Below are positions 1 to 64,000 of a DNA stretch of 64,000 nt, piece by piece (positions within the stretch are counted from its first letter, which is position 1; every line of letters starts with the position of its first letter). The position numbers were made by a program, and so were the translations under genes. The stretch spans positions 1 through 64,000 of the IMG/VR virus record IMGVR_UViG_3300028800_000097. One strand, 5' to 3'. This stretch comes from a virus. The notes beneath the pieces were generated by a model. The model made no database searches, was not told where the DNA came from, and worked only from the letters and a program-made list of their open reading frames with translations.

Positions 1-49
1 GCGAATCCACCCTGATCGTCGTGAAAACCCCAACACATCCGAGGCGGCC

Positions 50-292
50 ATGAGCTTGTGGCGGTTCCGGGATGAGTGGCTCAAGCTACGGGCTAACGGC
101 GTCACTATGCGGAAGATTGCCACGTGCTATCGGGTTTCTCCACAGCGCGTCCACCAAATTACCGGCAATATGGGGCCGGTTCGCAAGGTTGTGTCTGAGC
201 CGGGCAAGAGACCGCCCTGGACCTTTCCCGGGCCCGAGCTGATCCGACTCGCCCACGAAGCCCGAGACGAGATCAGGGCGAACTGGCGCTAG
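50..292 (+). CDS. Small helix-turn-helix protein
   Basis: 80-aa protein. Residues about 10-38 form a compact helix-turn-helix (LKLRANGVTMRKIA followed by VSPQRVHQIT), the layout of sigma-70 region 4-like or resolvase-type HTH domains. A GAGG ribosome-binding sequence lies about 7 bases before the ATG. The rest is short and basic without a second domain. It probably binds DNA as a small phage regulator; the target is unknown. It is followed by a long gene-free region, so it may end an upstream operon lying outside the window. Confidence 0.7.
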   Translation: MSLWRFRDEWLKLRANGVTMRKIATCYRVSPQRVHQITGNMGPVRKVVSEPGKRPPWTFPGPELIRLAHEARDEIRANWR

Positions 293-485
293 CCTGGGCC
301 GAAGCCACCTTTTTGGCGGCCCCCTTAAGGGCCAAACTCCTTATCCAACAGCATGTCTTCCTCCATTGGCAGACGCAGGCACTTGGTAGCCTATATAGGT
401 TCAGACAGGGTAAACGCATAGGCCGTCTTCCCCGGCAGAACCTTGTCAGGGGAGTGGTGATGACGACCACACCCTCTCCCTCATA

Positions 486-501
486 GGGGGGGTAGGGGGG
501 G
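486..501 (+). other. G-quadruplex motif 1
   Basis: Two runs of seven guanines separated by TA (G7-TA-G7). Each run can supply two G3 tracts, so the segment fits an intramolecular quadruplex with one- or two-base loops. It lies directly before the hairpin at 507-530. Confidence 0.6.
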
Positions 502-681
502 CAAAAGTCTGGGATCCCGCACAGCCAGACACAAAGGGCGGCCCCCCTGGCAGGAGGACCGCCCAGTGTCGTCAGCGACAACCCGGAACCGCTGACGTAG
601 CCACAGAGGGGCGCCAGAACGCCCTACCGCGACCCACGTCTTAGTTAGCCACAGCGATGTGCATTGCGCCAGAGACGCAAA

Positions 682-711
682 CCGCCCGGCCCTTGACACG
701 GGACCGGGCGG
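682..711. other. Strong hairpin, possible terminator
   Basis: Perfect 8-bp inverted repeat CCGCCCGG/CCGGGCGG, continued by CCC/GGG after a single bulged A, with loop TTGACAC. No uridine tract follows on either strand, so a classical intrinsic terminator is not supported, although the stem is as strong as one. Confidence 0.45.
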
Positions 712-1027
712 AAGCTTTAGAATGCCGCGCCCGTTGGAGTTGGAAGCTCCGAGGGCGATAGACCCGCTGTGCAGGCAGCGATTGGTCAGACGGCTCCCGC
801 GTATTTCGCACGCGACCGTCCTCCGATCAACCCCCGCGACGTGTCTGTGAACAGGCCTTATGCGTGGGAACAGCCACCGGAACCGCCCGGCACGTTCGCC
901 TCCCACCCGCCAGCCGTGCCCACCTCCGCCACCAGGATGCTTGGCGACGTTATAGCGCTGTGAAGCGCCAGCAATTCCCACACCTGCGATGATGCACGGC
1001 GCAGCTATGTCGACGTGCGGGAACCTA

Positions 1028-1053
1028 GGGAGGGGAGGGGGAGGGTGAGGAGG
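1028..1053 (+). other. G-quadruplex motif 2
   Basis: Four G tracts of 3, 4, 5 and 3 separated by single A bases, then TGAGGAGGG. This is the canonical G3+N1 pattern with one-base loops, predicted to be among the most stable quadruplexes. An AT-rich CTATTTAACAAGG follows within 20 bases, then three perfect hairpins. Confidence 0.7.
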
Positions 1054-1099
1054 GTGATACTGGAAGGCTGCTATTTAACAAGGAAGGGAAGACAATCAT

Positions 1100-1165
1100 C
1101 CCTCGCCCTTGCGAGGGGAGGCAGTCCAGCGCGCCGGAGAGCGCTGGTCGCGGCGACGGCCGCGA
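1100..1165. ncRNA. Three consecutive 7-bp stem-loops
   Basis: Stem 1: CCCTCGC/GCGAGGG with a 4-base loop (1100-1117). Stem 2: CCAGCGC/GCGCTGG with an 8-base loop (1126-1147). Stem 3: TCGCGGC/GCCGCGA with a 4-base loop (1148-1165). Stems 2 and 3 abut without a gap. No tRNA cloverleaf can be drawn. Seen: the perfect pairing. Inferred: a structured RNA or DNA element of unknown role. Confidence 0.4.
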
Positions 1166-1179
1166 AACACCGGATTGAC

Positions 1180-1368
1180 TCATCGGGAGTGCCCCACAAT
1201 CACGCCTATTAGCATCAGCCACCACACAGCTTGAGCCGCACCGACAATATACCAACCAATCCCAGGACCAGAGTCGGCGCGGTCGTGCCCCTGCTTTCCA
1301 TCGCAAGCAAATGTCGGGCGGTGACAGACCGAGCAAAATTTGGTGGTCTCAGGTTGACGGTCTACCAC
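1180..1368 (-). CDS. Small membrane protein with Cys pair
   Basis: 62-aa protein starting at a GTG that overlaps the stop codon of the gene before it (1362-1634), which suggests translational coupling. The N-terminal half has CSVC and a further Cys, possibly a small metal knuckle. The C-terminal half (WYIVGAAQAVWWLMLIGVIVG) is one membrane-spanning helix. It is the last gene of a leftward operon. Function is not recognised. Confidence 0.55.
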   Translation of the reverse strand: MVDRQPETTKFCSVCHRPTFACDGKQGHDRADSGPGIGWYIVGAAQAVWWLMLIGVIVGHSR

Positions 1369-1634
1369 GCGCGGCCTCCCATCACCGACACAACCGCCTC
1401 GTCCGCATCCCGCAGCCTCGACCAGTTGGCCTCGTTGTACCGCACCAGGAAGTCCGGTGGCAGCATCACCGGGTTGGTGTTCGCGGTAGCCGCCATCCGC
1501 GCGGCCACCTCCCCAGGCGCGCCCACTGCATCCTCGGCGTAGGGGCTGCGAGGGTGAGCGTACGTGGTCTGACGCGTCTCGGTGTCGCCGACGACGAAGC
1601 CGCCGGCCGGGTCGAGTTTGAACACTATGGACAT
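1362..1634 (-). CDS. Hypothetical protein
   Basis: 90-aa soluble protein starting MSIVFKLDPAGG; its ATG overlaps the stop of the upstream gene (TGATG). Normal amino-acid mix with a PPDFLVRYNEANWSRLRDADEAV stretch near the C-terminus. No family recognised. Part of the leftward operon from 4363 to 1180. Confidence 0.65.
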   Translation of the reverse strand: MSIVFKLDPAGGFVVGDTETRQTTYAHPRSPYAEDAVGAPGEVAARMAATANTNPVMLPPDFLVRYNEANWSRLRDADEAVVSVMGGRAW

Positions 1635-2134
1635 CACGAAGCCTCCCAGACGTCGCCGCAGTACATGCACGTTGGGCGCGGGGGTGGCGCGAGGACGCGC
1701 TTGGTGTCCCGCTCGCGGACCAGTCCAGCCAACAGATGACGCCCCGGCCTCGTCAGATCGATCCCGTCACCGTTGGCGCACCGATGCTCAGATACCAGCG
1801 CTTGCATCCCGGCCCGGCCAGCCAAGCTGTTCGGGTGTAGATCGCGTCCCCAGTCGCCGCCCCACTCCACAGCCCCCTCGCGCAGCGCGTAATGCCACGG
1901 GTTAGCGCGAGGGTGGCGCGGTTCCAGGCTACGCCAGCCATTGCTGCACCATCCCCACCCGATGTTCCGCTGGTACGGCGGATCAATCATTTTGCAGATC
2001 GGCGCGCCCCACCCGGAGATGAACGCCAAGTCGTAGGTTTCGCCATCATCCTCCAGCCACTGGCCATCGGCGTATCGGCGGACAGGCCCCTTGAGGGCGC
2101 CCGGCAGCAGGCGGAACTCGTATACAGGCCACAT
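1634..2134 (-). CDS. Hypothetical protein, Trp-rich
   Basis: 166-aa protein starting MWPVYEFRLLPGALKG, coupled to the gene upstream by TGATG at 2134. It has KMIDPPYQRNIGWGW in the middle and a C-terminal CMYCG pair that may bind zinc. The DPPYQ string resembles an adenine-methyltransferase motif IV, but no other methyltransferase motif is visible, so that role is not claimed. Confidence 0.65.
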   Translation of the reverse strand: MWPVYEFRLLPGALKGPVRRYADGQWLEDDGETYDLAFISGWGAPICKMIDPPYQRNIGWGWCSNGWRSLEPRHPRANPWHYALREGAVEWGGDWGRDLHPNSLAGRAGMQALVSEHRCANGDGIDLTRPGRHLLAGLVRERDTKRVLAPPPRPTCMYCGDVWEAS

Positions 2135-2733
2135 CACAGAATCCCCCAGATCCACGCTGGCACGAGAAGCAGCGCCCAGAACGCCAACCCTAAGACCAGC
2201 CCGACCAAGAGAGCGCGCGCGGACCCGAGCCCGTCATCCTCCATCGAGATCATCCCAGGCTTGGGCGGCGGCCAGCCAGTGAACTGACTTACGCGCGCGA
2301 CCCGCCTCCGTTTCGCACGGCGCCACTCGTTGAGCACCGCCAGCACACCGACCGCGACCGCGAGCACGACCAGCGTGGAAGGCTCTGGCACCGCTGCCAC
2401 GGGACCAAGGCCGCCAACGTCAACGCCAGGGCTGCCCAGAACAGCGCCAGCGGCGCCAGGCGCTATACCCCCCGGCAACTGCCGCCAGACCTCCCAGGCG
2501 CCGCCAGCGACACCGCCAGCCGCCCCCCCGATGCCCCCGACCCACACGCATGTCGTGACAGCTCCCCATGCGGTAGCGGCCGCTCCGTGCGATACCCCCC
2601 AAGACTTGACCAGATGTCGGCGGAACCGGCGCCCGATCCCGCGATGATGCGGCACGGCTGGCAACCCGGATTGACTTGTGCGCGCGACCCGAACCACCCA
2701 CGGGAACGCCCTCGTTGTGCAGACCCACGGCAT
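2134..2733 (-). CDS. Membrane protein with PEP-CTERM-like segment
   Basis: 199-aa protein if the ATG at 2733 is used (GAGGGGG lies 9 bases ahead). The first 45 residues are Arg-rich and could be outside the true gene. The middle is Gly/Ala-rich, then comes AVPEPSTLVVLAVAVGVLAV followed by a cluster of Arg and Lys: exactly the VPEP, transmembrane, RR order of PEP-CTERM exosortase signals. Unlike a normal PEP-CTERM the chain goes on for about 55 residues and ends in a second membrane helix. It sits beside two lipoprotein genes, so an envelope location is likely. Confidence 0.5.
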   Translation of the reverse strand: MPWVCTTRAFPWVVRVARTSQSGLPAVPHHRGIGRRFRRHLVKSWGVSHGAAATAWGAVTTCVWVGGIGGAAGGVAGGAWEVWRQLPGGIAPGAAGAVLGSPGVDVGGLGPVAAVPEPSTLVVLAVAVGVLAVLNEWRRAKRRRVARVSQFTGWPPPKPGMISMEDDGLGSARALLVGLVLGLAFWALLLVPAWIWGIL

Positions 2734-2761
2734 GACGATATTACCCCCTCGTTGCGGCGCC

Positions 2762-3067
2762 TTAGCAGCGCCAATGACAGACCACGACCACAGGCTGGTA
2801 GTAGACGGGCTGGCTGGCCTCGTACCCCGCTGCCACGCCCAGCGCGACCGCGCCAAGCACGGCCAGGATGCCGCCCGCCACCCCCACGGCTTGTTCCTGC
2901 TTCTCCGCGTTAACCCGTGACTGCAAGGCTGGCATGGTGGCGCACGCAGCCTGATTTCCGCTTGTGCACGTGACCCGGGCATCGTCCAGGTATGGCTGGC
3001 TTGGCACGGCGCCGCACGCGGTCACGCATACGGCCAGCGCCAAGGCGGCAAGGCGATTCGGCTTCAT
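2762..3067 (-). CDS. Lipoprotein with C-terminal membrane helix
   Basis: 101-aa protein. It begins with a classic signal peptide and lipobox (MKPNRLAALALAVCVTACGA), so Cys18 is the likely lipidated residue. A polar stretch with two further Cys follows, then a hydrophobic GVAGGILAVLGAVALGVAAG helix. The ribosome-binding site is GAGGGG, 7 bases before the ATG. It could be a superinfection-exclusion or spanin-like envelope protein; neither can be shown from sequence. Confidence 0.75.
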   Translation of the reverse strand: MKPNRLAALALAVCVTACGAVPSQPYLDDARVTCTSGNQAACATMPALQSRVNAEKQEQAVGVAGGILAVLGAVALGVAAGYEASQPVYYQPVVVVCHWRC

Positions 3068-3078
3068 GGTTCATCCCC

Positions 3079-3255
3079 TCAGTTGTGGACCGGAACCCAC
3101 GCCGCCTGGTCGACCGCCGGCGGGCGTTCCCGATCGAACCCGACGTTGTGCTCATGTGTCGCGCCAGCGGCGTTGAGCGCGGTCCCGACCAGGACCAAGG
3201 CGCAACCGTTCAGCGACAGGCATAGGAGCGCGACCAGCGCGCACAGGCGGATCAT
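3079..3255 (-). CDS. Small lipoprotein
   Basis: 58-aa protein. Signal peptide MIRLCALVALLCLSLNGC with lipobox LNGC, then a short polar tail ending in ERPPAVDQAAWVPVHN. The ATG at 3255 has GGAGG 7 bases upstream and overlaps the stop of the preceding gene (ATGA). Second of two adjacent lipoproteins in the leftward operon. Its size would fit an Rz1-like outer-membrane spanin, but no partner Rz is seen beside it. Confidence 0.7.
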   Translation of the reverse strand: MIRLCALVALLCLSLNGCALVLVGTALNAAGATHEHNVGFDRERPPAVDQAAWVPVHN

Positions 3256-3503
3256 GGCGAAACCTCCGCCACCGCGTCCCAGGTGCCTGCCCACGCGGCG
3301 CGCGTATAGGGAGGGACGATGTTGACAGGCAGCGTCCAGCGCGCCCGGCACGCCCATGCGTAGCCAGCGTCCAGCGCGTCTGTCTGACTGGTGAAGCTGG
3401 TTTCCAGCGTCCAGTCGCCGGTTGTGCGCCCTAGCCTAGCCTTGACGCGCGGAAAGAACTCGCCATTGCCGCGCCTGGTGCTGATCGTAACCCTGCCGCT
3501 CAT
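3252..3503 (-). CDS. Hypothetical protein
   Basis: 83-aa protein starting MSGRVTISTRRGNG. The ATG at 3503 is preferred over the one at 3518 because GGGAG lies 8 bases before it, inside the longer frame. Basic N-terminus, then an ordinary soluble sequence. No family recognised. One TGTTGACA site (3320-3327) lies inside the gene and another (3585-3592) upstream. Confidence 0.65.
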   Translation of the reverse strand: MSGRVTISTRRGNGEFFPRVKARLGRTTGDWTLETSFTSQTDALDAGYAWACRARWTLPVNIVPPYTRAAWAGTWDAVAEVSP

Positions 3504-3597
3504 TGTCACGTCTCCCATATGTGACGCGCGAGTCGCCCCGCGCGCCGTTGGTTGTCAGAGTGCGGCCATCGCCGCGCGATAGAGTGTTGACAGTGAA

Positions 3598-3819
3598 TCA
3601 GGCGCCGCGGACGGCGCGCGCGTTCCACCAGGGGTCAAACATGAAAGGCAGATCGTACCAGAGCTGACCGTCGATCTGAGAAGTAAAGCGGTTATGGTGG
3701 GCAGCAAATTCGCGAATGAAGCGGGCGGCATCAGGCGATGGCGCGACGTACAAGTCGCTTTCGTGATTATCTACCGTGCAACCGGCAGCGATAAGCGCTT
3801 GGTAAACCGTTAGGGCCAT
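3598..3819 (-). CDS. Conserved phage hypothetical protein
   Basis: 73-aa protein with the pattern HESDLYV, ARFIREF, FTSQIDGQLWYDLPFMFDPWW, a layout met in small phage and prophage proteins of Proteobacteria whose role is not established. No signal peptide or membrane helix. Part of the leftward early operon. Confidence 0.7.
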   Translation of the reverse strand: MALTVYQALIAAGCTVDNHESDLYVAPSPDAARFIREFAAHHNRFTSQIDGQLWYDLPFMFDPWWNARAVRGA

Positions 3820-3857
3820 TGGAGTGACTTTCAGTTGAGGTTTAGGGGGCGGGTGGA

Positions 3858-4085
3858 TCAGCGCGTCTTGGAAAGCGCGAAACCGGCGATCTTGGTCAGG
3901 CCGTGCGGCGTCTTAACCATCCGCTCTATCTTGGCCTGATTATCCGCATTGACTGCGGCGTGGAGCGATAGAACCGCGCTGGCGGTGAACTGGTCGACCA
4001 GCACAAGGCGCTTGTTGGAGCCGAACCGGAACTTAACTGGGGCCGCCCGCATCGCTTCAAGGGATGGCTCGCGAATGGCAAACAT
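3858..4085 (-). CDS. Hypothetical protein
   Basis: 75-aa basic protein (MFAIREPSLEAMRAAPVKFR). No motif recognised. It is the second gene of the operon read leftward from the 4.4-kb promoter. Confidence 0.65.
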   Translation of the reverse strand: MFAIREPSLEAMRAAPVKFRFGSNKRLVLVDQFTASAVLSLHAAVNADNQAKIERMVKTPHGLTKIAGFALSKTR

Positions 4086-4126
4086 TTTGGATATTCCTTC
4101 AGTGTTGGGGGTGTGGGGTTAGGCGG

Positions 4127-4363
4127 TTAGGACGCTATAGCGGCGCCAGGATGGTCCGCGTTTATGGCGGCAACGAAAGCGTCGCGCTTGGCTTTCGTCG
4201 GGAACACGCCAACCGTGCCGCTCTTCATGGGAAGCCGATGGACATGAGCCGGTGCGATCTCCCGCTCGCCGAATCCAGTCACGCCAAGCGGCGCCACCAC
4301 AAGCGGCCCCATGCGCAGTTCGCGAATAATGTCACGGGTAATTGTCGAATAGAACTTTGCCAT
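4127..4363 (-). CDS. Hypothetical protein, first gene of leftward operon
   Basis: 78-aa protein starting MAKFYSTITRDIIREL; the ATG at 4363 follows GAGGG by 9 bases. The C-terminus (FPTKAKRDAFVAAINADHPGA) resembles other small phage early proteins but no function is known. It lies directly downstream of the promoter and paired TGTTGACA operators at 4386-4428. Confidence 0.7.
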   Translation of the reverse strand: MAKFYSTITRDIIRELRMGPLVVAPLGVTGFGEREIAPAHVHRLPMKSGTVGVFPTKAKRDAFVAAINADHPGAAIAS

Positions 4364-4385
4364 CGGGTGTATCCCTCTCTCGTTC

Positions 4386-4428
4386 GGTGTTGACAGATAT
4401 AAGGGAACCAAACCTAACTGTCAACACC
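4386..4428 (-). promoter_or_regulatory. Leftward early promoter with paired operators
   Basis: An 11-bp perfect inverted repeat, GGTGTTGACAG (4386-4396) and CTGTCAACACC (4418-4428), is separated by 21 bases. Read on the minus strand it gives -35 TTGACA (4424-4419), a 17-base spacer and -10 TATATC (4403-4398). One operator half therefore covers the -35 box and the other the start-point region. It serves the operon beginning at 4363. Confidence 0.65.
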
Positions 4429-4453
4429 TAAATCGAGGGTGACGAAAGAAATA

Positions 4454-4482
4454 TTGACAGTTAGCCCGCCAGCGCCTACCTA
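4454..4482 (+). promoter_or_regulatory. Rightward early promoter candidate
   Basis: TTGACA at 4454-4459, a 17-base spacer and a weak -10 TACCTA at 4477-4482. The ATG at 4490 starts seven bases after the -10 box, so transcription would begin at or next to the start codon (leaderless mRNA). A TGTTGACA site overlaps that ATG. Confidence 0.4.
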
Positions 4483-4489
4483 TCTCGTC

Positions 4490-4714
4490 ATGTTGACAGA
4501 AAGAAAGTCACCTGGACCGACACCGAAAAGGCGCGTTATGACGCCATTCGGCCAGTTTGCCGGCATTCGCGAGGCATCGGACAGCATCGGGATGACCAGG
4601 CAAGGGATATGGATCAACTGTAAACGTGAGGTAGAAGGGTGGCGATTTCTAGATCCGTCGCCACTGTCAACACCCGAGTGGCTTACATGGAATGTAGAGG
4701 AAGCAGCGGAATGA
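4490..4714 (+). CDS. Small DNA-binding-like protein
   Basis: 74-aa basic protein MLTERKSPGPTPKRR followed by TPFGQFAGIREASDSIG, MTRQGIWINCK and GWRF. This is the short phage module in which a (T)P-hydrophobic-G-F start leads into a helix-turn-helix and a GW(R/K) turn. The ATG at 4490 is preferred to an upstream ATG-less extension because the promoter geometry places it at the mRNA start. It is likely an early regulator, divergent from the 4363 operon. Confidence 0.6.
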   Translation: MLTERKSPGPTPKRRVMTPFGQFAGIREASDSIGMTRQGIWINCKREVEGWRFLDPSPLSTPEWLTWNVEEAAE

Positions 4715-5061
4715 TTTCTCGCATCGGAAAGTGTCGCGCGTGCAAGCAGACCAGCCGCCGCGATTACACCCTCACTCGCCCCGTATCGGTCGGGTCTCAC
4801 GCCAATGGTGGGATGTACCGCCGCACAATCAACCAAGCCGGCCGCATGCTGCCCAATCAATGGCTGCCAGCCTCCGAGGATGGATGGTGCCCGAGCTGTG
4901 GTGAGCGCGCCTGGTCCGCGCAACGCATTGAAGGCTTCAAGGTCGACACCGTTCCGTGTGACTCTCGCTGCACCGAGGCAAAGGGCCACAAGTGCGACTG
5001 TTCATGTGGCGGCGCCAATCACGGAAAGGGCCATTTGGTCTGCGAGGCAATAGCGGCATGA
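4711..5061 (+). CDS. Cys-rich zinc-binding protein
   Basis: 116-aa protein with CRACKQ, CPSCGE, and a C-terminal C-x8-CDCSCGGANHGKGH block: three cysteine clusters suggesting two or three zinc sites. The last block is a recurring ending in small phage proteins of unknown role. The ATG overlaps the previous stop (ATGA), with AGAGGAAG upstream. Confidence 0.7.
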   Translation: MISRIGKCRACKQTSRRDYTLTRPVSVGSHANGGMYRRTINQAGRMLPNQWLPASEDGWCPSCGERAWSAQRIEGFKVDTVPCDSRCTEAKGHKCDCSCGGANHGKGHLVCEAIAA

Positions 5062-5123
5062 TCGAGCCCGCCCTATTCCTCGCCGTCGCGCTTTTGATCG
5101 TCTACCTGCAGCGGAACGCCTGA
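5058..5123 (+). CDS. 21-aa single-span membrane peptide
   Basis: Its ATG overlaps the stop of the zinc protein (ATGA). The product MIEPALFLAVALLIVYLQRN plus Ala is one hydrophobic helix with a basic end. Its last 51 bases lie antisense to the 3' end of the leftward gene 5073-5519. Too short for family assignment; the coupling and clean helix argue that it is translated. Confidence 0.4.
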   Translation: MIEPALFLAVALLIVYLQRNA

Positions 5124-5519
5124 AGCTTCCGTCTCTGGCACAACTCGCGGCAACTGCCGCGCACGAGCTCCCATAGCAGATCCAGGCCGCCGAGCCGCGC
5201 GAACCGCCGCCATTCGACCAGCAGCGCTCAAATGATGCGGCACAGCCCGCAATTCCGCCGCGTGCCGTTCCAGCTCCTCCGCCAACGCCAACCCAACCTC
5301 GCACTGCGATCGTATGTGTGCAGCAAACGCGTCAGCAGCCCACACAGGCACCCGACGCCCAGCCCTGCCCCACTTCGTCAGGGCATCATAACTCACCCGC
5401 CACCCCACTGTTGACACAAGCACACGGGCACGACCGGGATAGCCAGCTCGCGTCCAAGGCGCGATAAACGCCGCAACCCGATCGAATAAACTGTCAGAGT
5501 GTGTCGGGAGTAGCCGCAT
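5073..5519 (-). CDS. Possible regulator with HTH-like segment
   Basis: 148-aa basic protein starting MRLLPTHSDSLFDRVAAF. Residues 35-75 (VGWRVSYDALTKWGRAGRRVPVWAADAFAAHIRSQ) resemble Cro/YdaS-like domains in which a KW turn is followed by a VP-W helix. The C-terminus is Ala/Arg-rich. A TGTTGACA site (5409-5416) lies inside the gene. It is a candidate repressor for the site cluster; this is inference from position and the HTH-like segment only. Confidence 0.55.
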   Translation of the reverse strand: MRLLPTHSDSLFDRVAAFIAPWTRAGYPGRARVLVSTVGWRVSYDALTKWGRAGRRVPVWAADAFAAHIRSQCEVGLALAEELERHAAELRAVPHHLSAAGRMAAVRAARRPGSAMGARARQLPRVVPETEASGVPLQVDDQKRDGEE

Positions 5520-5946
5520 CAAACGAAGCGAGCGGACGGGGTGGCGCACCAATTCGCGTGCCGGCGCGTCTCTCGTGTGCAGCATGGGCGGGGTGTTTAC
5601 CCTTCTCCGGCGCCGCTGGAAAGCACGTATTTCAGCCGATTTGTCGTGGGCGCAATGCGGTTAGGCGGAACGCATGTCCGCCAACAATCGCTAATAAACG
5701 GCGATATTGCGCGGGTTTCCGCGTGACGGCGCGTGCCAGCATACACCAAGGCATACACCTCGCGCCCCTCGGGGGTGGTCCGGCTGCCCGGCGCCGGCCG
5801 CGGCCCCTGGTCACCACGCGAACTTTTGCCCAGGCGATGGGTCGCGAAAGTAGCTGATCACGGGGTGGTCACCCCCTCGGCCCCCCAGAAAATAAATTGT
5901 GGTGATTGCGGTGGCGCGCTGTTAAGACTTCCTGTAAACCTAACGC
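5520..5946. other. Intergenic region without a supported gene
   Basis: 427 bp with only short frames of improbable composition. It contains an inverted repeat GGGGTG-GT-CACCCC (5862-5875), GC palindromes near 5790, and two small AT-rich spots (about 5690-5700 and 5884-5900). It probably holds the promoter of the rightward operon starting at 5947, but no good -35/-10 pair was found. Confidence 0.5.
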
Positions 5947-6222
5947 ATGAAAGCGCCGAAATGCCGTTTGTGCGGCGTGGTTCACTGGGGCAGCGAGCCT
6001 CATGTGGGGGTTGTGGGGAGGGTTGGGCGAGGTCGGTCGCCTGTTGACAGTGAGTCTGTGGTGATTGCGCCTGGTGGTCGGAGGACGGATCGAGAGATTG
6101 TGGCGGCGATCCGTGAGTTGCTTGGGGAGCCTGTGCCTAAGAAGCCTGGGTTCGACCGAGTGGCGTATCAGCGGGAGTACATGCGGAAGCGTCGGGCTGC
6201 GGCGAAGGGCGGAGATGGGTGA
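5947..6222 (+). CDS. Small zinc-knuckle phage protein
   Basis: 91-aa protein. MKAPKCRLCGVVHWGSEPH gives a C-x2-C-x3-H-x5-H pattern, then a charged region and a basic C-terminus (FDRVAYQREYMRKRRAAAK) of a type common in alphaproteobacterial phage proteins. First gene of a long rightward run of overlapping small genes. A TGTTGACAG site lies inside it at 6042-6050. Confidence 0.7.
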   Translation: MKAPKCRLCGVVHWGSEPHVGVVGRVGRGRSPVDSESVVIAPGGRRTDREIVAAIRELLGEPVPKKPGFDRVAYQREYMRKRRAAAKGGDG

Positions 6223-6385
6223 TGTTGCGCGAGAAGCGGTTTCCGTTGGAGGTGTTAGGTCTGAGGTTGAGGCTATGGGACCGTCGGTACCGAAGGCGGG
6301 TTTGGGTGTTGGTTTGTCGGAAGAGGATCAGCGTTCGGCTGAGGCGTCGGATGGGTTCGACCGCGTTTTGGGCGGGGTCCCATAA
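6215..6385 (+). CDS. Small acidic hypothetical protein
   Basis: 56-aa protein MGDVAREAVSVGGVRSEVEA. Its ATG overlaps the end of the previous gene and a GGCGGAG sequence precedes it. The alternative frame from 6221 gives an implausibly Arg-rich product, so this frame is preferred. Function unknown. Confidence 0.5.
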   Translation: MGDVAREAVSVGGVRSEVEAMGPSVPKAGLGVGLSEEDQRSAEASDGFDRVLGGVP

Positions 6386-6460
6386 TTAGGGAATTACGGA
6401 ACAAAGGTGTAGCGTTTGGCGGGGTCGTCGGATATGGACCCTCTTAACGAGGAGAATGAG

Positions 6461-6919
6461 ATGTCTTGGACGTTTGGTGAGAATTTGGCGGCGGGCGGTA
6501 AATTGGACCCGAATGCGCCGTGGCGGGGTGACCGGCCTTCGGTCGCCGAGGAGCCTTTGCAGGAGGGTCATCCTGACTGGCGGCCGTGGTCTGGCGGACA
6601 CGCATCGCCGCTGGAGGCGGTGTGGCAGTGGATGTGCCGTCAGGGTGTTGGCGGGTTGAGCGATCCGGAGGCGGTGAAGGCCAAGGCCGCGGCGGACGCG
6701 AAGGCGGCATCTGACAAGGCTGCTGCGGAGAAGAAGGCGGCTGACGACAAGGCTTCGGCTGATCGCGAGGCGGCGGCACGGAAGGCGGAGGCTGATCGGG
6801 CGGCGCAAGCGGAGCGGGACCGTCAGTCTGCTGCGCAGAATGATCTCCGGCCGCAGGAAACGATGTCGGATGTTGCAGGCACGCCCCACTATGATTCTGG
6901 CGCTACCAAGATCGGCTGA
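6461..6919 (+). CDS. Alanine-rich coiled-coil protein
   Basis: 152-aa protein starting MSWTFGENLAAGGKLDP; GAGGAG lies 6 bases before the ATG. The N-terminal 65 residues are globular with several Trp (HPDWRPWSGG, AVWQWMC). Residues about 70-125 are a repeated K-A-A-A-D/E pattern forming a long charged coiled coil. Role unknown. Confidence 0.7.
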   Translation: MSWTFGENLAAGGKLDPNAPWRGDRPSVAEEPLQEGHPDWRPWSGGHASPLEAVWQWMCRQGVGGLSDPEAVKAKAAADAKAASDKAAAEKKAADDKASADREAAARKAEADRAAQAERDRQSAAQNDLRPQETMSDVAGTPHYDSGATKIG

Positions 6920-7131
6920 TGATGAGCTACGTGCCGAGCCACGAGCGTATTGGGGTTCGGTGCAGCATGGCCGTTTCTTGTCGCTGGGGATGGATCTTGG
7001 CGGTCGAGAGCGGCGAGGACGTGAAGTGGGAGGTGGTGGGGTTCGCTGAAGGCGGCCCCACTATCCTCGGGGTATTCGGGGACGGATTGGACGCGCTTAG
7101 GCTCTACAATTCCGAGGTGAGGCAGTCATGA
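6919..7131 (+). CDS. Hypothetical protein
   Basis: 70-aa protein starting at one of two consecutive ATGs (6919 or 6922), coupled to the previous gene by TGATG. Ordinary soluble composition; no family recognised. Confidence 0.6.
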   Translation: MMSYVPSHERIGVRCSMAVSCRWGWILAVESGEDVKWEVVGFAEGGPTILGVFGDGLDALRLYNSEVRQS

Positions 7132-7379
7132 GGTATCAGATCATCCGGCACCACGGCGGCGACCTCCTTGGGTTGTTCGAGAAAGATGTGGATGCGATCG
7201 AAGAGGCCAAGATGGTGGCCAAGACGTCCGGCGATCGGATCGACGTGTACGAACTCTCCGGCGACCGGCTGGTATGCTGCTACCCGAACGCGACGCTTTG
7301 GGAGCGGGATTTGGCCGGACTTCCCGGCAGCGAGCGTGTGCGCCGGTATCAGGCCGCGGCGCTGGTCGGGGTTGTGTAG
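7128..7379 (+). CDS. Hypothetical protein
   Basis: 83-aa protein MRYQIIRHHGGDLLGLFEKD, overlapping its upstream neighbour by ATGA. Predicted mixed alpha/beta; no motif recognised. Confidence 0.65.
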   Translation: MRYQIIRHHGGDLLGLFEKDVDAIEEAKMVAKTSGDRIDVYELSGDRLVCCYPNATLWERDLAGLPGSERVRRYQAAALVGVV

Positions 7380-7588
7380 TGGCGTTTTCGCGGCAGCCTG
7401 ATGCTTACATTGAGGTCTGCCCGCAGTGCCGGAAGCAGAAGGTGATCGGTGGCGGGGTTGGCGTTCTGCTGAAGAATGAGAGCGTTGTGGCGGCTGGGCC
7501 TTGTGCGGAGTGCGTGGCGTCGAATGCGGCGCGGCCACCGAAGCTGGTTCGGCGTCGGTTTAGGTTGTCTGAGAGAGGGAGGGTGTGA
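7379..7588 (+). CDS. Zinc-ribbon protein
   Basis: 69-aa protein starting at a GTG overlapping the previous stop region. EVCPQCRKQK and GPCAECVA form two CxxC pairs 25 residues apart, a small zinc ribbon. Basic C-terminus. Likely nucleic-acid or protein binding; no specific role is evident. Confidence 0.6.
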   Translation: MAFSRQPDAYIEVCPQCRKQKVIGGGVGVLLKNESVVAAGPCAECVASNAARPPKLVRRRFRLSERGRV

Positions 7589-7869
7589 TGCCGATTCAAA
7601 TGGCGGTCGACCAGCGCTGGCTGCCGGGGTATCCCGTGATCTGGATGACCGCCTCGGCTACCGAAGACGCAGTTAATCTCATCGTAAGGCAGCGCGCTCG
7701 CATCGCAACCCTTGAGGCAGACAACGCCGACTTGGCGACGCTGCTGGCGGCAGAGCGGGAGAAAGTGGCGGCGCTTCTGCGGGGCGGCGACACACCGTTC
7801 GCCACGCGAGCTGAGGCCGAACTGGTCGAACGGGCGATGCCGGCGAACGCGCTGAAGCACAGCAGATAG
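7588..7869 (+). CDS. Hypothetical coiled-coil protein
   Basis: 93-aa protein coupled by TGATG to the zinc ribbon. Residues 30-65 (LIVRQRARIATLEADNADLATLLAAEREKVAAL) form a heptad-type coiled coil. No catalytic motif seen. Confidence 0.65.
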   Translation: MPIQMAVDQRWLPGYPVIWMTASATEDAVNLIVRQRARIATLEADNADLATLLAAEREKVAALLRGGDTPFATRAEAELVERAMPANALKHSR

Positions 7870-7893
7870 TGGTTTGGGTGGGGGACTTCTTTC

Positions 7894-7945
7894 CAGTCGC
7901 ACGCAGGCGACTGCGAGGGCCGACCTCGCTAACCGGTGGTGCCCA
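7894..7945. other. Hairpin cluster in intergenic gap
   Basis: The gap 7870-8020 has CAGTCGC/GCGACTG (7-bp stem, 6-base loop, 7894-7913), GCGAGG/CCTCGC (6-bp stem, 5-base loop, 7913-7929) and the palindrome CCCATGGG near 7945. No U tract follows. It may end or attenuate the transcript from 5947 before the next genes. Confidence 0.4.
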
Positions 7946-8020
7946 TGGGTGTAACACGTCGCCGGCATGCGGAAACCTTGTCCCCCAGCAAAGAGAACGG
8001 GAAAGGTCGGTCACTGCGTC

Positions 8021-8251
8021 ATGAGTGATTCAGCGGCGTCAAAGATCATCGAAGCAATCGCTCGATTGCAGCATGCGTTCCACTACGCGGGACTTCGCGA
8101 CCCGGTAGCGCTGGTCGTGTCCGGTGAAGAGCAGGTTCGCCTCTTGGAATACATCTTCTCTACCGAACTCATGATGGTGCCAAACAGGAAGAAGCCGTGG
8201 GAGGCAACCACCATCAGGGGCATGAAGGTGATTCATGATCTCGCTCCATGA
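8021..8251 (+). CDS. Hypothetical protein
   Basis: 76-aa protein MSDSAASKIIEAIARLQHAF. The ATG at 8021 is chosen over one at 7967 because the extra residues are Cys/Pro/Lys-rich and overlap the hairpin gap. No family recognised. Confidence 0.65.
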   Translation: MSDSAASKIIEAIARLQHAFHYAGLRDPVALVVSGEEQVRLLEYIFSTELMMVPNRKKPWEATTIRGMKVIHDLAP

Positions 8252-8547
8252 TCCGGCGTGAATTGTTGGACGCCGGCGAGGCGGCGGTGATCGCTGCCCG
8301 GGATGCTCGCCACACGCCACGCGATACAGCTCGTGCCGTGTGGAACGCGATGTCGTCGGTGAGGAACCGGGTCGGTGCGCCGGTCCGTCGGCCAGACGAT
8401 CAGGATCGGGCGCTCGATGCGCTTCGACGCGGTGAGCCGGTCGGTGCCGTCCGGAGGCGGTTTGGGTTCGGTGGCGCGGTGATGGCGAAGCTCAGTCGTC
8501 AGGTGAAGCAGGAGCGGGCTTGGATGATGGGAGAGATCGCGGCATGA
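8248..8547 (+). CDS. Hypothetical basic protein with HTH-like end
   Basis: 99-aa basic protein joined by ATGA. Near the C-terminus, ALRRGEPVGAVRRRFGFGGAVMAKL has the spacing of a helix-turn-helix (repeat-then-recognition helix). Probably binds nucleic acid; not assigned. Confidence 0.6.
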   Translation: MIRRELLDAGEAAVIAARDARHTPRDTARAVWNAMSSVRNRVGAPVRRPDDQDRALDALRRGEPVGAVRRRFGFGGAVMAKLSRQVKQERAWMMGEIAA

Positions 8548-8753
8548 GCGAGACCGACAAGAAGCTCCCGCTCGAGGACTTCCAGGCGATCTGCCTTCTC
8601 GTGTGCCCGCATTGCCGGGCGCAGCGTCCGCTGTCGAAGCGGCCCGACACCGCCGAATGGGTGCATGACTGGAAGTCGACTGGCGGTGGGCAGTCGCACA
8701 CCCTGTGCTGGTCGACTGGGTTCAGGAACAGCGAATATGCACCGAGTTGGTGA
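8544..8753 (+). CDS. Small CxxC protein
   Basis: 69-aa protein MSETDKKLPLEDFQAICLLV with CPHCRAQ and a later Cys. Overlaps the previous gene by ATGA. One zinc site is possible. Function unknown. Confidence 0.6.
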   Translation: MSETDKKLPLEDFQAICLLVCPHCRAQRPLSKRPDTAEWVHDWKSTGGGQSHTLCWSTGFRNSEYAPSW

Positions 8754-8763
8754 GGAGATCGTG

Positions 8764-10329
8764 GTGAACGACGATGCAGCAGTGGTTTCTTGGCAGGCGC
8801 TGAAGTCGGCGAACCAGGTCGCGGCCGAGGCTCGGGTCGCCGCTCTGCTGAAGGGCGAGGACGGTCCGGAGATGCCGGTGTCGGTCGGCGATGCGAACCC
8901 GGTCGACACCGAGTTCAAGCGTCGGCGGAACTCGGCCATCGATTTCCACAACCGCGCGCTGGAGATAGTCGGGCACGACAAGCAGACCGCGTATCGCCTG
9001 CTGTGCTCCTGCGTGACGGTCGACCCGGCGATGGCCGGCGGCTGGTATATGCTGGGCAATGCCACGGCTGACCTGAATATGTTCGACGCCTCGGTGGCCT
9101 GCTTCCGCCGAGCGCTGGCGCTGGAGGACACGACCGAGCCAGGCGGGATGAATCCAGAGCTACGGGCGAAGTGCTTGGTCAATCTGAGCCACCGCCTGAC
9201 GAACGTGGGCGACAACGAGGAAGCGGGTCGCGTCAACGAACAGGCGATAGAGATGCTGGCGGCGAACCCTGAACTTGACTGGGAGGGCCGCGCATTCGCC
9301 TACACCAACATGAGCCAGATCCTGTCGGTGCTGGATTTCGGCGAGGCGGCTATCGCGTTCGCCGAGAAGGGGTGGGCGCTGAACCAGTCCCCGATCATAG
9401 AACTCGGACTGGCCTTCGCGTTGATGTTCCACGGCGATCTGGCCGAAGGTCTGAAGCATTTCGAGAGCCGGTTCGGGTATCGCTTACAATCGTACCTCGA
9501 ATATCCCTACGACCGGTGGGACGGAAAGACGGACCACAACAAGACGCTGTTCGTGGTGTCGGAGCAGGGACTGGGCGACACGATCTCATTCGCGCGCTTC
9601 CTCGGCATGGTGGGGGCGCGCTGCAAGAAGGTTATATTCCAGGTCCACCCCGAACTTCACCGGCTGATGTCGGCTTCGTTGAAGCACTGGGGCAACGTCG
9701 AGTGCGTCCCGCTCTCCACGCAGTTCCCGGTGGCTGATGCGTGGTGCTCGGTGATGAGCCTCCCGGTGGCGATGGGCCTGACGACGGAGCAGATCACCAA
9801 CATCAGGCAGGGTTGGACGCCGCGGTATGAGAAGCGTCCGGCTCCCGAGTGGAAGTATCCGGGCCCGGAGATGCACGTCGGCATCGCGTGGGCCGGCTCC
9901 GCGGCGAACGGCATCGACAAATGGCGATCGGTGCCGATGGCGATGTTCCTCGAACTGGCGAAGGTCGCCGGCGTCCGTCTTTACTCGCTCCAGGTCGGCG
10001 AGCGCGTGCAGGATATGCACGAGGTGGGTGCCGCCGCACTCGTGCGCGATCTCTATCCGTATATCAGGGACGTCGCCGACACCTGCGCGATCCTCGACGA
10101 ACTGGACATGGTGATCAGCGTCGAGAGCTTCCTTGGTCACCTCTGCGGCGCGATGGGCAAGGAGTGCTGGTTGCTGGCGTCGCAGCGCGGCGGCGACTGG
10201 CGGCTGGGGCGATCGCGCGAGAAATCGCTGTGGTACGACAATCACCGTCTATTCCGGCAGGGGTCGGACGGCGAGTGGGCGCCGGTGTTCAAGCGGCTGG
10301 TGGAGGCATTGGATGTCCGTGCAGTCTGA
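8764..10329 (+). CDS. TPR-repeat glycosyltransferase-like protein
   Basis: 521-aa protein; the GTG at 8764 follows GAGGAG by 6 bases (an ATG at 8737 is the alternative). Residues about 40-270 are TPR-like helical pairs (AMAGGWYMLGNATADLNMFDASVACFRRAL). Residues about 290-510 match the heptosyltransferase/GT9-like domain of bacterial TPR glycosyltransferases: SEQGLGDTISFARFL, GIAWAGSAANG, and DLYPYIRDVADTCAILDEL followed by DMVISVESFLGHLCGAMGK. The usual SVDTAVAH is SVESFLGH here. It likely transfers sugar to a phage or host protein; donor and target are unknown. Position before the head genes favours a virion or host-surface target. Confidence 0.8.
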   Translation: MNDDAAVVSWQALKSANQVAAEARVAALLKGEDGPEMPVSVGDANPVDTEFKRRRNSAIDFHNRALEIVGHDKQTAYRLLCSCVTVDPAMAGGWYMLGNATADLNMFDASVACFRRALALEDTTEPGGMNPELRAKCLVNLSHRLTNVGDNEEAGRVNEQAIEMLAANPELDWEGRAFAYTNMSQILSVLDFGEAAIAFAEKGWALNQSPIIELGLAFALMFHGDLAEGLKHFESRFGYRLQSYLEYPYDRWDGKTDHNKTLFVVSEQGLGDTISFARFLGMVGARCKKVIFQVHPELHRLMSASLKHWGNVECVPLSTQFPVADAWCSVMSLPVAMGLTTEQITNIRQGWTPRYEKRPAPEWKYPGPEMHVGIAWAGSAANGIDKWRSVPMAMFLELAKVAGVRLYSLQVGERVQDMHEVGAAALVRDLYPYIRDVADTCAILDELDMVISVESFLGHLCGAMGKECWLLASQRGGDWRLGRSREKSLWYDNHRLFRQGSDGEWAPVFKRLVEALDVRAV

Positions 10330-10507
10330 TACCGATCCGCCGCGGCAGGTGTGGATTCAGTCCGAACCGGAATTGTCCCTCGATCAGACATATCGTCTCG
10401 TGGTCATAGCGCACAAGACCAGCGACCCCAAGGTGCGCGCCGCCGCCTTGTGGCTCATCGACCACGCGATGCACCCCCTGCGTATGGTGGCTCCCGATGA
10501 ACGATGA
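10313..10507 (+). CDS. Hypothetical protein
   Basis: 64-aa protein MSVQSDTDPPRQVWIQSEPE, overlapping the 3' end of the glycosyltransferase gene by 17 bases and the next gene by 11. Short soluble protein; no family recognised. Confidence 0.55.
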   Translation: MSVQSDTDPPRQVWIQSEPELSLDQTYRLVVIAHKTSDPKVRAAALWLIDHAMHPLRMVAPDER

Positions 10508-10862
10508 GGATCTTGAACTGAGCGTCCTGGATATATGCAGCCAGGGCGGATACATCGCGCCGATCGGGGCGTGGAAGGACACCGTTGAGCGTCTCCATGC
10601 CCAAGGCCTGCTGGAGAAGCTCGACGCGATGAACTACATCATCACGCCGGCCGGCTCCGCCGAGTTCGAGAAGCGGGAGAACGCCGAGGTGATGGGCGTG
10701 TTCCGCGAGCAGCAGGCGTTGGCCAGGCCGGTGATCGAAGGTGAGGTCATCCCTCCAGTGCCGCCGAGCAATATCCAGCAGCAACTGTCCGAGGTGACGC
10801 GGCGCGCGTTCCCCAGACAGGAGCCATTCATCGAGGGGGAGGCGGAGGATGTCACTGAGTGA
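10497..10862 (+). CDS. Hypothetical protein
   Basis: 121-aa acidic protein starting MNDEDLELSVLDICSQGGYI. The first 65 residues (VERLHAQGLLEKLDAMNYIITPAGSAEF) look like a winged-helix of the kind in phage wHTH proteins (recognition helix, then a short wing). The C-terminal half is Pro/Glu-rich. Possible regulator; not certain. Confidence 0.65.
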   Translation: MNDEDLELSVLDICSQGGYIAPIGAWKDTVERLHAQGLLEKLDAMNYIITPAGSAEFEKRENAEVMGVFREQQALARPVIEGEVIPPVPPSNIQQQLSEVTRRAFPRQEPFIEGEAEDVTE

Positions 10863-11196
10863 ATCACTGCGCGGCACGATACCCAGCCTAGACGACACGA
10901 TGTTCTTCCAGAAGCACCGCGACCGACACGCGCGCATCCGGATGCCGTTCGGCAATGAGGCGGAGGCTGACTATCGTCAGTTGGGTTACCACGACCCGTC
11001 CCGCCGTCGGATGTTGGTCTGGAAGGTTCCGCCTGACGGGCCGATGCCAGGCAGGATCATCCCGATCCCTATCATCACGGCGTTTGACGAGACGATCGAG
11101 GACGACGACGCGATCCTGCTGCCGATGCTGGCGGAGATCATGAACGATGCGGCGAAGGATCTCGGGATCGAGCCGCCACAGGTCGGGAGGGGATGA
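10849..11196 (+). CDS. Hypothetical protein
   Basis: 115-aa protein MSLSESLRGTIPSLDDTMFF, overlapping its neighbours on both sides. Ends in an acidic helix (DDDAILLPMLAEIMNDAAKDLG). No family recognised. Confidence 0.6.
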   Translation: MSLSESLRGTIPSLDDTMFFQKHRDRHARIRMPFGNEAEADYRQLGYHDPSRRRMLVWKVPPDGPMPGRIIPIPIITAFDETIEDDDAILLPMLAEIMNDAAKDLGIEPPQVGRG

Positions 11197-11414
11197 TGCC
11201 GCCGGTGATGCGCGACGTGTATTCGAGCCACGTCAACAAGATCGGCCACGACCCGGACACCAACGAGCTCCATGTGACCTGGGACAACGGGAAGACATCG
11301 GTGTATTCCGACGTCCCCGCCGCCAAGGCCGACGACGTGATGAACTCGTGGTCGGTCGGGAAGGCGATCCACTCGCAGATCAAGGGCGCGCACGATCATA
11401 GGTATCTGAAGTGA
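11193..11414 (+). CDS. KTSC domain protein
   Basis: 73-aa protein consisting of a KTSC domain: SSHVNKIGHDPDTNELHVTW, then DNGKTSVYSDVP and an HSQIKGAHDHRYL end. KTSC proteins are small, about 60-70 residues, and common in phages and bacteria next to lysyl-tRNA-synthetase-like or regulatory genes; their biochemical role is not settled. Overlaps both neighbours. Confidence 0.8.
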   Translation: MMPPVMRDVYSSHVNKIGHDPDTNELHVTWDNGKTSVYSDVPAAKADDVMNSWSVGKAIHSQIKGAHDHRYLK

Positions 11415-12109
11415 GCGAGCCGCGCGTCATGATATTCGGCACGTCATACATCGACAGCCAGGAGCGCAAGTGGCTTGCCGAGCAGTGGCTTCGGGTGATG
11501 CGACTGGTCAATCCAGGCATTCCGATCGGCATCGTCGACACGCCGGGGCCTGTCGAATGGCAGCCAATGGGCAAGGACGACAGCCTGTATGATTGGCATT
11601 TCACGTACCCCGACAACATTGGGCACCTGACAAAGACCGGTCGGGACGGATGGGGAAGGGCGTTCTCGTGCGGAATCGATCAAGCTATCGACCAGGGCTA
11701 CGACTACGCGGTCCACATCGAGTGCGATCTACTGTTCGCTAAGCCGGTGATGCCCATCATAAAGAGGATGCTGCTGAACAACATCAAGGCGGTCTCCACT
11801 GCGGCCATGCCGCACCGTATGATCGAGACCGGCCTGTTGTTCCTCGACCTCGAATACGCCCATGAATCGCGGTTGGTCGAGCGATACGACTGGCAGACCT
11901 CATCGCTGATCGAATTGCCCGAGCGCAGGATGGAAAAGCTGCTTGGCGACGATCTGTACCTGATGCCGTGGTGGGGTTTCCGCGACGATGACAAAGTGCT
12001 GCAACCAGCTACGATGACGTCGCACTTCCCGGCCGGCATGGATTGGCTCACGCACGCGTCCGTGCCCTGCTACAAGCGGTTCATGGACATTAACGGAATG
12101 CTTGGATAA
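11411..12109 (+). CDS. Glycosyltransferase-like protein
   Basis: 232-aa protein starting MSEPRVMIFGTSYID. It has the order of a GT-A fold: N-terminal beta strand MIFGTSY, W-rich region, then YDYAVHIECDLLFAKPV in which ECDLLF takes the place of a DxD metal/nucleotide-sugar motif, followed by a PHRMIETGLLFLD segment and late DDDKV. This is a tentative call; a metal-binding fold of another kind is possible. It is the second glycosyltransferase-like gene in 4 kb. Confidence 0.55.
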   Translation: MSEPRVMIFGTSYIDSQERKWLAEQWLRVMRLVNPGIPIGIVDTPGPVEWQPMGKDDSLYDWHFTYPDNIGHLTKTGRDGWGRAFSCGIDQAIDQGYDYAVHIECDLLFAKPVMPIIKRMLLNNIKAVSTAAMPHRMIETGLLFLDLEYAHESRLVERYDWQTSSLIELPERRMEKLLGDDLYLMPWWGFRDDDKVLQPATMTSHFPAGMDWLTHASVPCYKRFMDINGMLG

Positions 12110-12135
12110 CCCCTCTCAGCACAGGAGTAACGACT

Positions 12136-12360
12136 ATGCCGATGCACTCTTCCGTATTCGGGCACCTCAAGCCCACCGACAACCAACTCCAGGTTATGGC
12201 GAACGTGCGCGCGGAGTTTCGCCTGTTCGTTGAAAGCCTAGACTATTCGATTCCTGACGGTCCCGACAAGACGTACCTGATGCGTCAGCTACGCGACTGT
12301 GCGATGTGGGCCAACGTAGCAATCACACGGCTGACTGACGGCTTTCCGAGGAAACAGTGA
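12136..12360 (+). CDS. Acb2/Tad1 hairpin-domain protein (anti-CBASS candidate)
   Basis: 74-aa protein. FGHLKPTDNQLQVMANVRAE, a middle amphipathic helix and a final RQLRDCAMWANVAITRL reproduce the pattern of the Acb2/Tad1 hairpin family (F-x-H-x-P, conserved R, and MWANxxI-R ending). Characterised phage Acb2 proteins form hexamers that bind cyclic di- and trinucleotides and so block CBASS (and related) defence signalling. That this copy binds the same ligands is inference. It lies immediately before the packaging genes and probably shares their transcript. Start ATG is preceded by AGGAG. Confidence 0.65.
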   Translation: MPMHSSVFGHLKPTDNQLQVMANVRAEFRLFVESLDYSIPDGPDKTYLMRQLRDCAMWANVAITRLTDGFPRKQ

Positions 12361-12629
12361 GCGATCAGCCGATTCAGGAAACACTCCCGACCCGCGCCGC
12401 CCGCCTGTTTCGCGAGATGGCACAGGCCGTTGACACCAACAGCGCCGCATTCTCAGGCGCGTTCGTCATCGTCGGCCCTGATGGTCAGGTCAAGAAGATG
12501 CTCCTGGTCAACGATGAGCCTGAAGCGGCCATGTTCTGGTCGAACGCCGAGATGATGTGCAAGATGGCCATCGCCGAGACCGAGCAGAACCGCCCCATGA
12601 ACCCGTCGCAGCGCCCTCCGGGGTGGTAA
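12357..12629 (+). CDS. Hypothetical protein before terminase
   Basis: 90-aa protein with a GTG start overlapping the Acb2-like stop (GTGA). FSGAFVIVGPDGQVKKMLLVNDEPEAAMFWSNAEMM suggests a small beta-alpha fold. Its place directly before the large terminase is where a small terminase often lies, but it has no DNA-binding HTH, so that role is not claimed. Confidence 0.65.
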   Translation: MSDQPIQETLPTRAARLFREMAQAVDTNSAAFSGAFVIVGPDGQVKKMLLVNDEPEAAMFWSNAEMMCKMAIAETEQNRPMNPSQRPPGW

Positions 12630-12630
12630 A

Positions 12631-14547
12631 ATGGCTTCGATAAATCACGATGCCTGGACTCAGGAGCGGGCTGACGCGGTGAAGGCCGCGTTCTACGACT
12701 ATCTGGACCACGTTTGGGTCAATTCCAAGGAAAAGGGCTGGATCATCCTCGGCCAAAACCTTTACGGCGCCCAGGAGCGGGTGATCGAGGAGATTTTCGA
12801 CGCTCTGGCCAACGGCATCCACGACATAAAGATCCTGAAATCCCGCCAGTTGGGCGTTTCGACCATTATTCGCGCCCTGATGTTGTTCTGGGCTGGTGTT
12901 TTCGACGGGTTGACCGGCTCGCTGGTCTTCGACACGAGTCAGCATCTGGACGAAGCCCGCCACGAGATGGTCAACATGCTAGAAAGGCTACCAGAAGACT
13001 TTGAATTTCCGCGTGAGAAGTCAAACAACAGGTATTCCCTGCAAATAGACAATCAAAGCAGAATAAACTTGTCATCAGCCGGAGTAAAAGAGAGTAAATC
13101 TTCCGGCACACTCGGTCGCGGCTCGGCAGTGTCGCTCGTTCACCGCTCGGAACTCTGTTCGTACGCGAATGTGGCCGGTTTGGAGGCGTTTCGAGCCTCA
13201 ATGGCTCGCACGAACCCCAATCGGCTGTTCGTCGATGAGTCGACAGCCCGTGGCTTCAACATCTGGCACGAGATATGGACGGCGGCGCTGAAGGATCACC
13301 ATTGCCGGTGCATTTTCGTCGGTTGGTGGGCGCATCCGGACCAAGTTATCCCTCGCGATGACCCGGATTTCGAGAAATACGGCATATTCCCGCCGTCGAA
13401 GGACGAACTGATCAAGATCGAGGCGGTGAAGCTCCAATACGGGGTGATCATCACGCCTGAGCAGCTCGCGTGGATACGGCGCGAGATGGATCCGACTGCC
13501 GAGATGGAAGGCGACGCCGACGTGGTGTTCGAGGGCGACGCTCTGCGAAAACAGGAGCAGCCGTGGACCGCGGAAGAGGCATTCCAGCAAACCGGGTCGG
13601 TATTCTTCCAGGCCGAGACCCTTACTGACCAGTCGAACAAGTTCGCGTCCAACAAGTTCCAGACCTACGCGTTCACGCCAGGCCTGGAGTTCACCAACAT
13701 GCGGGCGGTGAAGGCCGGCAACATGAAGTCGGTTGAACTGAAGGTCTGGGAGGAGCCGGTCGAGGACAGCTTCTACATCGTCTCGGCCGATGTGGCCTAC
13801 GGGCACGATGAGAACAACGATCGGTCGGCTATCCAGGTTCTGCGGTGCTTCTCGGACGGTCTCGATCAGGTCGCCGAGTATGCGTGGCCGCTGATCAACA
13901 CGCGCCAGTTCGCTTGGGTGATCGCGGCGTTGGAAGGCTGGTATGCCGGCGACAAGTCCCAGGTGTTCCGCATCGTGGAGATCAACGGCCCGGGCGAGGC
14001 GACGTGGAACGAGTTGCAGAGCCTGAAACGCCAGATCGGCACTGGGTATTTCGGCAATCAGTTGGCCGAGCGTGGCTTGCAGAACATCCAGCGCAACGTC
14101 CGGAACTACATGTACACGCGGTCCGATTCAGCGCACCCCGGCCAGTCCATGATGTGGAAGTCGACCACCCAGTTGAAGGTCGCGATCATGGAGCGGCTTC
14201 GTGACTTTGCCTCGAACAACATCCTCCGGATCAGATCGCTGGAGACCATCGACGAGATGCGGACTGTGGCGCGCGAGGGTGACGCGATCAATGCGCAGGG
14301 CACGGCGAAGGACGATCGCGTGGTGTCGCTGGCGATGGGCGTTCGGTGCTGGGATGAGCGGGTGCGACGGCAGTTGCTGCAACTCAAGCGGACGCGCGAG
14401 GCTGACACGGCCCGCCGGCGGCTCGACATCAGGGATCAGGTGAAGATGTTCAACGACAACATGATCACGACGTTTCTCGGCAGCAAGAACGCGGTGCGCC
14501 GGGGAATGCTGTCCCAGAGCCGGCGTCAGGCATGGAGGGGTAGATGA
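12631..14547 (+). CDS. Terminase large subunit
   Basis: 638-aa packaging motor and nuclease. The ATPase P-loop-like motif KSRQLGVST lies at about residues 70-78, the Walker B/catalytic carboxylate at VSLVHRSELC (about 166-176), and the RNase H-like nuclease begins with SADVAYGHDENNDRSA near residue 386. Length is at the upper end of the family. A 130-bp stretch (about 12985-13110) is much poorer in GC (23 of 60 for 13021-13080, against 38 of 60 for 13501-13560) and uses rare codons without a break in frame. No small terminase is recognised nearby. Confidence 0.88.
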   Translation: MASINHDAWTQERADAVKAAFYDYLDHVWVNSKEKGWIILGQNLYGAQERVIEEIFDALANGIHDIKILKSRQLGVSTIIRALMLFWAGVFDGLTGSLVFDTSQHLDEARHEMVNMLERLPEDFEFPREKSNNRYSLQIDNQSRINLSSAGVKESKSSGTLGRGSAVSLVHRSELCSYANVAGLEAFRASMARTNPNRLFVDESTARGFNIWHEIWTAALKDHHCRCIFVGWWAHPDQVIPRDDPDFEKYGIFPPSKDELIKIEAVKLQYGVIITPEQLAWIRREMDPTAEMEGDADVVFEGDALRKQEQPWTAEEAFQQTGSVFFQAETLTDQSNKFASNKFQTYAFTPGLEFTNMRAVKAGNMKSVELKVWEEPVEDSFYIVSADVAYGHDENNDRSAIQVLRCFSDGLDQVAEYAWPLINTRQFAWVIAALEGWYAGDKSQVFRIVEINGPGEATWNELQSLKRQIGTGYFGNQLAERGLQNIQRNVRNYMYTRSDSAHPGQSMMWKSTTQLKVAIMERLRDFASNNILRIRSLETIDEMRTVAREGDAINAQGTAKDDRVVSLAMGVRCWDERVRRQLLQLKRTREADTARRRLDIRDQVKMFNDNMITTFLGSKNAVRRGMLSQSRRQAWRGR

Positions 14548-14729
14548 ATAAGCTTTGGGTCGAGGACGAGCTGCCTGACGGGTGCTACGATGAGCACCAA
14601 GAGCGCGGCGACGCTTGGTCATCCACGGGCGGGGATGCGACGGTGCCTGACGTCCGCAACCCGATAGGCTTCATGCGGCGCAAGCCGATAGTTCGCGTGA
14701 GAGCATGGACAAGGCCGTATCAGCCATGA
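14544..14729 (+). CDS. Hypothetical protein
   Basis: 61-aa protein MNKLWVEDELPDGCYDEHQE, overlapping the terminase stop (ATGA). Sits between terminase and portal genes; no family recognised. Confidence 0.6.
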   Translation: MNKLWVEDELPDGCYDEHQERGDAWSSTGGDATVPDVRNPIGFMRRKPIVRVRAWTRPYQP

Positions 14730-15304
14730 TCCGACGCCGCTACCAGTGCCCCGAGTGCTCGTACGAGTTCAACTACGACCACCACCCGACGATCGACGCC
14801 GACCCGGCGCCTCGGTTCTGCGCCAAGTGCGGGTTCGACACCGAGGGGGACTACGACCCGGCTCTGGTGATGCCTCACATCGGCCGACCGATCAAAGGCA
14901 TCGTCGACAACCAGCACCGGGCGATGGAGGATGGCGCCGAGTTCCGCGCCGAGATGGCCCGCGAGGAGTTCGGCCTGGACCAGTCCGAGGCCAACGCGAT
15001 GAAGCTGACCAACATGAAGGACAACCTTCGCGAAGGCGACACGGCCGACATGCCGGTGAGAAACGACGTGACCCAGATCATGGAAGCGGCGCCCCAAGGG
15101 ATGTTCGGGTTTCAGCAGGCGGCCGGTCTCGGCTACAGCGCGTCGGTGTCTGACGGTCAGTACCCGAACGCCGGGGCGCGGGCGATGCAGGCCGTTCGAG
15201 CCCAGCACGGCCAACGGGTGGCGGCGACCGGCCACGCCGCTCCGGTGGTGTCCAGCCTTCCAGGGTTGGAGACGCAGCAGCCGAGCTACCGAAAGAGGAT
15301 CTGA
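14726..15304 (+). CDS. Zinc-ribbon head-region protein
   Basis: 192-aa protein starting at the ATGA overlap at 14726 (an upstream ATG at 14705 is possible). Residues 5-32 (CPECSYEFNY ... RFCAKCGFD) form a four-cysteine zinc ribbon. The remainder is helical and ends Gln/Ala-rich. Its place between terminase and portal suggests a head-assembly or packaging role, not otherwise supported. Confidence 0.65.
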   Translation: MIRRRYQCPECSYEFNYDHHPTIDADPAPRFCAKCGFDTEGDYDPALVMPHIGRPIKGIVDNQHRAMEDGAEFRAEMAREEFGLDQSEANAMKLTNMKDNLREGDTADMPVRNDVTQIMEAAPQGMFGFQQAAGLGYSASVSDGQYPNAGARAMQAVRAQHGQRVAATGHAAPVVSSLPGLETQQPSYRKRI

Positions 15305-15350
15305 ACTTTCCGCTTGACACGGCCACGCAAGCCGTCCGTGTGTACCAACC

Positions 15351-17132
15351 GTGTCAGAAACCATTCCCCGTTCCCGCGAAGGCGCCGCGACCCGTGGCAT
15401 CGAGACCATGGTCGCGCTGCCCGACGACAACAAGGAACTGGTCAAGGCGGCGCTTCGGATCATCGAAGACTGCCGATCCGACCAGGGCAACCGGGCGGCG
15501 TACTACCGCCAGTTGAACGGGCTGGTCGAGACCGGTCGGCAGGATCAGACCCGCAGCCTGATCAACCTCCTGTACTCGTTCATCGATCGGCTGGCGTCCC
15601 ATCTGTGCTCGCCGACCGACGCGCGGTTCATGATCGACTTCGAGAACCCCTATCCTCCCGAGATCGAGGCGCAGGGAATGCGCGCCGCTGAGATCCTGAC
15701 CCGATCATTCGAGCGCACCAATACGGACATGCTGTTCTCCAAGGGTGTGTTCGAGGCGCTGAAGTATGGCTCCTGCTTCCTGAAGCAGTGGGTCACGCAG
15801 GAAGGTCCCGACCGGCTCCCGAACTTCCATTCATCGCTGGTCATGCCTTGGCAATTCGGCGTCTACCGACCGGACGCGACCGACCTCGATTCGCAGCCCG
15901 CCATGTGCGAGACGATCAGCCTCACGCTCCCCGAGGTGTGGCGCCGTATCTGGATGATGCCGGACGCCAAGAAGCTGTTCGAGCGGATCAAGGCGAACGC
16001 CGGGTCAGGTGCCGGCGATGCCGAGTACAACAGCTTTTTCCATCAAGTGCTGTCCACATCGCAGATCAACACTGGCGTCCAGACCGCCCAGCGGCCGGTG
16101 CCAGGCGGCATCGTTCAACTCAACACCGACCCGAACTACGTGGCGATCGGCCCGCAGGTCTCGGCGCCGATGGTTCGCATGCACGAACTGTGGATGTGGG
16201 ACCGGTTCGACTACACGACGATCCAGATCATCGAACCTGACATCCTGATCGCGCCGCGGTTCAAGCGGTCCAACCTGCTGATCCAGGGCGATTCGCACGA
16301 GGGGCTGCAGCCTTACACCCGCATCTGCGCCAACGACATCCACGGCTACATTTGGGGGCGATCCGAGATCGTTGACCTGATCGGGCCGCAGAACTGGCTG
16401 TCTACCACCGCGATGGACATCCAGCGCATGCTGGGCTTGCAGATCGACAAGGTGCTGGCGTTCACCGGCGATGGCGTGCAGGACGAGATGTACGACCAGT
16501 TCCGAGCGGCCGGCTACCTGAACCTCGGGCAAGGCGGCGGCGTCCAGGATCTGACCCCGAAGTTCCCCCAGGAAGCCATCCAGATGATGGACAAGATCAT
16601 CCAGTGGATGGAGATGATTTCGGGGTTCGACAACATCCTGTCCGGCCGGGGCGAATCGGGTGTGCGGTCAGGCGAACAGACCAACACCCTGCTGAAGACG
16701 GCCGGCCCGCGGCTGAAGGACCGATCGCTCCTGGTCGAGCGCCAGTATGCCGCCGCCGGCGATCTTCGGTTCAAGGTCATGCAGGCCAAGGACGGCCGCG
16801 CCTACTGGACCGACCCGCAGAAGATGGAGGAGTCGAGCTTCTTCCTCGACGATCTTCCCGACGACGCGCGCGTTCACGTAGATGCCCACTCCACGTCGCC
16901 GATCTTCGCCGACGACCACCAGAACCTGATCATGAAGGGGCTTCAGACTGGTCTGGTCGATCCGGTGTCGGCGATCGAATCGCTTCCGTTCAACAACCGC
17001 GACGTGCTGTTGGCCCGCCATAAGCAGGCCGAGCAGGCGAAGGCGAAGCAGTTGGAAGAGCTTAAGAAGACCGACCCGGAGGCTTACGCCAAGGTAATCG
17101 AGCACCAGTCGTCAGGTGGTCGGAAGCGCTAA
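15351..17132 (+). CDS. Portal protein
   Basis: 593-aa protein of the size of podovirus portals. Features: SLINLLYSFIDRLASHLCS, FEALKYGSCFLKQWV, the crown/stem region with GPQNWLSTTAMDIQRMLGL, DKIIQWMEMISGFDNILSGRG and a charged C-terminal helix. It would form the dodecameric head entry ring for DNA. The GTG at 15351 has no clear Shine-Dalgarno; TTGACA lies at 15314, but the matching -10 is poor. The stop overlaps the 3' end of a reverse-strand gene. Confidence 0.82.
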   Translation: MSETIPRSREGAATRGIETMVALPDDNKELVKAALRIIEDCRSDQGNRAAYYRQLNGLVETGRQDQTRSLINLLYSFIDRLASHLCSPTDARFMIDFENPYPPEIEAQGMRAAEILTRSFERTNTDMLFSKGVFEALKYGSCFLKQWVTQEGPDRLPNFHSSLVMPWQFGVYRPDATDLDSQPAMCETISLTLPEVWRRIWMMPDAKKLFERIKANAGSGAGDAEYNSFFHQVLSTSQINTGVQTAQRPVPGGIVQLNTDPNYVAIGPQVSAPMVRMHELWMWDRFDYTTIQIIEPDILIAPRFKRSNLLIQGDSHEGLQPYTRICANDIHGYIWGRSEIVDLIGPQNWLSTTAMDIQRMLGLQIDKVLAFTGDGVQDEMYDQFRAAGYLNLGQGGGVQDLTPKFPQEAIQMMDKIIQWMEMISGFDNILSGRGESGVRSGEQTNTLLKTAGPRLKDRSLLVERQYAAAGDLRFKVMQAKDGRAYWTDPQKMEESSFFLDDLPDDARVHVDAHSTSPIFADDHQNLIMKGLQTGLVDPVSAIESLPFNNRDVLLARHKQAEQAKAKQLEELKKTDPEAYAKVIEHQSSGGRKR

Positions 17133-17335
17133 AATCCCCGGGCCTTCTCGTTTAACGCAGAGACGCCCCAATCGCGGACGATTTCGATCAGTGTCTCCAA
17201 GGTCTCCGCCACACATAGCGGCGTCTCCATTCCGGCGCTCGACAGACCGTTATCGGTCCTCACAAGCCAGCCGTTCTCGACGCGCATGATTGCAATAGTC
17301 TGCTGTTGCGGGCTCAGTGTGATCGGGTAATTCAT
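17129..17335 (-). CDS. Hypothetical protein of reverse-strand insert
   Basis: 68-aa protein MNYPITLSPQQQTIAIMRVE. The ATG at 17335 overlaps the stop of the excisionase-like gene (ATGA) and follows GGGAG by 6 bases. RVENGWLVRTDNG is a short beta hairpin; the rest is helical. With 17332-17529 it forms a two-gene leftward unit placed inside the rightward head operon. Confidence 0.65.
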   Translation of the reverse strand: MNYPITLSPQQQTIAIMRVENGWLVRTDNGLSSAGMETPLCVAETLETLIEIVRDWGVSALNEKARGF

Positions 17336-17529
17336 GACGCTCTCCCTTTGCAACTCTCAATGAACGCGTCGATGTCGGACTGCTTGTAGAGAATCATTCC
17401 ACCGATCCGATACCAAGCAGGCCCTTTGCTACCCTGATACCGCCAGTCCTGTATGGCCTTCACCGAATGGCCGAGCACATTCGCCACCTCTTTTTCCCGC
17501 AGCCAGCCATCAGTGACCCGACCGGACAT
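17332..17529 (-). CDS. Excisionase/AlpA-like HTH protein
   Basis: 65-aa winged-helix protein: REKEVANVLGHSVKAIQDWR is the MerR/HTH_17 helix-turn-helix and GPAWYRIGGMILYKQSDIDA the wing, ending in FIESC. GGGAG stands 7 bases before the ATG. Family members are excisionases (directionality factors) and AlpA/AlpB-type regulators. No integrase is in the window, so a regulatory role is as likely. It is a reverse-strand moron between portal and scaffold genes. Confidence 0.75.
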   Translation of the reverse strand: MSGRVTDGWLREKEVANVLGHSVKAIQDWRYQGSKGPAWYRIGGMILYKQSDIDAFIESCKGRAS

Positions 17530-17710
17530 TCCAATACTCCCGTCAACGCGCGGGGATAATCCATACGGCTCAGGCACTTGCGGCGCAACGATAAAAACCT
17601 CCACCAAATGTATCGCTCAGGCAATCTGCCTCCCTGCGGTTCTCGGACCCTTGGCGGCGGAGTTAACGAGGCCCGCTTGAGTTCGTTTCAACACGCAATG
17701 GAGGCGTAAA

Positions 17711-17755
17711 ATGGACGTTCGCTATCGCCGGGGCCGCAAGTCCCGCCGGCACTGA
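17711..17755 (+). CDS. 14-aa basic leader peptide
   Basis: ATG preceded by a strong GGAGG at a 6-base gap, coding MDVRYRRGRKSRRH then TGA. Seven of the 14 residues are Arg or Lys. The next gene starts 13 bases after the stop and has no good ribosome-binding site of its own, so the minigene may deliver ribosomes to it. Confidence 0.4.
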   Translation: MDVRYRRGRKSRRH

Positions 17756-17768
17756 CCCCTTGGGTCTA

Positions 17769-18215
17769 ATGCCACAAGCTGCACCGCCGGGGTCTCCCCC
17801 TGGCGGTGCTCCTCCCTCCCCTGGTGGGGCGGCGGGACCGGGTACTCCGCCTATGGGTTCCTCCCCGGTCACGTCGCCCACCCAGAATCTCGGCGCAGCA
17901 GCCGCCGGGATGCAAGCCGCATCAGCACTGGTCAACGCGATGGCGATGCTGATCCCCAAGGTTGGAGCGCAGACCCCGCTTGGTCAGGCGTTCGCCAAAG
18001 CGATCACCGACATCGGCAAGCACCTACCGCCAGGTTCCGGATCGCCTCAGGGCGAATCCAACTTCATCAAGCAGATGGCGATGCGCCAGCAGCAGATGGG
18101 GCCGCAGCGCGCCGCGATGGCGCAGCAAGGCGCCGCCCCAGGCCCGGCCATCGCTCCACCTCCTCCAGGAGCAGGACCAGGTGGCCCACCCCCCGGTGCC
18201 GGTGGCCCGGGTTAG
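17769..18215 (+). CDS. Pro/Gly/Ala-rich head-region protein
   Basis: 148-aa protein with Pro/Gly-rich ends (first 40 and last 25 residues) and a helical core (LGAAAAGMQAASALVNAMAMLIPKVGAQ). Sited between portal and scaffold, where podoviruses carry small assembly factors. No homologue recognised. ATG at 17769 is chosen; a TTG at 17760 is possible. Confidence 0.65.
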   Translation: MPQAAPPGSPPGGAPPSPGGAAGPGTPPMGSSPVTSPTQNLGAAAAGMQAASALVNAMAMLIPKVGAQTPLGQAFAKAITDIGKHLPPGSGSPQGESNFIKQMAMRQQQMGPQRAAMAQQGAAPGPAIAPPPPGAGPGGPPPGAGGPG

Positions 18216-18230
18216 CAAGGAGTACGTGTC

Positions 18231-18404
18231 ATAAATATCTTCCAAGATCCGACCAAGAGCGTCCCGACCAAGGACGGCCTGATCGTCCGCGTCGACATGG
18301 AGCAGCTCGACATCGGCGGGCGCAAGTCGCACCTCCCGAGCGAAGGCAAGTCGGCCGACATGAGCGTGACTCACGTCGGCGGCTCCGCGTCGTCGGGCCG
18401 GTAA
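18231..18404 (+). CDS. Small head-region protein with apparent ATA start
   Basis: 57-aa protein beginning (M)NIFQDPTKSVPTKDGLIVRV. AAGGAG stands at 18217-18222, exactly 8 bases before the ATA codon at 18231, and the frame is stopped by TAG at 18213. No ATG, GTG or TTG occurs before ATG 18298, which would drop the first 22 residues and has no ribosome-binding site. Either ATA is used or the ATG has been lost. Role unknown. Confidence 0.55.
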   Translation: MNIFQDPTKSVPTKDGLIVRVDMEQLDIGGRKSHLPSEGKSADMSVTHVGGSASSGR

Positions 18405-18410
18405 TCCACC

Positions 18411-19007
18411 ATGCCGAAGGTTGAGATCGACGAGGCCGAACTGCTTGCCAGCCAGCAGGTAGTTCACGCCGTCAACCAGATGATGGCTAACCCGAAGTCT
18501 CGCGCCATGCTTTTGCATGCACGCAAGACCGCCGATCCAGCCGCGTCGGTCCCCGAAGTAGACTCGATGATCCCGGTGGCGGGCGCCCTCGATCGCTTCG
18601 CTAAGCAGCTCGCCGAAGATAAGGCGGAGCGCGCCGCGGAGCGCGAAGCGGCGGCCAACGAGCGTCGGCTTGAGCAAGCCACGCGTGAGGTCGAGGGCGT
18701 CAAGTCGCGCCTGAAAGCCTCCGGCTGGACCGCCGACGGAATCGCCGCGGTCGAGAAGCTCGCCGAGGAACGTGGCATCTTCGACCTCGAAGCCGCCGCC
18801 GCGCTCCACGAGAAGATGAACCCGCCCCCGCCGCCGGCCGAGCCGAACGGCATGGGAAGCTGGGGCTTCTTTGAAGGCGCCGCCGACGAAGGCTCCGACA
18901 AGTTCGTCAAGTCGATGCTGGAAAGCGGCGGCGAGGACGAGGGCGCGCTCGGCCGCGAGGTACGCGCCGCACTCACCGACTACCGCAACGGCGTCAACGC
19001 GCGGTGA
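18411..19007 (+). CDS. Scaffolding protein candidate
   Basis: 198-aa, highly charged, helical protein: KQLAEDKAERAAEREAAANE and neighbours form a coiled coil (residues 65-105), followed by a Pro-rich linker and a C-terminal basic helix (LGREVRAALTDYRNGVNAR). Position immediately before the major capsid gene and composition are those of podovirus scaffolds; sequence alone does not prove it. Confidence 0.65.
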   Translation: MPKVEIDEAELLASQQVVHAVNQMMANPKSRAMLLHARKTADPAASVPEVDSMIPVAGALDRFAKQLAEDKAERAAEREAAANERRLEQATREVEGVKSRLKASGWTADGIAAVEKLAEERGIFDLEAAAALHEKMNPPPPPAEPNGMGSWGFFEGAADEGSDKFVKSMLESGGEDEGALGREVRAALTDYRNGVNAR

Positions 19008-19039
19008 TCACCACCAACTCAAGACAAGGAAACGAGTAA

Positions 19040-20092
19040 ATGCCCCTTCCAGGGATCGGCGTAGCGCCCTCAGGGGGCCTTTACAACGAACTCACGGCCG
19101 TCACGAGGCGTGCTTTTGTCCGCAGACTTTTCGTACAAATATACTTTGCCAGCCCTTCTTTGTTTTACTTATGGGGTAATGCACAACGCGCTGCTGGTGG
19201 TCTAAATCAGGTCACTATACCAATGCAGGGCAACAGTATGGTGCAAGGATCATTTACAAATTACGGAGGCGGATTTAATTCACCCGTGGTGACGCCAGGC
19301 ATCCAGAACGGCCAGTTCAACCTCGCGTATTGGGTTGTGCCGATCCCGCTGCCGTTCGGCGAGCGGATCATCCAGGCGACCGACGTCGAGATTTCGCTGC
19401 TGAAAGCGCGCATGAACGACGCGTACGCTGTGACGAGGCAGAATATTGCCAGATTGCTCTACACGAACAACTCGGCGCTGCCGAACTACCCCGATAGCTT
19501 CATCAACGCCTTCGACGATGGGACGAACGTCCCGACGTATGGCGGCATCAACCGAACAGCGGCGGGCAACGCGGCGTTCAAGGGCCAGTATATCAACGTC
19601 GGCGGCGGGACGTCGTGGAACACGAATTTCACCACATCCACGTTGGGCTTCAGCCGGGCGGCAATGTCATCGCTGCTGATGAAGATCACCGACACGGCCG
19701 GCGGCGAAGCGCCGACATTCGGCGTGATGAACCCGGCCGATCTGGCGACCCTGAACAACAACTTCATCGGGGTCGAGAACCAGTACGTGATGCCGGGCCG
19801 GAACTACACGATGGACACGCCGATCCGGTCGAGCTTCCCGAACGTGAACGTGGCCGGCGTGCCGATCTTCGCGGACCACTTCGTGCCGGTTGGGAACGCG
19901 TTCTTCTCGAACGTCAAGTATACGAATTTGTACCTGAGCGAGGACGCCGCGATGGACTTCTCCGGCTTCTACTCGCTGGTGCCGCTTGGTCAGATCGGGC
20001 AGCAGGGTATCGTGGTGCTTGGATACGACTTGGTGTCGGCGAAATCCTCCTCCGGAGCCTGGGTCTACGGCTTTGGCGGGGCGGCTTACTGA
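19040..20092 (+). CDS. Major capsid protein
   Basis: 350-aa protein of the size of HK97-fold capsid subunits. It has a helical N-terminus, PFGERIIQATDVEISLLKARMND (spine-helix type), a central Gly-rich beta region and VPLGQIGQQGIVVLGYDLVSA near the end. Located directly after the scaffold candidate. A patch near the 5' end (about 19110-19290) is poor in GC (24 of 60 for 19201-19260, against 36 of 60 for 19741-19800) with rare codons, frame intact. Confidence 0.82.
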   Translation: MPLPGIGVAPSGGLYNELTAVTRRAFVRRLFVQIYFASPSLFYLWGNAQRAAGGLNQVTIPMQGNSMVQGSFTNYGGGFNSPVVTPGIQNGQFNLAYWVVPIPLPFGERIIQATDVEISLLKARMNDAYAVTRQNIARLLYTNNSALPNYPDSFINAFDDGTNVPTYGGINRTAAGNAAFKGQYINVGGGTSWNTNFTTSTLGFSRAAMSSLLMKITDTAGGEAPTFGVMNPADLATLNNNFIGVENQYVMPGRNYTMDTPIRSSFPNVNVAGVPIFADHFVPVGNAFFSNVKYTNLYLSEDAAMDFSGFYSLVPLGQIGQQGIVVLGYDLVSAKSSSGAWVYGFGGAAY

Positions 20093-20104
20093 GGGGCATA
20101 GAAC

Positions 20105-21247
20105 ATGACACTACGCATTGGTGGCCCCGGCCAGTCGCTTCCGGCCCCGGCCAATCTCTACCCGAGCTACCTTCAGGGCACGCCGTACGACGCGCCGATG
20201 AACTACGTCGGTCTGGCGGCTGGTGACGCGATCTACTTCCCAGGGCTGAGCAACGACATCTGGGTCAATCCCGGCGCTTACAGCATGGTCCAATTCTTGG
20301 ACCCTGTGACGGGCGTTTGGCGCGACATTCCGGCACAGCGCGGTCAGGCGTACCACGTCCCGGTGAGCGGATCACAGAACTTTCGCGTCGCGAACCTGAC
20401 AGGTTGTCCGGTGGCGGCGATAATCGCCGGCGGCGGGTCGGGCTTCGCGCAGGCAACAGCGACCATCACTTCGAACGTTGGCGGCTCGACGTGGCAGGCG
20501 ATCGTCGGCGGGTGCTTGACCGTCTCGACCATCAGCGCGGCAGGGGCGAACTACAACATCGCCCCCCTGGTCATGATCCCGGTGCCGCCATCACCCGGCG
20601 TGCAGGCGACGGCCCATGCCATCCTTGCAAGCGGCACGGTGTCGTCCATCGTGTTGGACAACGTTGGTGCCGGCTACGGCTCAGCGCCGGTCGCGACTCT
20701 TGAGCCATCGCCGTTCGACCCTAACGCTGGGACAATCACGCAGGCGACAGTCGTGTTCGCGATCGACCCTGCCAAGCAGGGCAAGATCGCCGCGGCCCTC
20801 TGCACCTACAACGGCGCACCGCTCGCGACGCTCTCGGCTCTGACGCTGACGGCGGCCGGCGGTGCCGGAACTGGCGCGACGATCACCCCTCTTGTGTTGC
20901 AGTCATGCACGCTGGCGTCGGTTGTTGCTGGTGGCGCGGGTTGGGGCAACGCAACGGCGTTCGCCAAGATCTTCAGCAGCGGCGGCGGCGGCAACGTCAG
21001 TGTCTCGGCGATCGGCAATCCGGCGATCGAGGCGACCGGGTTCCGGCCGCGCGATGCGGTGATCACCGGCACGACCAACGCTGGCGGCACGATCACGGCG
21101 GCGACCATCCTCGATGGCGGTCTGTTCTTATCGGCGGCGACCGTCGGTGGAGCGATCCTGTCGGGCGGCACGCTTCCTACCACGCTCGCAAGCGTGGCTC
21201 TTACCATGGGCGCTCAAACCGACACGATCTTGATCCAACCCATGTGA
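20105..21247 (+). CDS. Capsid decoration or head-associated protein
   Basis: 380-aa protein, mostly beta, with repeated Gly-rich units such as GANYNIAPLVMIPVPPSP and GAGYGSAPVATLEPSP, the GxGYxxxP repeats found in phage minor head and fibre proteins. It follows the capsid gene with a 12-base gap, the usual place of a decoration protein. No signal peptide. Confidence 0.6.
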   Translation: MTLRIGGPGQSLPAPANLYPSYLQGTPYDAPMNYVGLAAGDAIYFPGLSNDIWVNPGAYSMVQFLDPVTGVWRDIPAQRGQAYHVPVSGSQNFRVANLTGCPVAAIIAGGGSGFAQATATITSNVGGSTWQAIVGGCLTVSTISAAGANYNIAPLVMIPVPPSPGVQATAHAILASGTVSSIVLDNVGAGYGSAPVATLEPSPFDPNAGTITQATVVFAIDPAKQGKIAAALCTYNGAPLATLSALTLTAAGGAGTGATITPLVLQSCTLASVVAGGAGWGNATAFAKIFSSGGGGNVSVSAIGNPAIEATGFRPRDAVITGTTNAGGTITAATILDGGLFLSAATVGGAILSGGTLPTTLASVALTMGAQTDTILIQPM

Positions 21248-21268
21248 GGGGCGGTCCGGGGGTGAACC

Positions 21269-22021
21269 TTGCTCACCGCCTATCTGAATGCGACCAGGGC
21301 TCTGCTCCAGCAGCCTCCGGCGGGCACGCCGCTCTATTCGGACGCTCTACTCACGACTTTCGTGAACAGCGCGCGCGGGCAAGTTGCGGGCGAGAGCGAG
21401 GCGATCCGGTTCATCGGGGGCCTGTCGATCACGTCGGCAGCGTCACCACAGGCGTATCCTTTTTCGTCGATCACCCTTGGCGGTGTGGCGGGCGTGTCGG
21501 GTGTCATCAATGTCCGGACTATCTGGTATCCGTCCGGAACCGGCCAGCTATGGGTCGCGCCTGAGACCTTCGAGTGGTTCTCGATCTATGAGCTGAACGT
21601 CACGCCGGCGGCGACGCCTGGCCCGCCGGTGGTCTGGGCTCAGTTCGGCCAGGGCGCTTCGGCGCAGACCTCGCCGCTGCCGGTCGGCGGCGGATCTCTC
21701 TACATCTCGCCCGGCCCCGATCAGACCTATGCCCTGAAGCTCGATTGCGTGGGCTACCCTATACCTCTGGTCGACGACACGACGGCCGAAGCGATCCCGT
21801 ATCTCTGGACTGACTCGGTGCCATACTTCGCCGCCTACTTGGCGCTGTTGTCGGCGCAGACCGGCATGCGGACGCAACAGGCGGAGGGGATGTTCAAGTT
21901 GTACGAGCTTTTCACGCAGCGCGCGCGGAAGGCGGCGACATCGAGCTTCCTGCCGTGGCAGTTCGAGCAGACGCAGGTTCCTGGTGGGATCAACGCCCAG
22001 CCTCAACAGCGGGGTGGCTGA
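21269..22021 (+). CDS. gp4-like head-tail adaptor, copy 1
   Basis: 250-aa protein; start TTG at 21269 (GGGGG upstream), which aligns its N-terminus MLTAYLNATRALLQQ with the next three genes. Shared segments: FVNSARGQVAGESEAI, SPQAYPFSSITLGG, VRTIW, VWAQFGQGA, YISPGPDQTYALKLDCVGYP and PYLWTDSVPYFAAYLALL. These are the head-to-tail adaptor proteins that sit under the portal in P22-like podoviruses (gp4 type). First of four tandem paralogues. Confidence 0.72.
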   Translation: MLTAYLNATRALLQQPPAGTPLYSDALLTTFVNSARGQVAGESEAIRFIGGLSITSAASPQAYPFSSITLGGVAGVSGVINVRTIWYPSGTGQLWVAPETFEWFSIYELNVTPAATPGPPVVWAQFGQGASAQTSPLPVGGGSLYISPGPDQTYALKLDCVGYPIPLVDDTTAEAIPYLWTDSVPYFAAYLALLSAQTGMRTQQAEGMFKLYELFTQRARKAATSSFLPWQFEQTQVPGGINAQPQQRGG

Positions 22022-22740
22022 TGGCCCTTTTCGAGTACATGCGGCGGACCCAGCGCATCCTCCGTGACCAGCGCGTTCAGCTCATCGCGCCGACCGACTT
22101 GATTGCATTCATCAACGAAGCCCGCGGCCAGATCGCTGGCGAGGCTGAGTGTGTTCTGGCGGTCGGCTCACTGGCGGTCACGTCGGCTTCGCAGGTCTAC
22201 CCTTTCAGTGCCGTCACGTTCGCCTCCGGTATCGCTGGGGCTCTGAACGTCAGGACTTTGTGGCGGGTGGTGGCGACCACCGGCAAGACGTGGATGGTTC
22301 CTCGGCCATGGCCCTGGTTCTCGCTGTATTATTTGACCACCCCGCAGATCACTCCTGCCGCCCCAAAGATTTGGGCACAGTATGGGCAAGGCGCTGCCGG
22401 ATCGGTTTACGTGTCGCCCATCCCCGATGCGAACTACACGCTGTCGGTGGACGCAATGTGTTACCCCAACCGACTGGCCACCGATTCCGATGTCGAGGTG
22501 GTTCCTTACCTGTGGACCGACGCCATCGCGTATTACGCGGCGTACCTGGCGATGATGGCGATGCAGACCGGTGGGGGCACCCGTGAGTCTGACGGCATGT
22601 ACAAGCGGTACCAGGAATACGTGGCCCGAGCTCGGATGGCGGCCAATCCGTCGATCATGCCGTCCAATTACGCCCACTCGCAGCCGATGCCTTCTAATCA
22701 GTTGGGTGGCGGCACCGCCCCTCCGCAGGGAGGGCAGTAG
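22021..22740 (+). CDS. gp4-like head-tail adaptor, copy 2
   Basis: 239-aa paralogue: MALFEYMRRTQRILRD, FINEARGQIAGEAECV, QVYPFSAVTFASG, WFSLYYLT, WAQYGQGAAGSVYVSPIPD and PYLWTDAIAYYAAYLAMM. Coupled by TGATG to copy 1. DNA around 22300 (CCTCGGCCATGGCC then TGGTTCTCGCT) is nearly identical to copy 3 near 23020, evidence for a fairly recent duplication. Confidence 0.72.
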   Translation: MALFEYMRRTQRILRDQRVQLIAPTDLIAFINEARGQIAGEAECVLAVGSLAVTSASQVYPFSAVTFASGIAGALNVRTLWRVVATTGKTWMVPRPWPWFSLYYLTTPQITPAAPKIWAQYGQGAAGSVYVSPIPDANYTLSVDAMCYPNRLATDSDVEVVPYLWTDAIAYYAAYLAMMAMQTGGGTRESDGMYKRYQEYVARARMAANPSIMPSNYAHSQPMPSNQLGGGTAPPQGGQ

Positions 22741-23457
22741 ATGCTGTTCGCGTATCTCCAGGCCACTCAGAGGTACATCCGCGACGCCAAGCAGGAGTTG
22801 GTCAACCCCGACGATCTGACCACATTCATCAACGAAGCGCGCGGCCAACTGGCCGGGGAAGCCGACTGCATCGTGCATGTCGGCACGCTGGCGCTGACGT
22901 CGCCGACGCAGGTCTACCCGTTCAGCGCGATTGCTCTTGGTGTCACAGGCATTGCCGGACCGCTGAAGGTTAGGACGCTGTGGTATGGCGTCGGCACTGG
23001 TCAGTTGTGGATCAGACCTCGGCCATGGCCTTGGTTCTCGCTCTATGAATTGAGCAACCCGGTTCCCGATAGCGGGCCCCCAAAGGTTTGGGCTCAATAC
23101 GGCCAGGGCGCGAGCGGCACGATCTATGTCTCGCCGCTGCCAGACACCGGCTACACCGTCCAGGCTGACTGCATCTGCTATCCTAGCCCACTGAACGCCG
23201 ACAGTGACCCAGAGGTGATCCCCTACCAGTGGACTGACTGTATCCCGTACTACGCGGCGTATCTCGCCATGCTGTCGATGGAGACGCCGGCGGCGCTCCA
23301 AGAGGCGGACAAGATGTATCAGAGATATGGGGAATACGTGGCCCGCGCACGCCGCGCCGCGACATCGCCGGTGATGCCTGGAATCTATGCGCAGTCGCCG
23401 AACATCACGCGGGCGGGGCAACTCGGGATGACCGCTCCTGCCCGTGGTCAGCAGTAA
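22741..23457 (+). CDS. gp4-like head-tail adaptor, copy 3
   Basis: 238-aa paralogue closest to copy 2: MLFAYLQATQRYIRDAKQEL, FINEARGQLAGEADCIVHVG, QVYPFSAIALGVTGIAGPLK, WFSLYEL, VWAQYGQGASGTIYVSPLPD and PYQWTDCIPYYAAYLAML. ATG follows the previous stop directly. Confidence 0.72.
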   Translation: MLFAYLQATQRYIRDAKQELVNPDDLTTFINEARGQLAGEADCIVHVGTLALTSPTQVYPFSAIALGVTGIAGPLKVRTLWYGVGTGQLWIRPRPWPWFSLYELSNPVPDSGPPKVWAQYGQGASGTIYVSPLPDTGYTVQADCICYPSPLNADSDPEVIPYQWTDCIPYYAAYLAMLSMETPAALQEADKMYQRYGEYVARARRAATSPVMPGIYAQSPNITRAGQLGMTAPARGQQ

Positions 23458-24389
23458 TGCCTGCAACGCTTTTCACCTACATGCGTCAGGTCCAGCGGTT
23501 CCTGCATGATTCAAATCAGGAACTCATTGATCCCGGCGACATCATTGAGTATGTGAACCAATCGAGGCGCGAAGTTGCGATGCGGGGGCAGTGCATCAGG
23601 CTCCTGCCGGTGATCTCTGGCTCGATTGTCTCGGTCCCAATCCCGGTCGTGAGTGGATGGACTGGCCCGGTGACGGTGGCGATCTCACCACCAGACAGCC
23701 CCAGCGGCGCCCTCCCGTTTCCCCAAGGGGCTCAAGCAACCGCGACGGCTACGTTGGCCGCTGGGGTGATCGACGACGTAGAGGTCACGTATGGCGGCTA
23801 CGGCTACTTCCAGCCGCAAGCGGTGTTCACCGATGCCGTAGGGCACACGGCCACGGTGTTCGCTGTCACGACCAACAACAACCTGCTCAACCAGGGACAG
23901 GAAATCTATCGCTTCGGCGACGTGGACCTGTCCCAGTTCCCTGGAGTGCAGTCGATCTACATGGTTCGCGGCGTGTCGGTGCTGTACTCGAACTACCGAT
24001 ACTCGCTGCCGTTCTATTCGTTCACGACATATCAGGCGATGATCCGGCAGTACATCGCCTCGCAGTACCAGTATGTGCCGACGTTCGGCGCGCAACTCGG
24101 GCGCGGCACGGGCGGCTCTCTGTATCTCTACCCGCCGCCCAGCCAGGCCTATCAGATGGAGTGGGACTGCTGCTGCCTGCCGTCGGACCTGAATGTCGAC
24201 CAGGACGTTGAGGCGCTGCCAGATCCGTGGACCGACGCGGTGCCGTACTTCGCCGCGCATCTGGCGTTCCTCGAACTCCAGAACCTGAACACAGCCAGGA
24301 TGTACAACGACCTGTTCGATGAGCGGGTCAAACGCTTCGGCGGGTACGTTCAGCCGGGCCGGGTCTCGAATCCTTACGGGCGCTTCTGA
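23457..24389 (+). CDS. gp4-like head-tail adaptor, copy 4 (extended)
   Basis: 310-aa, the most divergent and longest paralogue. It keeps MPATLFTYMRQVQRFLHD, YVNQSRREVAMRGQCI, LYLYPPPSQAYQMEWDCCCLP and PDPWTDAVPYFAAHLAFLEL, but carries an inserted beta domain at about residues 60-140 (GYGYFQPQAVFTDA). Probably the member that has taken a distinct place in the connector. TAATG overlap with copy 3. Confidence 0.7.
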   Translation: MPATLFTYMRQVQRFLHDSNQELIDPGDIIEYVNQSRREVAMRGQCIRLLPVISGSIVSVPIPVVSGWTGPVTVAISPPDSPSGALPFPQGAQATATATLAAGVIDDVEVTYGGYGYFQPQAVFTDAVGHTATVFAVTTNNNLLNQGQEIYRFGDVDLSQFPGVQSIYMVRGVSVLYSNYRYSLPFYSFTTYQAMIRQYIASQYQYVPTFGAQLGRGTGGSLYLYPPPSQAYQMEWDCCCLPSDLNVDQDVEALPDPWTDAVPYFAAHLAFLELQNLNTARMYNDLFDERVKRFGGYVQPGRVSNPYGRF

Positions 24390-26020
24390 TGTCTGACCGC
24401 GCGCAACAACAGCAGGAGCAGCAGCCACAAGGCGGTGGCGGAAGCGGCAATATCCCCCCAGGCATGGAAGCCCTGGTGTTTGGCCAATGGACAACCACGA
24501 ACACCAACGGTAGCCGCCCGGCGATCAAGGATCCCGAGCTTTACTACACGGACGGCTTCATGCCTGTGGGAGACGGGCGGCTTCGGACCATGCCGGACGT
24601 GGGGCCAGCGCTGGTCAACGCCTTCCCCAATCAAATCGTGTTCTACGACTTCTTCAACATAGGAACGACGCCCTACTGCGTTTTCGTGACCTCGGACGGT
24701 TCGGTGTGGGTGTTCGTAACCAACTCCAACCCGGTTACGGTCACGCTGATTTCAGGCCCTGGTACGATCACCAGCCTGTCCCCTAGCTCGATAGGGATTA
24801 GCCAGTGGGGAAGCCAGTTCCTGATTGTCGTTTCGTCCCAGACGAACGGGTATTTCCTGTGGGACGGCACGACGTTCTACCGGCCGGGCGATGCGGTGCC
24901 CGGCTTCACCACGGTGCCAACCGGCGTGTCGGGAACGGCGGTAGAAATCTATCAGCAGCATGTGTGGGTCGCGAACGGCGCCACGATCACGTTTTCCGCC
25001 CCCCAAAGCATCACGGATTTCTCGACAGGCAGCGGCGGCGGCTCGTTCACCTCGAATGACTCATTCCTGCGTGTTGGCTACACGGAATTGAAATCCACCA
25101 ACGGCTTCCTCTACCTGATCGGTGACAGCTCAATCAATTACATCTCCGGCGTGGCCACCGGCGGCGGGCCACCACCGGTGACGACGTTCACCAACCAGAA
25201 CGCCGATCCCGAGGTTGGCACTCCGTGGCCGGGGACCGTTGACGTGCTCAGCAGCGCCATAGTGATGGCGAATCCCTGGGGCGCGCATGTCAGCTATGGT
25301 GGGCGGGTCAACAAGATTTCCGAACCTATGGACGGAGTTTACAACACTGTCCCGAACTTCGGGGGCTTTACCCCAAGCGCCTGCAAGGCCATCGTCTACG
25401 GCAAGCGTGTATGGTGTCTGCTGTTACCAGTTGTCAGCACGATCACGGGGCAAATATCCAACACGATTTTGATTTGGTCCCCCGTCTCCAATCGCTGGTT
25501 CCTCACGCACCAGAGCGTCAATCTGGTCTACATCCAGCACGAGGAAATCAATTCGTTCATTACCGGTTATGGCACCGACGGACACTCGATCTACCGCCTA
25601 TTTCAGCAGCCATCTGTCAGTTTCCAAAAGTCGTTCCAGACAAAACTAAGATGGGCTCGTGAGGGCTATCTTGTTACGCAGGCGACCAACAGGATTTGGG
25701 GGTTGATGGAGATTTTCAGCACTCTCGATGCCAGTTTGAATATATCTGTCGATAACGAAATAACGTCTGCATCACAGACAACGACGCTTGTTGGCGCGGT
25801 CGCGACATGGACGAACAACGCGGACGCTATTGTGACGTGGTTTTCGGGCGCCAGCGTAGTGACCTGGTTTGTTGTCGGCAACACGGCCGTTGCTGTTCTC
25901 TCGCCATCGTCGATTGCGCAGCAGGGCGTTCTACTCGGTCTCACGGTGACGACGATGGCGGCCGACATATCGGTGATTTCGCTGGCGCTGGGCGCGGATG
26001 TCTGGGGCTACAGGGGATAA
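24389..26020 (+). CDS. gp10-like tail hub / DNA stabilisation protein
   Basis: 543-aa beta-rich protein, with a Gln/Gly-rich first 25 residues. The repeated strand pattern (SQWGSQFLIVVSSQTNGYFLW, IYQQHVWVANGATITFSAP, ACKAIVYGKRVWCLLLP) is that of the beta-propeller tail hubs of P22-like phages (packaged-DNA stabilisation protein gp10), which close the connector after packaging. The placement right after the gp4-like adaptors supports this. Confidence 0.68.
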   Translation: MSDRAQQQQEQQPQGGGGSGNIPPGMEALVFGQWTTTNTNGSRPAIKDPELYYTDGFMPVGDGRLRTMPDVGPALVNAFPNQIVFYDFFNIGTTPYCVFVTSDGSVWVFVTNSNPVTVTLISGPGTITSLSPSSIGISQWGSQFLIVVSSQTNGYFLWDGTTFYRPGDAVPGFTTVPTGVSGTAVEIYQQHVWVANGATITFSAPQSITDFSTGSGGGSFTSNDSFLRVGYTELKSTNGFLYLIGDSSINYISGVATGGGPPPVTTFTNQNADPEVGTPWPGTVDVLSSAIVMANPWGAHVSYGGRVNKISEPMDGVYNTVPNFGGFTPSACKAIVYGKRVWCLLLPVVSTITGQISNTILIWSPVSNRWFLTHQSVNLVYIQHEEINSFITGYGTDGHSIYRLFQQPSVSFQKSFQTKLRWAREGYLVTQATNRIWGLMEIFSTLDASLNISVDNEITSASQTTTLVGAVATWTNNADAIVTWFSGASVVTWFVVGNTAVAVLSPSSIAQQGVLLGLTVTTMAADISVISLALGADVWGYRG

Positions 26021-26023
26021 TAA

Positions 26024-27058
26024 ATGCCGCTACCGAACACATTCGCAGCGCAAACCTCACCGCAGATGGTCGAATTGGACCAGAATTTTGCGGCGCTCGG
26101 TGCGTTGACAACAATACCTTGCACAGTGGCCGGCACGAACACGCTCGCGCTCACGGCGACCGCGAATACGCCGACCATTGCGGCATATTCCAACTACCAG
26201 CCATTCAGTTTCATCGCCGCTAATACGAACTCGACGGCTGCCACGGCTGCTGTTGGTAGTCTGGCGGCGCTCAGCATCTACAAGGACTCACTCGGCGGCC
26301 CTGTGGTGCTTACGGGCGGCGAGATCGTAGCGGGCGGGCTCGTGATCCTGACTTATGATTCAGCCCTCAATACTGGAGCGGGAGGCTTCCATTTAAGCCC
26401 TCCGACGTTATCCCCGACACTCGCCGCGCCGGTGTTGCTGACATCCTCCAGCGCCAACTATACCGTGCCCGCAGGCGTGACTTTGTTGCGTATTGCCATG
26501 ACAGGTGCGGGCGGCGGCGGCGGCGGCGTATCGGCGGCGGCGGCAACGGCTAGCGCTGGCCTGCCAGGAGTGATGATTACGGGGGCGATGATCGTTACGC
26601 CTGGACAGGTGATCCCGTATGGATGCGGTGCGGGGGGAACTCGTGGGCCGAATACGGGGACGAGTGGGGGGGTCGGTGGCGATACAACCTTCGGGCCGTT
26701 CACGGCAAAGGGAGGGGGGCCGGGTGGCGGTTCGACCTCGGGTAATGCCGCAGCACAGGGACAGGCAGGGTCCACGACCATAGGACAGCAGCTTGCGATG
26801 ATAACCGGGTCGGTTCTCGTGCCAACAACTGCGGCGTTCCTCACTTCTCAAAGCGGGACCAATATCAACGGCGCGGCGGGTGCTGCGGGTGTTGGCGGCC
26901 TTGGGCGGGGTATTTGGGGCACTGGGGGCACGCCTGGGACCAATGGTTCCGCGACAGATGCCACGGGCTATGGTGCGGGGGCATCGGGCGCAGGATCTAC
27001 CGCCAGCACGGCCGGCACCGGCGGCCTCGGCGCCCCTGGCGCGATCCTTCTCTACTGA
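26024..27058 (+). CDS. Glycine-rich tail adhesin-like protein
   Basis: 344-aa protein. The N-terminal 140 residues are Ala/Thr beta type; the C-terminal half is dominated by Gly runs ([53 protein letters not shown]) ending GAPGAILLY. Such poly-Gly domains form polyglycine-II helices in tail adhesins and spike tips. It could be a hub tip or receptor-binding protein. Confidence 0.6.
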   Translation: MPLPNTFAAQTSPQMVELDQNFAALGALTTIPCTVAGTNTLALTATANTPTIAAYSNYQPFSFIAANTNSTAATAAVGSLAALSIYKDSLGGPVVLTGGEIVAGGLVILTYDSALNTGAGGFHLSPPTLSPTLAAPVLLTSSSANYTVPAGVTLLRIAMTGAGGGGGGVSAAAATASAGLPGVMITGAMIVTPGQVIPYGCGAGGTRGPNTGTSGGVGGDTTFGPFTAKGGGPGGGSTSGNAAAQGQAGSTTIGQQLAMITGSVLVPTTAAFLTSQSGTNINGAAGAAGVGGLGRGIWGTGGTPGTNGSATDATGYGAGASGAGSTASTAGTGGLGAPGAILLY

Positions 27059-27396
27059 TGGCAATCGCAGACCTATTCAACGTGCCGGACACAGATGCTG
27101 CAATGCAGCAATGGTCGTTCGCGCACATGGCGCATCACCGCGACATGATCAGGGTGGTCAAGCAGACTCTGAACGTCGAACTGACGGAGTTCATCCTTGA
27201 CCCTGTGAACCTTCGTGACCCGGCCACCTTCCTCGACCAGCACCAGATCATGCACCAGCAGATGGACGCGCTGTTCAACATCTCAGGGTTCGATTTGACC
27301 GAGGTGAACTGGAACGACACCAGCCAGCGATCGGCCTGGATTTGGCAGAACGCGCAGTTACATCTCCTGGAAGCGACCGCGACGGGGGTTTTCTGA
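27058..27396 (+). CDS. Hypothetical virion-region protein
   Basis: 112-aa helical protein MAIADLFNVPDTDAAMQQWS with many His, Gln and Met. TGATG overlap with the adhesin-like gene. No family recognised; a small virion component is likely from position. Confidence 0.6.
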   Translation: MAIADLFNVPDTDAAMQQWSFAHMAHHRDMIRVVKQTLNVELTEFILDPVNLRDPATFLDQHQIMHQQMDALFNISGFDLTEVNWNDTSQRSAWIWQNAQLHLLEATATGVF

Positions 27397-27450
27397 GAAT
27401 GTTTCGCGCTGTGACACAATGCGGTATAGGCTGCGCCCCGGAGGCACAAC

Positions 27451-27942
27451 ATGCGGGCAACTGAACGAGTGGCTGACCAGAAGGCGCCAATCGCGCATAC
27501 GGGGCACCGTGTTACCCGAGCTGATCTCGATGAGCTTCGCCCGTGGGTCGAATCGCGGCTGACGGAGAAGTTCCCGCACAAGGCATCGTTCGCGATCTTC
27601 GGGTGGCTGGTCGGGTGCATGACGCAGAACGACATGCTGTTCGTTCGCGCCGGTAGCGGCATCGCCCTGGTGCAGTTGCACAAGTCGTTCCTGTCCAAGT
27701 TCCCCTGGTGCGAAACGGTGTTCGTGCTGGCCAAGCAGGGCTTCGTGGCCGACGCCTCGGGCATCTTCCAAAACATCTACGACTGGGCCGAGCGCGAGCG
27801 CTGCACGCACTTGGTGATCGACGAGAAGCACTGCGACGTGGAGCGAGCCGACATTGCGATGGAGATCGGGTCTCCAAAGCGTGTTCCAACGTCGGTGGTG
27901 TTCTTCCCGCTCCACCATGCGCAGGACACGACCGATGTCTGA
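27451..27942 (+). CDS. Hypothetical protein, GNAT-like spacing
   Basis: 163-aa alpha/beta protein: FPHKASFAIFGWLVGCMTQN, VFVLAKQGFVADASGIFQNI and ERCTHLVIDEKHCDVERADI. The strand-helix order recalls small phage acetyltransferase-like proteins, but no acetyl-CoA pyrophosphate loop (Q/RxxGxG/A) can be seen, so no enzyme is claimed. A GGAGG precedes the ATG by 7 bases. Confidence 0.6.
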   Translation: MRATERVADQKAPIAHTGHRVTRADLDELRPWVESRLTEKFPHKASFAIFGWLVGCMTQNDMLFVRAGSGIALVQLHKSFLSKFPWCETVFVLAKQGFVADASGIFQNIYDWAERERCTHLVIDEKHCDVERADIAMEIGSPKRVPTSVVFFPLHHAQDTTDV

Positions 27943-30115
27943 GAGGACGGACTACAACCATCCATCGACGGGATCTCTCCGGTCCGCTCTGGCCGCTGCG
28001 GCGGCGCTCGGGCGCGGGTCCGATTCGATGTTGGTCCACGTCAATCCGCGCGAAGCGGCGATGCTGCGGAGGTCCGGTGGGACCGGCGCGCGCAACCCGT
28101 TGACAGGCCTACTGGAGTTCGATGGGGGCGGTGACAACTACGTCGGGCCTCCAGGACAAACAGGCGCTGGTGGTGGTGGGTATCCCGTCTGGCAAAACAG
28201 CATCACCGATGCGCCAGCGACCGGCGGCGGCCCTGACTATCTGACATCTACTTCCCCTGGCGGCTTTACGCCCGTGGCACCAGGAACGAGCGTACCGGAT
28301 TACGTCTCACAGTATATGGTCGGCGCAAATGGCGGCGCCCTAACGAGCGCAGGGAAGGACACGAGCCAAGGCACGCTGGGGACATTCGATGTGAACGGCC
28401 AGACCAACTACGGCTGGCAATTCTCTGATGGTTCGTTCGCTCCGGCGTTCCTGCCGACCTCGGGTGAAACTAATACGTCGCTTAATGCACAGCAGCAGTC
28501 GGCTCTCTATCCGGCTCCGTTGGCTGGAGAAACTCAGCAGAACCAAGCTGGCCTGCCTGTAGCGTGGACAGACACGAACAATGTCCTGACACCGACAGCC
28601 GGAACGCTGTCCGACGCGGCATACAACCTGCCAGGCGAGACGCGGGCGCTCAATGACACGCACGGCGATCCTCTGGCGATGCTCGGATTGCTGGGGCCGG
28701 CTCTTGCTCTCGGCGGGATCGGGGCGGGTGCGTTGGGGTTGATCGGCGGCGGCGCGGCGGCGGGCGCAGATGCTGGTGCTGCCGCTGGCGCGGGCGCCGC
28801 GGCCGACGCTGGGGCTGGAGGCATCTTCGACCTAGGCACTCTGTTGGGGACAAGCCCGGCCGCCACGACTGCCTTGGCGACGGGCGACGTGAGCGGACTT
28901 GTGGCTGGCGGCGCGGGTGCGGCGGCTGGCGCTGGCGCTGGCGCTGGCGCGGCTGGGTCCAACATCTTCGATCTCGGTTCGCTACTCGGAACCGATCCGG
29001 CCACAACCAGCGCTCTGGCGACAGGAGATGTGTCTGGTCTCACCGGCGCTGGCGGATTGGCCGATGCGGGGACCGCGGCAAGCAGCCTTGGCCTGGGTGG
29101 CGACAATAGCATCTTCCTCGGCGCAGCAGACCAGACGGCTGCGGTTCCAGGCGCCGCCGCCCCGGTCGTGCCAGGGAGCAGCCTTCCGCTAACCGCGCCG
29201 GCCGTGTCGGCACCTTCCAATCTTGGCGCGGTCGGCGGAGACTTCGGTCTTGGCGCTGCGGCTGACCCGAGTTCCGGCGTGCTAGGGACAGGCGGAGCGG
29301 CGGGGGGCGGAAGCAGTGGTGGCGGCGGCTTTCTCTCGGGCATAACCGATCCGGTCAACAGCTTCGTCAACAGCAACTCGGGACTGTTCAAGGCCCTCGG
29401 CCTCGGGGCATCGGCGCTGTCGCTTGGCGGCGATCTCCTGAAGGGAAATCAGGGCGTCACTGGCCTCACCGGCGGGTCGCAACTCAACACCCTGGCCGGT
29501 CAGTTGGCGCAACCGGGCGGCATCAACCCGGCGCAGACGACGGCGCTAACGAACCTCCAGAACACCGCGACCACCCAGAACCAGGGACCGGTTAACACGC
29601 TGACCGCTCTCCAGGGGCAGGCGCAGTCGTCCGGCAACACGCTCCAGAACTACCTGAACACCGGGACGCTGCCGCCGGCGGTTCAGGCAGAGGTGGATCA
29701 GGCCACGCAGTCGGCGATCACCGCTATCAAGGCGGGGTACGCCTCGCGCGGCATTCCTGCGAACTCGTCGATGGAACAGCAGGACATCAACACGGCGAAG
29801 CAGAACGCCACGGCGCAGGCTGAGCAACTCATGCAGTCGCTGTCGGCGGAAGGCCTGACTGAGCAGCAACTGGCGGCGGCGATCGGGAGTCAGATCACCA
29901 GCACCAACACGCAGGGCACGCAGCTCGCCAGCCAGATCGGTTCGCAGCTCATAAGCAGCGGCTTGAGTGGAGCCGGGATTTCCGAGCAGATATACCAGAC
30001 CCTCCTGCAAGCCGATCAGAACCAACAGACTCAGACCGGCAACGCCATCGCGAACCTTGCGAAAGCCTTGGCGGGCGGCACGACCATCAAGCTGGGAGGC
30101 GCCACCGCGACCTGA
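27935..30115 (+). CDS. Large Gly/Ala-rich ejection-type virion protein
   Basis: 726-aa protein; ATG at 27935 overlaps the previous stop. Disordered first 250 residues, then a Gly/Ala-rich hydrophobic zone (LGPALALGGIGAGALGLIGG), a duplicated unit (IFDLGTLLGTSPAATTALAT and IFDLGSLLGTDPATTSALAT, about 45 residues apart) and a Gln-rich helical C-terminus. Low complexity with membrane-active segments and its place ahead of two more large proteins fit the internal ejection proteins of podoviruses (P22 gp7/gp20/gp16 type). Confidence 0.62.
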   Translation: MSERTDYNHPSTGSLRSALAAAAALGRGSDSMLVHVNPREAAMLRRSGGTGARNPLTGLLEFDGGGDNYVGPPGQTGAGGGGYPVWQNSITDAPATGGGPDYLTSTSPGGFTPVAPGTSVPDYVSQYMVGANGGALTSAGKDTSQGTLGTFDVNGQTNYGWQFSDGSFAPAFLPTSGETNTSLNAQQQSALYPAPLAGETQQNQAGLPVAWTDTNNVLTPTAGTLSDAAYNLPGETRALNDTHGDPLAMLGLLGPALALGGIGAGALGLIGGGAAAGADAGAAAGAGAAADAGAGGIFDLGTLLGTSPAATTALATGDVSGLVAGGAGAAAGAGAGAGAAGSNIFDLGSLLGTDPATTSALATGDVSGLTGAGGLADAGTAASSLGLGGDNSIFLGAADQTAAVPGAAAPVVPGSSLPLTAPAVSAPSNLGAVGGDFGLGAAADPSSGVLGTGGAAGGGSSGGGGFLSGITDPVNSFVNSNSGLFKALGLGASALSLGGDLLKGNQGVTGLTGGSQLNTLAGQLAQPGGINPAQTTALTNLQNTATTQNQGPVNTLTALQGQAQSSGNTLQNYLNTGTLPPAVQAEVDQATQSAITAIKAGYASRGIPANSSMEQQDINTAKQNATAQAEQLMQSLSAEGLTEQQLAAAIGSQITSTNTQGTQLASQIGSQLISSGLSGAGISEQIYQTLLQADQNQQTQTGNAIANLAKALAGGTTIKLGGATAT

Positions 30116-30116
30116 T

Positions 30117-32111
30117 ATGGCAGACCCCCAGGCCCTTCCAATCATCGCGCAGGTCGAGAGCGGGAACAGGAACATCCCCGCCAGTCCTGGAATAATGACC
30201 GATTCCGGTCAGCCGCAGGGCTACTACCAAATCACGCAGGACACATGGAAGGACTTCGCCCCGAAAGCCGGGGTCGATCTGGCGAAGTACAAAGATCCGC
30301 TTTCAGCGCCGTGGGACATCCAAGGCAAGGTCGCCAGCGTCATCCCTTTGCAGCGGTGGGCGCCATCGACGGTCAAGGCGGTCAACGCTATGGGCCTAGA
30401 CGGCGGCGCGGCCGGCGCGAGCGACGCGCTGGGGACGAACCGCTACGGCTTCATCAACCCGCTCATCGACAAGATGGAGCAGACCCAGGCCGAGTCAGAA
30501 AAGGCAACCGGCCCGATCCGGAAGCGGATGCAGGATCAACTCGGCGAGGACATGGCGCGCGTCCACAAGGCCGCCGACAACGTTGAACCGGTAGACATCC
30601 AAAAATGGACAGTGCCCCCCCCAAAGAATGACCCGGTTGACGGGTTCGCCTCGATCGGGGCGATCTTCGCTGGCATAGCTTCAGCGTTCACACACACGCC
30701 TGCGATCAACGCGATGAACGGCATGGCCGCGGCGATCGAGGCCCGCAAGGAAGGCAACGAGACTGCCTACAAGCAGGCCTATCAGGCGTGGAAGGACAAC
30801 ACGGAACTCGCCATCAAACGGAATGAGGTGCAGTCCAAGGCGTTCACACAGGCTCTCGACCTGATGAATACCGACGTCGCCGCGGGTCACGCTGCGTTGG
30901 TGTCGGCGGCGTCGGTCTACGGGGACCAGCAAGCGCTCCTGGCCGCCGAGGGCGGCCTGTATGGCAAGGTCGCCGACGCGCAGGCCACCCGCGACCGGAT
31001 GATGATGACGTGGGGCATCCAGATGAAGCGGCTGGAGGGCGGTGGCACTCCTGGGTCGCCCGGCTACATCACCAACCAACTCTTCAACCAGATCAAGCAA
31101 GAGCATCCGGAGATGTCGGATGGGGATGCTTGGGCAGAGGCCGAAAAGAGGCAGAAGGCCGCCGGGGCTCAGCCAACCGCATCCCATGCGAAAGAGGCAG
31201 ACGCGGAGACGTTGGCCGCCGCCAAGTTCCGCGAGGTTAACGGCCGAGACCCTGACCCAAACAACCCTGACGACAAGACGCAACTGGCGAAGCTGCGTGC
31301 CGATCAGCGGTCGGGTGCGAGCGCCAAGCCTCTGACCGAAGAGAACGCAGAGATGCAGGCGCGGTTCTACCTGCGGACTGGCCAACTGCCGTCTGGCTTC
31401 GGCGGGCAGGCGGCGAAGAACCAAGTCACACAGCGTGCGGCCGAAATCGCCCAGCAAGAGGGTAAGTCGGTCGACGATTACCTGTCCGGCCGGGCATCGC
31501 TGCGGGCCGACACAGCTTCCCTCGCGGCCGTCACGAAGCAGAAGAACGCCGCGGAGGGCTACGAGCGCGGCGCGGTGAAGTCGCTCGACCTCATGCAGAG
31601 CCTGATCCCGAAGACGCCGGAGCCGCTCGACAATCAGACCCTGACGCGTTGGGCCAGGACCGGAGCCACCGAGTTCGGCGACGTGGACGTGCCGCAGTGG
31701 CAGGCCGCGCTGATCGTGGCGCTGGACCAGTACGCCAAGGTGATCTCGGGCGCGACCGGTGCGCAGGGATCGACCGATTCGGCGCGATATCTGGCGCTAT
31801 CGCTGATCCCTGCCGGCGCGACATCGGCGCAGATCCCGAAGATCATCAACGTGCTGAAGAAAGACATGGACCTAAAGGTCCAGGGCTACGACACGCAGAT
31901 CAACGACATCAGGCGAGGGATCGCCTATCCTGACCAGAACACGGCCACGCCAGTCACGAGCGGCACGACGCCTGCCAAGACTGAAGGCGCCATGCCGCCT
32001 GTGCCGCCGGCGCTGACCGGGAAGCCACTTCAGTGGAGCCCGTCGCTCAAGCAATGGCGGGATAAGTCTTCCGGCAAGGTCTACGACGCCGACGGAAACC
32101 CGGGTGGCTGA
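30117..32111 (+). CDS. Ejection protein with lytic transglycosylase domain
   Basis: 664-aa protein. Residues 1-90 form an SLT-like domain: IIAQVESGNRNIPASP supplies the catalytic Glu (VESGN), then GYYQITQDTW and a helical closing part. The rest is helical and Ala/Gln-rich, with coiled-coil stretches. A virion transglycosylase would open a local hole in the peptidoglycan during DNA entry. Position between two other ejection-type proteins supports this role. Confidence 0.72.
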   Translation: MADPQALPIIAQVESGNRNIPASPGIMTDSGQPQGYYQITQDTWKDFAPKAGVDLAKYKDPLSAPWDIQGKVASVIPLQRWAPSTVKAVNAMGLDGGAAGASDALGTNRYGFINPLIDKMEQTQAESEKATGPIRKRMQDQLGEDMARVHKAADNVEPVDIQKWTVPPPKNDPVDGFASIGAIFAGIASAFTHTPAINAMNGMAAAIEARKEGNETAYKQAYQAWKDNTELAIKRNEVQSKAFTQALDLMNTDVAAGHAALVSAASVYGDQQALLAAEGGLYGKVADAQATRDRMMMTWGIQMKRLEGGGTPGSPGYITNQLFNQIKQEHPEMSDGDAWAEAEKRQKAAGAQPTASHAKEADAETLAAAKFREVNGRDPDPNNPDDKTQLAKLRADQRSGASAKPLTEENAEMQARFYLRTGQLPSGFGGQAAKNQVTQRAAEIAQQEGKSVDDYLSGRASLRADTASLAAVTKQKNAAEGYERGAVKSLDLMQSLIPKTPEPLDNQTLTRWARTGATEFGDVDVPQWQAALIVALDQYAKVISGATGAQGSTDSARYLALSLIPAGATSAQIPKIINVLKKDMDLKVQGYDTQINDIRRGIAYPDQNTATPVTSGTTPAKTEGAMPPVPPALTGKPLQWSPSLKQWRDKSSGKVYDADGNPGG

Positions 32112-34036
32112 TGGCAAACGATTGGATCGACGTTCCGTCAGCGACTGCTCCTGCGGCACCAAAAGTCGGCGGTGATACACCTGCTGGCGGCGGCGATTGG
32201 GTTGACGTTGCACCGGCAAAATCCACGAGCGTCGGTGGGCTGGCCGCAAGCGCCACGCGCGGCGTAGCGCCCTACGCGGCTGGCGCAGGCATTGGCGCAG
32301 GCATTGGCGCATTGGCAGGGGGAGTCGGAGCCATCCCCGGGGCGGCGGTCGGCGCTGGCGCCGTAGCCTTGGCTGACACAGCGATAGGCATCTGGAACCC
32401 GATAGCCGAGCGCCTAGGCTTGCCGCGCGCAGGAACTGCCCAGGAGGCTACCGACAAACTCTTGGATTTCGTCGGCGAGAAGCGGCCGGAGACCGGCATC
32501 GAGCGCGAGACAGAGGCTCTCACAGGAGGTGCCGCTGGCGCGTTGTCTGGGGCGGGCGCCGCACGGCAGGCCGCCCAGTCGCTGACCGGGACGGCAGGTG
32601 GGGTTGCAAAGCAACTGGCTGCCAGGCCGGTCGGCCAAGCCGTATCCGGCGCGTCCGGCGCCGTCGCGTCCCAGACCGCGGCTGAACTAGGGGCGGGGCA
32701 GACCACACAGCAGATCGCCGGCCTTATCGGCAGCGCCGCGCCCTACGGAGCGACAAGGCTGGCCACGGGTAGCGCATCCAAGATCAACGCCTCGGACAAC
32801 GCCAAGCGCGCGATCGGCGCTGGGTTTGCCCTCCCGCCTGCGGAAGCATCCGAAGGGCACATCGGCGAGGTGAACCTGCCCAACATGGCAGCCGGCGAGG
32901 CCGGGAAGATCAAGCTTGGCCAACTCGCTGCGGCGAAGAACCAGCCACTGGTCAACCTCTATGCTCAAAAGGAACTTGGCGTCGACCCAGGGACGCCGCT
33001 CATGCCAGAGCAATTCAAGGCCGTCCGCTCGCGTGAGGGTCAGGTGTACAACGAGGTGACGCAAGCGGTTCCCGAAGTCGACCTCGCGCGCGATCCGACG
33101 TTTGTCGCAGAGGCCAAGAAGGTCGGGTCGCCGTCAGCCGAGACCGAGCGGCTATTTCCCAGCACCACGGAACCCCCCGGCGTCAAGGCGCTTCGGGAGG
33201 AGCTCGTTGCTCACGCAAGAGGCGATACAAAAGCGGTGATGAACTACATCGCCGACCTACGGTTTCGGGCGACCAAGAACTTCCAGACGCCGGGCAATGC
33301 GATGGCCCACCGAGAGGGCGCCGCTCAACGCGAGGCCGCCGGCGTGTTGGAAGACGCTATGGAGCGAAGTGTTCAGAACGCACCGAATTACTACCAGGAG
33401 AAGCTTGATCAAGCGATTGCCAAGCGCGCCGAAGCCACAGCAGACCTGAACTACGCACACCCGTCCACGGTGACGGCTGTCGGGGGCGAGATCGAGGGGG
33501 TTCGTAATCGTGTCGCGCAGGCAAACGCCGAGGTAAACCGATGGACAGCAGCGCTGAAGAACGCCGAGAACAAGAACGCCGAGAATCAGACGCTGGTCGA
33601 TCGGTTCCGCGATGCACGCCGAAACATGGCGAAGTCTTACGACGTGGAAGCCGTGACGAACCCCAGCACGGGAGACGTGAGCGCAACCGGGCTCGGACGT
33701 CTGCTGAAGCAAGGCAAGCCTCTGACGGGAAACCTGAAGCTTATTGCCGACAGCGCGAACAGCTTCCAGAGGGCGTTCCAGAACCCCGCGGCATTCGGTG
33801 GGGTGGAGCCTCTCAGCGTTTTCGATGCCGCCGCCGCCGGTGGGATGGCGCTATCCGGACATCCCTTGGCCGCCGCCTCCGTGATCGCTAGGCCGTGGCT
33901 CCGGGGACGGGTTCTTTCTCCTGGCTACCAGCAACGCATGATCGCCCCCCCAGGAGAACCCTCGCCGCTGCCGATGCTGCTAAGTCCTGGGTTCTCGCCG
34001 AATCCTTACGACGCCCTCGGGATCAAGCCGCCATGA
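32111..34036 (+). CDS. Large internal/ejection virion protein
   Basis: 641-aa protein, MANDWIDVPSATAPAAPKVG. Residues 45-95 are Gly/Ala-rich and hydrophobic (GAGIGAGIGALAGGVGAIPG), residues 380-520 form long charged helices (AQANAEVNRWTAALKNAENK), and the end is Pro-rich. Third in the ejection-protein trio; overlaps its neighbour by TGATG. Confidence 0.62.
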   Translation: MANDWIDVPSATAPAAPKVGGDTPAGGGDWVDVAPAKSTSVGGLAASATRGVAPYAAGAGIGAGIGALAGGVGAIPGAAVGAGAVALADTAIGIWNPIAERLGLPRAGTAQEATDKLLDFVGEKRPETGIERETEALTGGAAGALSGAGAARQAAQSLTGTAGGVAKQLAARPVGQAVSGASGAVASQTAAELGAGQTTQQIAGLIGSAAPYGATRLATGSASKINASDNAKRAIGAGFALPPAEASEGHIGEVNLPNMAAGEAGKIKLGQLAAAKNQPLVNLYAQKELGVDPGTPLMPEQFKAVRSREGQVYNEVTQAVPEVDLARDPTFVAEAKKVGSPSAETERLFPSTTEPPGVKALREELVAHARGDTKAVMNYIADLRFRATKNFQTPGNAMAHREGAAQREAAGVLEDAMERSVQNAPNYYQEKLDQAIAKRAEATADLNYAHPSTVTAVGGEIEGVRNRVAQANAEVNRWTAALKNAENKNAENQTLVDRFRDARRNMAKSYDVEAVTNPSTGDVSATGLGRLLKQGKPLTGNLKLIADSANSFQRAFQNPAAFGGVEPLSVFDAAAAGGMALSGHPLAAASVIARPWLRGRVLSPGYQQRMIAPPGEPSPLPMLLSPGFSPNPYDALGIKPP

Positions 34037-34257
34037 GCGCCCTGAAAGACCTGGAAGCCACGCTGATCCAACAGGCGAGCACCCTCCTGGCGAACTGCAA
34101 GCCGGAAGAGAAGCTCGACGTGTTCAAGGCGGTGTCGGCGTTCTTCCTCGGGCTCGACAAGCAGGCCGGCAAGGCGCCTCCGCCACCCAGCGGCAACAGC
34201 AAGTTCTCGGACATCAAGGCTCGCGCTCGCGCGGGCGAAATAGAGGGACACGCATAA
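34033..34257 (+). CDS. Small hypothetical virion-region protein
   Basis: 74-aa helical protein MSALKDLEATLIQQASTLLA, joined by ATGA. Proline-rich linker near residue 50. No family recognised. Confidence 0.6.
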   Translation: MSALKDLEATLIQQASTLLANCKPEEKLDVFKAVSAFFLGLDKQAGKAPPPPSGNSKFSDIKARARAGEIEGHA

Positions 34258-34568
34258 TGAGTGGAACCAGGCAACGCGGCTTCAACGTGGTCGAGCAGGC
34301 CGAGGTGCCGCCGCCGCCACCAGCCGCAGACGTGCAGCCCCCGGCCGCCTTCATGTTCCAGGCGCGCGCGATCGCGATGGGCCTCCAGGTGCTTAGCCAG
34401 AAGGCGCTGGTCGGCCTGTCAGCGCTGTTCACCGCGGCGCTGGTGGCCTCGGCGTGGCTGCTGTGGTGGAGCGTCCTGCCAAGCCCCACGACACCCCAAC
34501 TGGTCGGTCTGGGTGGATATGCGGTGTTCGTGCTGCTAGTCGAGATCGTGCGTCGTAGGAGTGCCTGA
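34257..34568 (+). CDS. Two-span membrane protein (possible holin)
   Basis: 103-aa protein: Pro-rich N-terminus, then two membrane helices (LVGLSALFTAALVASAWLLW and LVGLGGYAVFVLLVEIV) and a short basic tail RRRSA. Size and topology fit a holin or a membrane anchor; it is far from the lysis-like cassette at 47 kb, so the role is open. TAATG overlap. Confidence 0.6.
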   Translation: MSGTRQRGFNVVEQAEVPPPPPAADVQPPAAFMFQARAIAMGLQVLSQKALVGLSALFTAALVASAWLLWWSVLPSPTTPQLVGLGGYAVFVLLVEIVRRRSA

Positions 34569-36616
34569 TGCCATTCGACTCCAGGGATGCCGTTTATATC
34601 CCCGCGGAGGATTTGACTCCGGGGATGAAGATCGCGCTGTACTCAAGTGTTTATCCGGATGCAGGTTGGTCCCTGGATACGACGCTGGGCGATATATTAG
34701 ACTTCCTGTCGCCCCCCACGCTGGATCTAAATGTTCAGACTGTATATACTGGCGGGCGCGTTGATCTCACTAAATGTGCGATAGATGTGACGCAAACCGC
34801 CACCGGCAGTTCGGCGGGGCTGGACTGGATTCCGCTCAACAGCTTTACGATCAGCAGTGATACGCTGGACGTTAATCCGCCAGTTAACACCATTTACTCT
34901 TTCAACGCGCAAATTGATGTCGCGGTGCTGACCATCAACTCGGCAATCGTAGGCGCCCCGAAATTTACTGTTACCGCTTCGATATCCGGCACTGTCCTGA
35001 CCCTATCGGCTCCGGTCACCGGAGGCACTGTTACCGCCGGGTTGACTGTCTTTTGGAACGCGGGCGCCAACAGCGGCACCATCCAAAGCGGCGGTGGTAG
35101 TGGTGGGACCACCTATAATCTCGACGCCAATTATGGAACCGTCACCTCTCAGTCCATGACGATGATCGGTCCGGCGCCTGGGAATCTGTTGTCATGGGAC
35201 AGCGGCGATCCAGACAATCCGAACATTGCAACTATTGCTGGATATACATTAACGCCTAATCATTGGAACCTGACGGCGACTGCCGGCCCTGTTCCCAATA
35301 TGCCCATGCAGATCGTCAAGAATGGCGGTCCTCAGCAGCAGGCCATCGGCTGGAATTTCAATCATTTTTATGGCGGCGGAAATGCGTCGGGGAACCGCAC
35401 ATCTATCCGCCTTCAGGTAACCCAGGCCGGGGCGATGCCGGCGGGGACCAACGGCACCCAAGGCATGATTATTGGCAATTCAGCCCGGTTCCCATTTGGC
35501 GGGACCGATCTGTGGGCTGGCGCCTGGGGCGGCGCGTTGGGGTTCGGGACTTATATGAACATGGTAAAGCCGGTCTTCACCCCGGTTGGCAGCCCAGGGG
35601 CGGTTAATTGGCGCGGCTTGGCTGCCTGCGAGTTTGATTACACCTGTGCGTCGGGCGCTCCGGATGATCCGGCCTATCCGCGGGCGAGCGTAGGCGCGTT
35701 TGGCGGGATCACCGTCAATCGCCTTGGCAACACCCAATGGAACACGCCAGTTTGGGAGGCCGATTTCGGCATCGCCGTGGGCCAGGGCGCCTCCTACGTC
35801 CGGGACGGCAGCGGGAACATTGTTCCTCCCAAGCTGGCGAGATTTGGCTATCGCTTTAGTGCTCCCCCAGGGGTTTGGCCTATTGATATGCTGGTCGGCC
35901 GCGGCATGGGGGCGGCTTTCGGCCTTCAGGTTTTCAACAACGACGGAACGCCTGGTCTCTATCCGAACAAAGGGCGGCATGGCATTGACTGGTATAACGT
36001 CGATTGGACTGGAACGCAGTTTAGGGGGCAGGGCTTCTCTATCGTTGGAAGCGGCGGTCCGTTCTCGATCCCCGGTGCTGTCCAGGTAGGTGGCGGCTAT
36101 CTTTCTGCCAGTGCTACCACGATATCGCTCGATACGGCTGGCAGCATGTGCTCTGCGGCGGCTGTGTCGAATGGGGGAGCAGTCCTGTTCCCTGGCCTCC
36201 CGTTGATCCATGACGACACGGGTACCATCTGCATAGTCACTGCGGTTGATAATGCAGTGCGGCCAGGGTTTGGTGCTGCGACCGCGGTGTTTTTAATCGC
36301 GAACACTGGTCGCGCGGTTCAAAGCCAGATCCCGTCAAATCCAGTGACCTTCCGCGCGGCGACTGTGTGGTCTCAGCGCTACCCGGCGCCGGGGCCAACC
36401 AATCCGACGCTGACGCTGACGTGGACGCAGCCGACTATCCTTGCGTTACAGCCTGGTGGCGGCACTGTTCAGGTGGGGTCTGGCTGCATTGCTGCCAACG
36501 CTAGTGTGGCGACAGTGTTGGGGAGTGTCGGGCCTGTTGGTTCACATACGACGGTCCAGGAATGGATCGCGATCAAGAACGCCAGCGGGACGACCCGCTA
36601 TATCCCAGCCTTTTGA
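34568..36616 (+). CDS. Tail fibre/spike protein without signal peptide
   Basis: 682-aa beta-rich protein, MPFDSRDAVYIPAEDLTPGM. The N-terminal 110 residues are a probable virion-attachment part; the middle (about 200-480) is Gly/Asn/Trp-rich with FGGITVNRLGNTQ and a beta-sandwich look; the end has a YLSASATTISLDTAG fibre repeat. It is the last fibre-type gene before the block of signal-peptide genes and has none itself. Confidence 0.62.
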   Translation: MPFDSRDAVYIPAEDLTPGMKIALYSSVYPDAGWSLDTTLGDILDFLSPPTLDLNVQTVYTGGRVDLTKCAIDVTQTATGSSAGLDWIPLNSFTISSDTLDVNPPVNTIYSFNAQIDVAVLTINSAIVGAPKFTVTASISGTVLTLSAPVTGGTVTAGLTVFWNAGANSGTIQSGGGSGGTTYNLDANYGTVTSQSMTMIGPAPGNLLSWDSGDPDNPNIATIAGYTLTPNHWNLTATAGPVPNMPMQIVKNGGPQQQAIGWNFNHFYGGGNASGNRTSIRLQVTQAGAMPAGTNGTQGMIIGNSARFPFGGTDLWAGAWGGALGFGTYMNMVKPVFTPVGSPGAVNWRGLAACEFDYTCASGAPDDPAYPRASVGAFGGITVNRLGNTQWNTPVWEADFGIAVGQGASYVRDGSGNIVPPKLARFGYRFSAPPGVWPIDMLVGRGMGAAFGLQVFNNDGTPGLYPNKGRHGIDWYNVDWTGTQFRGQGFSIVGSGGPFSIPGAVQVGGGYLSASATTISLDTAGSMCSAAAVSNGGAVLFPGLPLIHDDTGTICIVTAVDNAVRPGFGAATAVFLIANTGRAVQSQIPSNPVTFRAATVWSQRYPAPGPTNPTLTLTWTQPTILALQPGGGTVQVGSGCIAANASVATVLGSVGPVGSHTTVQEWIAIKNASGTTRYIPAF

Positions 36617-36626
36617 GGAGCTAATT

Positions 36627-36839
36627 GTGGACCAAAACTTCGCCCCGCCTCCCCAGCAACGGCAGAAGGTCGACCCTGATCTTCCCCTCTCAGTGATCAT
36701 TCCGGCGAAGGAGTGGGCAGTCATCTGTGGCGACATCCACGATGGCATCGAACGCCGGGCTAACTTGTTGAAAAACATCAACGAGCAGCTTGTCGCCCAA
36801 ACAACCCAGCACGAGCCGGGATCAGGGGAGTTGCGCTAA
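36627..36839 (+). CDS. Small helical protein
   Basis: 70-aa protein with GTG start; GAGGAG stands 6 bases ahead. VDQNFAPPPQQRQKVDPDLP then IIPAKEWAVICGDIHDGIER, a single helical domain with a Gln-rich tail. Possibly a fibre chaperone by position. Confidence 0.6.
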   Translation: MDQNFAPPPQQRQKVDPDLPLSVIIPAKEWAVICGDIHDGIERRANLLKNINEQLVAQTTQHEPGSGELR

Positions 36840-38696
36840 ATGCGAACGCTTGCGGTCCTGCTGTGCCTGTCTCTGGCGGCGCCTGCCGCGGCCCAGGTGC
36901 GCCAATCAGGATCGGTGTCCCCTGGCCACTCAACGTTCTGGGTGACATCTGGCATCGTCGGGGACGCGGGCACGTCTACCTCGCCAAACGGCCTGACAAC
37001 GCTCGGTCTTACAGCGCCAGGCACCACCCCATTCTGCATCAACAACGGACCAACGACGGGGGCGTATTCCGCCCTGTGCCTCGGCATAAACCCCTCTGAT
37101 GGCCACGCTACCATGACGGTAAACGCGTTCGGCGGCGCTACTCCACTCGGGTTGGATTTCAGCATGAACGGCAATCTCTCGTCGTTCAGCATCGGGGCGA
37201 ACGGAGTTCCTAACATTGGTGCGGTCTCACTCAACCCGCTGATCGTTGGCACGCCGCCCAACAACATCCTGACGGTCGCGCCAGGGGCCACTAGCACCGC
37301 CCCGATAGCGTTCTCCCAGAGCGGAACGGGAGGCATGAGTTTCCCCGCACTAGATATCGGCAATGCCGGCTCGGTTGTCTGGACCGATGCCTCCTCTCCA
37401 CGCGACGTGGATATCCATCAGCAGTGGACCGGAACGTCAACGCTATCCGGGTCCCTGATGTTGAACAGCGTCCTGACGCGGGATGCAATTTCTTATCCGA
37501 CAACAAACCAGTACATATCTACCTTTGATGTCACGCAGCAGTTCGGCGGCACTTCCTCAACAGGGACGCATATCGCGTTGAATGTGCTTAGCCAGCAAAC
37601 AGCAGCGACAGGCAACTTTGCGGCGGGCGGAGAATTCAACGCTGTCGGTGCTTTTCTGGGGTCCGTTGTTTCCTTTAATGAAGGGGGAACCAGCTTTAAC
37701 AATGGCGGTCACAGTGGGACTTTGTTTGGATTCAACCCGGCGGTCACGATGAACAGTGGGGCAACGTTCTTCAGCGAGGCTTCTGCAAGCGAATTTAACC
37801 TAAACATTAAGTCTGGCGCATCAGTATTCGTGAAATACGGCGTTGGTATAGTCAAGGAAGCTACTGACGCGGTACAAGGCGCTTCTGGCCTGGACGCGGC
37901 GGTCAGCATGAGCGACCAGATCGGGGCGGTGCCCTGGTTCTATGGCGTGCAGTTCGGAAATGAGGGAGGCCAGTGGCCATTCGACACGAGTGCCGTGTTG
38001 ATCGGATCGCGTCTTAACTCGCAGTTTGCCGCCGTTATTGGAGCCGCGAAATGGGACATTGATTTCCTATCCAACACGACCAGCAAGGGGTTAATCCAAG
38101 GCCCGAATTTCCATGTCAACTCTACGGGTATCACCCGCGTTGGGTTCGGCGCTTTGAAACCTGACTCGGCCGGCATGGTGATAACCGCGGACGGTCTACA
38201 AGCCGCCACTGCAACGATCGCGGCGGCAGGAACAGGCTACGGGGTCGGCTACGTTTACGATGTAAACGGCAACATCTGGCACATTGACAGCGTGAATGGC
38301 AGCGGCGGTATTACCGGCGTGACCATCTTCCAGGCTGTTCAGACAGCAACAGCGACCACACCAATTGCGATGGCGCCGATACCTTACAATTTAGGTGCAA
38401 CCGGCGGATCTCTGACGGTGGCATATGCCTCGGGGACCACGATCAAAATACAACCCACGTCTGCCGGCGAGACGGTCGTGGGAGGAACGCAACTGCCAGC
38501 ACTCAACGCCACAACCGGGTTCTTCCACTTTCCATTCACCAACGCGACCTCTGGCTCGGGCGGTATCCCGACCGGAACGCCGGCGAATATCTTCGGAAAT
38601 GCCTGCGTATGGAATGACGTTACGTTCGTTCTGAACTGTTACAGTGCCAGCGCGGGGGCGTGGAAGCACGTTTCGTTCAGCGCCAGCGCCGGCTGA
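36840..38696 (+). CDS. Exported tail spike/fibre-like protein 1
   Basis: 618-aa protein that opens with a Sec signal peptide, MRTLAVLLCLSLAAPAAAQ, cleavage expected after AAA or AAAQ. The remainder is Gly/Ser/Thr/Asn-rich beta repeats typical of fibres or spikes, with a late TTGFFHFPFTNATSGSGGIP segment. Codon use is AT-richer than the head genes (25 of 60 GC for 37801-37860). First of eight consecutive genes with export signals. Confidence 0.65.
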   Translation: MRTLAVLLCLSLAAPAAAQVRQSGSVSPGHSTFWVTSGIVGDAGTSTSPNGLTTLGLTAPGTTPFCINNGPTTGAYSALCLGINPSDGHATMTVNAFGGATPLGLDFSMNGNLSSFSIGANGVPNIGAVSLNPLIVGTPPNNILTVAPGATSTAPIAFSQSGTGGMSFPALDIGNAGSVVWTDASSPRDVDIHQQWTGTSTLSGSLMLNSVLTRDAISYPTTNQYISTFDVTQQFGGTSSTGTHIALNVLSQQTAATGNFAAGGEFNAVGAFLGSVVSFNEGGTSFNNGGHSGTLFGFNPAVTMNSGATFFSEASASEFNLNIKSGASVFVKYGVGIVKEATDAVQGASGLDAAVSMSDQIGAVPWFYGVQFGNEGGQWPFDTSAVLIGSRLNSQFAAVIGAAKWDIDFLSNTTSKGLIQGPNFHVNSTGITRVGFGALKPDSAGMVITADGLQAATATIAAAGTGYGVGYVYDVNGNIWHIDSVNGSGGITGVTIFQAVQTATATTPIAMAPIPYNLGATGGSLTVAYASGTTIKIQPTSAGETVVGGTQLPALNATTGFFHFPFTNATSGSGGIPTGTPANIFGNACVWNDVTFVLNCYSASAGAWKHVSFSASAG

Positions 38697-38923
38697 TGAA
38701 ACTTAGGAGCCTGAACTTGCGATACCTCATCCTGACAGCGCTGCTGTTTCCGACCGTTGCCACGGCGCAAACGGCTCCGAACGCGCAAGCTAGTCTCGCC
38801 GCCTCCCTGGCCAGCAATCTGTCAATGGCCGTCGCTGAAAACGAACAACTCAAAGCGGAGGTTGCGGAACTGAAGAAGAGGCTGGCTGAGGCGCCGCCGC
38901 AACCGCCTGTGAAAAAGGACTAA
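38696..38923 (+). CDS. Small exported coiled-coil protein
   Basis: 75-aa protein: a signal peptide (MKLRSLNLRYLILTALLFPT then VATAQ), a short Ala-rich helix, a coiled coil (AVAENEQLKAEVAELKKRL) and a Pro/Lys tail PPQPPVKKD. It is coupled by TGATG to the upstream spike gene. It may be a periplasmic partner or trimerisation factor of the neighbouring exported proteins (inference). Confidence 0.65.
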   Translation: MKLRSLNLRYLILTALLFPTVATAQTAPNAQASLAASLASNLSMAVAENEQLKAEVAELKKRLAEAPPQPPVKKD

Positions 38924-38927
38924 CCCC

Positions 38928-39848
38928 ATGAAACGCCACGCGCGCCTGCTATTCACGATCGCCGCACTCCTCGCTGGTACGAATGGCGCGCGGGCGGCGG
39001 ATGCCAATATGTACCAGTTGAGCGGCACATCCTCGACTGGCGCCCCGCTATGGCAACCTGTCGGGCCGAGCAACCCGCTTTCTGTCAACGCAACTGTCAG
39101 TGTCAGTGCCAGTATCGCTGGGTTCACGCCGGCTGGAACGTACGCGTCCCTGACGGCAACGGGCTCGTCATCCGCCAGCACAGCGTTGCCGGCCGGAACG
39201 GTTGTGGCGTTCTACAACACTGGATCATCAGCGGTCAGTTGTGTTTTGGCATCCGGAACTGCAACCGCGACCGGCAGCAAGGAGGTCATTCAGCCTGGTG
39301 GATCGGCATACTTAACCGTCGGCGCCAATAACAATGCCGCCTGCATCGATCAGGCAGGGTCAGCCTCGAACCTCGTGGTGTTATCGGGAGGGGCGGGTCT
39401 GGGGGCCAATACCGCCGGTCTACCTCCGCCTGGTAGTGCCGTATCAGCGGTGTCAGTGCCGGTTGTGATCGCCTCAGACCAGGGGGCGGTGGCGACAAAG
39501 CCTGGCAGTTCTGCATCATCGGCCGATGCGTTGGCCGCGGTCATATCTAGCGCCGCGGAGAGCGGCCATGTGCTCAAGGCGAGCGCAGGCAACCTTTACG
39601 ACGCCTATGTGACCGCTGGCGCTACGGCCGGGTTCCTAATGGTCTTCAATGCTACCTCCGCGCCCGCTGATGGTGCTGTTACTCCGCAGGACTGCCTTCA
39701 GGTGCCGGCGAACACGACGCAATCGTTGTTCACTGCTGGCACACCGCCTGAATCGTTTTCCACCGGCATCACGGCGGTGTTCAGCACCACGGGCTGCTTC
39801 ACCAAGACGGCAAGTGCCACAGCCTTTTTCCACGGGAGGGTGAAGTGA
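38928..39848 (+). CDS. Exported fibre-like protein 2
   Basis: 306-aa protein with signal peptide [20 protein letters not shown] followed by ARA, cleaved probably before ADANMYQ. The body is Ser/Ala/Gly-rich beta ([20 protein letters not shown]), common in phage structural decoration and fibre proteins, and ends [10 protein letters not shown]. Confidence 0.62.
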
Positions 39849-41215
39849 TGCGCTCGCTTCGTCTGGCCTTATCTCTGTGCCTGCTGTCGGGGGCAGCGCT
39901 GGCACAGGGCGCATTCAGCACGCAAGGTGCCGGCGGTGGTGGCGGCGGGTCTGTATCGGTCACCGCTGGCACCTCGAATGTCGTTGTAACGCCTTCCCCT
40001 GGTACTGGCACATTCACGATCGGCACTCAGGTTCCGACAAGCGCGCAATCGGGTTCTTACGCAGTCGTCGGGGCTGACAACACGAAAGTCATCATCGGCG
40101 CAGTCGCGACCACCATCGCGCAAGCAGGAACGGGGCTTTTCGTGGCCGGGTGGGGCGCCAGCATCGTTGGTGATTCTGGCGGCGCGACCGTCCTTACCCC
40201 GACCACCTCGACCATCGGTGGCCTCGCATCGCTTGCCCTCGCGGCCAATCAGTTCGCCAGCTTTGCGGTGGATGGCTCGAACTATGACGTGGCGCTCGGC
40301 ATGCCTCCGTCGGGCACGCAGAACTTGGTGATCGCCACCCCCAACGGATCGACCGGCCAGCCGAAGCTGCGGGCGCTGGTAGGTGCGGATATCCCAGCCG
40401 CCAACCTTGCATCGAGCAGCAATGGTGGCGTCACGGGCAACCTTCCCGTTACCAACCTCAACAGCGGCACCAGCGCTTCGTCCTCTACATTCTGGCGCGG
40501 GGACGGATCGTGGGCAACGCCGTCTGGCGGCGGCAACGTCAGCAACGTGGGCACTCCGACAAACGGTCAGCTTGGGCAGTGGACCGGAGCCACAACCATC
40601 CAGGGCATCACGACGGGCACTGGCGTTGCTACCGCGTTGGGGGTGAATGTCGGCTCGGCCGGAGCATTCGTCACATTCAACGGAGCGCTTGGGACGCCCT
40701 CGTCGGGCACGCTCACAAGCGCGACCGGCCTGCCGATCTCCACGGGTGTCTCGGGATTAGGAACGGGTGTCGCAACCGCACTTGCCGTCAACACCGGTTC
40801 GGCCGGAGCGCCGGTCCTGTTCAACGGCGCAGGCGGAACGCCCTCGTCCATGACGGGCACGAACATCACCGGCATTCCGAACGCCGCGGTTGCTGCGGCG
40901 CCGCTGCCAACGCCGGGGACTAGCGCCACGCTTGTTGCGCCGAGATCCTACTACGTCTGCACTAGCACATGCTCCGTCACGCTGCCCACGCCAGCCGCAG
41001 GGTATGAGTTTTGTGTGCGGAACGACAACAACGTCTCCACCGTCATAACCTTTGTCGCCATCTCATCGGTGCAGTTCGAGAACACCAACTTCACCAGCTA
41101 CAAGACCGCGAACACGTCCATCGTCTCGGGCGGCGCGGCTGGCGATAAGCTGTGCGTGATGGGGCGCGACTCGACGCACTACCTCGTTATGTCCTTCAAC
41201 GGGACGTGGAGTTAG
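39848..41215 (+). CDS. Exported tail fibre with [15 protein letters not shown] repeats
   Basis: 455-aa protein. Signal peptide [26 protein letters not shown] region, then typical tail-fibre repeats ([40 protein letters not shown]) as seen in many caudovirus fibres, and a C-terminal beta domain ending [14 protein letters not shown] lies 8 bases before ATG 39848, which overlaps the previous stop. The fibre repeat and the secretion signal occur in one open frame. Confidence 0.72.
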
Positions 41216-41222
41216 CGGGGGC

Positions 41223-42347
41223 ATGCGTCTGGGCCTGCACTGGTTCTTGCTGTGGACGGTGCTGTTCGGTGCATCTGCCGACGCACAGATGATGCAGGCG
41301 ATTGTCAATTCTCCCAATGGTTATAGAGGCCCCGGCGACATCGTTTCAGGCGCTACCGCATGGTACGGTCTACGAGCCTATAGCGCCGCCTACGCCGCTA
41401 GCCTGGGCAAAGCCATCAATCTGCGCCGTGCGTCCGACAGCGTGGCCTGTGATGTCCTGGTTGCGTCTACTGGCCGGTTGGGACTCACAAGCGCAACTTG
41501 TAACTCCTCGACGCAGGGAGGCATTACGCCTGCGGCATTCGCTGGAACCGACGCGACCGCGACGTGTTCTGCCACTGCCAGCACAACGCTCGCCTGCACT
41601 GGAGCGTCGTCCACGCCACACGCACTCGATCCGATCTCGGGGACTGGGATTACGCAACCGGCCTATATCGTCTCGTGCGGGACGTTCACCGGCGGTGCTG
41701 GCTCCTGCACGATGAACCTGGCGCAGACCGTGGCGTCCGTGACCGTGACGTTTCAGGTCGCGCTGTTTGTCGCCAAGGCTTACGATCAGAGTGGCGGAAC
41801 GAATGATGCCGTACAGGCGACAACAGCAAATCAACCTCTATTTCTGTCCACATGCGTTGGCACATCAACGAATCTGCCGTGCCTGGTGTTTTACAATCTT
41901 CTCCAGGTCTTGCAGGCAACGATAACGAGTACGGCGTTTACGACGCTCACGTATTCATTTGTTGCGATACGAACGGGACAGTTCACTACCTTTGGCGGCA
42001 TTGCGAATCTTGGTACGCAGACCGTGGTGGGTGGCTTTGGTAATGCCGCAAACACTGCGGTAATCTATGCTGGGACCGTGGTGACTTCGGCTGCTGCCGA
42101 CAATGCTTGGCACGCAGTACAGGAGGCGTTTAACGGCGCTAGTTCCGTCATAAACGTGGACGGATCAAGCTCGACCGTAAACCCCGGAACTGTGTCGACC
42201 GGGCTAACGTCTTTGCAGTGGGGCGACACAACCACAGCGCCGACTGGCGCCTCCACCGAAATGGGCATGTGGGGCGCCGTTGTTTTCAACTCTACACAGA
42301 TCAGCAATATGCACACGAACCAATCAGCGTACTGGGGGACTCCATGA
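41223..42347 (+). CDS. Exported fibre/lectin-like protein 3
   Basis: 374-aa protein with signal peptide MRLGLHWFLLWTVLFGASAD and mature start AQMMQAIVNSPNG. The body contains SAYGLRAYSAAYAASLGKA-type and TYDQSGGTNDAVQATTANQP segments typical of LamG/concanavalin-like folds with a catalytic or ligand-binding Ser/Asn-rich face. The motif DAQMMQAIVN is shared with the gene at 43372 although the rest differs. Confidence 0.65.
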   Translation: MRLGLHWFLLWTVLFGASADAQMMQAIVNSPNGYRGPGDIVSGATAWYGLRAYSAAYAASLGKAINLRRASDSVACDVLVASTGRLGLTSATCNSSTQGGITPAAFAGTDATATCSATASTTLACTGASSTPHALDPISGTGITQPAYIVSCGTFTGGAGSCTMNLAQTVASVTVTFQVALFVAKAYDQSGGTNDAVQATTANQPLFLSTCVGTSTNLPCLVFYNLLQVLQATITSTAFTTLTYSFVAIRTGQFTTFGGIANLGTQTVVGGFGNAANTAVIYAGTVVTSAAADNAWHAVQEAFNGASSVINVDGSSSTVNPGTVSTGLTSLQWGDTTTAPTGASTEMGMWGAVVFNSTQISNMHTNQSAYWGTP

Positions 42348-43372
42348 TGAAGGGGCTTTGCTTTTCGGCGCTCTTTTCTCTGACGCTTTGCGGAATGGCA
42401 TGTTCGCAGGTTGTGGGTTCCAACCAAGGTATAATGTGGGGCATCAATGGGCATCCCGTGCAAGGCGGTCCCTACACAACGATCAGCTACGCAACACAGA
42501 TGGCGGGGGTAAGCGCTGCTGGGATGAAAACCTACCGCATGGACCTATACGACGCTTCCCCCACGTCGCTGGCTGTCCTAACCAGCGTCCTGGCAGCCGC
42601 GACCACGGCAGGGATTATCGTGGTCCCCGATCTGATCCCCAACGTGCTGGCGGCTGGCACTGAGACAAACGCCTACACCCAGGGATATGCGATCGGACAG
42701 ACCTATGCTGCTGCCTATCCAACCATCAGGGTCTGGGAACTGGGCAATGAATGGGAACTAGCCGTGGGGGCCGCTAACCCAGCATCTAACCCGGATGGCC
42801 ACCTTATCTCCCAGTACGACCAAACCAAATATGCGCTGGCACGGGGGGCGTTGAGAGGCATGGCGGCAGGCATCAAGGCCGCGAACCATAGCGCCCTGGT
42901 GGCAATCGGAACCGCCGGGGTGTGCCATTACGGATTTACCGACGGTCTGTGGGCCGATGGAGTACGGTGGGATATCACCGTTGAGCATTGGTATTCCCTG
43001 GCGGGTGACATCACCAATATGGCCGGATTCTGCACCGCCGGCCCGATCAACAAAGCCGCCGTGCTCCATAGCCACTACGGTAAGCCCATCTGGATCACCG
43101 AGTTCAACGATAACGCCAATCCCGCGAACAAGACCGAGATGGCGGACAAGCTGGTATCAATGATGACACAGTGGAATGGCATTGCTACGACCTATGACAT
43201 CGAGAGCGGCGTGATCTATGAACTTTACGATCAACCTGCGGCGCCTGTCGGTATCGAGCAGCACTTTGGCGTCGTATCCGCCAGTGGTACCATCAACGCT
43301 GCGGGAACTGCCGTAGTGGGCTACCTGTCGACGCACCCGAGCAAAGTGTATACCTCACGGCAAGCGAACTGA
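42344..43372 (+). CDS. Exported glycoside hydrolase (clan A-like)
   Basis: 342-aa protein. Signal peptide MMKGLCFSALFSLTLCGMAC, possibly a lipobox. The rest is a TIM-barrel glycosidase: IRVWELGNEWELAVG holds the acid/base Glu (the N-E pair near residue 133) and KPIWITEFND the nucleophile Glu (near residue 251), the two-Glu arrangement of clan GH-A enzymes. Substrate unknown. Being exported, it would act on envelope or capsular sugars. The ATG overlaps the previous stop by ATGA. Confidence 0.72.
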   Translation: MMKGLCFSALFSLTLCGMACSQVVGSNQGIMWGINGHPVQGGPYTTISYATQMAGVSAAGMKTYRMDLYDASPTSLAVLTSVLAAATTAGIIVVPDLIPNVLAAGTETNAYTQGYAIGQTYAAAYPTIRVWELGNEWELAVGAANPASNPDGHLISQYDQTKYALARGALRGMAAGIKAANHSALVAIGTAGVCHYGFTDGLWADGVRWDITVEHWYSLAGDITNMAGFCTAGPINKAAVLHSHYGKPIWITEFNDNANPANKTEMADKLVSMMTQWNGIATTYDIESGVIYELYDQPAAPVGIEQHFGVVSASGTINAAGTAVVGYLSTHPSKVYTSRQAN

Positions 43373-44109
43373 TGGACCGCTTAATCCTCCCGCGCCGGAA
43401 GTTCCTACTCGCGGCTCCCGCGCTGGTCCTGCCTCATCGCCGTGCCGACGCTCAGATGATGCAGGCTATCGTCAACGGCAAAATCCCGGCAAGCGGGCCG
43501 CCCCCCGGCTGGAACCTGATCGCCAGCGTCCACAAGGACGGCAACGGTGTAGCGTCCTCCGCCATCAACACTACGTTCGCCAACCTGCTGGTCTGCAACG
43601 CTGCCGACTTCAATAACGGCGGGGTCTCGGCGCCCACTGACTCGTACGGGAACACTTGGGTCGGGCTGACCTCTTATGTGAATTTCCTCGTCGTCAACAT
43701 CTATTACGTCGTGTCGCCTACCGTTGGAGCCGGTCACACCTTTACCCCGGTCAATGCAGGCAACGGCGGCATCACTGTCCATGCCTTCTCCGGGGCCAAT
43801 GCGACGACGCCATACGAGGGGCATCAGAACGGGACCACGACCGATGGAACCGGCACCGTGCAGCCAGGGTCCGTCACGCCGGGCCAGAACAACACGCTCA
43901 TTTACTCGGGCTATATGTCGAACGCCGGCTCTGTAGGGGCCACGATCAATTCAGGTTTCGCGTCTCCACCCCCCCAGTCGTCGGTCGGAACAACCTGGAC
44001 CTCATCGGGATCGTATTTCGTTCAGGCGACGGCTGCGGCCATCAATCCAACATGGTCTTCGGCCGGCACGGCGAACATGCGGGCCAACATCGCGGTGTTC
44101 AAGACGTGA
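43372..44109 (+). CDS. Exported protein with Tat-like signal
   Basis: 245-aa protein: MDRLILPRRKFLLAAPALVL followed by PHRRADAQMMQAIVN. RRKFL plus the hydrophobic stretch is a twin-arginine (Tat) pattern and ADA is the cleavage site. The mature start matches the gene at 41223. The body (DSYGNTWVGLTSYVNFLVVN, GVTVHAFSGANATTPYEGHQ) is a small beta-sandwich carbohydrate-binding type. Confidence 0.65.
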   Translation: MDRLILPRRKFLLAAPALVLPHRRADAQMMQAIVNGKIPASGPPPGWNLIASVHKDGNGVASSAINTTFANLLVCNAADFNNGGVSAPTDSYGNTWVGLTSYVNFLVVNIYYVVSPTVGAGHTFTPVNAGNGGITVHAFSGANATTPYEGHQNGTTTDGTGTVQPGSVTPGQNNTLIYSGYMSNAGSVGATINSGFASPPPQSSVGTTWTSSGSYFVQATAAAINPTWSSAGTANMRANIAVFKT

Positions 44110-46631
44110 TCTGGCGCATCCTCCTCGCCCTCTTTCTGCTCTGCGTGGCCAGGCCAGCCCTGGCTCAGACCACGTTCGGGTCCGACTGCAACAGCAATCT
44201 GACCATCAGCGGCGCGGGTCTCATCCTGACCGCGGATGCGAGCTCGACCTACCGCGTGTGCCGCGCCGACAATCCGAAGTTCAGCGGTAAGTGGTACTTC
44301 ACCTACACCCCTAGCGTGCTCAACGCCGGGGTATTCATCGGCGTGGCGAGCGGGGCGACCCTCGTCCCGTATGGGGGCCTCGATCCCGCCACGTGCACGG
44401 GGTTCCAATTCAACACGCAAGGCTGCGGGAGCTACCAGACAACCGCCTCGGTCATCACCTCGGGCGGTGGCGGCATCTTCATGGTCGGGAACAACATCAT
44501 CACCGGGACCGGCTCCTCAACGGTTGGGGTTCGGTCCGTTGTCGCTGTGGATCTTGACACCGACCCTCCGCAGTATTGGTTCACCCCAGATGCTAGCGGC
44601 ACGAGCGGCTACAGCGGCGGCCCATTGTGGAACGGGTCGTCGTCGTCCTCGCCAGAGGTGCCTGGGACCGGACTGCCGACATCCGGGGGCACAGGCGCGC
44701 AGTTCATCCTCAAAGGACAGCTTCAAAACCCGGTTGCGGTGCTGGCGAACAGCGATGCCGTGACGTTCAGCTTTGCGGCATACGCCCCGATCACTACCCT
44801 CCTGCCTGATTACTCGCCGTGGAATACCAGCGGCGGTGGGCCGCCATCGCCCGGACCGCTGACGCCTATGAACTCCCAGATCAGCAACGCGCCAGGCTGG
44901 ACATCCGGCACGCGCGCCGTGGGCTATAGGGTGAACGCCGGACCGGGGTGGAACGGGACCAGCTACACGAGCGGCAGCAAGCTATGCCTGTTCGCTGTGA
45001 CAGTCGGGGGCACCACGGGGAGTGATCCCACGGTGTTCAACACGGCCTGTAACTCGGGCACACCCGCTGGGGTGGGCGGCATTCCGACGGGCTCCTGGGG
45101 CGGCGCTACGACTGTCACGGACGGCAGCGTGACTTGGGCGCTCCTGACGGTGGTCGATGAAGTCACCGCCACAGCGGCGCCTGCCGACACCAACACGCCG
45201 TGGGCGACCAGCACGCAATACCTGAATGGTGCCTACGTCCTGAACGGCGGGGTGGCCTACGTGCAAACCTCCCAGGCGTTGGACAAATGCACGTCGGCAT
45301 CCTCGGGCAGCGGACCGACCGGTATCTCGTTCAATGGTGGCATCACCGATAACACATGCAGTTGGGCGTCACGCGCGACCATCGTCTACAGCTCGCACAA
45401 CGCCATGCCGGGCCATCAGTTCACCTACAATGCCGGGGGCATCAATCCCGAGATTTCGATCTTCTACGACATCAACTTCAACCTGTGGTGGGGCGGCACG
45501 GGGGCGCCGAAGTATCAGGCCGGCCATGGCAACGAGAATGACCCGGTGACCGAGTTTGATATTACGGACCTATACGGCGAGGGGAACATGAACTGCTGGC
45601 ACGGCCTCGCCAACAACATCCTGCCAAACCCCACGGCAGCGGTGCAGGGCCAGAGTTGTAACGGCCAGCCTTGGCTCATCCGCTATCGGCCAGCGCCCGG
45701 CGACGGTTTTGCCGATAACGCCCCGACAGGGCCTCTTGGGTACGGCGACTCGTCCAAGGGCGTCATGGTGTACTCGAATACCGCGGTCGGGGTTGGCATC
45801 AACCCGACAGGATCAGCCATGCTGATAGACAGCTTCGGGCTGGTCTTTCAGGGGTTGCAGGTCTTCTCCGTGAACGGGGCTGCGCTTGGTGGCAATATCA
45901 ACGGCATCACGTCGGGGTGGACGGGGCACGTTGATAATATCTCCCTCGTCGGCAACATCTTATATGCCGGCGGTCAGAACGGCCCTGTATCCGGTGATGG
46001 TGGCACGCTCGCGATCAACAACGTGTTCGTCTACGCGGGCAGTGATCCGATCTGCTACGGGCTCTTCAGCAAGTTTGAGTCCACCGCCGCATTCAACACC
46101 TTCATAGGGCCGGGACTGGCAACCCCACAGTGTGCGGCCATCCTCGATCTTGCGGGGGCGTTCTACAACAGCGTCGCGATCCAGAAATACGACAATGCCA
46201 TCTTCGGGTTCGGGATACCGTATGTCTATTCGGACAATACCTACAGCCACGGCGCTGTGGGGGCGAGCAACGTCACCGATGTGGCCGCCTCTTACACGGG
46301 CAGTTCCTTCACCTACAACGCTGTCAGCTACACGGGCACCCAGATGGTGGGCACCTCCGTAAACAGCGCCTCTGGTGCCGCCACGTTCGTTAATCCAACG
46401 GTTGGCGCCTCTCTCGATCTGCGGGTCAAGAATGCGTCCTCGCCGCTGTATGGCGCGGGCGTGACCTTCTCCAACAACGGCTCGACGCCGATCATTTCGC
46501 TTGCGCCGTGGCCGCCGACGGTGGACATTTACAACAATCTGCGCCCGACTGGCTCGCGGTTCGATGTTGGTTCCGAGCAATTCCAGCCGGGCGTTGTGCC
46601 CACTGTACTCAGGTTAAGGCTCAAACTTTGA
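44106..46631 (+). CDS. Exported tail spike with beta-helix
   Basis: 841-aa protein with GTG start (GTGA overlap). Signal peptide VIWRILLALFLLCVARPALA then Q. Residues about 260-440 hold CBM-like modules (ATSTQYLNGAYVLNGGVAYV, TVTDGSVTWALL). Residues 480-760 are a right-handed beta-helix (SIIPG-type turns such as DNISLVGNILYAGGQNG, AILDLAGAFYNSVAIQKYDN) as in polysaccharide-cleaving tail spikes. It is the largest of the exported set. Confidence 0.7.
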   Translation: MIWRILLALFLLCVARPALAQTTFGSDCNSNLTISGAGLILTADASSTYRVCRADNPKFSGKWYFTYTPSVLNAGVFIGVASGATLVPYGGLDPATCTGFQFNTQGCGSYQTTASVITSGGGGIFMVGNNIITGTGSSTVGVRSVVAVDLDTDPPQYWFTPDASGTSGYSGGPLWNGSSSSSPEVPGTGLPTSGGTGAQFILKGQLQNPVAVLANSDAVTFSFAAYAPITTLLPDYSPWNTSGGGPPSPGPLTPMNSQISNAPGWTSGTRAVGYRVNAGPGWNGTSYTSGSKLCLFAVTVGGTTGSDPTVFNTACNSGTPAGVGGIPTGSWGGATTVTDGSVTWALLTVVDEVTATAAPADTNTPWATSTQYLNGAYVLNGGVAYVQTSQALDKCTSASSGSGPTGISFNGGITDNTCSWASRATIVYSSHNAMPGHQFTYNAGGINPEISIFYDINFNLWWGGTGAPKYQAGHGNENDPVTEFDITDLYGEGNMNCWHGLANNILPNPTAAVQGQSCNGQPWLIRYRPAPGDGFADNAPTGPLGYGDSSKGVMVYSNTAVGVGINPTGSAMLIDSFGLVFQGLQVFSVNGAALGGNINGITSGWTGHVDNISLVGNILYAGGQNGPVSGDGGTLAINNVFVYAGSDPICYGLFSKFESTAAFNTFIGPGLATPQCAAILDLAGAFYNSVAIQKYDNAIFGFGIPYVYSDNTYSHGAVGASNVTDVAASYTGSSFTYNAVSYTGTQMVGTSVNSASGAATFVNPTVGASLDLRVKNASSPLYGAGVTFSNNGSTPIISLAPWPPTVDIYNNLRPTGSRFDVGSEQFQPGVVPTVLRLRLKL

Positions 46632-46806
46632 AAGCGGGGCGACATACTCAAGGTGTGACTTGCGCCACAGACAGCGGTCTGGACATGGTGCATGAATGAT
46701 GCACGAAAAGCCCAAACTTGGCTTCGTGCCGTTACCTCGCGCTCTGGGCAGGTTCGTGAATTTCCCGTCAACAAAGCGTCGCGATCGCGGGGGGCGGCGT
46801 AAGGAA
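46632..46806 (+). other. Gap before lysis-like cassette
   Basis: 175 bp between the spike and the next gene. It contains GTGCAT/ATGCAC (about 46689-46705) and AAGCC/GGCTT (about 46708-46725) inverted repeats without U tracts. The frame from ATG 46696 is open through the gap, so the downstream gene could start earlier. Confidence 0.35.
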
Positions 46807-47133
46807 ATGATATTTTCGTCAGCGGCCTACAAGGCTCTGGAGGAGCGGATAGCCCGGCACGAAGATTGGTGCGAACGTCGAGAGGCCCTATGGGACACCC
46901 GGAGGGAAGAGGAAAGGCGTTACTCTGACGCCGCCCGGGATAAGCTAGGAGCCAAGATAGAGGGCTCCTCTGAGGCGCTCAGAGCGCTGGTCGAAGGCAA
47001 TACCAAATCGCAGAACAAGCTGTTCCTGAGTATCTCAGGGACCATTATCCTCTTGCTCCTGACCGGCGGCGGCACTTTGGTGTATGCCGTCGTTACGATG
47101 CTTTCCCACGGGGGGAAATTGGGGGGCGGGTGA
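46807..47133 (+). CDS. Coiled-coil membrane protein
   Basis: 108-aa protein (from ATG 46807; 145 aa if ATG 46696 is used). MIFSSAAYKALEERIARHED leads a charged coiled coil, then FLSISGTIILLLLTGGGTLV forms a C-terminal membrane helix. Topology resembles an inner-membrane spanin or a tail-anchored holin regulator. First gene of the lysis-like cassette. Confidence 0.6.
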   Translation: MIFSSAAYKALEERIARHEDWCERREALWDTRREEERRYSDAARDKLGAKIEGSSEALRALVEGNTKSQNKLFLSISGTIILLLLTGGGTLVYAVVTMLSHGGKLGGG

Positions 47134-47447
47134 TGCAGGACATAGTGGTGGTGGCGATCATCGGGGCTGTGCCGGGCACGCTGGCGGCAATCGTCGGTGT
47201 CGCCAGCATGGTAGTTTCCCTCCGAAATAGCCAGAGCATCTCTGTGGTGGCGAAAAATACGGACGGAATAAACGCTGCGTTCAACGAGCTGACCAGCAAA
47301 GAGGCGCACGCGCGTGGGATGCTGGATCAGTCCGCGGCGACTAATGCGGCAGGCATTCCGCCCGTCACTCCGCCAGCCGCCGATAACGTCACGGTTATAG
47401 GAGAGAACGTGACCGTAACTAAAAAGCCCATAAGGAGCGAATCATGA
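47133..47447 (+). CDS. Small membrane protein, holin-like
   Basis: 104-aa protein MQDIVVVAIIGAVPGTLAAI with one N-terminal membrane helix then a soluble Ala/Val-rich tail. Coupled by TGATG. Fits a class III-type holin or anchoring protein; not certain. Confidence 0.6.
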   Translation: MQDIVVVAIIGAVPGTLAAIVGVASMVVSLRNSQSISVVAKNTDGINAAFNELTSKEAHARGMLDQSAATNAAGIPPVTPPAADNVTVIGENVTVTKKPIRSES

Positions 47448-47566
47448 TGCTCATCAATGCTTGGTGGCTCTTACCCACCGCGATCGTCGGCTTCGCCGCC
47501 GGCTGGTGGTGGCGCATCCATCGCGGACCTCCGCGTGACGACAAGGGGAAATTCACAGGCGCATGA
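47444..47566 (+). CDS. 40-aa membrane micro-protein
   Basis: MMLINAWWLLPTAIVGFAAG then WWWR and a basic Gly-rich tail. AAGGAG stands 6 bases before the ATG, which overlaps the preceding stop. One membrane helix with inward positive end. Confidence 0.6.
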   Translation: MMLINAWWLLPTAIVGFAAGWWWRIHRGPPRDDKGKFTGA

Positions 47567-47667
47567 CCCACAACACTACCATCCTGCTGGTAGCGCTCGG
47601 TTCCAACGTCCTGACGTTCGCGGCCGGATTCGTGCTAGGGTGTCGCAGGGCGCGCGCTGGTTGGTGA
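47563..47667 (+). CDS. 34-aa membrane micro-protein
   Basis: MTHNTTILLVALGSNVLTFA then AGFVLGCRRARAGW: a single span followed by a Cys and basic residues. The ATG overlaps the previous stop (ATGA). Function unknown. Confidence 0.5.
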   Translation: MTHNTTILLVALGSNVLTFAAGFVLGCRRARAGW

Positions 47668-47683
47668 GGGAAAGGAACGAGTC

Positions 47684-47860
47684 ATGGGTCTGATAGTGCT
47701 TATTTTGGTCATCCTCTTTCTGTGCGGAGGCGGCGGTTATTACGGTTACAACCGCTTCGGCGCTGGCGGCGGCGGGATCAGCGTCGTCGGGATTCTCGTT
47801 GTCGTGCTGATCGTGTGGTTCCTGTTCGGCGGCGGCCTCGGCGGCGGCTGGAGGGGTTGA
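47684..47860 (+). CDS. DUF3309-like small membrane protein
   Basis: 58-aa protein with two hydrophobic spans around Gly/Tyr turns: MGLIVLILVILFLCGGGGYY then VGILVVVLIVWFLFGGGLGG. This matches the layout of the DUF3309 family of small proteobacterial membrane proteins, function unknown. AAAGGA precedes the ATG by 7 bases. Confidence 0.65.
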   Translation: MGLIVLILVILFLCGGGGYYGYNRFGAGGGGISVVGILVVVLIVWFLFGGGLGGGWRG

Positions 47861-48309
47861 TGAGCACTATCGACCTATCGCCCATCCTCACGCCGATCAT
47901 CCAGATCGTCGGCATCGTCGTTGGTCTGTTGGTAACGGCCTACGTGCCAATCGCGCTTGCTGCGTTCCAGAAGCGCACAGGCATCCAACTCACAGACCAG
48001 CAGCGCGCGACAGTGCTCGGCGCCGTGCAGACCGCTGCGGGGACGCTCGAGACGAAGCTGGACCAGGGCGTCGTCAAGGTGGCGCAGATCAACGTCGGCG
48101 ACAGTGCGGTGGCCGAGCAGGCGCAGAAGGCGATCAATGCCGTGCCCGATGCCATGAAGGCGCTCGGCATGACGCAGGACAGCGTGGCGCGGATAATCGT
48201 CGGCAAGGTGGACACTGCGGCGCACGGCGATCCGCCGGTGGTGCCGCTGACCAAAGCAACCCCCGTCGCCGGTGCGCTGCTGCCGCTGCCGCGTTCGATG
48301 ACGCCATGA
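47860..48309 (+). CDS. LLH-type holin candidate
   Basis: 149-aa protein. An N-terminal membrane helix (IIQIVGIVVGLLVTAYVPIA) is followed by helical QKRTGIQLTDQQRATVLGAV and VAEQAQKAINAVPDAMKALG, then a Pro-rich tail. This is the one-span-plus-helical-hairpin pattern of phage holin, LLH family. Its cassette (several membrane proteins and a lipoprotein) supports a lysis role. Confidence 0.65.
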   Translation: MSTIDLSPILTPIIQIVGIVVGLLVTAYVPIALAAFQKRTGIQLTDQQRATVLGAVQTAAGTLETKLDQGVVKVAQINVGDSAVAEQAQKAINAVPDAMKALGMTQDSVARIIVGKVDTAAHGDPPVVPLTKATPVAGALLPLPRSMTP

Positions 48310-48464
48310 CCCCAGCCGAGCGCTCCGCCGTCCGTCTCGTGATCGAGGCGATGCGCATGGTGCTCAAGGCGTCCTACCGAGAGGACGAGCGCGGCAAGAC
48401 AGCGAACCGTGCGATGAAGAAACTGGACGACGCTGACGATCTGCTCAAACAAGGAGGGAAGTGA
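48306..48464 (+). CDS. Small helical protein
   Basis: 52-aa protein MTPAERSAVRLVIEAMRMVL ... DDADDLLKQGGK, overlapping the holin candidate (ATGA). Two charged helices; common as a small phage protein, function unknown. Confidence 0.55.
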   Translation: MTPAERSAVRLVIEAMRMVLKASYREDERGKTANRAMKKLDDADDLLKQGGK

Positions 48465-48742
48465 TGCCGCGCTACCCCTGTCCGATTTGTGGAGACCCCA
48501 ACGCCTTCCCGTTGTGGATCGACAGCGAGCCTCCTGCGACATGCGCGAACGATCCAGCTTGGCCGCGTCGGTCGCTTCACAGTATTTGCTCCGTCCAGAT
48601 ACAGCGCGCCAAGCAGGCGGCAGAACTGCGGCGCATTACGCCCGATGCCTTCGACGACAACGGCACGATGATACCGGGCCAGTCCGGGCGCGCATGGCAC
48701 AACTGGATCAACGCCAATCCCGACAAGCCAGTTCTGATATGA
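48464..48742 (+). CDS. Small Cys-rich protein
   Basis: 92-aa protein MPRYPCPICGDPNAFPLWID with CPIC and two more Cys, a likely zinc finger at the N-terminus. AAGGAGG stands 8 bases before the ATG. Role unknown. Confidence 0.6.
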   Translation: MPRYPCPICGDPNAFPLWIDSEPPATCANDPAWPRRSLHSICSVQIQRAKQAAELRRITPDAFDDNGTMIPGQSGRAWHNWINANPDKPVLI

Positions 48743-48761
48743 ACCACACAGGAGACCAACC

Positions 48762-49034
48762 ATGAACCGCACCATCGCCATCGCCGCCACCCTCGCAGCC
48801 CTCGCCGGTTGCACGCCGCAGACTGCCACCGACGCCGTCGCGTGCGCCGCTGCGGTTCAGGTCGCGATCTCTACGCCGCCTGGCATGACTGATGCACAAA
48901 AGGGCGTAGCTGCCGGCCTCGCTGCTGCCAGCACTCCGGCTTGTGTTGGCCTGTCCGCCGATGCGGTGGCCGCGATGGGGCAACTCAAGACGGCGACCCC
49001 GAGTGTCGCAGCGGTCAAAGCCCCGAAGTCGTGA
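48762..49034 (+). CDS. Small lipoprotein of the lysis region
   Basis: 90-aa protein. Signal peptide MNRTIAIAATLAALAGCTPQ with lipobox LAGC, then Ala-rich sequence with two further Cys that may pair. AGGAG 7 bases before the ATG. It may serve as an outer-membrane spanin or an envelope modifier; position near the holin candidate supports lysis. Confidence 0.7.
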   Translation: MNRTIAIAATLAALAGCTPQTATDAVACAAAVQVAISTPPGMTDAQKGVAAGLAAASTPACVGLSADAVAAMGQLKTATPSVAAVKAPKS

Positions 49035-49053
49035 CGGCCGCCACCAAGGCCTG

Positions 49054-49326
49054 ATGGCCCGAGCCCACCTCGAAATAACCGGCGGCCTGATCCGCGTCGG
49101 CCCCGACGATTGGGCGTTCGGCAGCGCCGCAGTGGATTATGACTTCAGCGTGGATCTGGTCGGGACGGAGGGGATCGCGATCCTGAAAGGCCTGACCTAC
49201 CGCGGCTTCATGCCCCAGCACGGGGCGGCGATCCGGAGTGTGCTGCGCGAGCATCGTTTCGAGTTCTACGGGCGCCATCGGCATGTCGGTGGGCGCCCTG
49301 CGGGGCTGAAGCTGTTCCGGCTGTAG
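49054..49326 (+). CDS. Hypothetical protein
   Basis: 90-aa protein starting MARAHLEITGGLIRVGPDDW, with beta strands followed by a helical HGAAIRSVLREHRFEFYGRH and GGRPAGLKLFRL ending. Last gene of the rightward late block; it faces the leftward operon that ends at 49354. No family recognised. Confidence 0.6.
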   Translation: MARAHLEITGGLIRVGPDDWAFGSAAVDYDFSVDLVGTEGIAILKGLTYRGFMPQHGAAIRSVLREHRFEFYGRHRHVGGRPAGLKLFRL

Positions 49327-49353
49327 CGTCGTCATAAGCCTCTGCCCGTGATC

Positions 49354-49545
49354 TCACCCATTGGATTTCAACCTAGACGCCACCATGCGGATCAACTGAG
49401 GCTCGCCCCCAAGGGTGCGCTCGGCCTCTCTCTCGGCCTTGCGCATCGCCTCGGACAGCTCACCGTCCACTTCCAGCACCGCCCACTTCTCGTCACGGAA
49501 GAAACTGAACTGCGTGTGCCAGGTCGTCACCGAGATGCGTTCCAT
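49354..49545 (-). CDS. Hypothetical protein
   Basis: 63-aa protein [20 protein letters not shown], beta hairpin then helix. Its ATG lies inside the end of the HAD gene (overlap 19 bases), implying coupled translation. Last gene of the leftward recombination operon. Confidence 0.55.
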
Positions 49546-49925
49546 GGCTTGAAGTCCAGGAGAACCTCCGGACGAAGCCAGTCCCACCGCCCCTCAAACT
49601 TGATGCAGCGGTCGTCAATGGTGAGCCACGCGGCGGGCTTCTCATGGGCGAAGTGGAAGTCGTCTAGGCTGACCGTCTCCCCGCCATTCCACTCCTCAGT
49701 GACCCACCTGTTGTGCTGAAACGCCAACCATCGCTCCATAGCTTCGGTGCCGTCTTTCGATCGGCTGCTGTAGATGACCAGCTTGAAGTGATGTCTGGCC
49801 TGCGCCGCCCATTTGAAGAACCCAGGTGTGGCCTCTCCGTAGATGACGCCGCCCTGCCACCCCTTCTCGTAGCTGTGGATCACGCCGTCGAAATCTATGC
49901 ACAGTGTCGGTGTGAAGTCCGGCAT
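49527..49925 (-). CDS. HAD-like phosphatase
   Basis: 132-aa protein. Motif [19 protein letters not shown] (D-F-D-G) near residues 9-20, motif [12 protein letters not shown] with the conserved Ser, and the C-terminal [13 protein letters not shown] with the acidic pair of motif III/IV. Together this is a compact HAD hydrolase without a cap domain; substrates of phage relatives are nucleotides or polynucleotide 3'/5' ends, but which applies here is unknown. ATG overlaps the previous stop. Confidence 0.75.
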
Positions 49926-50101
49926 CAGATCAGTTCCTTGTCCTTGGCCAACCACTCCGGCATGGCCATCGTCTTGTCGTCGACATCCCATTCACACTGG
50001 GATTTAGGCAGCCAGACCGTCCGGATACCGTCGTGGAACCGATAGGCTTTATCGGTCTCTCCCTGGACTTCGCCGGCGACGTCAACAAGGTCGGACTTCA
50101 C
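49925..50101 (-). CDS. Small conserved early protein
   Basis: 58-aa acidic protein with GTG start overlapping the stop of the RecT-like gene (GTGA). Pattern [20 protein letters not shown] then [11 protein letters not shown] is a recurring small phage early-protein layout (display of a W-LPKSQ strand pair). Function unknown. Confidence 0.65.
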
Positions 50102-51936
50102 GTCGCGGCCTTCAGTTCAGCCTTGTAGTCGAGGAACGCCTTCTGCAACTCGGCGATCAGCGCCGTCTTGCCTTCCTCGCGCCAGCGTGCCGCCACCCGG
50201 CCAAGCACAGGGTTGCGACCCAAGGTGTCCACTTCGTCCGCCGTCTTGGCGCTCTTCAGGCCAGACACCCACCGGTCCATCTCAACGCGGTCAGGATCGG
50301 CGCCCGGTTGATCTTCGGTCTCGGCCTTCGCTTCCTCTGCCGGCGGCGGAGCGGCTTCCTTCGCAGGTTCAGCGACCTTCGCCGGAGGCTTCAGCATCTC
50401 GGCCAAGTTCGGGGCCTGTATCTTCAGCGTGCCGGCCTGCTCGATCAGCGCCTTGATGGCCAACGGCCGCACCGACCCGGGGGCCAGTTTGACGACATCG
50501 GTGTTGGCGGCGATGAACGGCAGGTAGCCGCCGGCGGTCAGCGTCGCCACTTCATCGCGGAACATCACGAGCCACCCCTTCCAGCTATCTCGGGTGCCGG
50601 CCTTCGGCGCCTCGACCACGACAGGATCGGGTTCCTGCTGTTCCTCGGGCCGCCCGATGCCAGCTATGATGTCGCCTGCCGCTGGGCCGGTCGCCTTGGC
50701 ATCGGCGATGCCGTCGGCGTTCTGCTCCATCAGGGCCTCACGGTTGCTGCTCTTTTCCCACCGCGCCTCAAGGGCGTTGGCGAACTTCACCGGATCGGTG
50801 AATGAGTCGTCACCGACAGCCTCGCCCCATTCGTCCAGCAGGAACGCCTCGAACTCCACCGGCACCGCCTCCGTGGCTGCGGCCTGCTGGGTGGGCTGCT
50901 TCTCTTCGACCGGTTGCGGCGCTTCAACCTTAGCGGTCTCAGCGGGCTTCTCAGCGGCCTTGGCGGAGGCATCCGTTTTCGCCTCGGTCTTCGGTGTGGA
51001 CTCTGGTGGCGCCAGCCGCTTGCGCGCTTCGGCGAACGCCTCGGCAATCACCCCCTTGGCCTGATCCGGCGCCGCCTCCGTCGTCTTGACCACCACCGCC
51101 AGCGTAGCGAGTTCGTCAACGTCACGCAGCGTCGGGGCTTCCTTCAGCTTGCCGACCAGGAGGTTCATCCACTCCCAGGCGTTCTGCTCGCCGAACAGCG
51201 CGGCGGCCACCTTATCGAACCACGCATCGTCCCAGCCGTCCTTGGACTTCGGCCGCGCGGTGTACCAGGACTTCTCCGGCTTAGGCATCTGCCACACCGG
51301 CAGGGCCGCCTCCTCCTGCTCGATCTCAGCCGTGGCGAGGCCGCGCAGCACATCAGGGAACGCGGCATGCCATGCCCGGTGCCGCGCGCGCCACATGATC
51401 ATGTCGCGAGGATACGAGGTGTGGACGTTCCCCAGCTTGGCGTGGGCGGCATCCGAGATGGAGAACCGGCCTTCGTGCGGCGACGGCCGGCCGCGGCGAA
51501 TGACCACGCACACCGCCGTCAGCGCGGACCCCTCGCCCTCGAACGTCTCGCGCACATCGGCGACCAGACCAGTCCGCATGCAGAGCCCTGGCACCGCCTC
51601 GCCCCAGACCGACGGTCTGCCGTTGACCACGCAGATGCTTTCCAGCGAAGCCATAGGCGGCAGGCCGATCTCGGCGCCCTTCATCACCGCCACGATCGCG
51701 TCGTCCACCTTGCCGCGGTAGTCCTTCGGGCACAGGCCGGTCCGCGTCACGCGCTCGGCGAAGTTCTCCAACTCCTCGAACGTGGTGATCGCGAACGGCG
51801 ACGGGCGGCTGACCCGCGCCTCGACCTGACGACTGGTCTCCTCAATGATCTTGGACAGCAGACCGGGCGATATTTCGGTGGCGGCCTGCGGCTCGCGGTT
51901 CAGCGATACAACCTTGTTGCTCTCGGTTTCACTCAT
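50098..51936 (-). CDS. RecT-like single-strand annealing protein with long tail
   Basis: 612-aa protein; RecT proteins are usually about 250-350. The N-terminal 200 residues carry the annealing domain: PSPFAITTFEELENFAERVT, LPPMASLESICVVNGRPSVW and MIMWRARHRAWHAAFPDVLRG. The next 400 are Ala/Pro/Glu-rich with blocks such as EEKQPTQQAAATEAVP and a late helical region with RDSWKGWLVMFRDEVATL. It probably anneals DNA ends for phage recombination; the tail may recruit partners. It leads with overlaps to small downstream genes. Confidence 0.75.
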   Translation of the reverse strand: MSETESNKVVSLNREPQAATEISPGLLSKIIEETSRQVEARVSRPSPFAITTFEELENFAERVTRTGLCPKDYRGKVDDAIVAVMKGAEIGLPPMASLESICVVNGRPSVWGEAVPGLCMRTGLVADVRETFEGEGSALTAVCVVIRRGRPSPHEGRFSISDAAHAKLGNVHTSYPRDMIMWRARHRAWHAAFPDVLRGLATAEIEQEEAALPVWQMPKPEKSWYTARPKSKDGWDDAWFDKVAAALFGEQNAWEWMNLLVGKLKEAPTLRDVDELATLAVVVKTTEAAPDQAKGVIAEAFAEARKRLAPPESTPKTEAKTDASAKAAEKPAETAKVEAPQPVEEKQPTQQAAATEAVPVEFEAFLLDEWGEAVGDDSFTDPVKFANALEARWEKSSNREALMEQNADGIADAKATGPAAGDIIAGIGRPEEQQEPDPVVVEAPKAGTRDSWKGWLVMFRDEVATLTAGGYLPFIAANTDVVKLAPGSVRPLAIKALIEQAGTLKIQAPNLAEMLKPPAKVAEPAKEAAPPPAEEAKAETEDQPGADPDRVEMDRWVSGLKSAKTADEVDTLGRNPVLGRVAARWREEGKTALIAELQKAFLDYKAELKAAT

Positions 51937-52108
51937 TTGCGTAATCCCTCGGATTGTGGCCGTCGCGATAGCCTTCGGCGTAGGCGTCAGACAGCGGGAC
52001 CGGCTCGACCGCGGCCCAACCGTTGCCAGTCATCTGCCAGATCGTCCCATCGTCACACAGCGCGTACAGGTCGCCGTCGTGGTTGTGCAGTTGGATCGGC
52101 TTGCGCAT
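51929..52108 (-). CDS. Small hypothetical early protein
   Basis: 59-aa protein MRKPIQLHNHDGDLYALCDD ... YAEGYRDGHNPRDYANE. Coupled on both sides (TGATG and an 8-base overlap with the RecT start). The GYRDGHNPRDY ending is typical of small phage proteins beside recombination genes. Confidence 0.6.
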   Translation of the reverse strand: MRKPIQLHNHDGDLYALCDDGTIWQMTGNGWAAVEPVPLSDAYAEGYRDGHNPRDYANE

Positions 52109-52881
52109 CAGATGCTCTTGACCTCCTTGATCACGCAGCCCTCGATCGCGCGCACCTTGTCGGACCGCACCGCCTGTCCGATCCGGGTGGTGGCGAACGC
52201 GAGGTAGTGGAGCGGCTCGCGACCCTCGACCACCGCCTTGGCGAGCGCCATCAGGTCTGACGCCGCCTCATCGAATTGCCAGGACGTGCGGAGCGATGTC
52301 GGCCCGCCGAACTCGCCCTGCACGCGCGAATGCTGCGCGGCGGGAGCCTCGGCCTTCTCAGCCATGCGCTCGGCCTGGCCCGCGAGACCGGCGGCCTGCT
52401 CAAGCTTCTCCGCGTCCATCTTCGCCGCCGCGGCATCGAGCGCGGCCTGGGCTTCGTCGGCCTTGCGCTGTGCCTCCGCGCGCGCCGCTGCCCGTGCCTT
52501 CTCCTCGCGGTCGATCAAGTAGGGTTCGAGCACTGCCTTGATCCGAGACCGATCGGCCTCAATCTGCTGGTTAAGTTTCGCGAAGAACGCGTCGACGGCA
52601 CGACCGCCTGTCAGGAAAGGCTCTTTGGACTCGGTATGGCGGGCCTTGGACAGCTTCAGGAACGCAGCCATCGCGCCCTTCGGCCCAGCGAAGTCCGATG
52701 CCTTCCCGGCGATGTCGTCATTCGGTATCGACGGATACGTGGTCAGGAACCGCTCGACCCCAGCCCCGATCTCGGCCTGACGGGTGAACAGGTCTTTGCA
52801 CGCGTCGGCGAGGAACTCAGTGACCTCCGCCGGCGTCATCGGCTTCGGCTGGTTGTGTCCAATCCCTGCTGGCTGATCCAT
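52108..52881 (-). CDS. Coiled-coil recombination-operon protein
   Basis: 257-aa protein MDQPAGIGHNQPKPMTPAEV; helical, with a long Ala/Glu/Lys coiled coil (residues 115-180) and a beta end REPLHYLAFATTRIGQAVRS. It lies directly upstream of the RecT-like gene in the transcript, a usual place for a RecT partner. No nuclease motif is seen. Confidence 0.65.
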   Translation of the reverse strand: MDQPAGIGHNQPKPMTPAEVTEFLADACKDLFTRQAEIGAGVERFLTTYPSIPNDDIAGKASDFAGPKGAMAAFLKLSKARHTESKEPFLTGGRAVDAFFAKLNQQIEADRSRIKAVLEPYLIDREEKARAAARAEAQRKADEAQAALDAAAAKMDAEKLEQAAGLAGQAERMAEKAEAPAAQHSRVQGEFGGPTSLRTSWQFDEAASDLMALAKAVVEGREPLHYLAFATTRIGQAVRSDKVRAIEGCVIKEVKSI

Positions 52882-53264
52882 TATATGAGGCTCCCTATCG
52901 GTATCGTGGCCATGTCGATCGGCTTGTCCGGGTTCGCCGCCGGGTGGCTAGGATCGTTGATCTTCGCGTGGCGCGATGCGGCCAAGCGCCAGTCGTATTG
53001 TTCCTTGGTGATCTCGCGACCGAACAGGAACACGGCGAGTAGCGGGTGCGAAAACGCGTTCACGCCCTCCATCAGACACTCGGCGTAAAGCTCCTCCGCC
53101 GACGTGCAGTCGTAGAGTTCGAGGCTTGGCACGCCATCGGTCGTCACCGCCCACCGCCCGCCGGCGTCCTGCGTCACATGCGCCGCAACCCACGGGTGGC
53201 GCGGGCTGCGACGGGTCTCGAAATAGCCCGTCCGTGCCCGCATGTTGGATTCAGGTCTGGACAC
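52881..53264 (-). CDS. Hypothetical early protein
   Basis: 127-aa protein with GTG start at 53264 (GGAGG 6 bases ahead). RHPWVAAHVTQDAGGRWAVT and EELYAECLMEGVNAFSHPLL; basic first 25 residues. First gene of the leftward operon that faces the Cro-like gene. Confidence 0.6.
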   Translation of the reverse strand: MSRPESNMRARTGYFETRRSPRHPWVAAHVTQDAGGRWAVTTDGVPSLELYDCTSAEELYAECLMEGVNAFSHPLLAVFLFGREITKEQYDWRLAASRHAKINDPSHPAANPDKPIDMATIPIGSLI

Positions 53265-53284
53265 GGGCGGCCTCCACGTTCCGA

Positions 53285-53316
53285 TTGACAGTGCGTAACG
53301 GTGTGGTTAATAACCA
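53285..53316 (+). promoter_or_regulatory. Rightward promoter with palindromic operator
   Basis: -35 TTGACA (53285-53290), 17-base spacer, -10 TAATAA (53308-53313). The palindrome TGGTTAATAACCA (53304-53316) is centred on the -10 box, the usual site for Cro-type self-repression. The Cro-like gene starts about 28 bases downstream. Confidence 0.6.
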
Positions 53317-53347
53317 ACGAAGATTAATAAGGCAAGAGGTTTCGCGA

Positions 53348-53545
53348 ATGCCGATCGCTGAAAAAATACGGCATGTGGTCGACAAAGCTGGCGGGTCAAC
53401 GAAGCTGGCTTATGCCCTCGGCCTCCGTCCGCCAGCCATCTATGGGTGGACGCGCGTCCCCAGCCGCTTTGTGGATAAAGTGAGCGAACTGACCGGCATT
53501 CCCCCGCAGGAGTTGCGGCCGGACCTGTACCCGCCTCATTCATGA
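53348..53545 (+). CDS. Cro/YdaS-like regulator
   Basis: 65-aa protein: residues 15-50 (GGSTKLAYALGLRPPAIYGW) are the helix-turn-helix, followed by TRVPSRFVDKVSELTGIPPQ as in Cro/YdaS-type proteins, where a P-x-W stretch and RVP turn come next. AAGAGG stands 8 bases before the ATG. It probably binds the palindrome at 53304-53316 and controls the divergent transcripts. Confidence 0.75.
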   Translation: MPIAEKIRHVVDKAGGSTKLAYALGLRPPAIYGWTRVPSRFVDKVSELTGIPPQELRPDLYPPHS

Positions 53546-54942
53546 ATGATCCCTCGGTCCAGCTCGGGCTCTGCCCATGCGGCGCACCGGGCGCCCTGTT
53601 CAGCCCCGGCCGTGACACGATCACCGGCCCTGGGGGCATCCTGGTAATGCGCGGCCAGCCAGCCCGCGCTACGTGCATTCCATGTTGGAACGCGCTGGCA
53701 CACCCCGTCGCGCCTAGGTTACGCCCCATACCCGGTGTCCCTGGTTACTCAGCAGATTCGGACGGTAACATCGTGGGGCGCTATCAGCGCCCGATGGCCA
53801 CCAAGCTAACCCCATCCGGGTATCCTTTCGTTACTGTGCGGGTCAACGGCAAAAAGTTCTGCAAGCCAGTTCACTGGTTTGTTTGCTTGGCGTGGCACGG
53901 AGCGAAGCCTTCGGCGCTCCACGAAGTGGCCCACCGCCAGCCGCCCAAGACCAATACACGCCCCGACAATTTGCGGTGGGCCACCAAGCAAGAAAACGTA
54001 GACGACTCAATTAAACAGAATCTGATGAGCCACGGCGAGGCGCATTTCTTTGCCAAGTTACGCGAGCAAGATGTGCGAGAGATCAGACGCCTGCGTGCTT
54101 CAGGCGTGACGCTTTCTTCCATCGGATCAATGTTCGGTGTCGCCGAGTCCACCGTCCACAAAATCGTTTATCGGAAAGCCTGGAGACACTTGGATGAAGG
54201 AGATACGCACATGGTTGAACGGGTGAGGTCGGCGACGACAGCGGTGAGCGCCGGGTATAACGGCCCTGACAAGCCTAAATTCAACGACGGCCTGGCCGAA
54301 TACACGGAGGTAAGGTTTCAGCAGATGCGCTGGGCCGCCAAGGCATCGGCGTTCAAGGCGCGGTGGGAACGAAAAGGCGGCGCATTCGAGGACATCCAAT
54401 ACGGGTTTGCGCAGGGAAAGCTGACCCGCGAGGAGCGTGTTGCCAAAATCAGCGCTCGCGCTCGCGTCGACGGGTGGATGGGCACTGTCACGGTGCAGGA
54501 CGACGGGCAGACCAGCTTTGCGGTCACATTCGATCAAGCCGCCCCGGATGAACTCGGCGCCGGGGGCGCCCCGCTCGGTAGCCGCCTGTCTTTGGCCCGT
54601 GCTCAAGCAGAAGGATATAACACGGGGCGCCACGGCGGCTCGTTGGCGGACTGTGAGTTCCCTGCCGAAAGCGAGGAAGCCCACATTTGGGCGGAGGGCT
54701 ACGGCGATGGAATGCGCGATCGGGTCGAGAAGGAACCGAAGCCTCCCAGGGCCAACGGCGAGGCGAAGTCAGCCACTCAGGTCATGGCCGAACTCGCCGC
54801 ATCCATGCCGGTAGACAGCGGCCGGGTGAAGCCGGAACGCAAGATGGCCGCGGCGAACGATGAGGCTGAGCCTGCGGTCGAGAGGCCGGCAAAGAGGGGC
54901 GCCAGGCAGAAGGCCGCGGAGGGCAACGGCGCTGTCGACTGA
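53542..54942 (+). CDS. Zinc knuckle-HNH endonuclease-RMF-like fusion
   Basis: One open frame of 466 aa with three parts. Residues 1-55: LCPCGAPG and CIPCWNA, a zinc-knuckle-like start. Residues about 60-220: a homing-type HNH endonuclease, NUMOD4-like (PIPGVPGYSADSDGNIVGRY), HNH_3 core (HEVAHRQPPKTNTRPDNLRW) and a C-terminal HTH (LREQDVREIRRLRASGVTLS). Residues 224-466: a second protein with its own ATG and Shine-Dalgarno (54211). No stop separates them. ATG at 53542 overlaps the Cro-like stop. GC drops within the HNH part (28 of 60 for 54001-54060). Confidence 0.75.
   Translation: MNDPSVQLGLCPCGAPGALFSPGRDTITGPGGILVMRGQPARATCIPCWNALAHPVAPRLRPIPGVPGYSADSDGNIVGRYQRPMATKLTPSGYPFVTVRVNGKKFCKPVHWFVCLAWHGAKPSALHEVAHRQPPKTNTRPDNLRWATKQENVDDSIKQNLMSHGEAHFFAKLREQDVREIRRLRASGVTLSSIGSMFGVAESTVHKIVYRKAWRHLDEGDTHMVERVRSATTAVSAGYNGPDKPKFNDGLAEYTEVRFQQMRWAAKASAFKARWERKGGAFEDIQYGFAQGKLTREERVAKISARARVDGWMGTVTVQDDGQTSFAVTFDQAAPDELGAGGAPLGSRLSLARAQAEGYNTGRHGGSLADCEFPAESEEAHIWAEGYGDGMRDRVEKEPKPPRANGEAKSATQVMAELAASMPVDSGRVKPERKMAAANDEAEPAVERPAKRGARQKAAEGNGAVD
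54211..54942 (+). CDS. RMF-like phage protein (internal start)
   Basis: 243-aa protein if ATG 54211 is used, with AAGGAG 8 bases ahead; MVERVRSATTAVSAGYNGPD. The section ARAQAEGYNTGRHGGSLADC followed by AEGYGDGMRD resembles the ribosome-modulation-factor-like (Rmf) motif carried by many alphaproteobacterial phage proteins. Lys/Ala-rich C-terminus. It may be the original early gene behind which the HNH gene has fused; nested within 53542-54942. Confidence 0.5.
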   Translation: MVERVRSATTAVSAGYNGPDKPKFNDGLAEYTEVRFQQMRWAAKASAFKARWERKGGAFEDIQYGFAQGKLTREERVAKISARARVDGWMGTVTVQDDGQTSFAVTFDQAAPDELGAGGAPLGSRLSLARAQAEGYNTGRHGGSLADCEFPAESEEAHIWAEGYGDGMRDRVEKEPKPPRANGEAKSATQVMAELAASMPVDSGRVKPERKMAAANDEAEPAVERPAKRGARQKAAEGNGAVD

Positions 54943-55453
54943 GGCGCCCTGCCTACTCTCGCTTGACGTGGCCCGTCGCACCGGCGTGGCGTGGGGGAGG
55001 ATAACCGATCCGATCCCCACCACGCTGGTATGGCCGCTACCGCTGAAGGACAAGCTTGATCCGGTCGGCGCCCGCATGTCCGCGCTGGATAACACGCTGT
55101 CGCGGTTCCTTGATCTACTGACGGCACAGGGTATCGCTCCGCGCTGGTGCGTGATGGCCGAACCGTTCCAATCTAGAAACATGGGAGAGACAGAAAGCAG
55201 CTTCGGGCTGTCAGGTGTTGTGCGAGCTGAGTTGTGGCGACGGAAGATCCGTCTGATGCGCCAGCACGAGGGCACCGTCCGCAAGGAGACGCTGGGACGC
55301 GGCACGGCTCCCACCAAGGTTATGAAGGCGCTGGCCCAGCGCTGGTGCGATCTGCGTGGCATCGAGATATACGATGACAACTGCGCAGACAGCGCCGTCT
55401 TATGGGAATGGACAAGAAACGAATTGGTCAGGCAGCGGCGACTGTCGACCTAG
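54932..55453 (+). CDS. RuvC-like Holliday-junction resolvase
   Basis: 173-aa RNase H-fold nuclease: CLLSLDVARRTGVAWG (first Asp), CVMAEPFQSRNMGETESSFG (Glu), and a C-terminal KALAQRWCDLRGIEIYDDNC then ADSAV (Asp pair). This is the phage RuvC-like resolvase pattern. The start is unclear: an ATG at 54860 would overlap the previous gene by 83 bases; GTG 54968 would lose the first Asp. A CTG at 54932 has GGAGGG 8 bases ahead and fits best. Confidence 0.72.
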   Translation: MSTEAPCLLSLDVARRTGVAWGRITDPIPTTLVWPLPLKDKLDPVGARMSALDNTLSRFLDLLTAQGIAPRWCVMAEPFQSRNMGETESSFGLSGVVRAELWRRKIRLMRQHEGTVRKETLGRGTAPTKVMKALAQRWCDLRGIEIYDDNCADSAVLWEWTRNELVRQRRLST

Positions 55454-55490
55454 GCGCGTGTGGCATTCCGCATCCGGGGTTGAAGGGTAC

Positions 55491-56027
55491 TCAGATCATT
55501 GCTGGTTCGGCAGCCCGAACCGCAGGTGTCAACGTCACGTAGTGACCAGCGATCCCGCTATGGTAAAGCAGCGAGGCGTTGAGGTCTCCATAGGCGATCA
55601 GACAGGACGGCGCTCCAGCATTTGCTTCGGCTTTTAATCCGTTCGGTCGATGGAAGAATAGCCGGCCCTTGATAAACAGCACGCCTGACGCTCGACGCCA
55701 GACGGTCTCAAAGAACAATCCTGTCTCGGTGCGAGCAAAGATCAGCGCGATGCCATTTGCGTGCGATGCCATTCGTCGCATCCACGGCCCGACGATCGCA
55801 GGGCCGCCATAAGGAGGATTGAGCCACACCCGGCCAGTCCATGGCATCATCAGGCCATTCTCCTCACGCACGACATGCCGCGTTGCGGTAGGCCATGGAC
55901 GAGGCTCAGGCGCCGCACAGGGATCGAGATCGAATGGGCCAAGTCGGTCAATAATGTCTGGGGGCGTCAACCACTCGTCGCTGTCCATCGCTGATGATTG
56001 GTGCGTGCCCATCCCATCGTGCGGCAT
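55491..56027 (-). CDS. Phage N6-adenine methyltransferase (Dam-like) 1
   Basis: 178-aa protein of the phage Dam family (DNA N-6-adenine-methyltransferase). DEWLTPPDIIDRLGPFDLDP is the family N-terminus, GRVWLNPPYGGPA the NPPY catalytic motif at about residue 70, and the end has GAPSCLIAYGD and the fold closing strand. It would methylate adenines in phage DNA. TAATG overlap with the gene before it; read leftward, opposite to the RuvC gene. Confidence 0.8.
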   Translation of the reverse strand: MPHDGMGTHQSSAMDSDEWLTPPDIIDRLGPFDLDPCAAPEPRPWPTATRHVVREENGLMMPWTGRVWLNPPYGGPAIVGPWMRRMASHANGIALIFARTETGLFFETVWRRASGVLFIKGRLFFHRPNGLKAEANAGAPSCLIAYGDLNASLLYHSGIAGHYVTLTPAVRAAEPAMI

Positions 56028-56305
56028 TATTCGTCGTCTCCCTCAAATTGGCTGTCGATCTCGTTGATAAGCTCAGAGAGCGTGCCGGCGCAGCTCACGG
56101 TTTCGCCGTTCTCAAGCTGATGCAGCGCACGGTGCGCCACTTTGCTTAGTTCCACCAGCAAGTCTTGGACCTCATTCACCCGCCGCGCATGTTCATGATT
56201 AACATCACATCTCCCATCTAGCGCCGCCATCGCCTCCACGTCGCCGTGCTGCCAGCGAAACGCGGGATCGTCGGCGCGCATCGGTTCATTTGGGTCGTCA
56301 GTCAT
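56027..56305 (-). CDS. Small helical acidic protein
   Basis: 92-aa protein MTDDPNEPMRADDPAFRWQH, then a long helix (ARRVNEVQDLLVELSKVAHR) and acidic end. ATG 56305 has GGAG 6 bases ahead. No function recognised. Confidence 0.6.
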   Translation of the reverse strand: MTDDPNEPMRADDPAFRWQHGDVEAMAALDGRCDVNHEHARRVNEVQDLLVELSKVAHRALHQLENGETVSCAGTLSELINEIDSQFEGDDE

Positions 56306-56333
56306 GCTCCACTCCAGCTCCGGGGTTGAGGGG

Positions 56334-56510
56334 TTAGGCCGCGCGGCGCTTCGGAAGCAGCGCGTCAAACGCGGCGCGCGCCCCCTCTGGCGTCGAGTGG
56401 CGGCTGACGATCCGGTTGCCGTGCAACACGCGGATGTCCGTCTCGGACTTGTGCTGGATGCTGTAGGTGAAGGCTGGCCGCCGGATCTTCTGTGCGTCCT
56501 GGTTGGTCAT
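56334..56510 (-). CDS. 58-aa hypothetical protein
   Basis: Leftward ATG at 56510 with GGAGG ahead, ending TAA at 56334. MTNQDAQKIRRPAFTYSIQH ... SRHSTPEGARAAFDALLPKR. Basic beta-alpha protein; the first gene of the leftward operon from the 56.55-kb operator. Confidence 0.55.
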   Translation of the reverse strand: MTNQDAQKIRRPAFTYSIQHKSETDIRVLHGNRIVSRHSTPEGARAAFDALLPKRRAA

Positions 56511-56535
56511 CGTCGCCTCCGAACTCGATGATTGA

Positions 56536-56600
56536 CATTAAGGGCGTTTTGCTTACTGTGTCAACATCTTGTTGACAATCGACGACACATTTAATATGGT
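56536..56600. promoter_or_regulatory. Divergent promoters over a palindromic operator
   Basis: Perfect palindrome TGTCAACA-TCT-TGTTGACA at 56559-56577. Its right half is the -35 (TTGACA, 56572-56577) of a rightward promoter with 17-base spacer and -10 TATGGT (56595-56600). Its left half read leftward is the -35 of a promoter with 17-base spacer and -10 TTAATG (56541-56536). One bound repressor would block both. The right promoter ends seven bases before ATG 56608. Confidence 0.68.
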
Positions 56601-56607
56601 CATAGGC

Positions 56608-56757
56608 ATGGCAAAGGATGAACGCATAGCCGTGCGGCTAGATACTGCCACAAAGCTCGCGCTGGCTAAAGCCGCCGCTGAGGACAAGCGATCGCTGTCG
56701 TCGATGGCAGAAAAGCTTATTTCCGAGGGACTCAAGAGCGGAAAGGGCAAACGGTGA
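56608..56757 (+). CDS. Ribbon-helix-helix (Arc/CopG-like) regulator
   Basis: 49-aa protein MAKDERIAVRLDTATKLALA then KAAAEDKRSLSSMAEKLISE. The RIAVRLD beta strand plus two helices is the Arc/CopG ribbon-helix-helix fold. It is placed directly under the palindrome at 56559-56577, and dimers of this family bind such inverted repeats, so self-control is likely. An in-frame ATG at 56596 is possible but lies inside the -10. Confidence 0.72.
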   Translation: MAKDERIAVRLDTATKLALAKAAAEDKRSLSSMAEKLISEGLKSGKGKR

Positions 56758-56831
56758 CTGTTTACATGGCGCATTGCGAGGAAGATGGTTCGGTGAAAAT
56801 AGGCCACTCCCGACTGGTGCAAGCAGCATGA
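56754..56831 (+). pseudogene. 25-aa remnant, GIY-YIG/T5orf172-like start
   Basis: GTG start overlapping the previous stop. MTVYMAHCEEDGSVKIGHSR matches the VYFxQxxxDGxxKIGxS opening of GIY-YIG and T5orf172-type endonucleases, then stops after RLVQAA. The catalytic part is missing, so this is either a truncated remnant or a small free-standing peptide. Confidence 0.35.
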
Positions 56832-56950
56832 CTGATTCCCAGACGACAATCCGACCATTCGGCTTTTGGCATGGGTTCGTCGCAGGCGGATTGGCTATGG
56901 GTTGGTTTGTTATCATCGCGCAGATCGCAGTTGAGAGGCTGGTGCCATGA
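56828..56950 (+). CDS. 40-aa membrane protein
   Basis: MTDSQTTIRPFGFWHGFVAG then GLAMGWFVIIAQIAVERLVP: one membrane helix. Overlaps both neighbours by ATGA. Function unknown. Confidence 0.5.
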   Translation: MTDSQTTIRPFGFWHGFVAGGLAMGWFVIIAQIAVERLVP

Positions 56951-57252
56951 AATCCGAAACCACGACTTGGCGCGATGCCAACACGATCACCGACTGGGAG
57001 TTCGGCCAGATCGGCAGGCTTTTATGTGACCAGGCCCCGCGCGATCTGGCACTCAAAATCGTCCGGCTTGAGGGACAGCTTGAAGTGGCGCGCGAGTTGG
57101 CAGAGACCGCATCTCCTAGACTTATCAATGTTTGGAATGAACTGCGCCGAGCGTCAGATTTTGAGGGCGCTGTGATGGTGGCGCCGGATGGTGCTGTCTA
57201 TCGGATCGTGAAGGCTCGATGGGAGAAGGTAAGCAACGATGCCCACCCCTGA
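56947..57252 (+). CDS. Hypothetical early protein
   Basis: 101-aa protein MKSETTTWRDANTITDWEFG with a helix (RLEGQLEVARELAETASPRL) and a beta end PDGAVYRIVKARWEKV. Joined by ATGA to the membrane micro-protein. Confidence 0.6.
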   Translation: MKSETTTWRDANTITDWEFGQIGRLLCDQAPRDLALKIVRLEGQLEVARELAETASPRLINVWNELRRASDFEGAVMVAPDGAVYRIVKARWEKVSNDAHP

Positions 57253-57430
57253 AACCACCGAGGCCATTGAACGAAGAGCGCGCGACATTTGTGAGCAATT
57301 CGGCTGTGAGCCCGATGCAGTTCTCGCGATCAATCCTAGCAACGACGGCGCAACGTCGGCGGACATCGCAGTACCGGCCTGGCTGCACTTCAGAGAACAG
57401 GCAGAAAGGGAACTTGCAGATGAACGATAG
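57239..57430 (+). CDS. Hypothetical early protein
   Basis: 63-aa protein MPTPETTEAIERRARDICEQ followed by FGCEPDAVLAINPSNDGATS and a helical end WLHFREQAERELADER. ATG lies 14 bases before the end of the previous gene. Confidence 0.55.
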   Translation: MPTPETTEAIERRARDICEQFGCEPDAVLAINPSNDGATSADIAVPAWLHFREQAERELADER

Positions 57431-57497
57431 TAAAACCCAAACCACGCTCGCGAATGAGTGGCCTCGGTCACCTAGAATGGCTTGGCGGTGGCCGTGA
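57420..57497 (+). CDS. 25-aa peptide
   Basis: MNDSKTQTTLANEWPRSPRM followed by AWRWP, overlapping the ends of both neighbours. Too short for assignment; kept because it bridges coupled genes (11-base overlap with the previous gene, TGATG with the next). Confidence 0.3.
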   Translation: MNDSKTQTTLANEWPRSPRMAWRWP

Positions 57498-57862
57498 TGG
57501 CGGCCCCTTTGGCCTTCCCGGCGTTGCCTGCCGTTCTGTTCTTCTGGGGCGGTATTCTAGTTTTCCTTGTAGGCTCAGTTGTGACAGTGGCCTTGCTGAC
57601 GCGCGAACGGCGTGGCTTGGTTCAAGGGGAGCGAAAATCAATGCTGGGTCCTAAGACGACAGGCGCATCCACTGCTCCGTGGGAAGACGACCCAATACGG
57701 ATGATTACGATCGAGCAGGTGACAGCGCCAGACGGTACCGTCGGGTGGTTGTGGGCCGCCTTTGGCGAGGATCGGTGCCTCGTCCAGGGTGTGATGCCGA
57801 CGCTATCGCAGTGCGTCGATGGCATGCGCCAGTTCTTGCGTGACGAAGGAGTTGCGCCATGA
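57497..57862 (+). CDS. Membrane-anchored hypothetical protein
   Basis: 121-aa protein. First 40 residues hold two hydrophobic stretches (FPALPAVLFFWGGILVFLVG and SVVTVALLTRERR); after a linker, a soluble domain with APDGTVGWLWAAFGEDRCLV and a helix ending VDGMRQFLRDEGVAP. A second possible start at ATG 57641 would give the soluble part alone. Confidence 0.5.
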   Translation: MAAPLAFPALPAVLFFWGGILVFLVGSVVTVALLTRERRGLVQGERKSMLGPKTTGASTAPWEDDPIRMITIEQVTAPDGTVGWLWAAFGEDRCLVQGVMPTLSQCVDGMRQFLRDEGVAP

Positions 57863-58200
57863 AAGACAGCACATCGATTTCCCCAACGACCGCTCTGGAA
57901 GTCGAGTACTTCCACACGCTCCCCGGCGTTGGTCCTGCAAACGTCATGTGGCGCGACCGATGGCCGATGCGAGGCGGAACATTCCCGCAAGCGCACCCGG
58001 TCGGCGGCACGTCACTGCGCGATGGGTCCATGCAGTTCGGCACCTCGGACCAAATGGCAGCCTTCCGCGCCAAGGGTTACTGGGCGAGTTGTTTCCCGGA
58101 AGGCGACGGGATGATCGTCCAGACAGACCGTGCCGCCGGCAGCGTTGTCGACGACCTCAAGGAGTGCTTCGGATGGCGAGTGAAGATCAAACGCGCGTAA
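57859..58200 (+). CDS. Hypothetical early protein
   Basis: 113-aa protein, MKDSTSISPTTALEVEYFHT, with MQFGTSDQMAAFRAKGYWAS and DLKECFGWRVKIKRA. Joined by ATGA. No family recognised. Confidence 0.6.
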   Translation: MKDSTSISPTTALEVEYFHTLPGVGPANVMWRDRWPMRGGTFPQAHPVGGTSLRDGSMQFGTSDQMAAFRAKGYWASCFPEGDGMIVQTDRAAGSVVDDLKECFGWRVKIKRA

Positions 58201-58352
58201 ACCAAACCACGCCAACTCCTGAGCAGCGAACAGCCTTCGCGCAAGAGATAGCCGAGGACATTGCCGACGAGATGCTGTGCCCTGATGCGCCCCCGTGCTG
58301 TGATGACTGCGCATGCTGGAGGGAGGCTGCGGAGGCTGTAAGCGATGACTAG
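58173..58352 (+). CDS. Small Cys-rich acidic protein
   Basis: 59-aa protein MASEDQTRVNQTTPTPEQRT then IADEMLCPDAPPCCDDCACW. Five Cys within 16 residues suggest a metal site. Overlaps the previous gene by 28 bases in another frame. Confidence 0.5.
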   Translation: MASEDQTRVNQTTPTPEQRTAFAQEIAEDIADEMLCPDAPPCCDDCACWREAAEAVSDD

Positions 58353-58389
58353 CAAACCACCACAGACGACACGCTCCCATGCCGCGTGA
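58345..58389 (+). CDS. 14-aa peptide before helicase
   Basis: ATG 58345 with GGAGG 9 bases ahead, coding MTSKPPQTTRSHAA then TGA inside the helicase start region. A possible translational leader; no other support. Confidence 0.25.
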   Translation: MTSKPPQTTRSHAA

Positions 58390-59872
58390 CGAGGCACCGC
58401 CGTTCGGCATAGGCGCTCCGTTGCCGCCAGCGAATCTGGACGCGGAGATGGGTCTGTTAGGCGGCCTCCTGGCTCGCAACGATGAGTTGCACCGCATTGG
58501 CGCTGTGCTGGACGCCGAAGCGTTCTACGACCCCGCCAACGGTAAGCTGTTCACGCTGATAGCTGAAGAGATTCGTGCTGGTCGGCGCTGCGACGCGGTG
58601 ACGCTGAAGGTGCGGCTACAGAACAGCGGGATGCTGGATGAGGTCGGCGGCACGGCCTACCTGTCGAAGCTTCTCGCCTCGATGGTGGCCCCTGGTCTGA
58701 CGCCAGAATACGCGAGCGCGGTCCGCGACGCATGGCTGCGTCGGCGGCTGGCGGAAGCGGCGGCCGACCTGCACCATTTGGCTCATGGCGCCGATCCTGA
58801 GAAGGACGGCGAGGCAGTTCTGAGTGAAACGCTGGCGTCGTTGAGCGGCTTGGCGGCGGCGTCGGGATCAGCGCTGCATGGCGTTATGTCGATCGGAGAC
58901 GCCGCCAGACGCGCGATCGAGGGCTACGAGGCGGTCCACCGGGGCGATCCTTCACCGGCCCTGCTGTCTGGATTCGCTCCGGTCGACAACGCGCTTGGCG
59001 GCTTCATGCCGGGTCATCTCGTGATCCTCGGCGGTCGCTCGCGTATGGGGAAAACGGCCTTGGCACAGCAGCTATCCGAGGGCGTGGCGGGGCGCCTCGC
59101 CGCCTCTGGCGGGTATGTGCTGATGTTCTCGCAGGAGATGCCATCGGTGGAGCTTGGCGGGCGCGCTGTGGCCGCTGCTACGGGGTTCGATGCCAACACG
59201 CTTGGCCGCGGCGAGTTCGGGCTGCACACGGCGGAAGGACTGATCGCGGCACAGAAGCACCTTGACGGGGTCCCCCTGCTGATTTGCGACACGAGCGGCT
59301 TGACCGCCGACGAACTGGTCCTAACCACGCAATCGCTGAAGGCGCGCTATCCGATCCGGCTGGTGGTCATCGACCACTTGCAGAAGATGCGGCTGGGGAA
59401 GAACGCTGACCGCCTCGGGACGGCCTACGCGATCGGGCAGACCACCTCGGCGCTGAAAGACGCGGCGAAGCGGCTGAACGTCGCTGTGCTGCTCCTGGCC
59501 CAACTTGGGCGCGAGGTGGATCGGCGACCTGATCCACGGCCGATGCTGTCCGACCTGGCCTATGCTGGCGAGGCGGACGCGGACACGGTGGCGTTGCTGT
59601 GGCGTCCGGAGCTTTACCATCCGGCATCGGCGCCGGAGCACAGCGGGAAAGAAACCGAGGAATCTTGGTCTAAGAGGGTCGATGCGTGGAACCGGCGGCG
59701 TGATGAGATACGCGGGAAAGCGGAAGTCGTGATCGCTAAGAGAAGAGGCGGATCGGAAAGCACGGTGACCTTGGCATTCTCGGGCGCCACGAGTTCCTTT
59801 TCGGTTCCAGGCATCCAATACGGCAATCAGCCCGACGATCGCGGGCAGTGGTGGGAGGACGCAGCACAGTGA
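58379..59872 (+). CDS. dnaB: DnaB-like replicative helicase
   Basis: 497-aa helicase. N-terminal helical domain NLDAEMGLLGGLLARNDELH typical of DnaB, linker, then RecA-type core: Walker A LGGRSRMGKTALAQQLSEG near residues 215-230, Walker B LVVIDHLQKM near 328-337, and later DPRPMLSDLAYAGEADADTV with a late VTLAF. The MTase at 59869 overlaps its stop by GTGA. It would unwind the fork as a hexamer. Confidence 0.88.
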   Translation: MPRDEAPPFGIGAPLPPANLDAEMGLLGGLLARNDELHRIGAVLDAEAFYDPANGKLFTLIAEEIRAGRRCDAVTLKVRLQNSGMLDEVGGTAYLSKLLASMVAPGLTPEYASAVRDAWLRRRLAEAAADLHHLAHGADPEKDGEAVLSETLASLSGLAAASGSALHGVMSIGDAARRAIEGYEAVHRGDPSPALLSGFAPVDNALGGFMPGHLVILGGRSRMGKTALAQQLSEGVAGRLAASGGYVLMFSQEMPSVELGGRAVAAATGFDANTLGRGEFGLHTAEGLIAAQKHLDGVPLLICDTSGLTADELVLTTQSLKARYPIRLVVIDHLQKMRLGKNADRLGTAYAIGQTTSALKDAAKRLNVAVLLLAQLGREVDRRPDPRPMLSDLAYAGEADADTVALLWRPELYHPASAPEHSGKETEESWSKRVDAWNRRRDEIRGKAEVVIAKRRGGSESTVTLAFSGATSSFSVPGIQYGNQPDDRGQWWEDAAQ

Positions 59873-60375
59873 ACCAGCCCGACTTACTGAAAGGCATTGC
59901 TGACCCGCACCAGAGCAGGCTGCATCCCGAGGATGCAAAGTTCGCAATTGGCAACGGCAGCGATGGCAAGCACTACTGGATCACCCCGCCGGAATTGTTT
60001 GCCGAGTTGCACGCAGAGTTCTCATTCACTTTCGACCCTTGTCCGTGGCCGGTTCCACATGGTTTTGATGGCCTGACGTGCGAATGGGGTGAATCGAACT
60101 ACGTTAACCCGCCATTTGGCTCGATCATGCATCAGGGAAAGAAGAAAGGTCCGACAGCTTGGGTACGCAAAGCGATTGCTGAGCAGCAGGCCGGCAAGCG
60201 TGTCGTGCTGGTCTATCCGGTGGACAAGTGGGTGCTCATGCTTCTGAAGGCCGGCGCCCGGGTTCGCAACCTTGGCGACGTGCGCTGGCTGGCGACTGAA
60301 GATGGAACGGCCGGCAAAGGGACGGGGCGGCATATCGCATGCTTCGTGTTGGAACCCGAGGACGCAGCACAGTGA
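59869..60375 (+). CDS. Phage N6-adenine methyltransferase (Dam-like) 2
   Basis: 168-aa protein with GTG start overlapping the helicase stop. HYWITPPELFAELHAEFSFT and DPCPWP form the family N-terminus, SNYVNPPFGSIMHQGKKKGP carries the NPPF catalytic motif near residue 79, and GKRVVLVYPVDKW the central strand. Distinct from copy 1 on the other strand (NPPY). Confidence 0.78.
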   Translation: MNQPDLLKGIADPHQSRLHPEDAKFAIGNGSDGKHYWITPPELFAELHAEFSFTFDPCPWPVPHGFDGLTCEWGESNYVNPPFGSIMHQGKKKGPTAWVRKAIAEQQAGKRVVLVYPVDKWVLMLLKAGARVRNLGDVRWLATEDGTAGKGTGRHIACFVLEPEDAAQ

Positions 60376-62072
60376 CGACCAGGATACTCCAGGGCGACTG
60401 CCGCGACGTTCTGGCCACGCTGCCGGATGCGTCTGTGCAGTGTTGCGTTACATCGCCCCCGTACTACGGATTACGAGATTACGGCGTTGTAGGTCAGATC
60501 GGGCTTGAACAGTCGCCCGCCGAATACGTGGCGCAGATGGTAGAAGTGTTCCGCGAGGTGCGTCGCGTGCTGCGCGATGATGGGACGGTTTGGCTCAACC
60601 TGGGGTCAAGCTACGCGAGGGACGAAAAGAAAGGCCAACATAAGCCGGGCGACAGCGGGAAGCAGAACTACATTATTGAGCGCGGGGGCGGCCGTGCTGC
60701 GGGAGGTATGAAGCTGAGCGACGCTTCCGATGGAAAGAATCCCATCCCGTCTCGGCAGTCGAAGCGTGCTCCTGCATGTGGCAACGGTGGCACAATACCT
60801 CCAGGTTCGCCCGCTGCTGATTGTGTTTGTTTCGGTCTATGTGATGAATCCCAAGACGGCTTTCGCTGCCATCGTGCTGGCATCGCTGACACTGACCAAC
60901 TTCCTGCACCAGCTTTTTTGCAGCACGAGCCGATAGACCATGATACCGGGCTTCAGGGTTTCGCTGGAGCATTTCCCTCCGCTTGTCCTCCCTTCGCTCA
61001 GGCGTCCACCAATCCTTCATCGTCCGCGAATGGTCGGGCCTCTGCCGTCCCACCAGCCACGGTTTCGGCTTCGCCGATAGTGCCTCCGACAGCTTTTTTC
61101 GAGTCTCATCGCTCCGCACATATGTCGGCTTGCACTGACGACAAAGCTCTGCATGGCGTGACTTCGGACGCCAGCACTGCGGACATGGCACCTTCTTCCA
61201 CGGCATGTAACTGCGGCTCCTGCGGGGTGTGTTGGGCTTATTCAGCTATACCGTCCCTTCGGTTCAAAGCCAAGGATTTGGTGCAGATTCCGCAATTGGT
61301 TGCGTTTGCCATGCAGGCTGACGGCTGGTGGTTACGGCAGGACAACATCTGGGCCAAGCGCAATTGCATGCCTGAGTCCGTGAAAGATCGGACGACGCGT
61401 GCCCATGAGTACGTTTTCATGCTGACAAAAGCCGAACGCTACTTCTACGACGCGGTGGCGATCGAGGAAGATGGCGAGATCGCGGCCGGCACCCGTGCGG
61501 CGAAGGGCAGTGTCGAACGCGCTGAACATGCCAACGGGCGCCCTCCCGAATATGCCGTCTACACGGGCAAACGCAACAAGCGCTCGGTCTGGTGGATGGC
61601 GACGCAGCCGTTTCGTGACGCCCATTTTGCAGTTTTCCCCCCCGAACTCCCAGAAATCTGCATCAAGGCCGGGACTAGTGAGCGTGGCTGCTGCGCGGCG
61701 TGTGGAGCGTCTTGGGTGCGGCAGACCGAGAAACGCGACACGGGGCGCGTCCAGAAGATGGCGGACGGCTGGGACACTGGCCCAGGTGGCCACGGCACCA
61801 TCCACCGCGCTGGCCGTGAGAAAGGCGCCGCTGGCGTTCCGGTGACGGCAGACGTCACGGTGGGTTGGCTTCCCTCCTGCGGCTGCGATGCTGGCGAGCC
61901 GGTCCCTTCCACAGTGCTCGATCCCTTCGCTGGCGCCTTCACCACCGCGCTCGTTGCCGATCGCCTGGGGCGCGACTGCATCGGGATCGAATTGAACGAA
62001 ACTTACTGCGAAATGGCGCGGCGCCGGATCGAGAAAGACGCGGGCATGTTCGCCCAGGTAGCAGCGCAGTGA
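60372..62072 (+). CDS. Site-specific DNA methyltransferase, interrupted by antisense HNH insert
   Basis: 566-aa beta-type amino-methyltransferase with GTG start (GTGA overlap). Near residue 25 CVTSPPYYGLRDYGVVGQIG is motif IV; after the insert come DLVQIPQLVAFAMQADGWWL, PESVKDRTTRAHEYVFMLTK, a zinc site (CCAACGASW) and, at the end, LDPFAGAFTTALVADRLGRD as motif I. Between about 60716 and 61255 lie roughly 180 codons unlike this family (Pro/Ser/Thr/Cys-rich), but the frame stays open. That stretch coincides with the HNH gene on the other strand. Confidence 0.8.
   Translation: MTTRILQGDCRDVLATLPDASVQCCVTSPPYYGLRDYGVVGQIGLEQSPAEYVAQMVEVFREVRRVLRDDGTVWLNLGSSYARDEKKGQHKPGDSGKQNYIIERGGGRAAGGMKLSDASDGKNPIPSRQSKRAPACGNGGTIPPGSPAADCVCFGLCDESQDGFRCHRAGIADTDQLPAPAFLQHEPIDHDTGLQGFAGAFPSACPPFAQASTNPSSSANGRASAVPPATVSASPIVPPTAFFESHRSAHMSACTDDKALHGVTSDASTADMAPSSTACNCGSCGVCWAYSAIPSLRFKAKDLVQIPQLVAFAMQADGWWLRQDNIWAKRNCMPESVKDRTTRAHEYVFMLTKAERYFYDAVAIEEDGEIAAGTRAAKGSVERAEHANGRPPEYAVYTGKRNKRSVWWMATQPFRDAHFAVFPPELPEICIKAGTSERGCCAACGASWVRQTEKRDTGRVQKMADGWDTGPGGHGTIHRAGREKGAAGVPVTADVTVGWLPSCGCDAGEPVPSTVLDPFAGAFTTALVADRLGRDCIGIELNETYCEMARRRIEKDAGMFAQVAAQ
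60673..61206 (-). CDS. HNH homing endonuclease nested antisense in methyltransferase
   Basis: 177-aa protein. The N-terminal CxxC region (VPCPQCWRPKSRHAELCRQC) is followed by a NUMOD3-like SDETRKKLSEALSAKPKPW, then the HNH core GQCQRCQHDGSESRLGIHHI DRNKHNQQ as C-x2-C ... HH-D-N and LEVLCHRCHMQEH (second CxxC and final His). AGGAG stands 10 bases before the ATG on the minus strand. Homing endonucleases often sit in conserved nucleotide-metabolism or methylase genes and cut the uninserted copy. Confidence 0.85.
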   Translation of the reverse strand: MPWKKVPCPQCWRPKSRHAELCRQCKPTYVRSDETRKKLSEALSAKPKPWLVGRQRPDHSRTMKDWWTPERREDKRREMLQRNPEARYHGLSARAAKKLVQEVGQCQRCQHDGSESRLGIHHIDRNKHNQQRANLEVLCHRCHMQEHASTAETGWDSFHRKRRSASYLPQHGRPRAQ

Positions 62073-62695
62073 AACGCTTTACTCACGATCCGAGTGTGTT
62101 CGACGTGACCTCGATGGACGCGGCGCGGCAGATCATCCTGACGCCGGAGGACTCGACCACTGACGCGCGTTGGGAGACCGAGACGCCGTATCTCGTGGAC
62201 CTGATCGAGACCCAAGTCGGCGTCGGGTCGCGATCGGTGGTGCTCGATTACGGTTGCGGCATCGGGCGTATGGCCAAGGCGCTGATCAACCGGTTCGGGT
62301 GCACCGTGATCGGCATTGAGCCGAGTTCGAGCATGGCGACGCTGGCCACGCGGTACGTCGGCATGGAGAAGTTCTCCGTCGCGCAGGTCTACGAGACGCG
62401 TGAACCTTACGCCGACCTCGCCATATCGATCTGGGCGCTTCAGCACATGCCGAACGTCACCGGCGACGTGGTTCGCATTGTGCGGGCGCTGAAGCCGGGC
62501 GGGCACCTGTTCATCGCCAATCTGCATCACCGCGCCATACCGACGGTGGAGAGCGGCTGGGTGGATGATGGCATTGACGTGTTCGGTCTGTTGGCCTCGA
62601 CGCTGGCCTTCGTGGCCGGCGGCCCGCTTGATCCGGCGCGCACAACGGAGCGCGTCGCGGCTGTGTCGGCCTGGGCGGTATATCGTCGTGACTGA
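62069..62695 (+). CDS. SAM-dependent methyltransferase
   Basis: 208-aa class I methyltransferase with GTG start overlapping the previous stop. SVVLDYGCGIGRMAKALINR is motif I (residues about 57-76), GIEPSSSMATLA the acidic loop, and ISIWALQHMPNVTGDVVRIV with ALKPGGHLFIANL the motifs near the active-site end. It lacks the DNA-type NPPY/SPPY motif, so its substrate is not DNA in the usual way; a small molecule, protein or modified base is possible. Closes the methylase run. Confidence 0.75.
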   Translation: MKRFTHDPSVFDVTSMDAARQIILTPEDSTTDARWETETPYLVDLIETQVGVGSRSVVLDYGCGIGRMAKALINRFGCTVIGIEPSSSMATLATRYVGMEKFSVAQVYETREPYADLAISIWALQHMPNVTGDVVRIVRALKPGGHLFIANLHHRAIPTVESGWVDDGIDVFGLLASTLAFVAGGPLDPARTTERVAAVSAWAVYRRD

Positions 62696-62742
62696 GACGT
62701 TTTTGGATTGCCTGCCGCTGATCTGCGGTTCTTAAATGCGAA

Positions 62743-62822
62743 CGGCCCCGGAGGATTCCGAGGCCGCTGCATACCGGGGTGGCTGGCGAAAGCCCCCGAT
62801 GAACCGTGTTACCGGGTTCATC
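62743..62822 (+). ncRNA. Three consecutive stem-loops before replication gene
   Basis: SL1: CGGCC-C-CGGA-GGAT-TCCG-A-GGCCG (62743-62766). SL2: GGG-GGCT/AGCC-CCC around GGCGAA, or alternatively GGC-GAAA-GCC with a GNRA loop (62777-62797). SL3: GATGAACC/GGTTCATC, 8 bp perfect, 9-base loop (62798-62822). They fill the gap between 62695 and the gene at 62863. No U tract follows SL3. Probably a structured 5' leader, riboregulator or processing site; unassigned. Confidence 0.45.
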
Positions 62823-62862
62823 TGGTATTCCGTCGCCTCCCCGTTCGTCAAGCGTAAGTCTG

Positions 62863-63387
62863 ATGAAAGGGAAAACTGTGCCGAAAAGCACGCAACTTTG
62901 CCTGTCTGGGGGCGAAAACCAGCCTCCGGACCACGATTCAGCCCGCCAATACGCCCAAAGCACGCTGTCCGGGGCGCTGTTCTCGCCCGAGGAGCGCAAT
63001 CTGGCGGCTGCATACCTCGCCGTTACCTCAAAAGCGGTCGCCATACCCGAGGTGACGCGCGAGGAGTTCCATGCTTGGTATCGGGAATACCCCCGCAAGA
63101 AGGCGCCTGACGCGGCGTTCAAGGCGTATCGCTCCGCCCGCAAGGCGGCATCGGCCGGTCAACTCCTGACCGCGCTCCGCGGCTACCGCTGGTCGAGTGA
63201 CGATCCGAAGTTCCTGCCTTACCCCGCGACCTGGCTGAATGCCGGCGCTTGGCGGGAGAACCGCGAGGACGAACCCGTGAAGAAGTCGCAGGCGGACATC
63301 TGGTCGCAGGCGGCACGCGATGTGCTCGACCCGATGCCGGACGTGTGGGGCGGCTCAACGATCGATGGGGAGGTGTCCCATGTCTAA
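62863..63387 (+). CDS. Replication initiation/organiser-type protein
   Basis: 174-aa protein (ATG 62863; a GTG at 62878 with AAAGGGA ahead is also possible). The C-terminal half EFHAWYREYPRKKAPDAAFK and KFLPYPATWLNAGAWRENRE is the YPRK ... P-x-P-A-T-W-L-N-xGxW pattern shared by phage replication and DnaD-like organiser proteins, usually following an N-terminal DNA-binding part that is short here. Likely loads or supports the helicase at 58379. Confidence 0.65.
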   Translation: MKGKTVPKSTQLCLSGGENQPPDHDSARQYAQSTLSGALFSPEERNLAAAYLAVTSKAVAIPEVTREEFHAWYREYPRKKAPDAAFKAYRSARKAASAGQLLTALRGYRWSSDDPKFLPYPATWLNAGAWRENREDEPVKKSQADIWSQAARDVLDPMPDVWGGSTIDGEVSHV

Positions 63388-63889
63388 CGAGATCACGCCG
63401 CATCGCAAGCCGATGCTTCCGGTCACGGTCAACCCTGATGTCGGTGACTCGTCGGGCCTGTGGTGGGCCATAGAACGCAGCGAGCGCCCGCACGCCGACA
63501 TCGGGCGTCCAAAGGAGTTCCACCCGATCGTGCAGGAGGAGGCCAGGGAGAAGATGGCCGATTTGGAGCCTCTATGCGTCGCGGCCGGGCCGGATCTGGT
63601 CACGCTATGGGCCACACCGCTGATGGCAGGGCTGTCGAAGGACACGTCGCCGGATGCCGCTGTGGCACGGATGCGGCTGGTCGTTCTGGCTCTGCAAGAC
63701 TTGGCGGCCGGCGCGTTTACGGTGTCCGCTCAGGCTCATGTGGCCAAGACGGCGCACTTCACCCCGATGCCGGCCGATCTGTATGAGGCTCTGGCCAAGC
63801 AGTCGATCGAGCTACGCCAGCGGCAGGCGACGTTGCGCTACATCGTGGAGTGCCCGAGCGACCGGCCGGTGCGGGGGATCGCGTCATGA
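63380..63889 (+). CDS. Hypothetical early protein
   Basis: 169-aa helical protein MSNEITPHRKPMLPVTVNPD, with the ATG overlapping the previous gene and GGGGAGG 6 bases ahead. PDAAVARMRLVVLALQDLAA and YEALAKQSIELRQRQATLRY are long helices. No family recognised; operon partner of the replication protein. Confidence 0.6.
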   Translation: MSNEITPHRKPMLPVTVNPDVGDSSGLWWAIERSERPHADIGRPKEFHPIVQEEAREKMADLEPLCVAAGPDLVTLWATPLMAGLSKDTSPDAAVARMRLVVLALQDLAAGAFTVSAQAHVAKTAHFTPMPADLYEALAKQSIELRQRQATLRYIVECPSDRPVRGIAS

Positions 63890-64000
63890 GCCGGCGCGAC
63901 CCGAAACATCTGGCGTGGGTTCGCCTGCAACCGTGCTGCGTGCCTGGGTGCTCGCGGCCGCAAGTGGAGGCGCACCACGTCAGGACCGCAGCCAACAGCG
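63886..64000 (+). CDS. HNH-type protein, partial at window edge
   Basis: ATG overlaps the previous stop (ATGA). The visible 38 residues, MSRRDPKHLAWVRLQPCCVP then GCSRPQVEAHHVRT, have the HLAWVR-QPC ... C ... AHHVR pattern of phage HNH/DUF968-like nucleases near replication genes. The gene continues beyond the window. Confidence 0.6.
   Translation, partial: MSRRDPKHLAWVRLQPCCVPGCSRPQVEAHHVRTAANS

What the first reader, a model, noticed from the sequence alone, without database searches (positions are those of the whole stretch)
3320..6050. Eight TGTTGACA sites in 2.7 kb: a dispersed operator family
Exact 8-mers at 3320, 3585, 4388, 4419, 4491, 4665, 5409 and 6042 (plus two at 56.56 kb) far exceed chance, and most are followed by G. 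Several lie within genes away from any start. They contain TTGACA, so some serve as -35 boxes, but those without a -10 partner suggest repressor binding sites, similar in idea to L5 stoperators. In the leftward operon the three internal or upstream sites all point the same way.
Basis: partly seen in the sequence, partly recalled or inferred. Interest (0 to 1): 0.6.

Follow-up and report, generated by a model that had tools for sequence, protein, structure and literature searches.

The report
Dispersed phage operator family, binder unknown
A bacterial virus with no close known relatives carries one exact 8-letter DNA word eight times in 2.7 kb of its early-gene region and twice more at a regulator gene, most likely landing sites for one of its own regulatory proteins; this is a known kind of arrangement, seen here with a new sequence in an uncharacterised virus.

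Summary
TGTTGACA occurs 10 times in the record: eight between 3320 and 6049, two at 56.56 kb. Shuffles give 1.3 per window; a local model gives 0.07 for the cluster. It is the most significantly clustered 8-mer of the genome. Coding does not explain it: synonymous shuffling predicts 0.09 sites inside the genes, 5 are found. Two to four sites form -35 boxes (clear: TTGACA-17-TATATC leftward at 4424-4396; TTGACA-17-TATGGT rightward at 56572-56600, directly before a leaderless-looking ribbon-helix-helix gene). Five sites (3320, 3585, 4665, 5409, 6042) have no -10 box. Best reading: operators of a phage-encoded repressor of the early region. Which protein binds is not shown. The Arc-like protein at 56608 is my first candidate (perfect inverted pair, 11 bp apart, in its promoter), but the isolated sites lack a partner half-site. 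Stoperator action is untested; polarity is only 5 of 7. The record is a complete, circularly permuted genome (319-bp end overlap, ~64.4 kb) with no integrase found. Structural-gene relatives lack the word, but their early genes are unrelated, so they test nothing. New member of a known kind.

The parts
3320..3327 (+). TGTTGACA site inside leftward gene 3518-3252, no -10 partner
3585..3592 (+). TGTTGACA site in the gap between leftward genes 3819-3598 and 3518-3252, no -10 partner
4388..4395 (+). TGTTGACA site at the likely start point of the leftward promoter; in one arm (4372-4399) of a 28-nt imperfect inverted repeat with 4415-4442
4419..4426 (-). TGTTGACA site that forms the -35 box of the leftward promoter
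4396..4424 (-). leftward early promoter TTGACA-17-TATATC, flanked by the two inverted sites (39 bp outer span, 31 bp centre to centre)
   Evidence: sequence
4452..4459 (+). one-mismatch site TATTGACA(GTTAG), possible -35 of the gene at 4490; shares TTGACAGTTAG with 4419-
4491..4498 (+). TGTTGACA site overlapping the ATG of gene 4490-4714
4490..4714 (+). 74-aa protein, candidate regulator by position only; no homologue, weak sub-threshold DUF6835 match, poor fold model
4665..4672 (-). TGTTGACA site inside gene 4490-4714, no -10 partner
5073..5585 (-). 170-aa protein with weak HTH evidence (phrog_2745 E 0.009; distant homologues in two relatives; low-confidence model resembling XRE HTH domains)
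5409..5416 (+). TGTTGACA site inside gene 5585-5073, no -10 partner
6042..6049 (+). TGTTGACA site inside gene 5947-6222, no -10 partner
56559..56577 (.). perfect inverted pair TGTCAACA-TCT-TGTTGACA, 11 bp centre to centre, holding the -35 boxes of two diverging promoters (the leftward one less certain)
56572..56600 (+). rightward promoter TTGACA-17-TATGGT; predicted start about 56607, directly before the ATG at 56608 (leaderless-looking, no Shine-Dalgarno)
56608..56757 (+). 49-aa Arc-like ribbon-helix-helix protein, first candidate for the binder

Best explanation
The ten TGTTGACA words are binding sites (operators) of one sequence-specific regulator, most likely encoded by the phage, that represses the early region. 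At the leftward early promoter two inverted sites cover the -35 box and the start point; at 56.56 kb an inverted pair covers the -35 boxes of two diverging promoters, one of them that of the Arc-like protein 56608, which would give autoregulation. The isolated sites inside or between early genes would add to repression, by roadblock or by cooperative or looping contacts with the promoter sites. Shown: sites, significance, not coding-driven, overlap with promoter-like elements, RHH gene beside the inverted pair. Inferred: that a protein binds them, that it is a repressor, that it is phage-encoded. Guessed: which protein (56608 about 0.4, 4490 about 0.2, 5073 about 0.15, host factor or other about 0.25) and what the isolated sites do.
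For: Strong clustering of one exact word. Intragenic sites against synonymous expectation 5 to 0.09, in two codon phases and different peptides. Promoter-overlapping sites with good -10 boxes at 17 bp (4419-, 56572+) and none at the five isolated sites. Inverted arrangement at both promoter regions. RHH protein at 56608 (phrog_3431 Arc-like, E 4e-7; 4.6e-8) with the pair in its promoter at 11-bp spacing; RelB, an RHH protein, recognises [A/T]TGT[A/C]A hexads in adjacent inverted half-sites (PMC2812701). In two unrelated viral groups the same inverted pair TGTCAACA-N3-TGTTGACA lies just upstream of XRE-type regulator genes (L005/L009 and L011), so a regulator may use this word.
Against: No binding data. 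No relative with the same early region, so no conservation test. The isolated sites have no second half-site within 16 bp, which a typical RHH tetramer would want. The two nearest RHH homologues in 385 alphaproteobacterial genomes have no TGTNNACA within their ~3-kb loci. No integrase found in a complete genome, so a lysogeny repressor is not implied.
Confidence: 0.62

Rival explanations
1. Stoperators in the strict sense: an L5-type monomeric repressor binds each asymmetric site and also blocks elongation in a polar way.
For: Five sites lie in transcribed DNA without a -10; the site is asymmetric on its 3' side (G 7/10, A/T 9/10); CTGTCAA on the other strand is shared with the L5 consensus as I recall it; 5 of 7 sites in transcribed DNA have the same polarity relative to transcription.
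Against: 5 of 7 is not significant (P about 0.23). No L5-repressor homologue found by sequence or fold, with poor models. Ten sites in two clusters rather than 20-30 across the genome (PMC6550527).
Confidence: 0.15
2. Strong host-type -35 boxes and spurious copies: the word is enriched because early promoters use it, with no dedicated binder.
For: TTGACA is the sigma-70 -35 consensus; 2-4 sites have a -10 at 16-17 bp. Virus G034 uses GGTGTTGACA as the apparent -35 of about 20 promoters.
Against: Five of ten sites have 1-2 of 6 matches to a -10; the fixed TG before TTGACA is not needed for a -35; of 9 TTGACA in 3.3-6.1 kb, 8 carry TG.
Confidence: 0.12
3. Sites for a host regulator (for instance of the GntR/FCD type) that the phage uses or responds to.
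For: In Caballeronia pedi a chromosomal GntR-like regulator gene has 7 TGTTGACA sites around it, including a pair of the same 39-bp geometry.
Against: Host unknown; no reason for intragenic host operators in phage genes; the phage has its own regulator candidates.
Confidence: 0.07
4. Replication-origin iterons or another structural DNA role.
For: In relatives G002, G016 and G006 the top clustered words are iteron-like arrays, in G002 next to a primase/VirE-like gene.
Against: Sites are dispersed over 2.7 kb and a second place about 11 kb away, coincide with promoters, and are not in a tight array near the DnaB gene.
Confidence: 0.04

Closest known systems
L5/cluster A mycobacteriophage operators and stoperators
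   Same: one short asymmetric word repeated at promoters and within or between genes; overlaps a -35; core CTGTCAA on one strand (L5 consensus from memory)
   Different: 8-mer rather than 13-mer, 10 sites in two clusters, polarity not established, no L5-type repressor found
SP-beta SPBRE / MrpR master repressor
   Same: repeated short element at many phage promoters, predicted in silico long before the binder was known (PMC10516654)
   Different: 15-bp element in promoter regions; MrpR has a tyrosine-recombinase fold, and no such protein was seen here
Arc/Mnt and RelB ribbon-helix-helix operators
   Same: 56559-56577 is an inverted TGTCA-type pair about one helical turn apart in front of an RHH gene
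   Different: the sites in the 3.3-6.0 kb cluster have no adjacent second half-site, which RHH tetramers normally use
Phage P1 C1 operators
   Same: asymmetric operators dispersed over the genome (from general knowledge, not tested)
   Different: other, longer sequence (from general knowledge); no C1 homologue seen

Membership tests
L5-type stoperator immunity system | repressor homologous to L5 gp71 (N-terminal HTH plus stoperator domain) | tested here: inconclusive
   no PHROG, Pfam, PDB-sequence or fold match of that kind for the candidates; models are of low confidence
L5-type stoperator immunity system | 20-30 binding sites spread through the genome | tested here: not met
   10 exact sites in two clusters; almost no excess of one-mismatch sites
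L5-type stoperator immunity system | sites oriented with transcription | tested here: inconclusive
   5 of 7 sites in transcribed DNA agree (3320, 3585, 4388, 4665, 5409; not 4491, 6042); from coordinates
L5-type stoperator immunity system | bound repressor blocks elongation | not testable with these tools
   needs transcription assays
Arc-like ribbon-helix-helix repressor (gene 56608) | RHH sequence profile | tested here: met
   phrog_3431 E 4e-7, 4.6e-8; Pfam RHH_5 23.5 bits, just under its 26-bit cut-off
Arc-like ribbon-helix-helix repressor (gene 56608) | paired half-sites about one turn apart at its operators | tested here: inconclusive
   met at 56559/56570 (11 bp) but at none of the other eight sites; whether 56608 binds those eight is unknown
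Temperate phage immunity region | integrase or other prophage maintenance gene in the genome | tested here: inconclusive
   no tyrosine or serine recombinase match although the genome is complete; partition and transposase genes were not searched
Dispersed phage operator family (general kind) | one word repeated beyond chance at promoters and elsewhere in early genes | tested here: met
Dispersed phage operator family (general kind) | a phage protein binds the word | not testable with these tools
   needs EMSA, DAP-seq or ChIP

The most novel reading that the evidence does not exclude
A single small phage regulator reads an asymmetric 8-10 bp word at promoters and at isolated intragenic sites, repressing both initiation and elongation in a phage lineage unrelated to the mycobacteriophages and without a found integrase: an independently evolved stoperator-like system, possibly built on a ribbon-helix-helix protein.
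Probability: 0.1. Interest if true: 0.65.

Novelty: new member of a known kind. Interest (0 to 1): 0.38.

Why it matters
If the sites are operators of one phage protein, this gives an entry point into the gene control of a group of ~65-kb phages for which no characterised member was found, and a testable case of intragenic operators outside the mycobacteriophages. If the isolated sites block elongation, stoperators would have arisen more than once.

Tried and rejected
Relatives by terminase, DnaB and the 4490 protein: single-sequence scans found nothing, or only a distant helicase relative. A three-sequence terminase profile gave 80 relatives, but the six read in full share structural genes and only a weak HTH homologue in the early region; TGTTGACA counts in those six are 0-3 per record. 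The closest (G001, 81% capsid identity) ends before the early region, so it cannot test the matter. Pair-pattern scans gave 12 viral and 13 bacterial loci, the bacterial number being about what chance gives. Virus G034, with 23 sites and the same 39-bp pair geometry, looked like a relative but shares no gene and uses the word as the apparent -35 of many promoters. A Caballeronia cluster looked like a prophage but is a chromosomal locus with a GntR-like regulator. Structure models of 4490 and 5073 were too poor to decide function; fold searches with 5073 list weak XRE-type HTH matches, and no L5-type repressor was among the listed matches. Cryptic half-sites next to isolated sites: none. No phage or plasmid homologue of 4490 or 5073, and no phage homologue of 56608 (one chance-level hit for 4490).

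Full report
What is there. TGTTGACA occurs at all ten stated places. The count is 10 against 1.3 expected per 64 kb, and 8 in 2.7 kb against 0.07 from a local first-order model of 3.0-6.3 kb. Among all 8-mers of this genome it is the most significantly clustered; only GC-rich low-complexity words reach similar raw densities. There is almost no excess of one-mismatch variants: 48 matches against 34.5 expected, including the ten exact ones. So the signal is the exact word plus one near-copy in the cluster, TATTGACA at 4452.

It is not a by-product of coding. Five sites lie in or at the start of predicted genes (3320, 4491, 4665, 5409, 6042). They fall in two codon phases on both strands and lie over PVNI, MLTE, LSTP, VSTV and PVDS. 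Shuffling synonymous codons predicts 0.09 such sites in these genes. Flanks outside the 8-mer differ, so the sites were not spread by duplication of larger units. Only the 3' side carries weak extra signal (G in 7 of 10, then A or T in 9 of 10). The 5' side does not mirror this, so the site looks asymmetric rather than part of a longer palindrome.

Relation to promoters. A clear leftward promoter TTGACA-17-TATATC lies at 4424-4396, with its -35 inside site 4419 and site 4388 at the likely start point. These two sites lie in a 28-nt imperfect inverted repeat. At 56559-56577 there is a perfect inverted pair TGTCAACA-TCT-TGTTGACA. Its right copy is the -35 of TTGACA-17-TATGGT, whose start point would fall directly before the ATG at 56608; its left copy may be the -35 of a leftward promoter (TTGACA-16-CTTAAT). 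The start of 56608 has no evident Shine-Dalgarno sequence, so the mRNA may be leaderless; this is inference. The gene at 4490 may be similar (TTGACA at 4454, but the -10 is weak). The five other sites have only 1-2 of 6 matches to a -10 at any allowed spacing, so they are unlikely to be promoters.

Who could bind. The protein at 56608-56757 is a 49-aa Arc-like ribbon-helix-helix protein. The half-site spacing of 11 bp in its own promoter suits RHH proteins: RelB reads [A/T]TGT[A/C]A hexads in adjacent inverted half-sites (PMC2812701); that Arc half-sites are also about 11 bp apart is from general knowledge. Against it, none of the eight other sites has a second half-site within 16 bp. The protein at 5073-5585 has weak HTH evidence: phrog_2745 at E 0.009, distant homologues in two relatives, and a low-confidence model with XRE-like HTH matches. 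The protein at 4490 has no informative match and a poor model. I therefore commit to a phage-encoded repressor, with 56608 first, but only at about 0.4.

Stoperators. The polarity of sites in transcribed DNA is 5 of 7 in one sense (3320, 3585, 4388, 4665, 5409 against 4491, 6042), which chance gives with probability about 0.23. Cluster A mycobacteriophages have 20-30 sites oriented with transcription (PMC6550527) and a two-domain monomeric repressor (PMC9283540); neither was found here. 'Works like' is possible; 'is a member' is not supported.

Relatives. The record is a complete circularly permuted genome: its first and last 319 bp agree with 3 mismatches, so the unit is about 64.4 kb, and the two clusters are about 11 kb apart across the join. 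No tyrosine or serine integrase was found. Relatives found through the terminase share capsid and terminase (capsid 72-81% identical in those nearest) but not the early genes, apart from a weak HTH homologue of 5073, and the six read in full have 0-3 copies of the word. The closest, G001, lacks the early region altogether. The relatives thus neither support nor refute. Other sequences show that the same word can be a regulator site: the inverted pair lies upstream of XRE-type regulator genes in L005/L009 and L011. It can also be a plain -35 element (G034). In a Caballeronia genome a locus with a GntR-like regulator has seven copies.

Verdict. Real, significant and most likely functional; an operator family of a known kind with an unknown binder. 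The stoperator claim and the repressor's identity remain open.

Noticed in passing
window 1-319 and the record's last 319 bp (64414-64732): Direct terminal overlap with 3 mismatches: the record is a complete, circularly permuted genome; the mismatches suggest a mixed population.
   Followed up: yes
L109 around 18850-20000 (G005 58850-60000): GGGGAGAGTTATGA repeated at the starts of four consecutive minus-strand genes (with a near-copy at a fifth): a start-associated sequence combining ribosome-binding site and start codon.
   Followed up: partly
L133 / G034 whole record: About 20 copies of GGTGTTGACA-N17/18-TAGYGT: a dispersed promoter family, three of them paired with an inverted copy in a 39-bp unit.
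   Followed up: partly
L123 end (G016 27186-27472), L119 16422-16615 (G002), L112 9992-10170 (G006): Iteron-like arrays (GGTGCAACA, ATGACGACC, ACCTGTAAG), the one in G002 beside a primase/VirE-like gene: probable replication origins of relatives; no such array was seen in the window.
   Followed up: partly
window 53542-54942: 466-aa protein with HNH_3 endonuclease, HTH_38-like and ribosome-modulation-factor-like (PF04957, just below cut-off) stretches: an odd domain combination.
   Followed up: no
window about 5899-5911 and 6057-6069: 13-bp direct repeat TGTGGTGATTGCG, the second copy just downstream of site 6042.
   Followed up: no
G046:C52 34311-41089 (Caballeronia pedi, NZ_FCOE02000046.1): Seven TGTTGACA sites around a GntR-like regulator gene: likely regulon of that regulator.
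   Followed up: partly

Follow-up and report, generated by a model that had tools for sequence, protein, structure and literature searches.

Does a 74-codon gene beside the packaging genes of this virus encode a sponge for host defence signals, and is it an Acb2? The first-pass annotation had proposed an Acb2-type anti-CBASS protein at this locus. The window is the whole stretch of DNA that was analyzed, 64,000 nucleotides of a virus record of 64732 bases with a GC content of 60–65%. The 74-aa reading frame is present as annotated, is preceded by a good ribosome-binding site, and encodes MPMHSSVFGHLKPTDNQLQVMANVRAEFRLFVESLDYSIPDGPDKTYLMRQLRDCAMWANVAITRLTDGFPRKQ. It lies in the following run of genes (window positions).

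10497–12109, + strand: the four upstream genes taken together (121 aa, 115 aa, 73-aa KTSC domain, 232 aa), ends mostly overlapping
10497–10862, + strand: 121-aa gene
10849–11196, + strand: 115-aa gene
11193–11414, + strand: KTSC-domain protein, 73 aa (PF13619, 8.6e-13)
11411–12109, + strand: 232-aa gene
12123–12127, + strand: Shine-Dalgarno-like AGGAG, read from the sequence, 8 nt before the ATG of the hairpin gene
12136–12360, + strand: Acb2/Tad1-hairpin protein gene, 74 aa (ORF call, profiles, and fold)
12357–12629, + strand: orphan gene, 90 aa, with a 4-bp overlap with the stop of the hairpin gene
12631–14547, + strand: terminase-large-subunit-like protein, 638 aa (weak terminase matches; identity via a relative)

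A 26-nt gap separates the 232-aa gene from the hairpin gene. The annotated position beside packaging genes is borne out, as the terminase-like gene begins 271 bp beyond the hairpin gene. The 638-aa protein is read as a terminase because its relative in another phage, 33% identical, itself matches phrog_2 (5.9e-15). A consensus promoter scan of the gene run gave one match against 1.8 expected, none above chance, and co-transcription of the hairpin gene with the terminase gene is therefore likely. The tight gene run may point to late expression, which the first-pass annotation had proposed. No tRNA genes were found in the window.

Several other genes of the window were recorded alongside. The KTSC protein lies two genes upstream of the hairpin gene, and neighbor-protein cluster 24, which has a similar KTSC-like sequence, adjoins the hairpin gene in six other loci. 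The last helix of the 90-aa orphan, EPEAAMFWSNAEMM, bears a faint similarity (E 0.015) to the HMM of the actinophage hairpins. The orphan has no Pfam match, no relatives by pattern scan of IMG/VR, and no counterpart beside any of the hairpin-gene relatives compared; its likeness to the hairpins was therefore taken as chance. A 554-aa protein (8665–10329) has no match in a PHROG search but has 35–41% identical relatives in L088, a Verrucomicrobia MAG contig, and L098, where they sit 4–7 kb downstream of hairpin-gene relatives. A 612-aa protein on the reverse strand (50098–51936) matches RecT-like annealing proteins over residues 45–344 (phrog_561, 5.7e-18) and has about 270 further residues beyond the matched part.

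Pfam, profile–profile comparison via an intermediate family, and fold all support placing the 74-aa protein in the Acb2/Tad1 hairpin superfamily. The profile check named in the first-pass annotation gives a match to PF24729 (Acb2_Tad1_hairpin) over residues 12–65 (E 6.9e-6), spanning profile positions 4–58 of 58 with 54 of the 58 covered, at 26.6 bits, which is 0.4 bits under the curated cut-off of 27 bits. The window branch straddles the curator's threshold, with one relative (L049) at 32.1 bits and another (L002) at 22.9. PF24729 matches all 45 aligned relatives (best 6.9e-13), and also T4 Vs.4 (7.1e-20), PaP2 p26 (3.2e-18), and the 142-aa Tad1-type protein of SBSphiJ7 (2.9e-8). An HMM built from 62 actinophage-type hairpins, with window-family members left out, matches the window ORF at E 1.4e-7 and 27.5 bits and ranks it first of the 958 ORF segments in a six-frame reading of the window; the best of 2000 shuffles reached 6.2 bits. 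The protein also matches phrog_1454 (E 9.7e-10, residues 8–65), which is annotated "unknown function" and gives no mechanism. No NCBIfam model exists for the window protein, T4 Vs.4, or Tad1. When the PDB was searched by sequence, neither the single protein nor the family profile found an Acb2/Tad1 chain; all matches were chance ones (ankyrin designs and helical bundles). A hairpin-family tree had too few columns to place the window branch.

The AlphaFold2 model of the window protein (pLDDT 91) has helices at residues 5–11, 15–38, and 43–64. The predicted protomer is thus one short N-terminal helix followed by two long antiparallel helices, the arrangement described for Acb2 (PMC10419184; PMC12043709). 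Of the first 13 matches of the model among the predicted viral proteins of BFVD, 11 bear the name Acb2/Tad1 hairpin (probability 0.97–1.00, E 0.007–0.2). Foldseek against the PDB gave nothing below E 2.4 for the model, with Vs.4 (7uq2) at E 2.9. Re-alignment to solved chains placed 7uq2 first (Z 6.6, rmsd 3.1, 64 residues), and unrelated helical bundles reach 6.4. The Vs.4 match of the predicted model lies within helical-bundle noise and is only consistent with the family fold; the solved-structure match is therefore not used as proof.

Within the superfamily, the closest link is to stand-alone hairpins of actinobacterial phages. In HH comparisons, the window family matches these (Rahalelujah gp48 and relatives) at 97.8% (E 9.2e-13, 62 columns). 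Rahalelujah gp48, a PF24729 protein, is 35% identical to the window protein over 60 aa and shares its length, hairpin, and KxxxxxxLxxxxxWANxxIxR core. The actinophage proteins have an FHxAT opening and a TKLEE helix, whereas the window protein has a YLKPT-type opening, here with His for Tyr, a PDGPDKT loop, and an RxLR helix. The actinophage-type family in turn matches the Tad1 hairpin at 96.9% and T4 Acb2 at only 11.9%. To our knowledge, no binding assay has been reported for any member of the window branch or of this linking branch. In Microbacterium phage Statler, one stand-alone hairpin protein has been given the annotation Acb2 (PMC13348362). A CBASS antagonist is annotated in cluster E mycobacteriophages, and its role is called unknown (PMC11953737).

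Direct comparison of the window family with the tested proteins gave no firm link to T4 Vs.4 (27% over 17 columns) and 2.6% for PaP2 p26; T4 and PaP2 Acb2 match each other at 97.7%. Tad1 gave 1.5–2.6%, not significant, and a canonical-only Acb2 HMM fails to reach the window protein (E 3.5). Since direct similarity to tested Acb2 is weak, the window family is tied to a tested sponge only transitively, in two steps via Tad1 or via the Pfam model. Compared with T4 Vs.4 (PDB 7uq2) and PaP2 p26 (PDB 8h2j), the window protein has a shorter loop, lacks F82 and R79, and has His for Tyr, and its branch has a conserved R50/R53 pair. Tad1 (the SBSphiJ7 142-aa protein, L241:1231–1659) ends in a hairpin that belongs to the same Pfam domain, and it also has the MWxN motif. 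Its N-terminal beta domain is missing from the window protein, which totals 74 aa and is helical from residue 5. Judged by sequence, the window family is a large branch of a known sponge superfamily that is not close to tested Acb2.

Some hairpins carry additions. Mycobacterium phage Myrna gp211 (L086:1938–2435, 165 aa) has an N-terminal Acb2/Tad1 hairpin, with a PDGADK loop much like that of the window family, and then some 85 residues with no known function. Four relatives with C-terminal extensions (L073, L075, L078, and L064) are 88–101 aa long, and several of them share a YPxDHPxxGDLGxxP end motif after the hairpin.

The residues that bear on ligand binding are these.

12163–12165, + strand: CAC codon of His10, at the cyclic-nucleotide-stacking Tyr (T4 Y8, PaP2 Y11) by PF24729 coordinates
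12208–12210, + strand: Arg25, invariant (84/84), at T4 Lys23, a cGAMP contact
12253–12273, + strand: PDGPDKT loop, residues 40–46, between the two long helices; the family's most conserved stretch
12283–12294, + strand: Arg50 and Arg53, both 84/84, one turn apart in helix 3
12304–12330, + strand: MWANVAITR signature, residues 57–65, common to T4 Vs.4 and actinophage hairpins

The first-pass annotation had pointed to an F-x-H-x-P opening, a conserved Arg, and a MWANxxI-R ending. The last two hold: the ending reads MWANVAITR, and four arginines (R25, R50, R53, and R65) are invariant, each in 84 of 84 relatives. F8, H10, and P13 are present in the opening, but the stretch F8-G-H10-L-K-P13 has the spacing F-x-H-x-x-P, and the His is no family signature. 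The family consensus at this place is F-x-Y-L-K-P; of the 84 relatives, 80 have Tyr at residue 10, three have His (the window phage, L051, and L091), and one has Phe. Thr occupies position 64 in 81 of 84. The R50/R53 pair stands where actinophage and Tad1 hairpins have Thr/Glu (TKLEE).

In T4 Vs.4, Y8 and F82 stack on the cGAMP bases, Y8, H11, K23, and R79 make polar contacts, and the hexamer is held by L29, A66, A73, and A77 (PMC10097602). Binding falls more than 5-fold in Y8A and more than 25-fold in F82A (PMC10097602). The register was set by PF24729, in which position 2 corresponds to T4 Y8, PaP2 Y11, L002 residue 9, and window residue 10, and position 58 to T4 Q83 and window R65. T4 Y8, H11, K23, R79, and F82 then become window H10, P13, R25, V61, and T64, with the basic residue alone kept; the N-cap Thr is also kept (T4 T12, window T14). 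In this register, half of the T4 dinucleotide pocket is lost in the whole branch, and the Tyr is changed as well in the window phage. The comparison covers the T4 dinucleotide pocket; the residues of the other, independent pocket of Acb2, for trinucleotides (PMC12043709), are outside it.

Relatives are numerous in phages. A scan of IMG/VR gave 108 relatives with the protein as query and 298 with its alignment. Two were found in 84,980 bacterial and archaeal species genomes, as expected if these phages rarely integrate. The flanking genes of the window, compared with 112 relative loci (tblastn, 1e-4), have no counterpart around nearly all of them; the exceptions are a few loci that share a distant portal, capsid, or terminase. 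The relative loci form 36 neighborhood groups with no clear gene in common. At the closest relative, L002 (82% protein identity, Tyr at the position of His10), DNA similarity spans 12139–12360 and nothing else. With dN 0.12 and dS 1.54, the gene is under strong purifying selection between the two phages. The hairpin gene alone has been transferred between unrelated phages, and this behavior as a transferable accessory suits an anti-defense role better than a structural one.

A reading without any sponge keeps the hairpin fold and oligomer for another phage role, either binding of a host nucleotide or that of a small accessory protein, structural or for packaging, encoded next to the terminase. 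Direct similarity to the tested sponges is absent by HH and by the canonical HMM, and a good share of groups have a terminase, portal, or head gene no more than two genes from the hairpin gene, above our chance expectation. Both terminase subunits, large and small, are represented among these neighbors, as are portal and head proteins. Genes for DNA polymerase, primase, exonuclease, Sak4-like, and helicase proteins are also found within two genes, however, and only 4 of the 19 representative records with a recognized terminase (G009, G021, G031, and G043) have it within 3 kb, the 19 being an undercount as recognition used two models only. The record with a terminase of the window's kind (G003, 33% identity) has its hairpin gene about 36 kb away. 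The packaging neighborhood is thus recurrent, not defining. The idea of a gene tied to packaging as a rule was dropped, given the unrelated neighborhoods and the terminase distances. The known acb2 genes of T4 and PaP2 lie in non-structural regions. A gene that moves alone between phages with non-matching core genes is more like an accessory than a structural part, and we consider the reading without a sponge quite improbable. Two further observations concern these neighborhoods. In a large set of soil contigs, L022 and near-identical loci (e.g., L018, L020, L024, L026, and L027), a relative has a probable small terminase gene on one side and a gene resembling a large terminase on the other. 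In other groups, terminases of several unrelated families adjoin the gene, which we judge to be above chance expectation.

If the protein is a sponge, its ligand is the next matter. The Acb2-type label can be kept for superfamily membership, supported by Pfam, profile–profile, and fold evidence, and not for Acb2 in the strict sense, a broad sponge for cyclic di- and trinucleotides that blocks CBASS as T4 Vs.4 and PaP2 p26 do. Strict Acb2 shares with the window protein the Pfam domain, a short protomer without the Tad1 beta domain, the kept K23-to-R25 and T12 positions, and, in most relatives, the Tyr; the independent trinucleotide pocket also falls outside the residues compared (PMC12043709). 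Against these stand the low HH values for both tested Acb2, which match each other well, and the loss of F82 and R79 and the presence of His10, where F82A alone costs Vs.4 most of its binding (PMC10097602). On balance, a strict Acb2 is unlikely. A Tad1-like protein acting against Thoeris by trapping cyclic ADP-ribose isomers would fit the linking family, which matches the Tad1 hairpin far better than T4 Acb2, and N60, common to the Tad1 hairpin (MWLN there, MWAN here). The gcADPR pocket of Tad1, however, is built from beta-domain loops plus helices (PMC12043709), the window protein has about half the length of Tad1 and no N-terminal beta-sheet domain, and direct profile comparison with Tad1 is not significant, so we give this reading very little weight. 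A separate sponge branch with its own ligand is more attractive, though still less likely than not: the PDGPDKT loop, the R50/R53 pair, and the missing F82 clamp would mark a protein that binds a defense signal outside the range of T4 Acb2 and whose gene moves by itself between unrelated lytic phages of soil.

The reading we favor, and consider probable, is a horizontally spread anti-defense sponge with no ligand named. By analogy with Acb2 and Tad1, which are both hexamers, the hairpin protein probably assembles into a homo-oligomer. Pockets at the oligomer interfaces would bind a negatively charged nucleotide that signals in host defense, and the bound signal would be kept from its effector. 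The ligand cannot be named because the T4 pocket is half kept while four arginines are invariant; a trinucleotide, another cyclic nucleotide, or a NAD-derived signal is as likely as 3′,3′-cGAMP.

The finding argues for caution in naming every PF24729 hairpin "Acb2" or "anti-CBASS," a current habit in phage annotation. The conserved pocket residues that differ from Acb2 make the identity of the signal a direct biochemical question. If the protein is a sponge, the presence of one small gene in hundreds of otherwise unrelated phages would point to a signaling defense that is widespread in their hosts.
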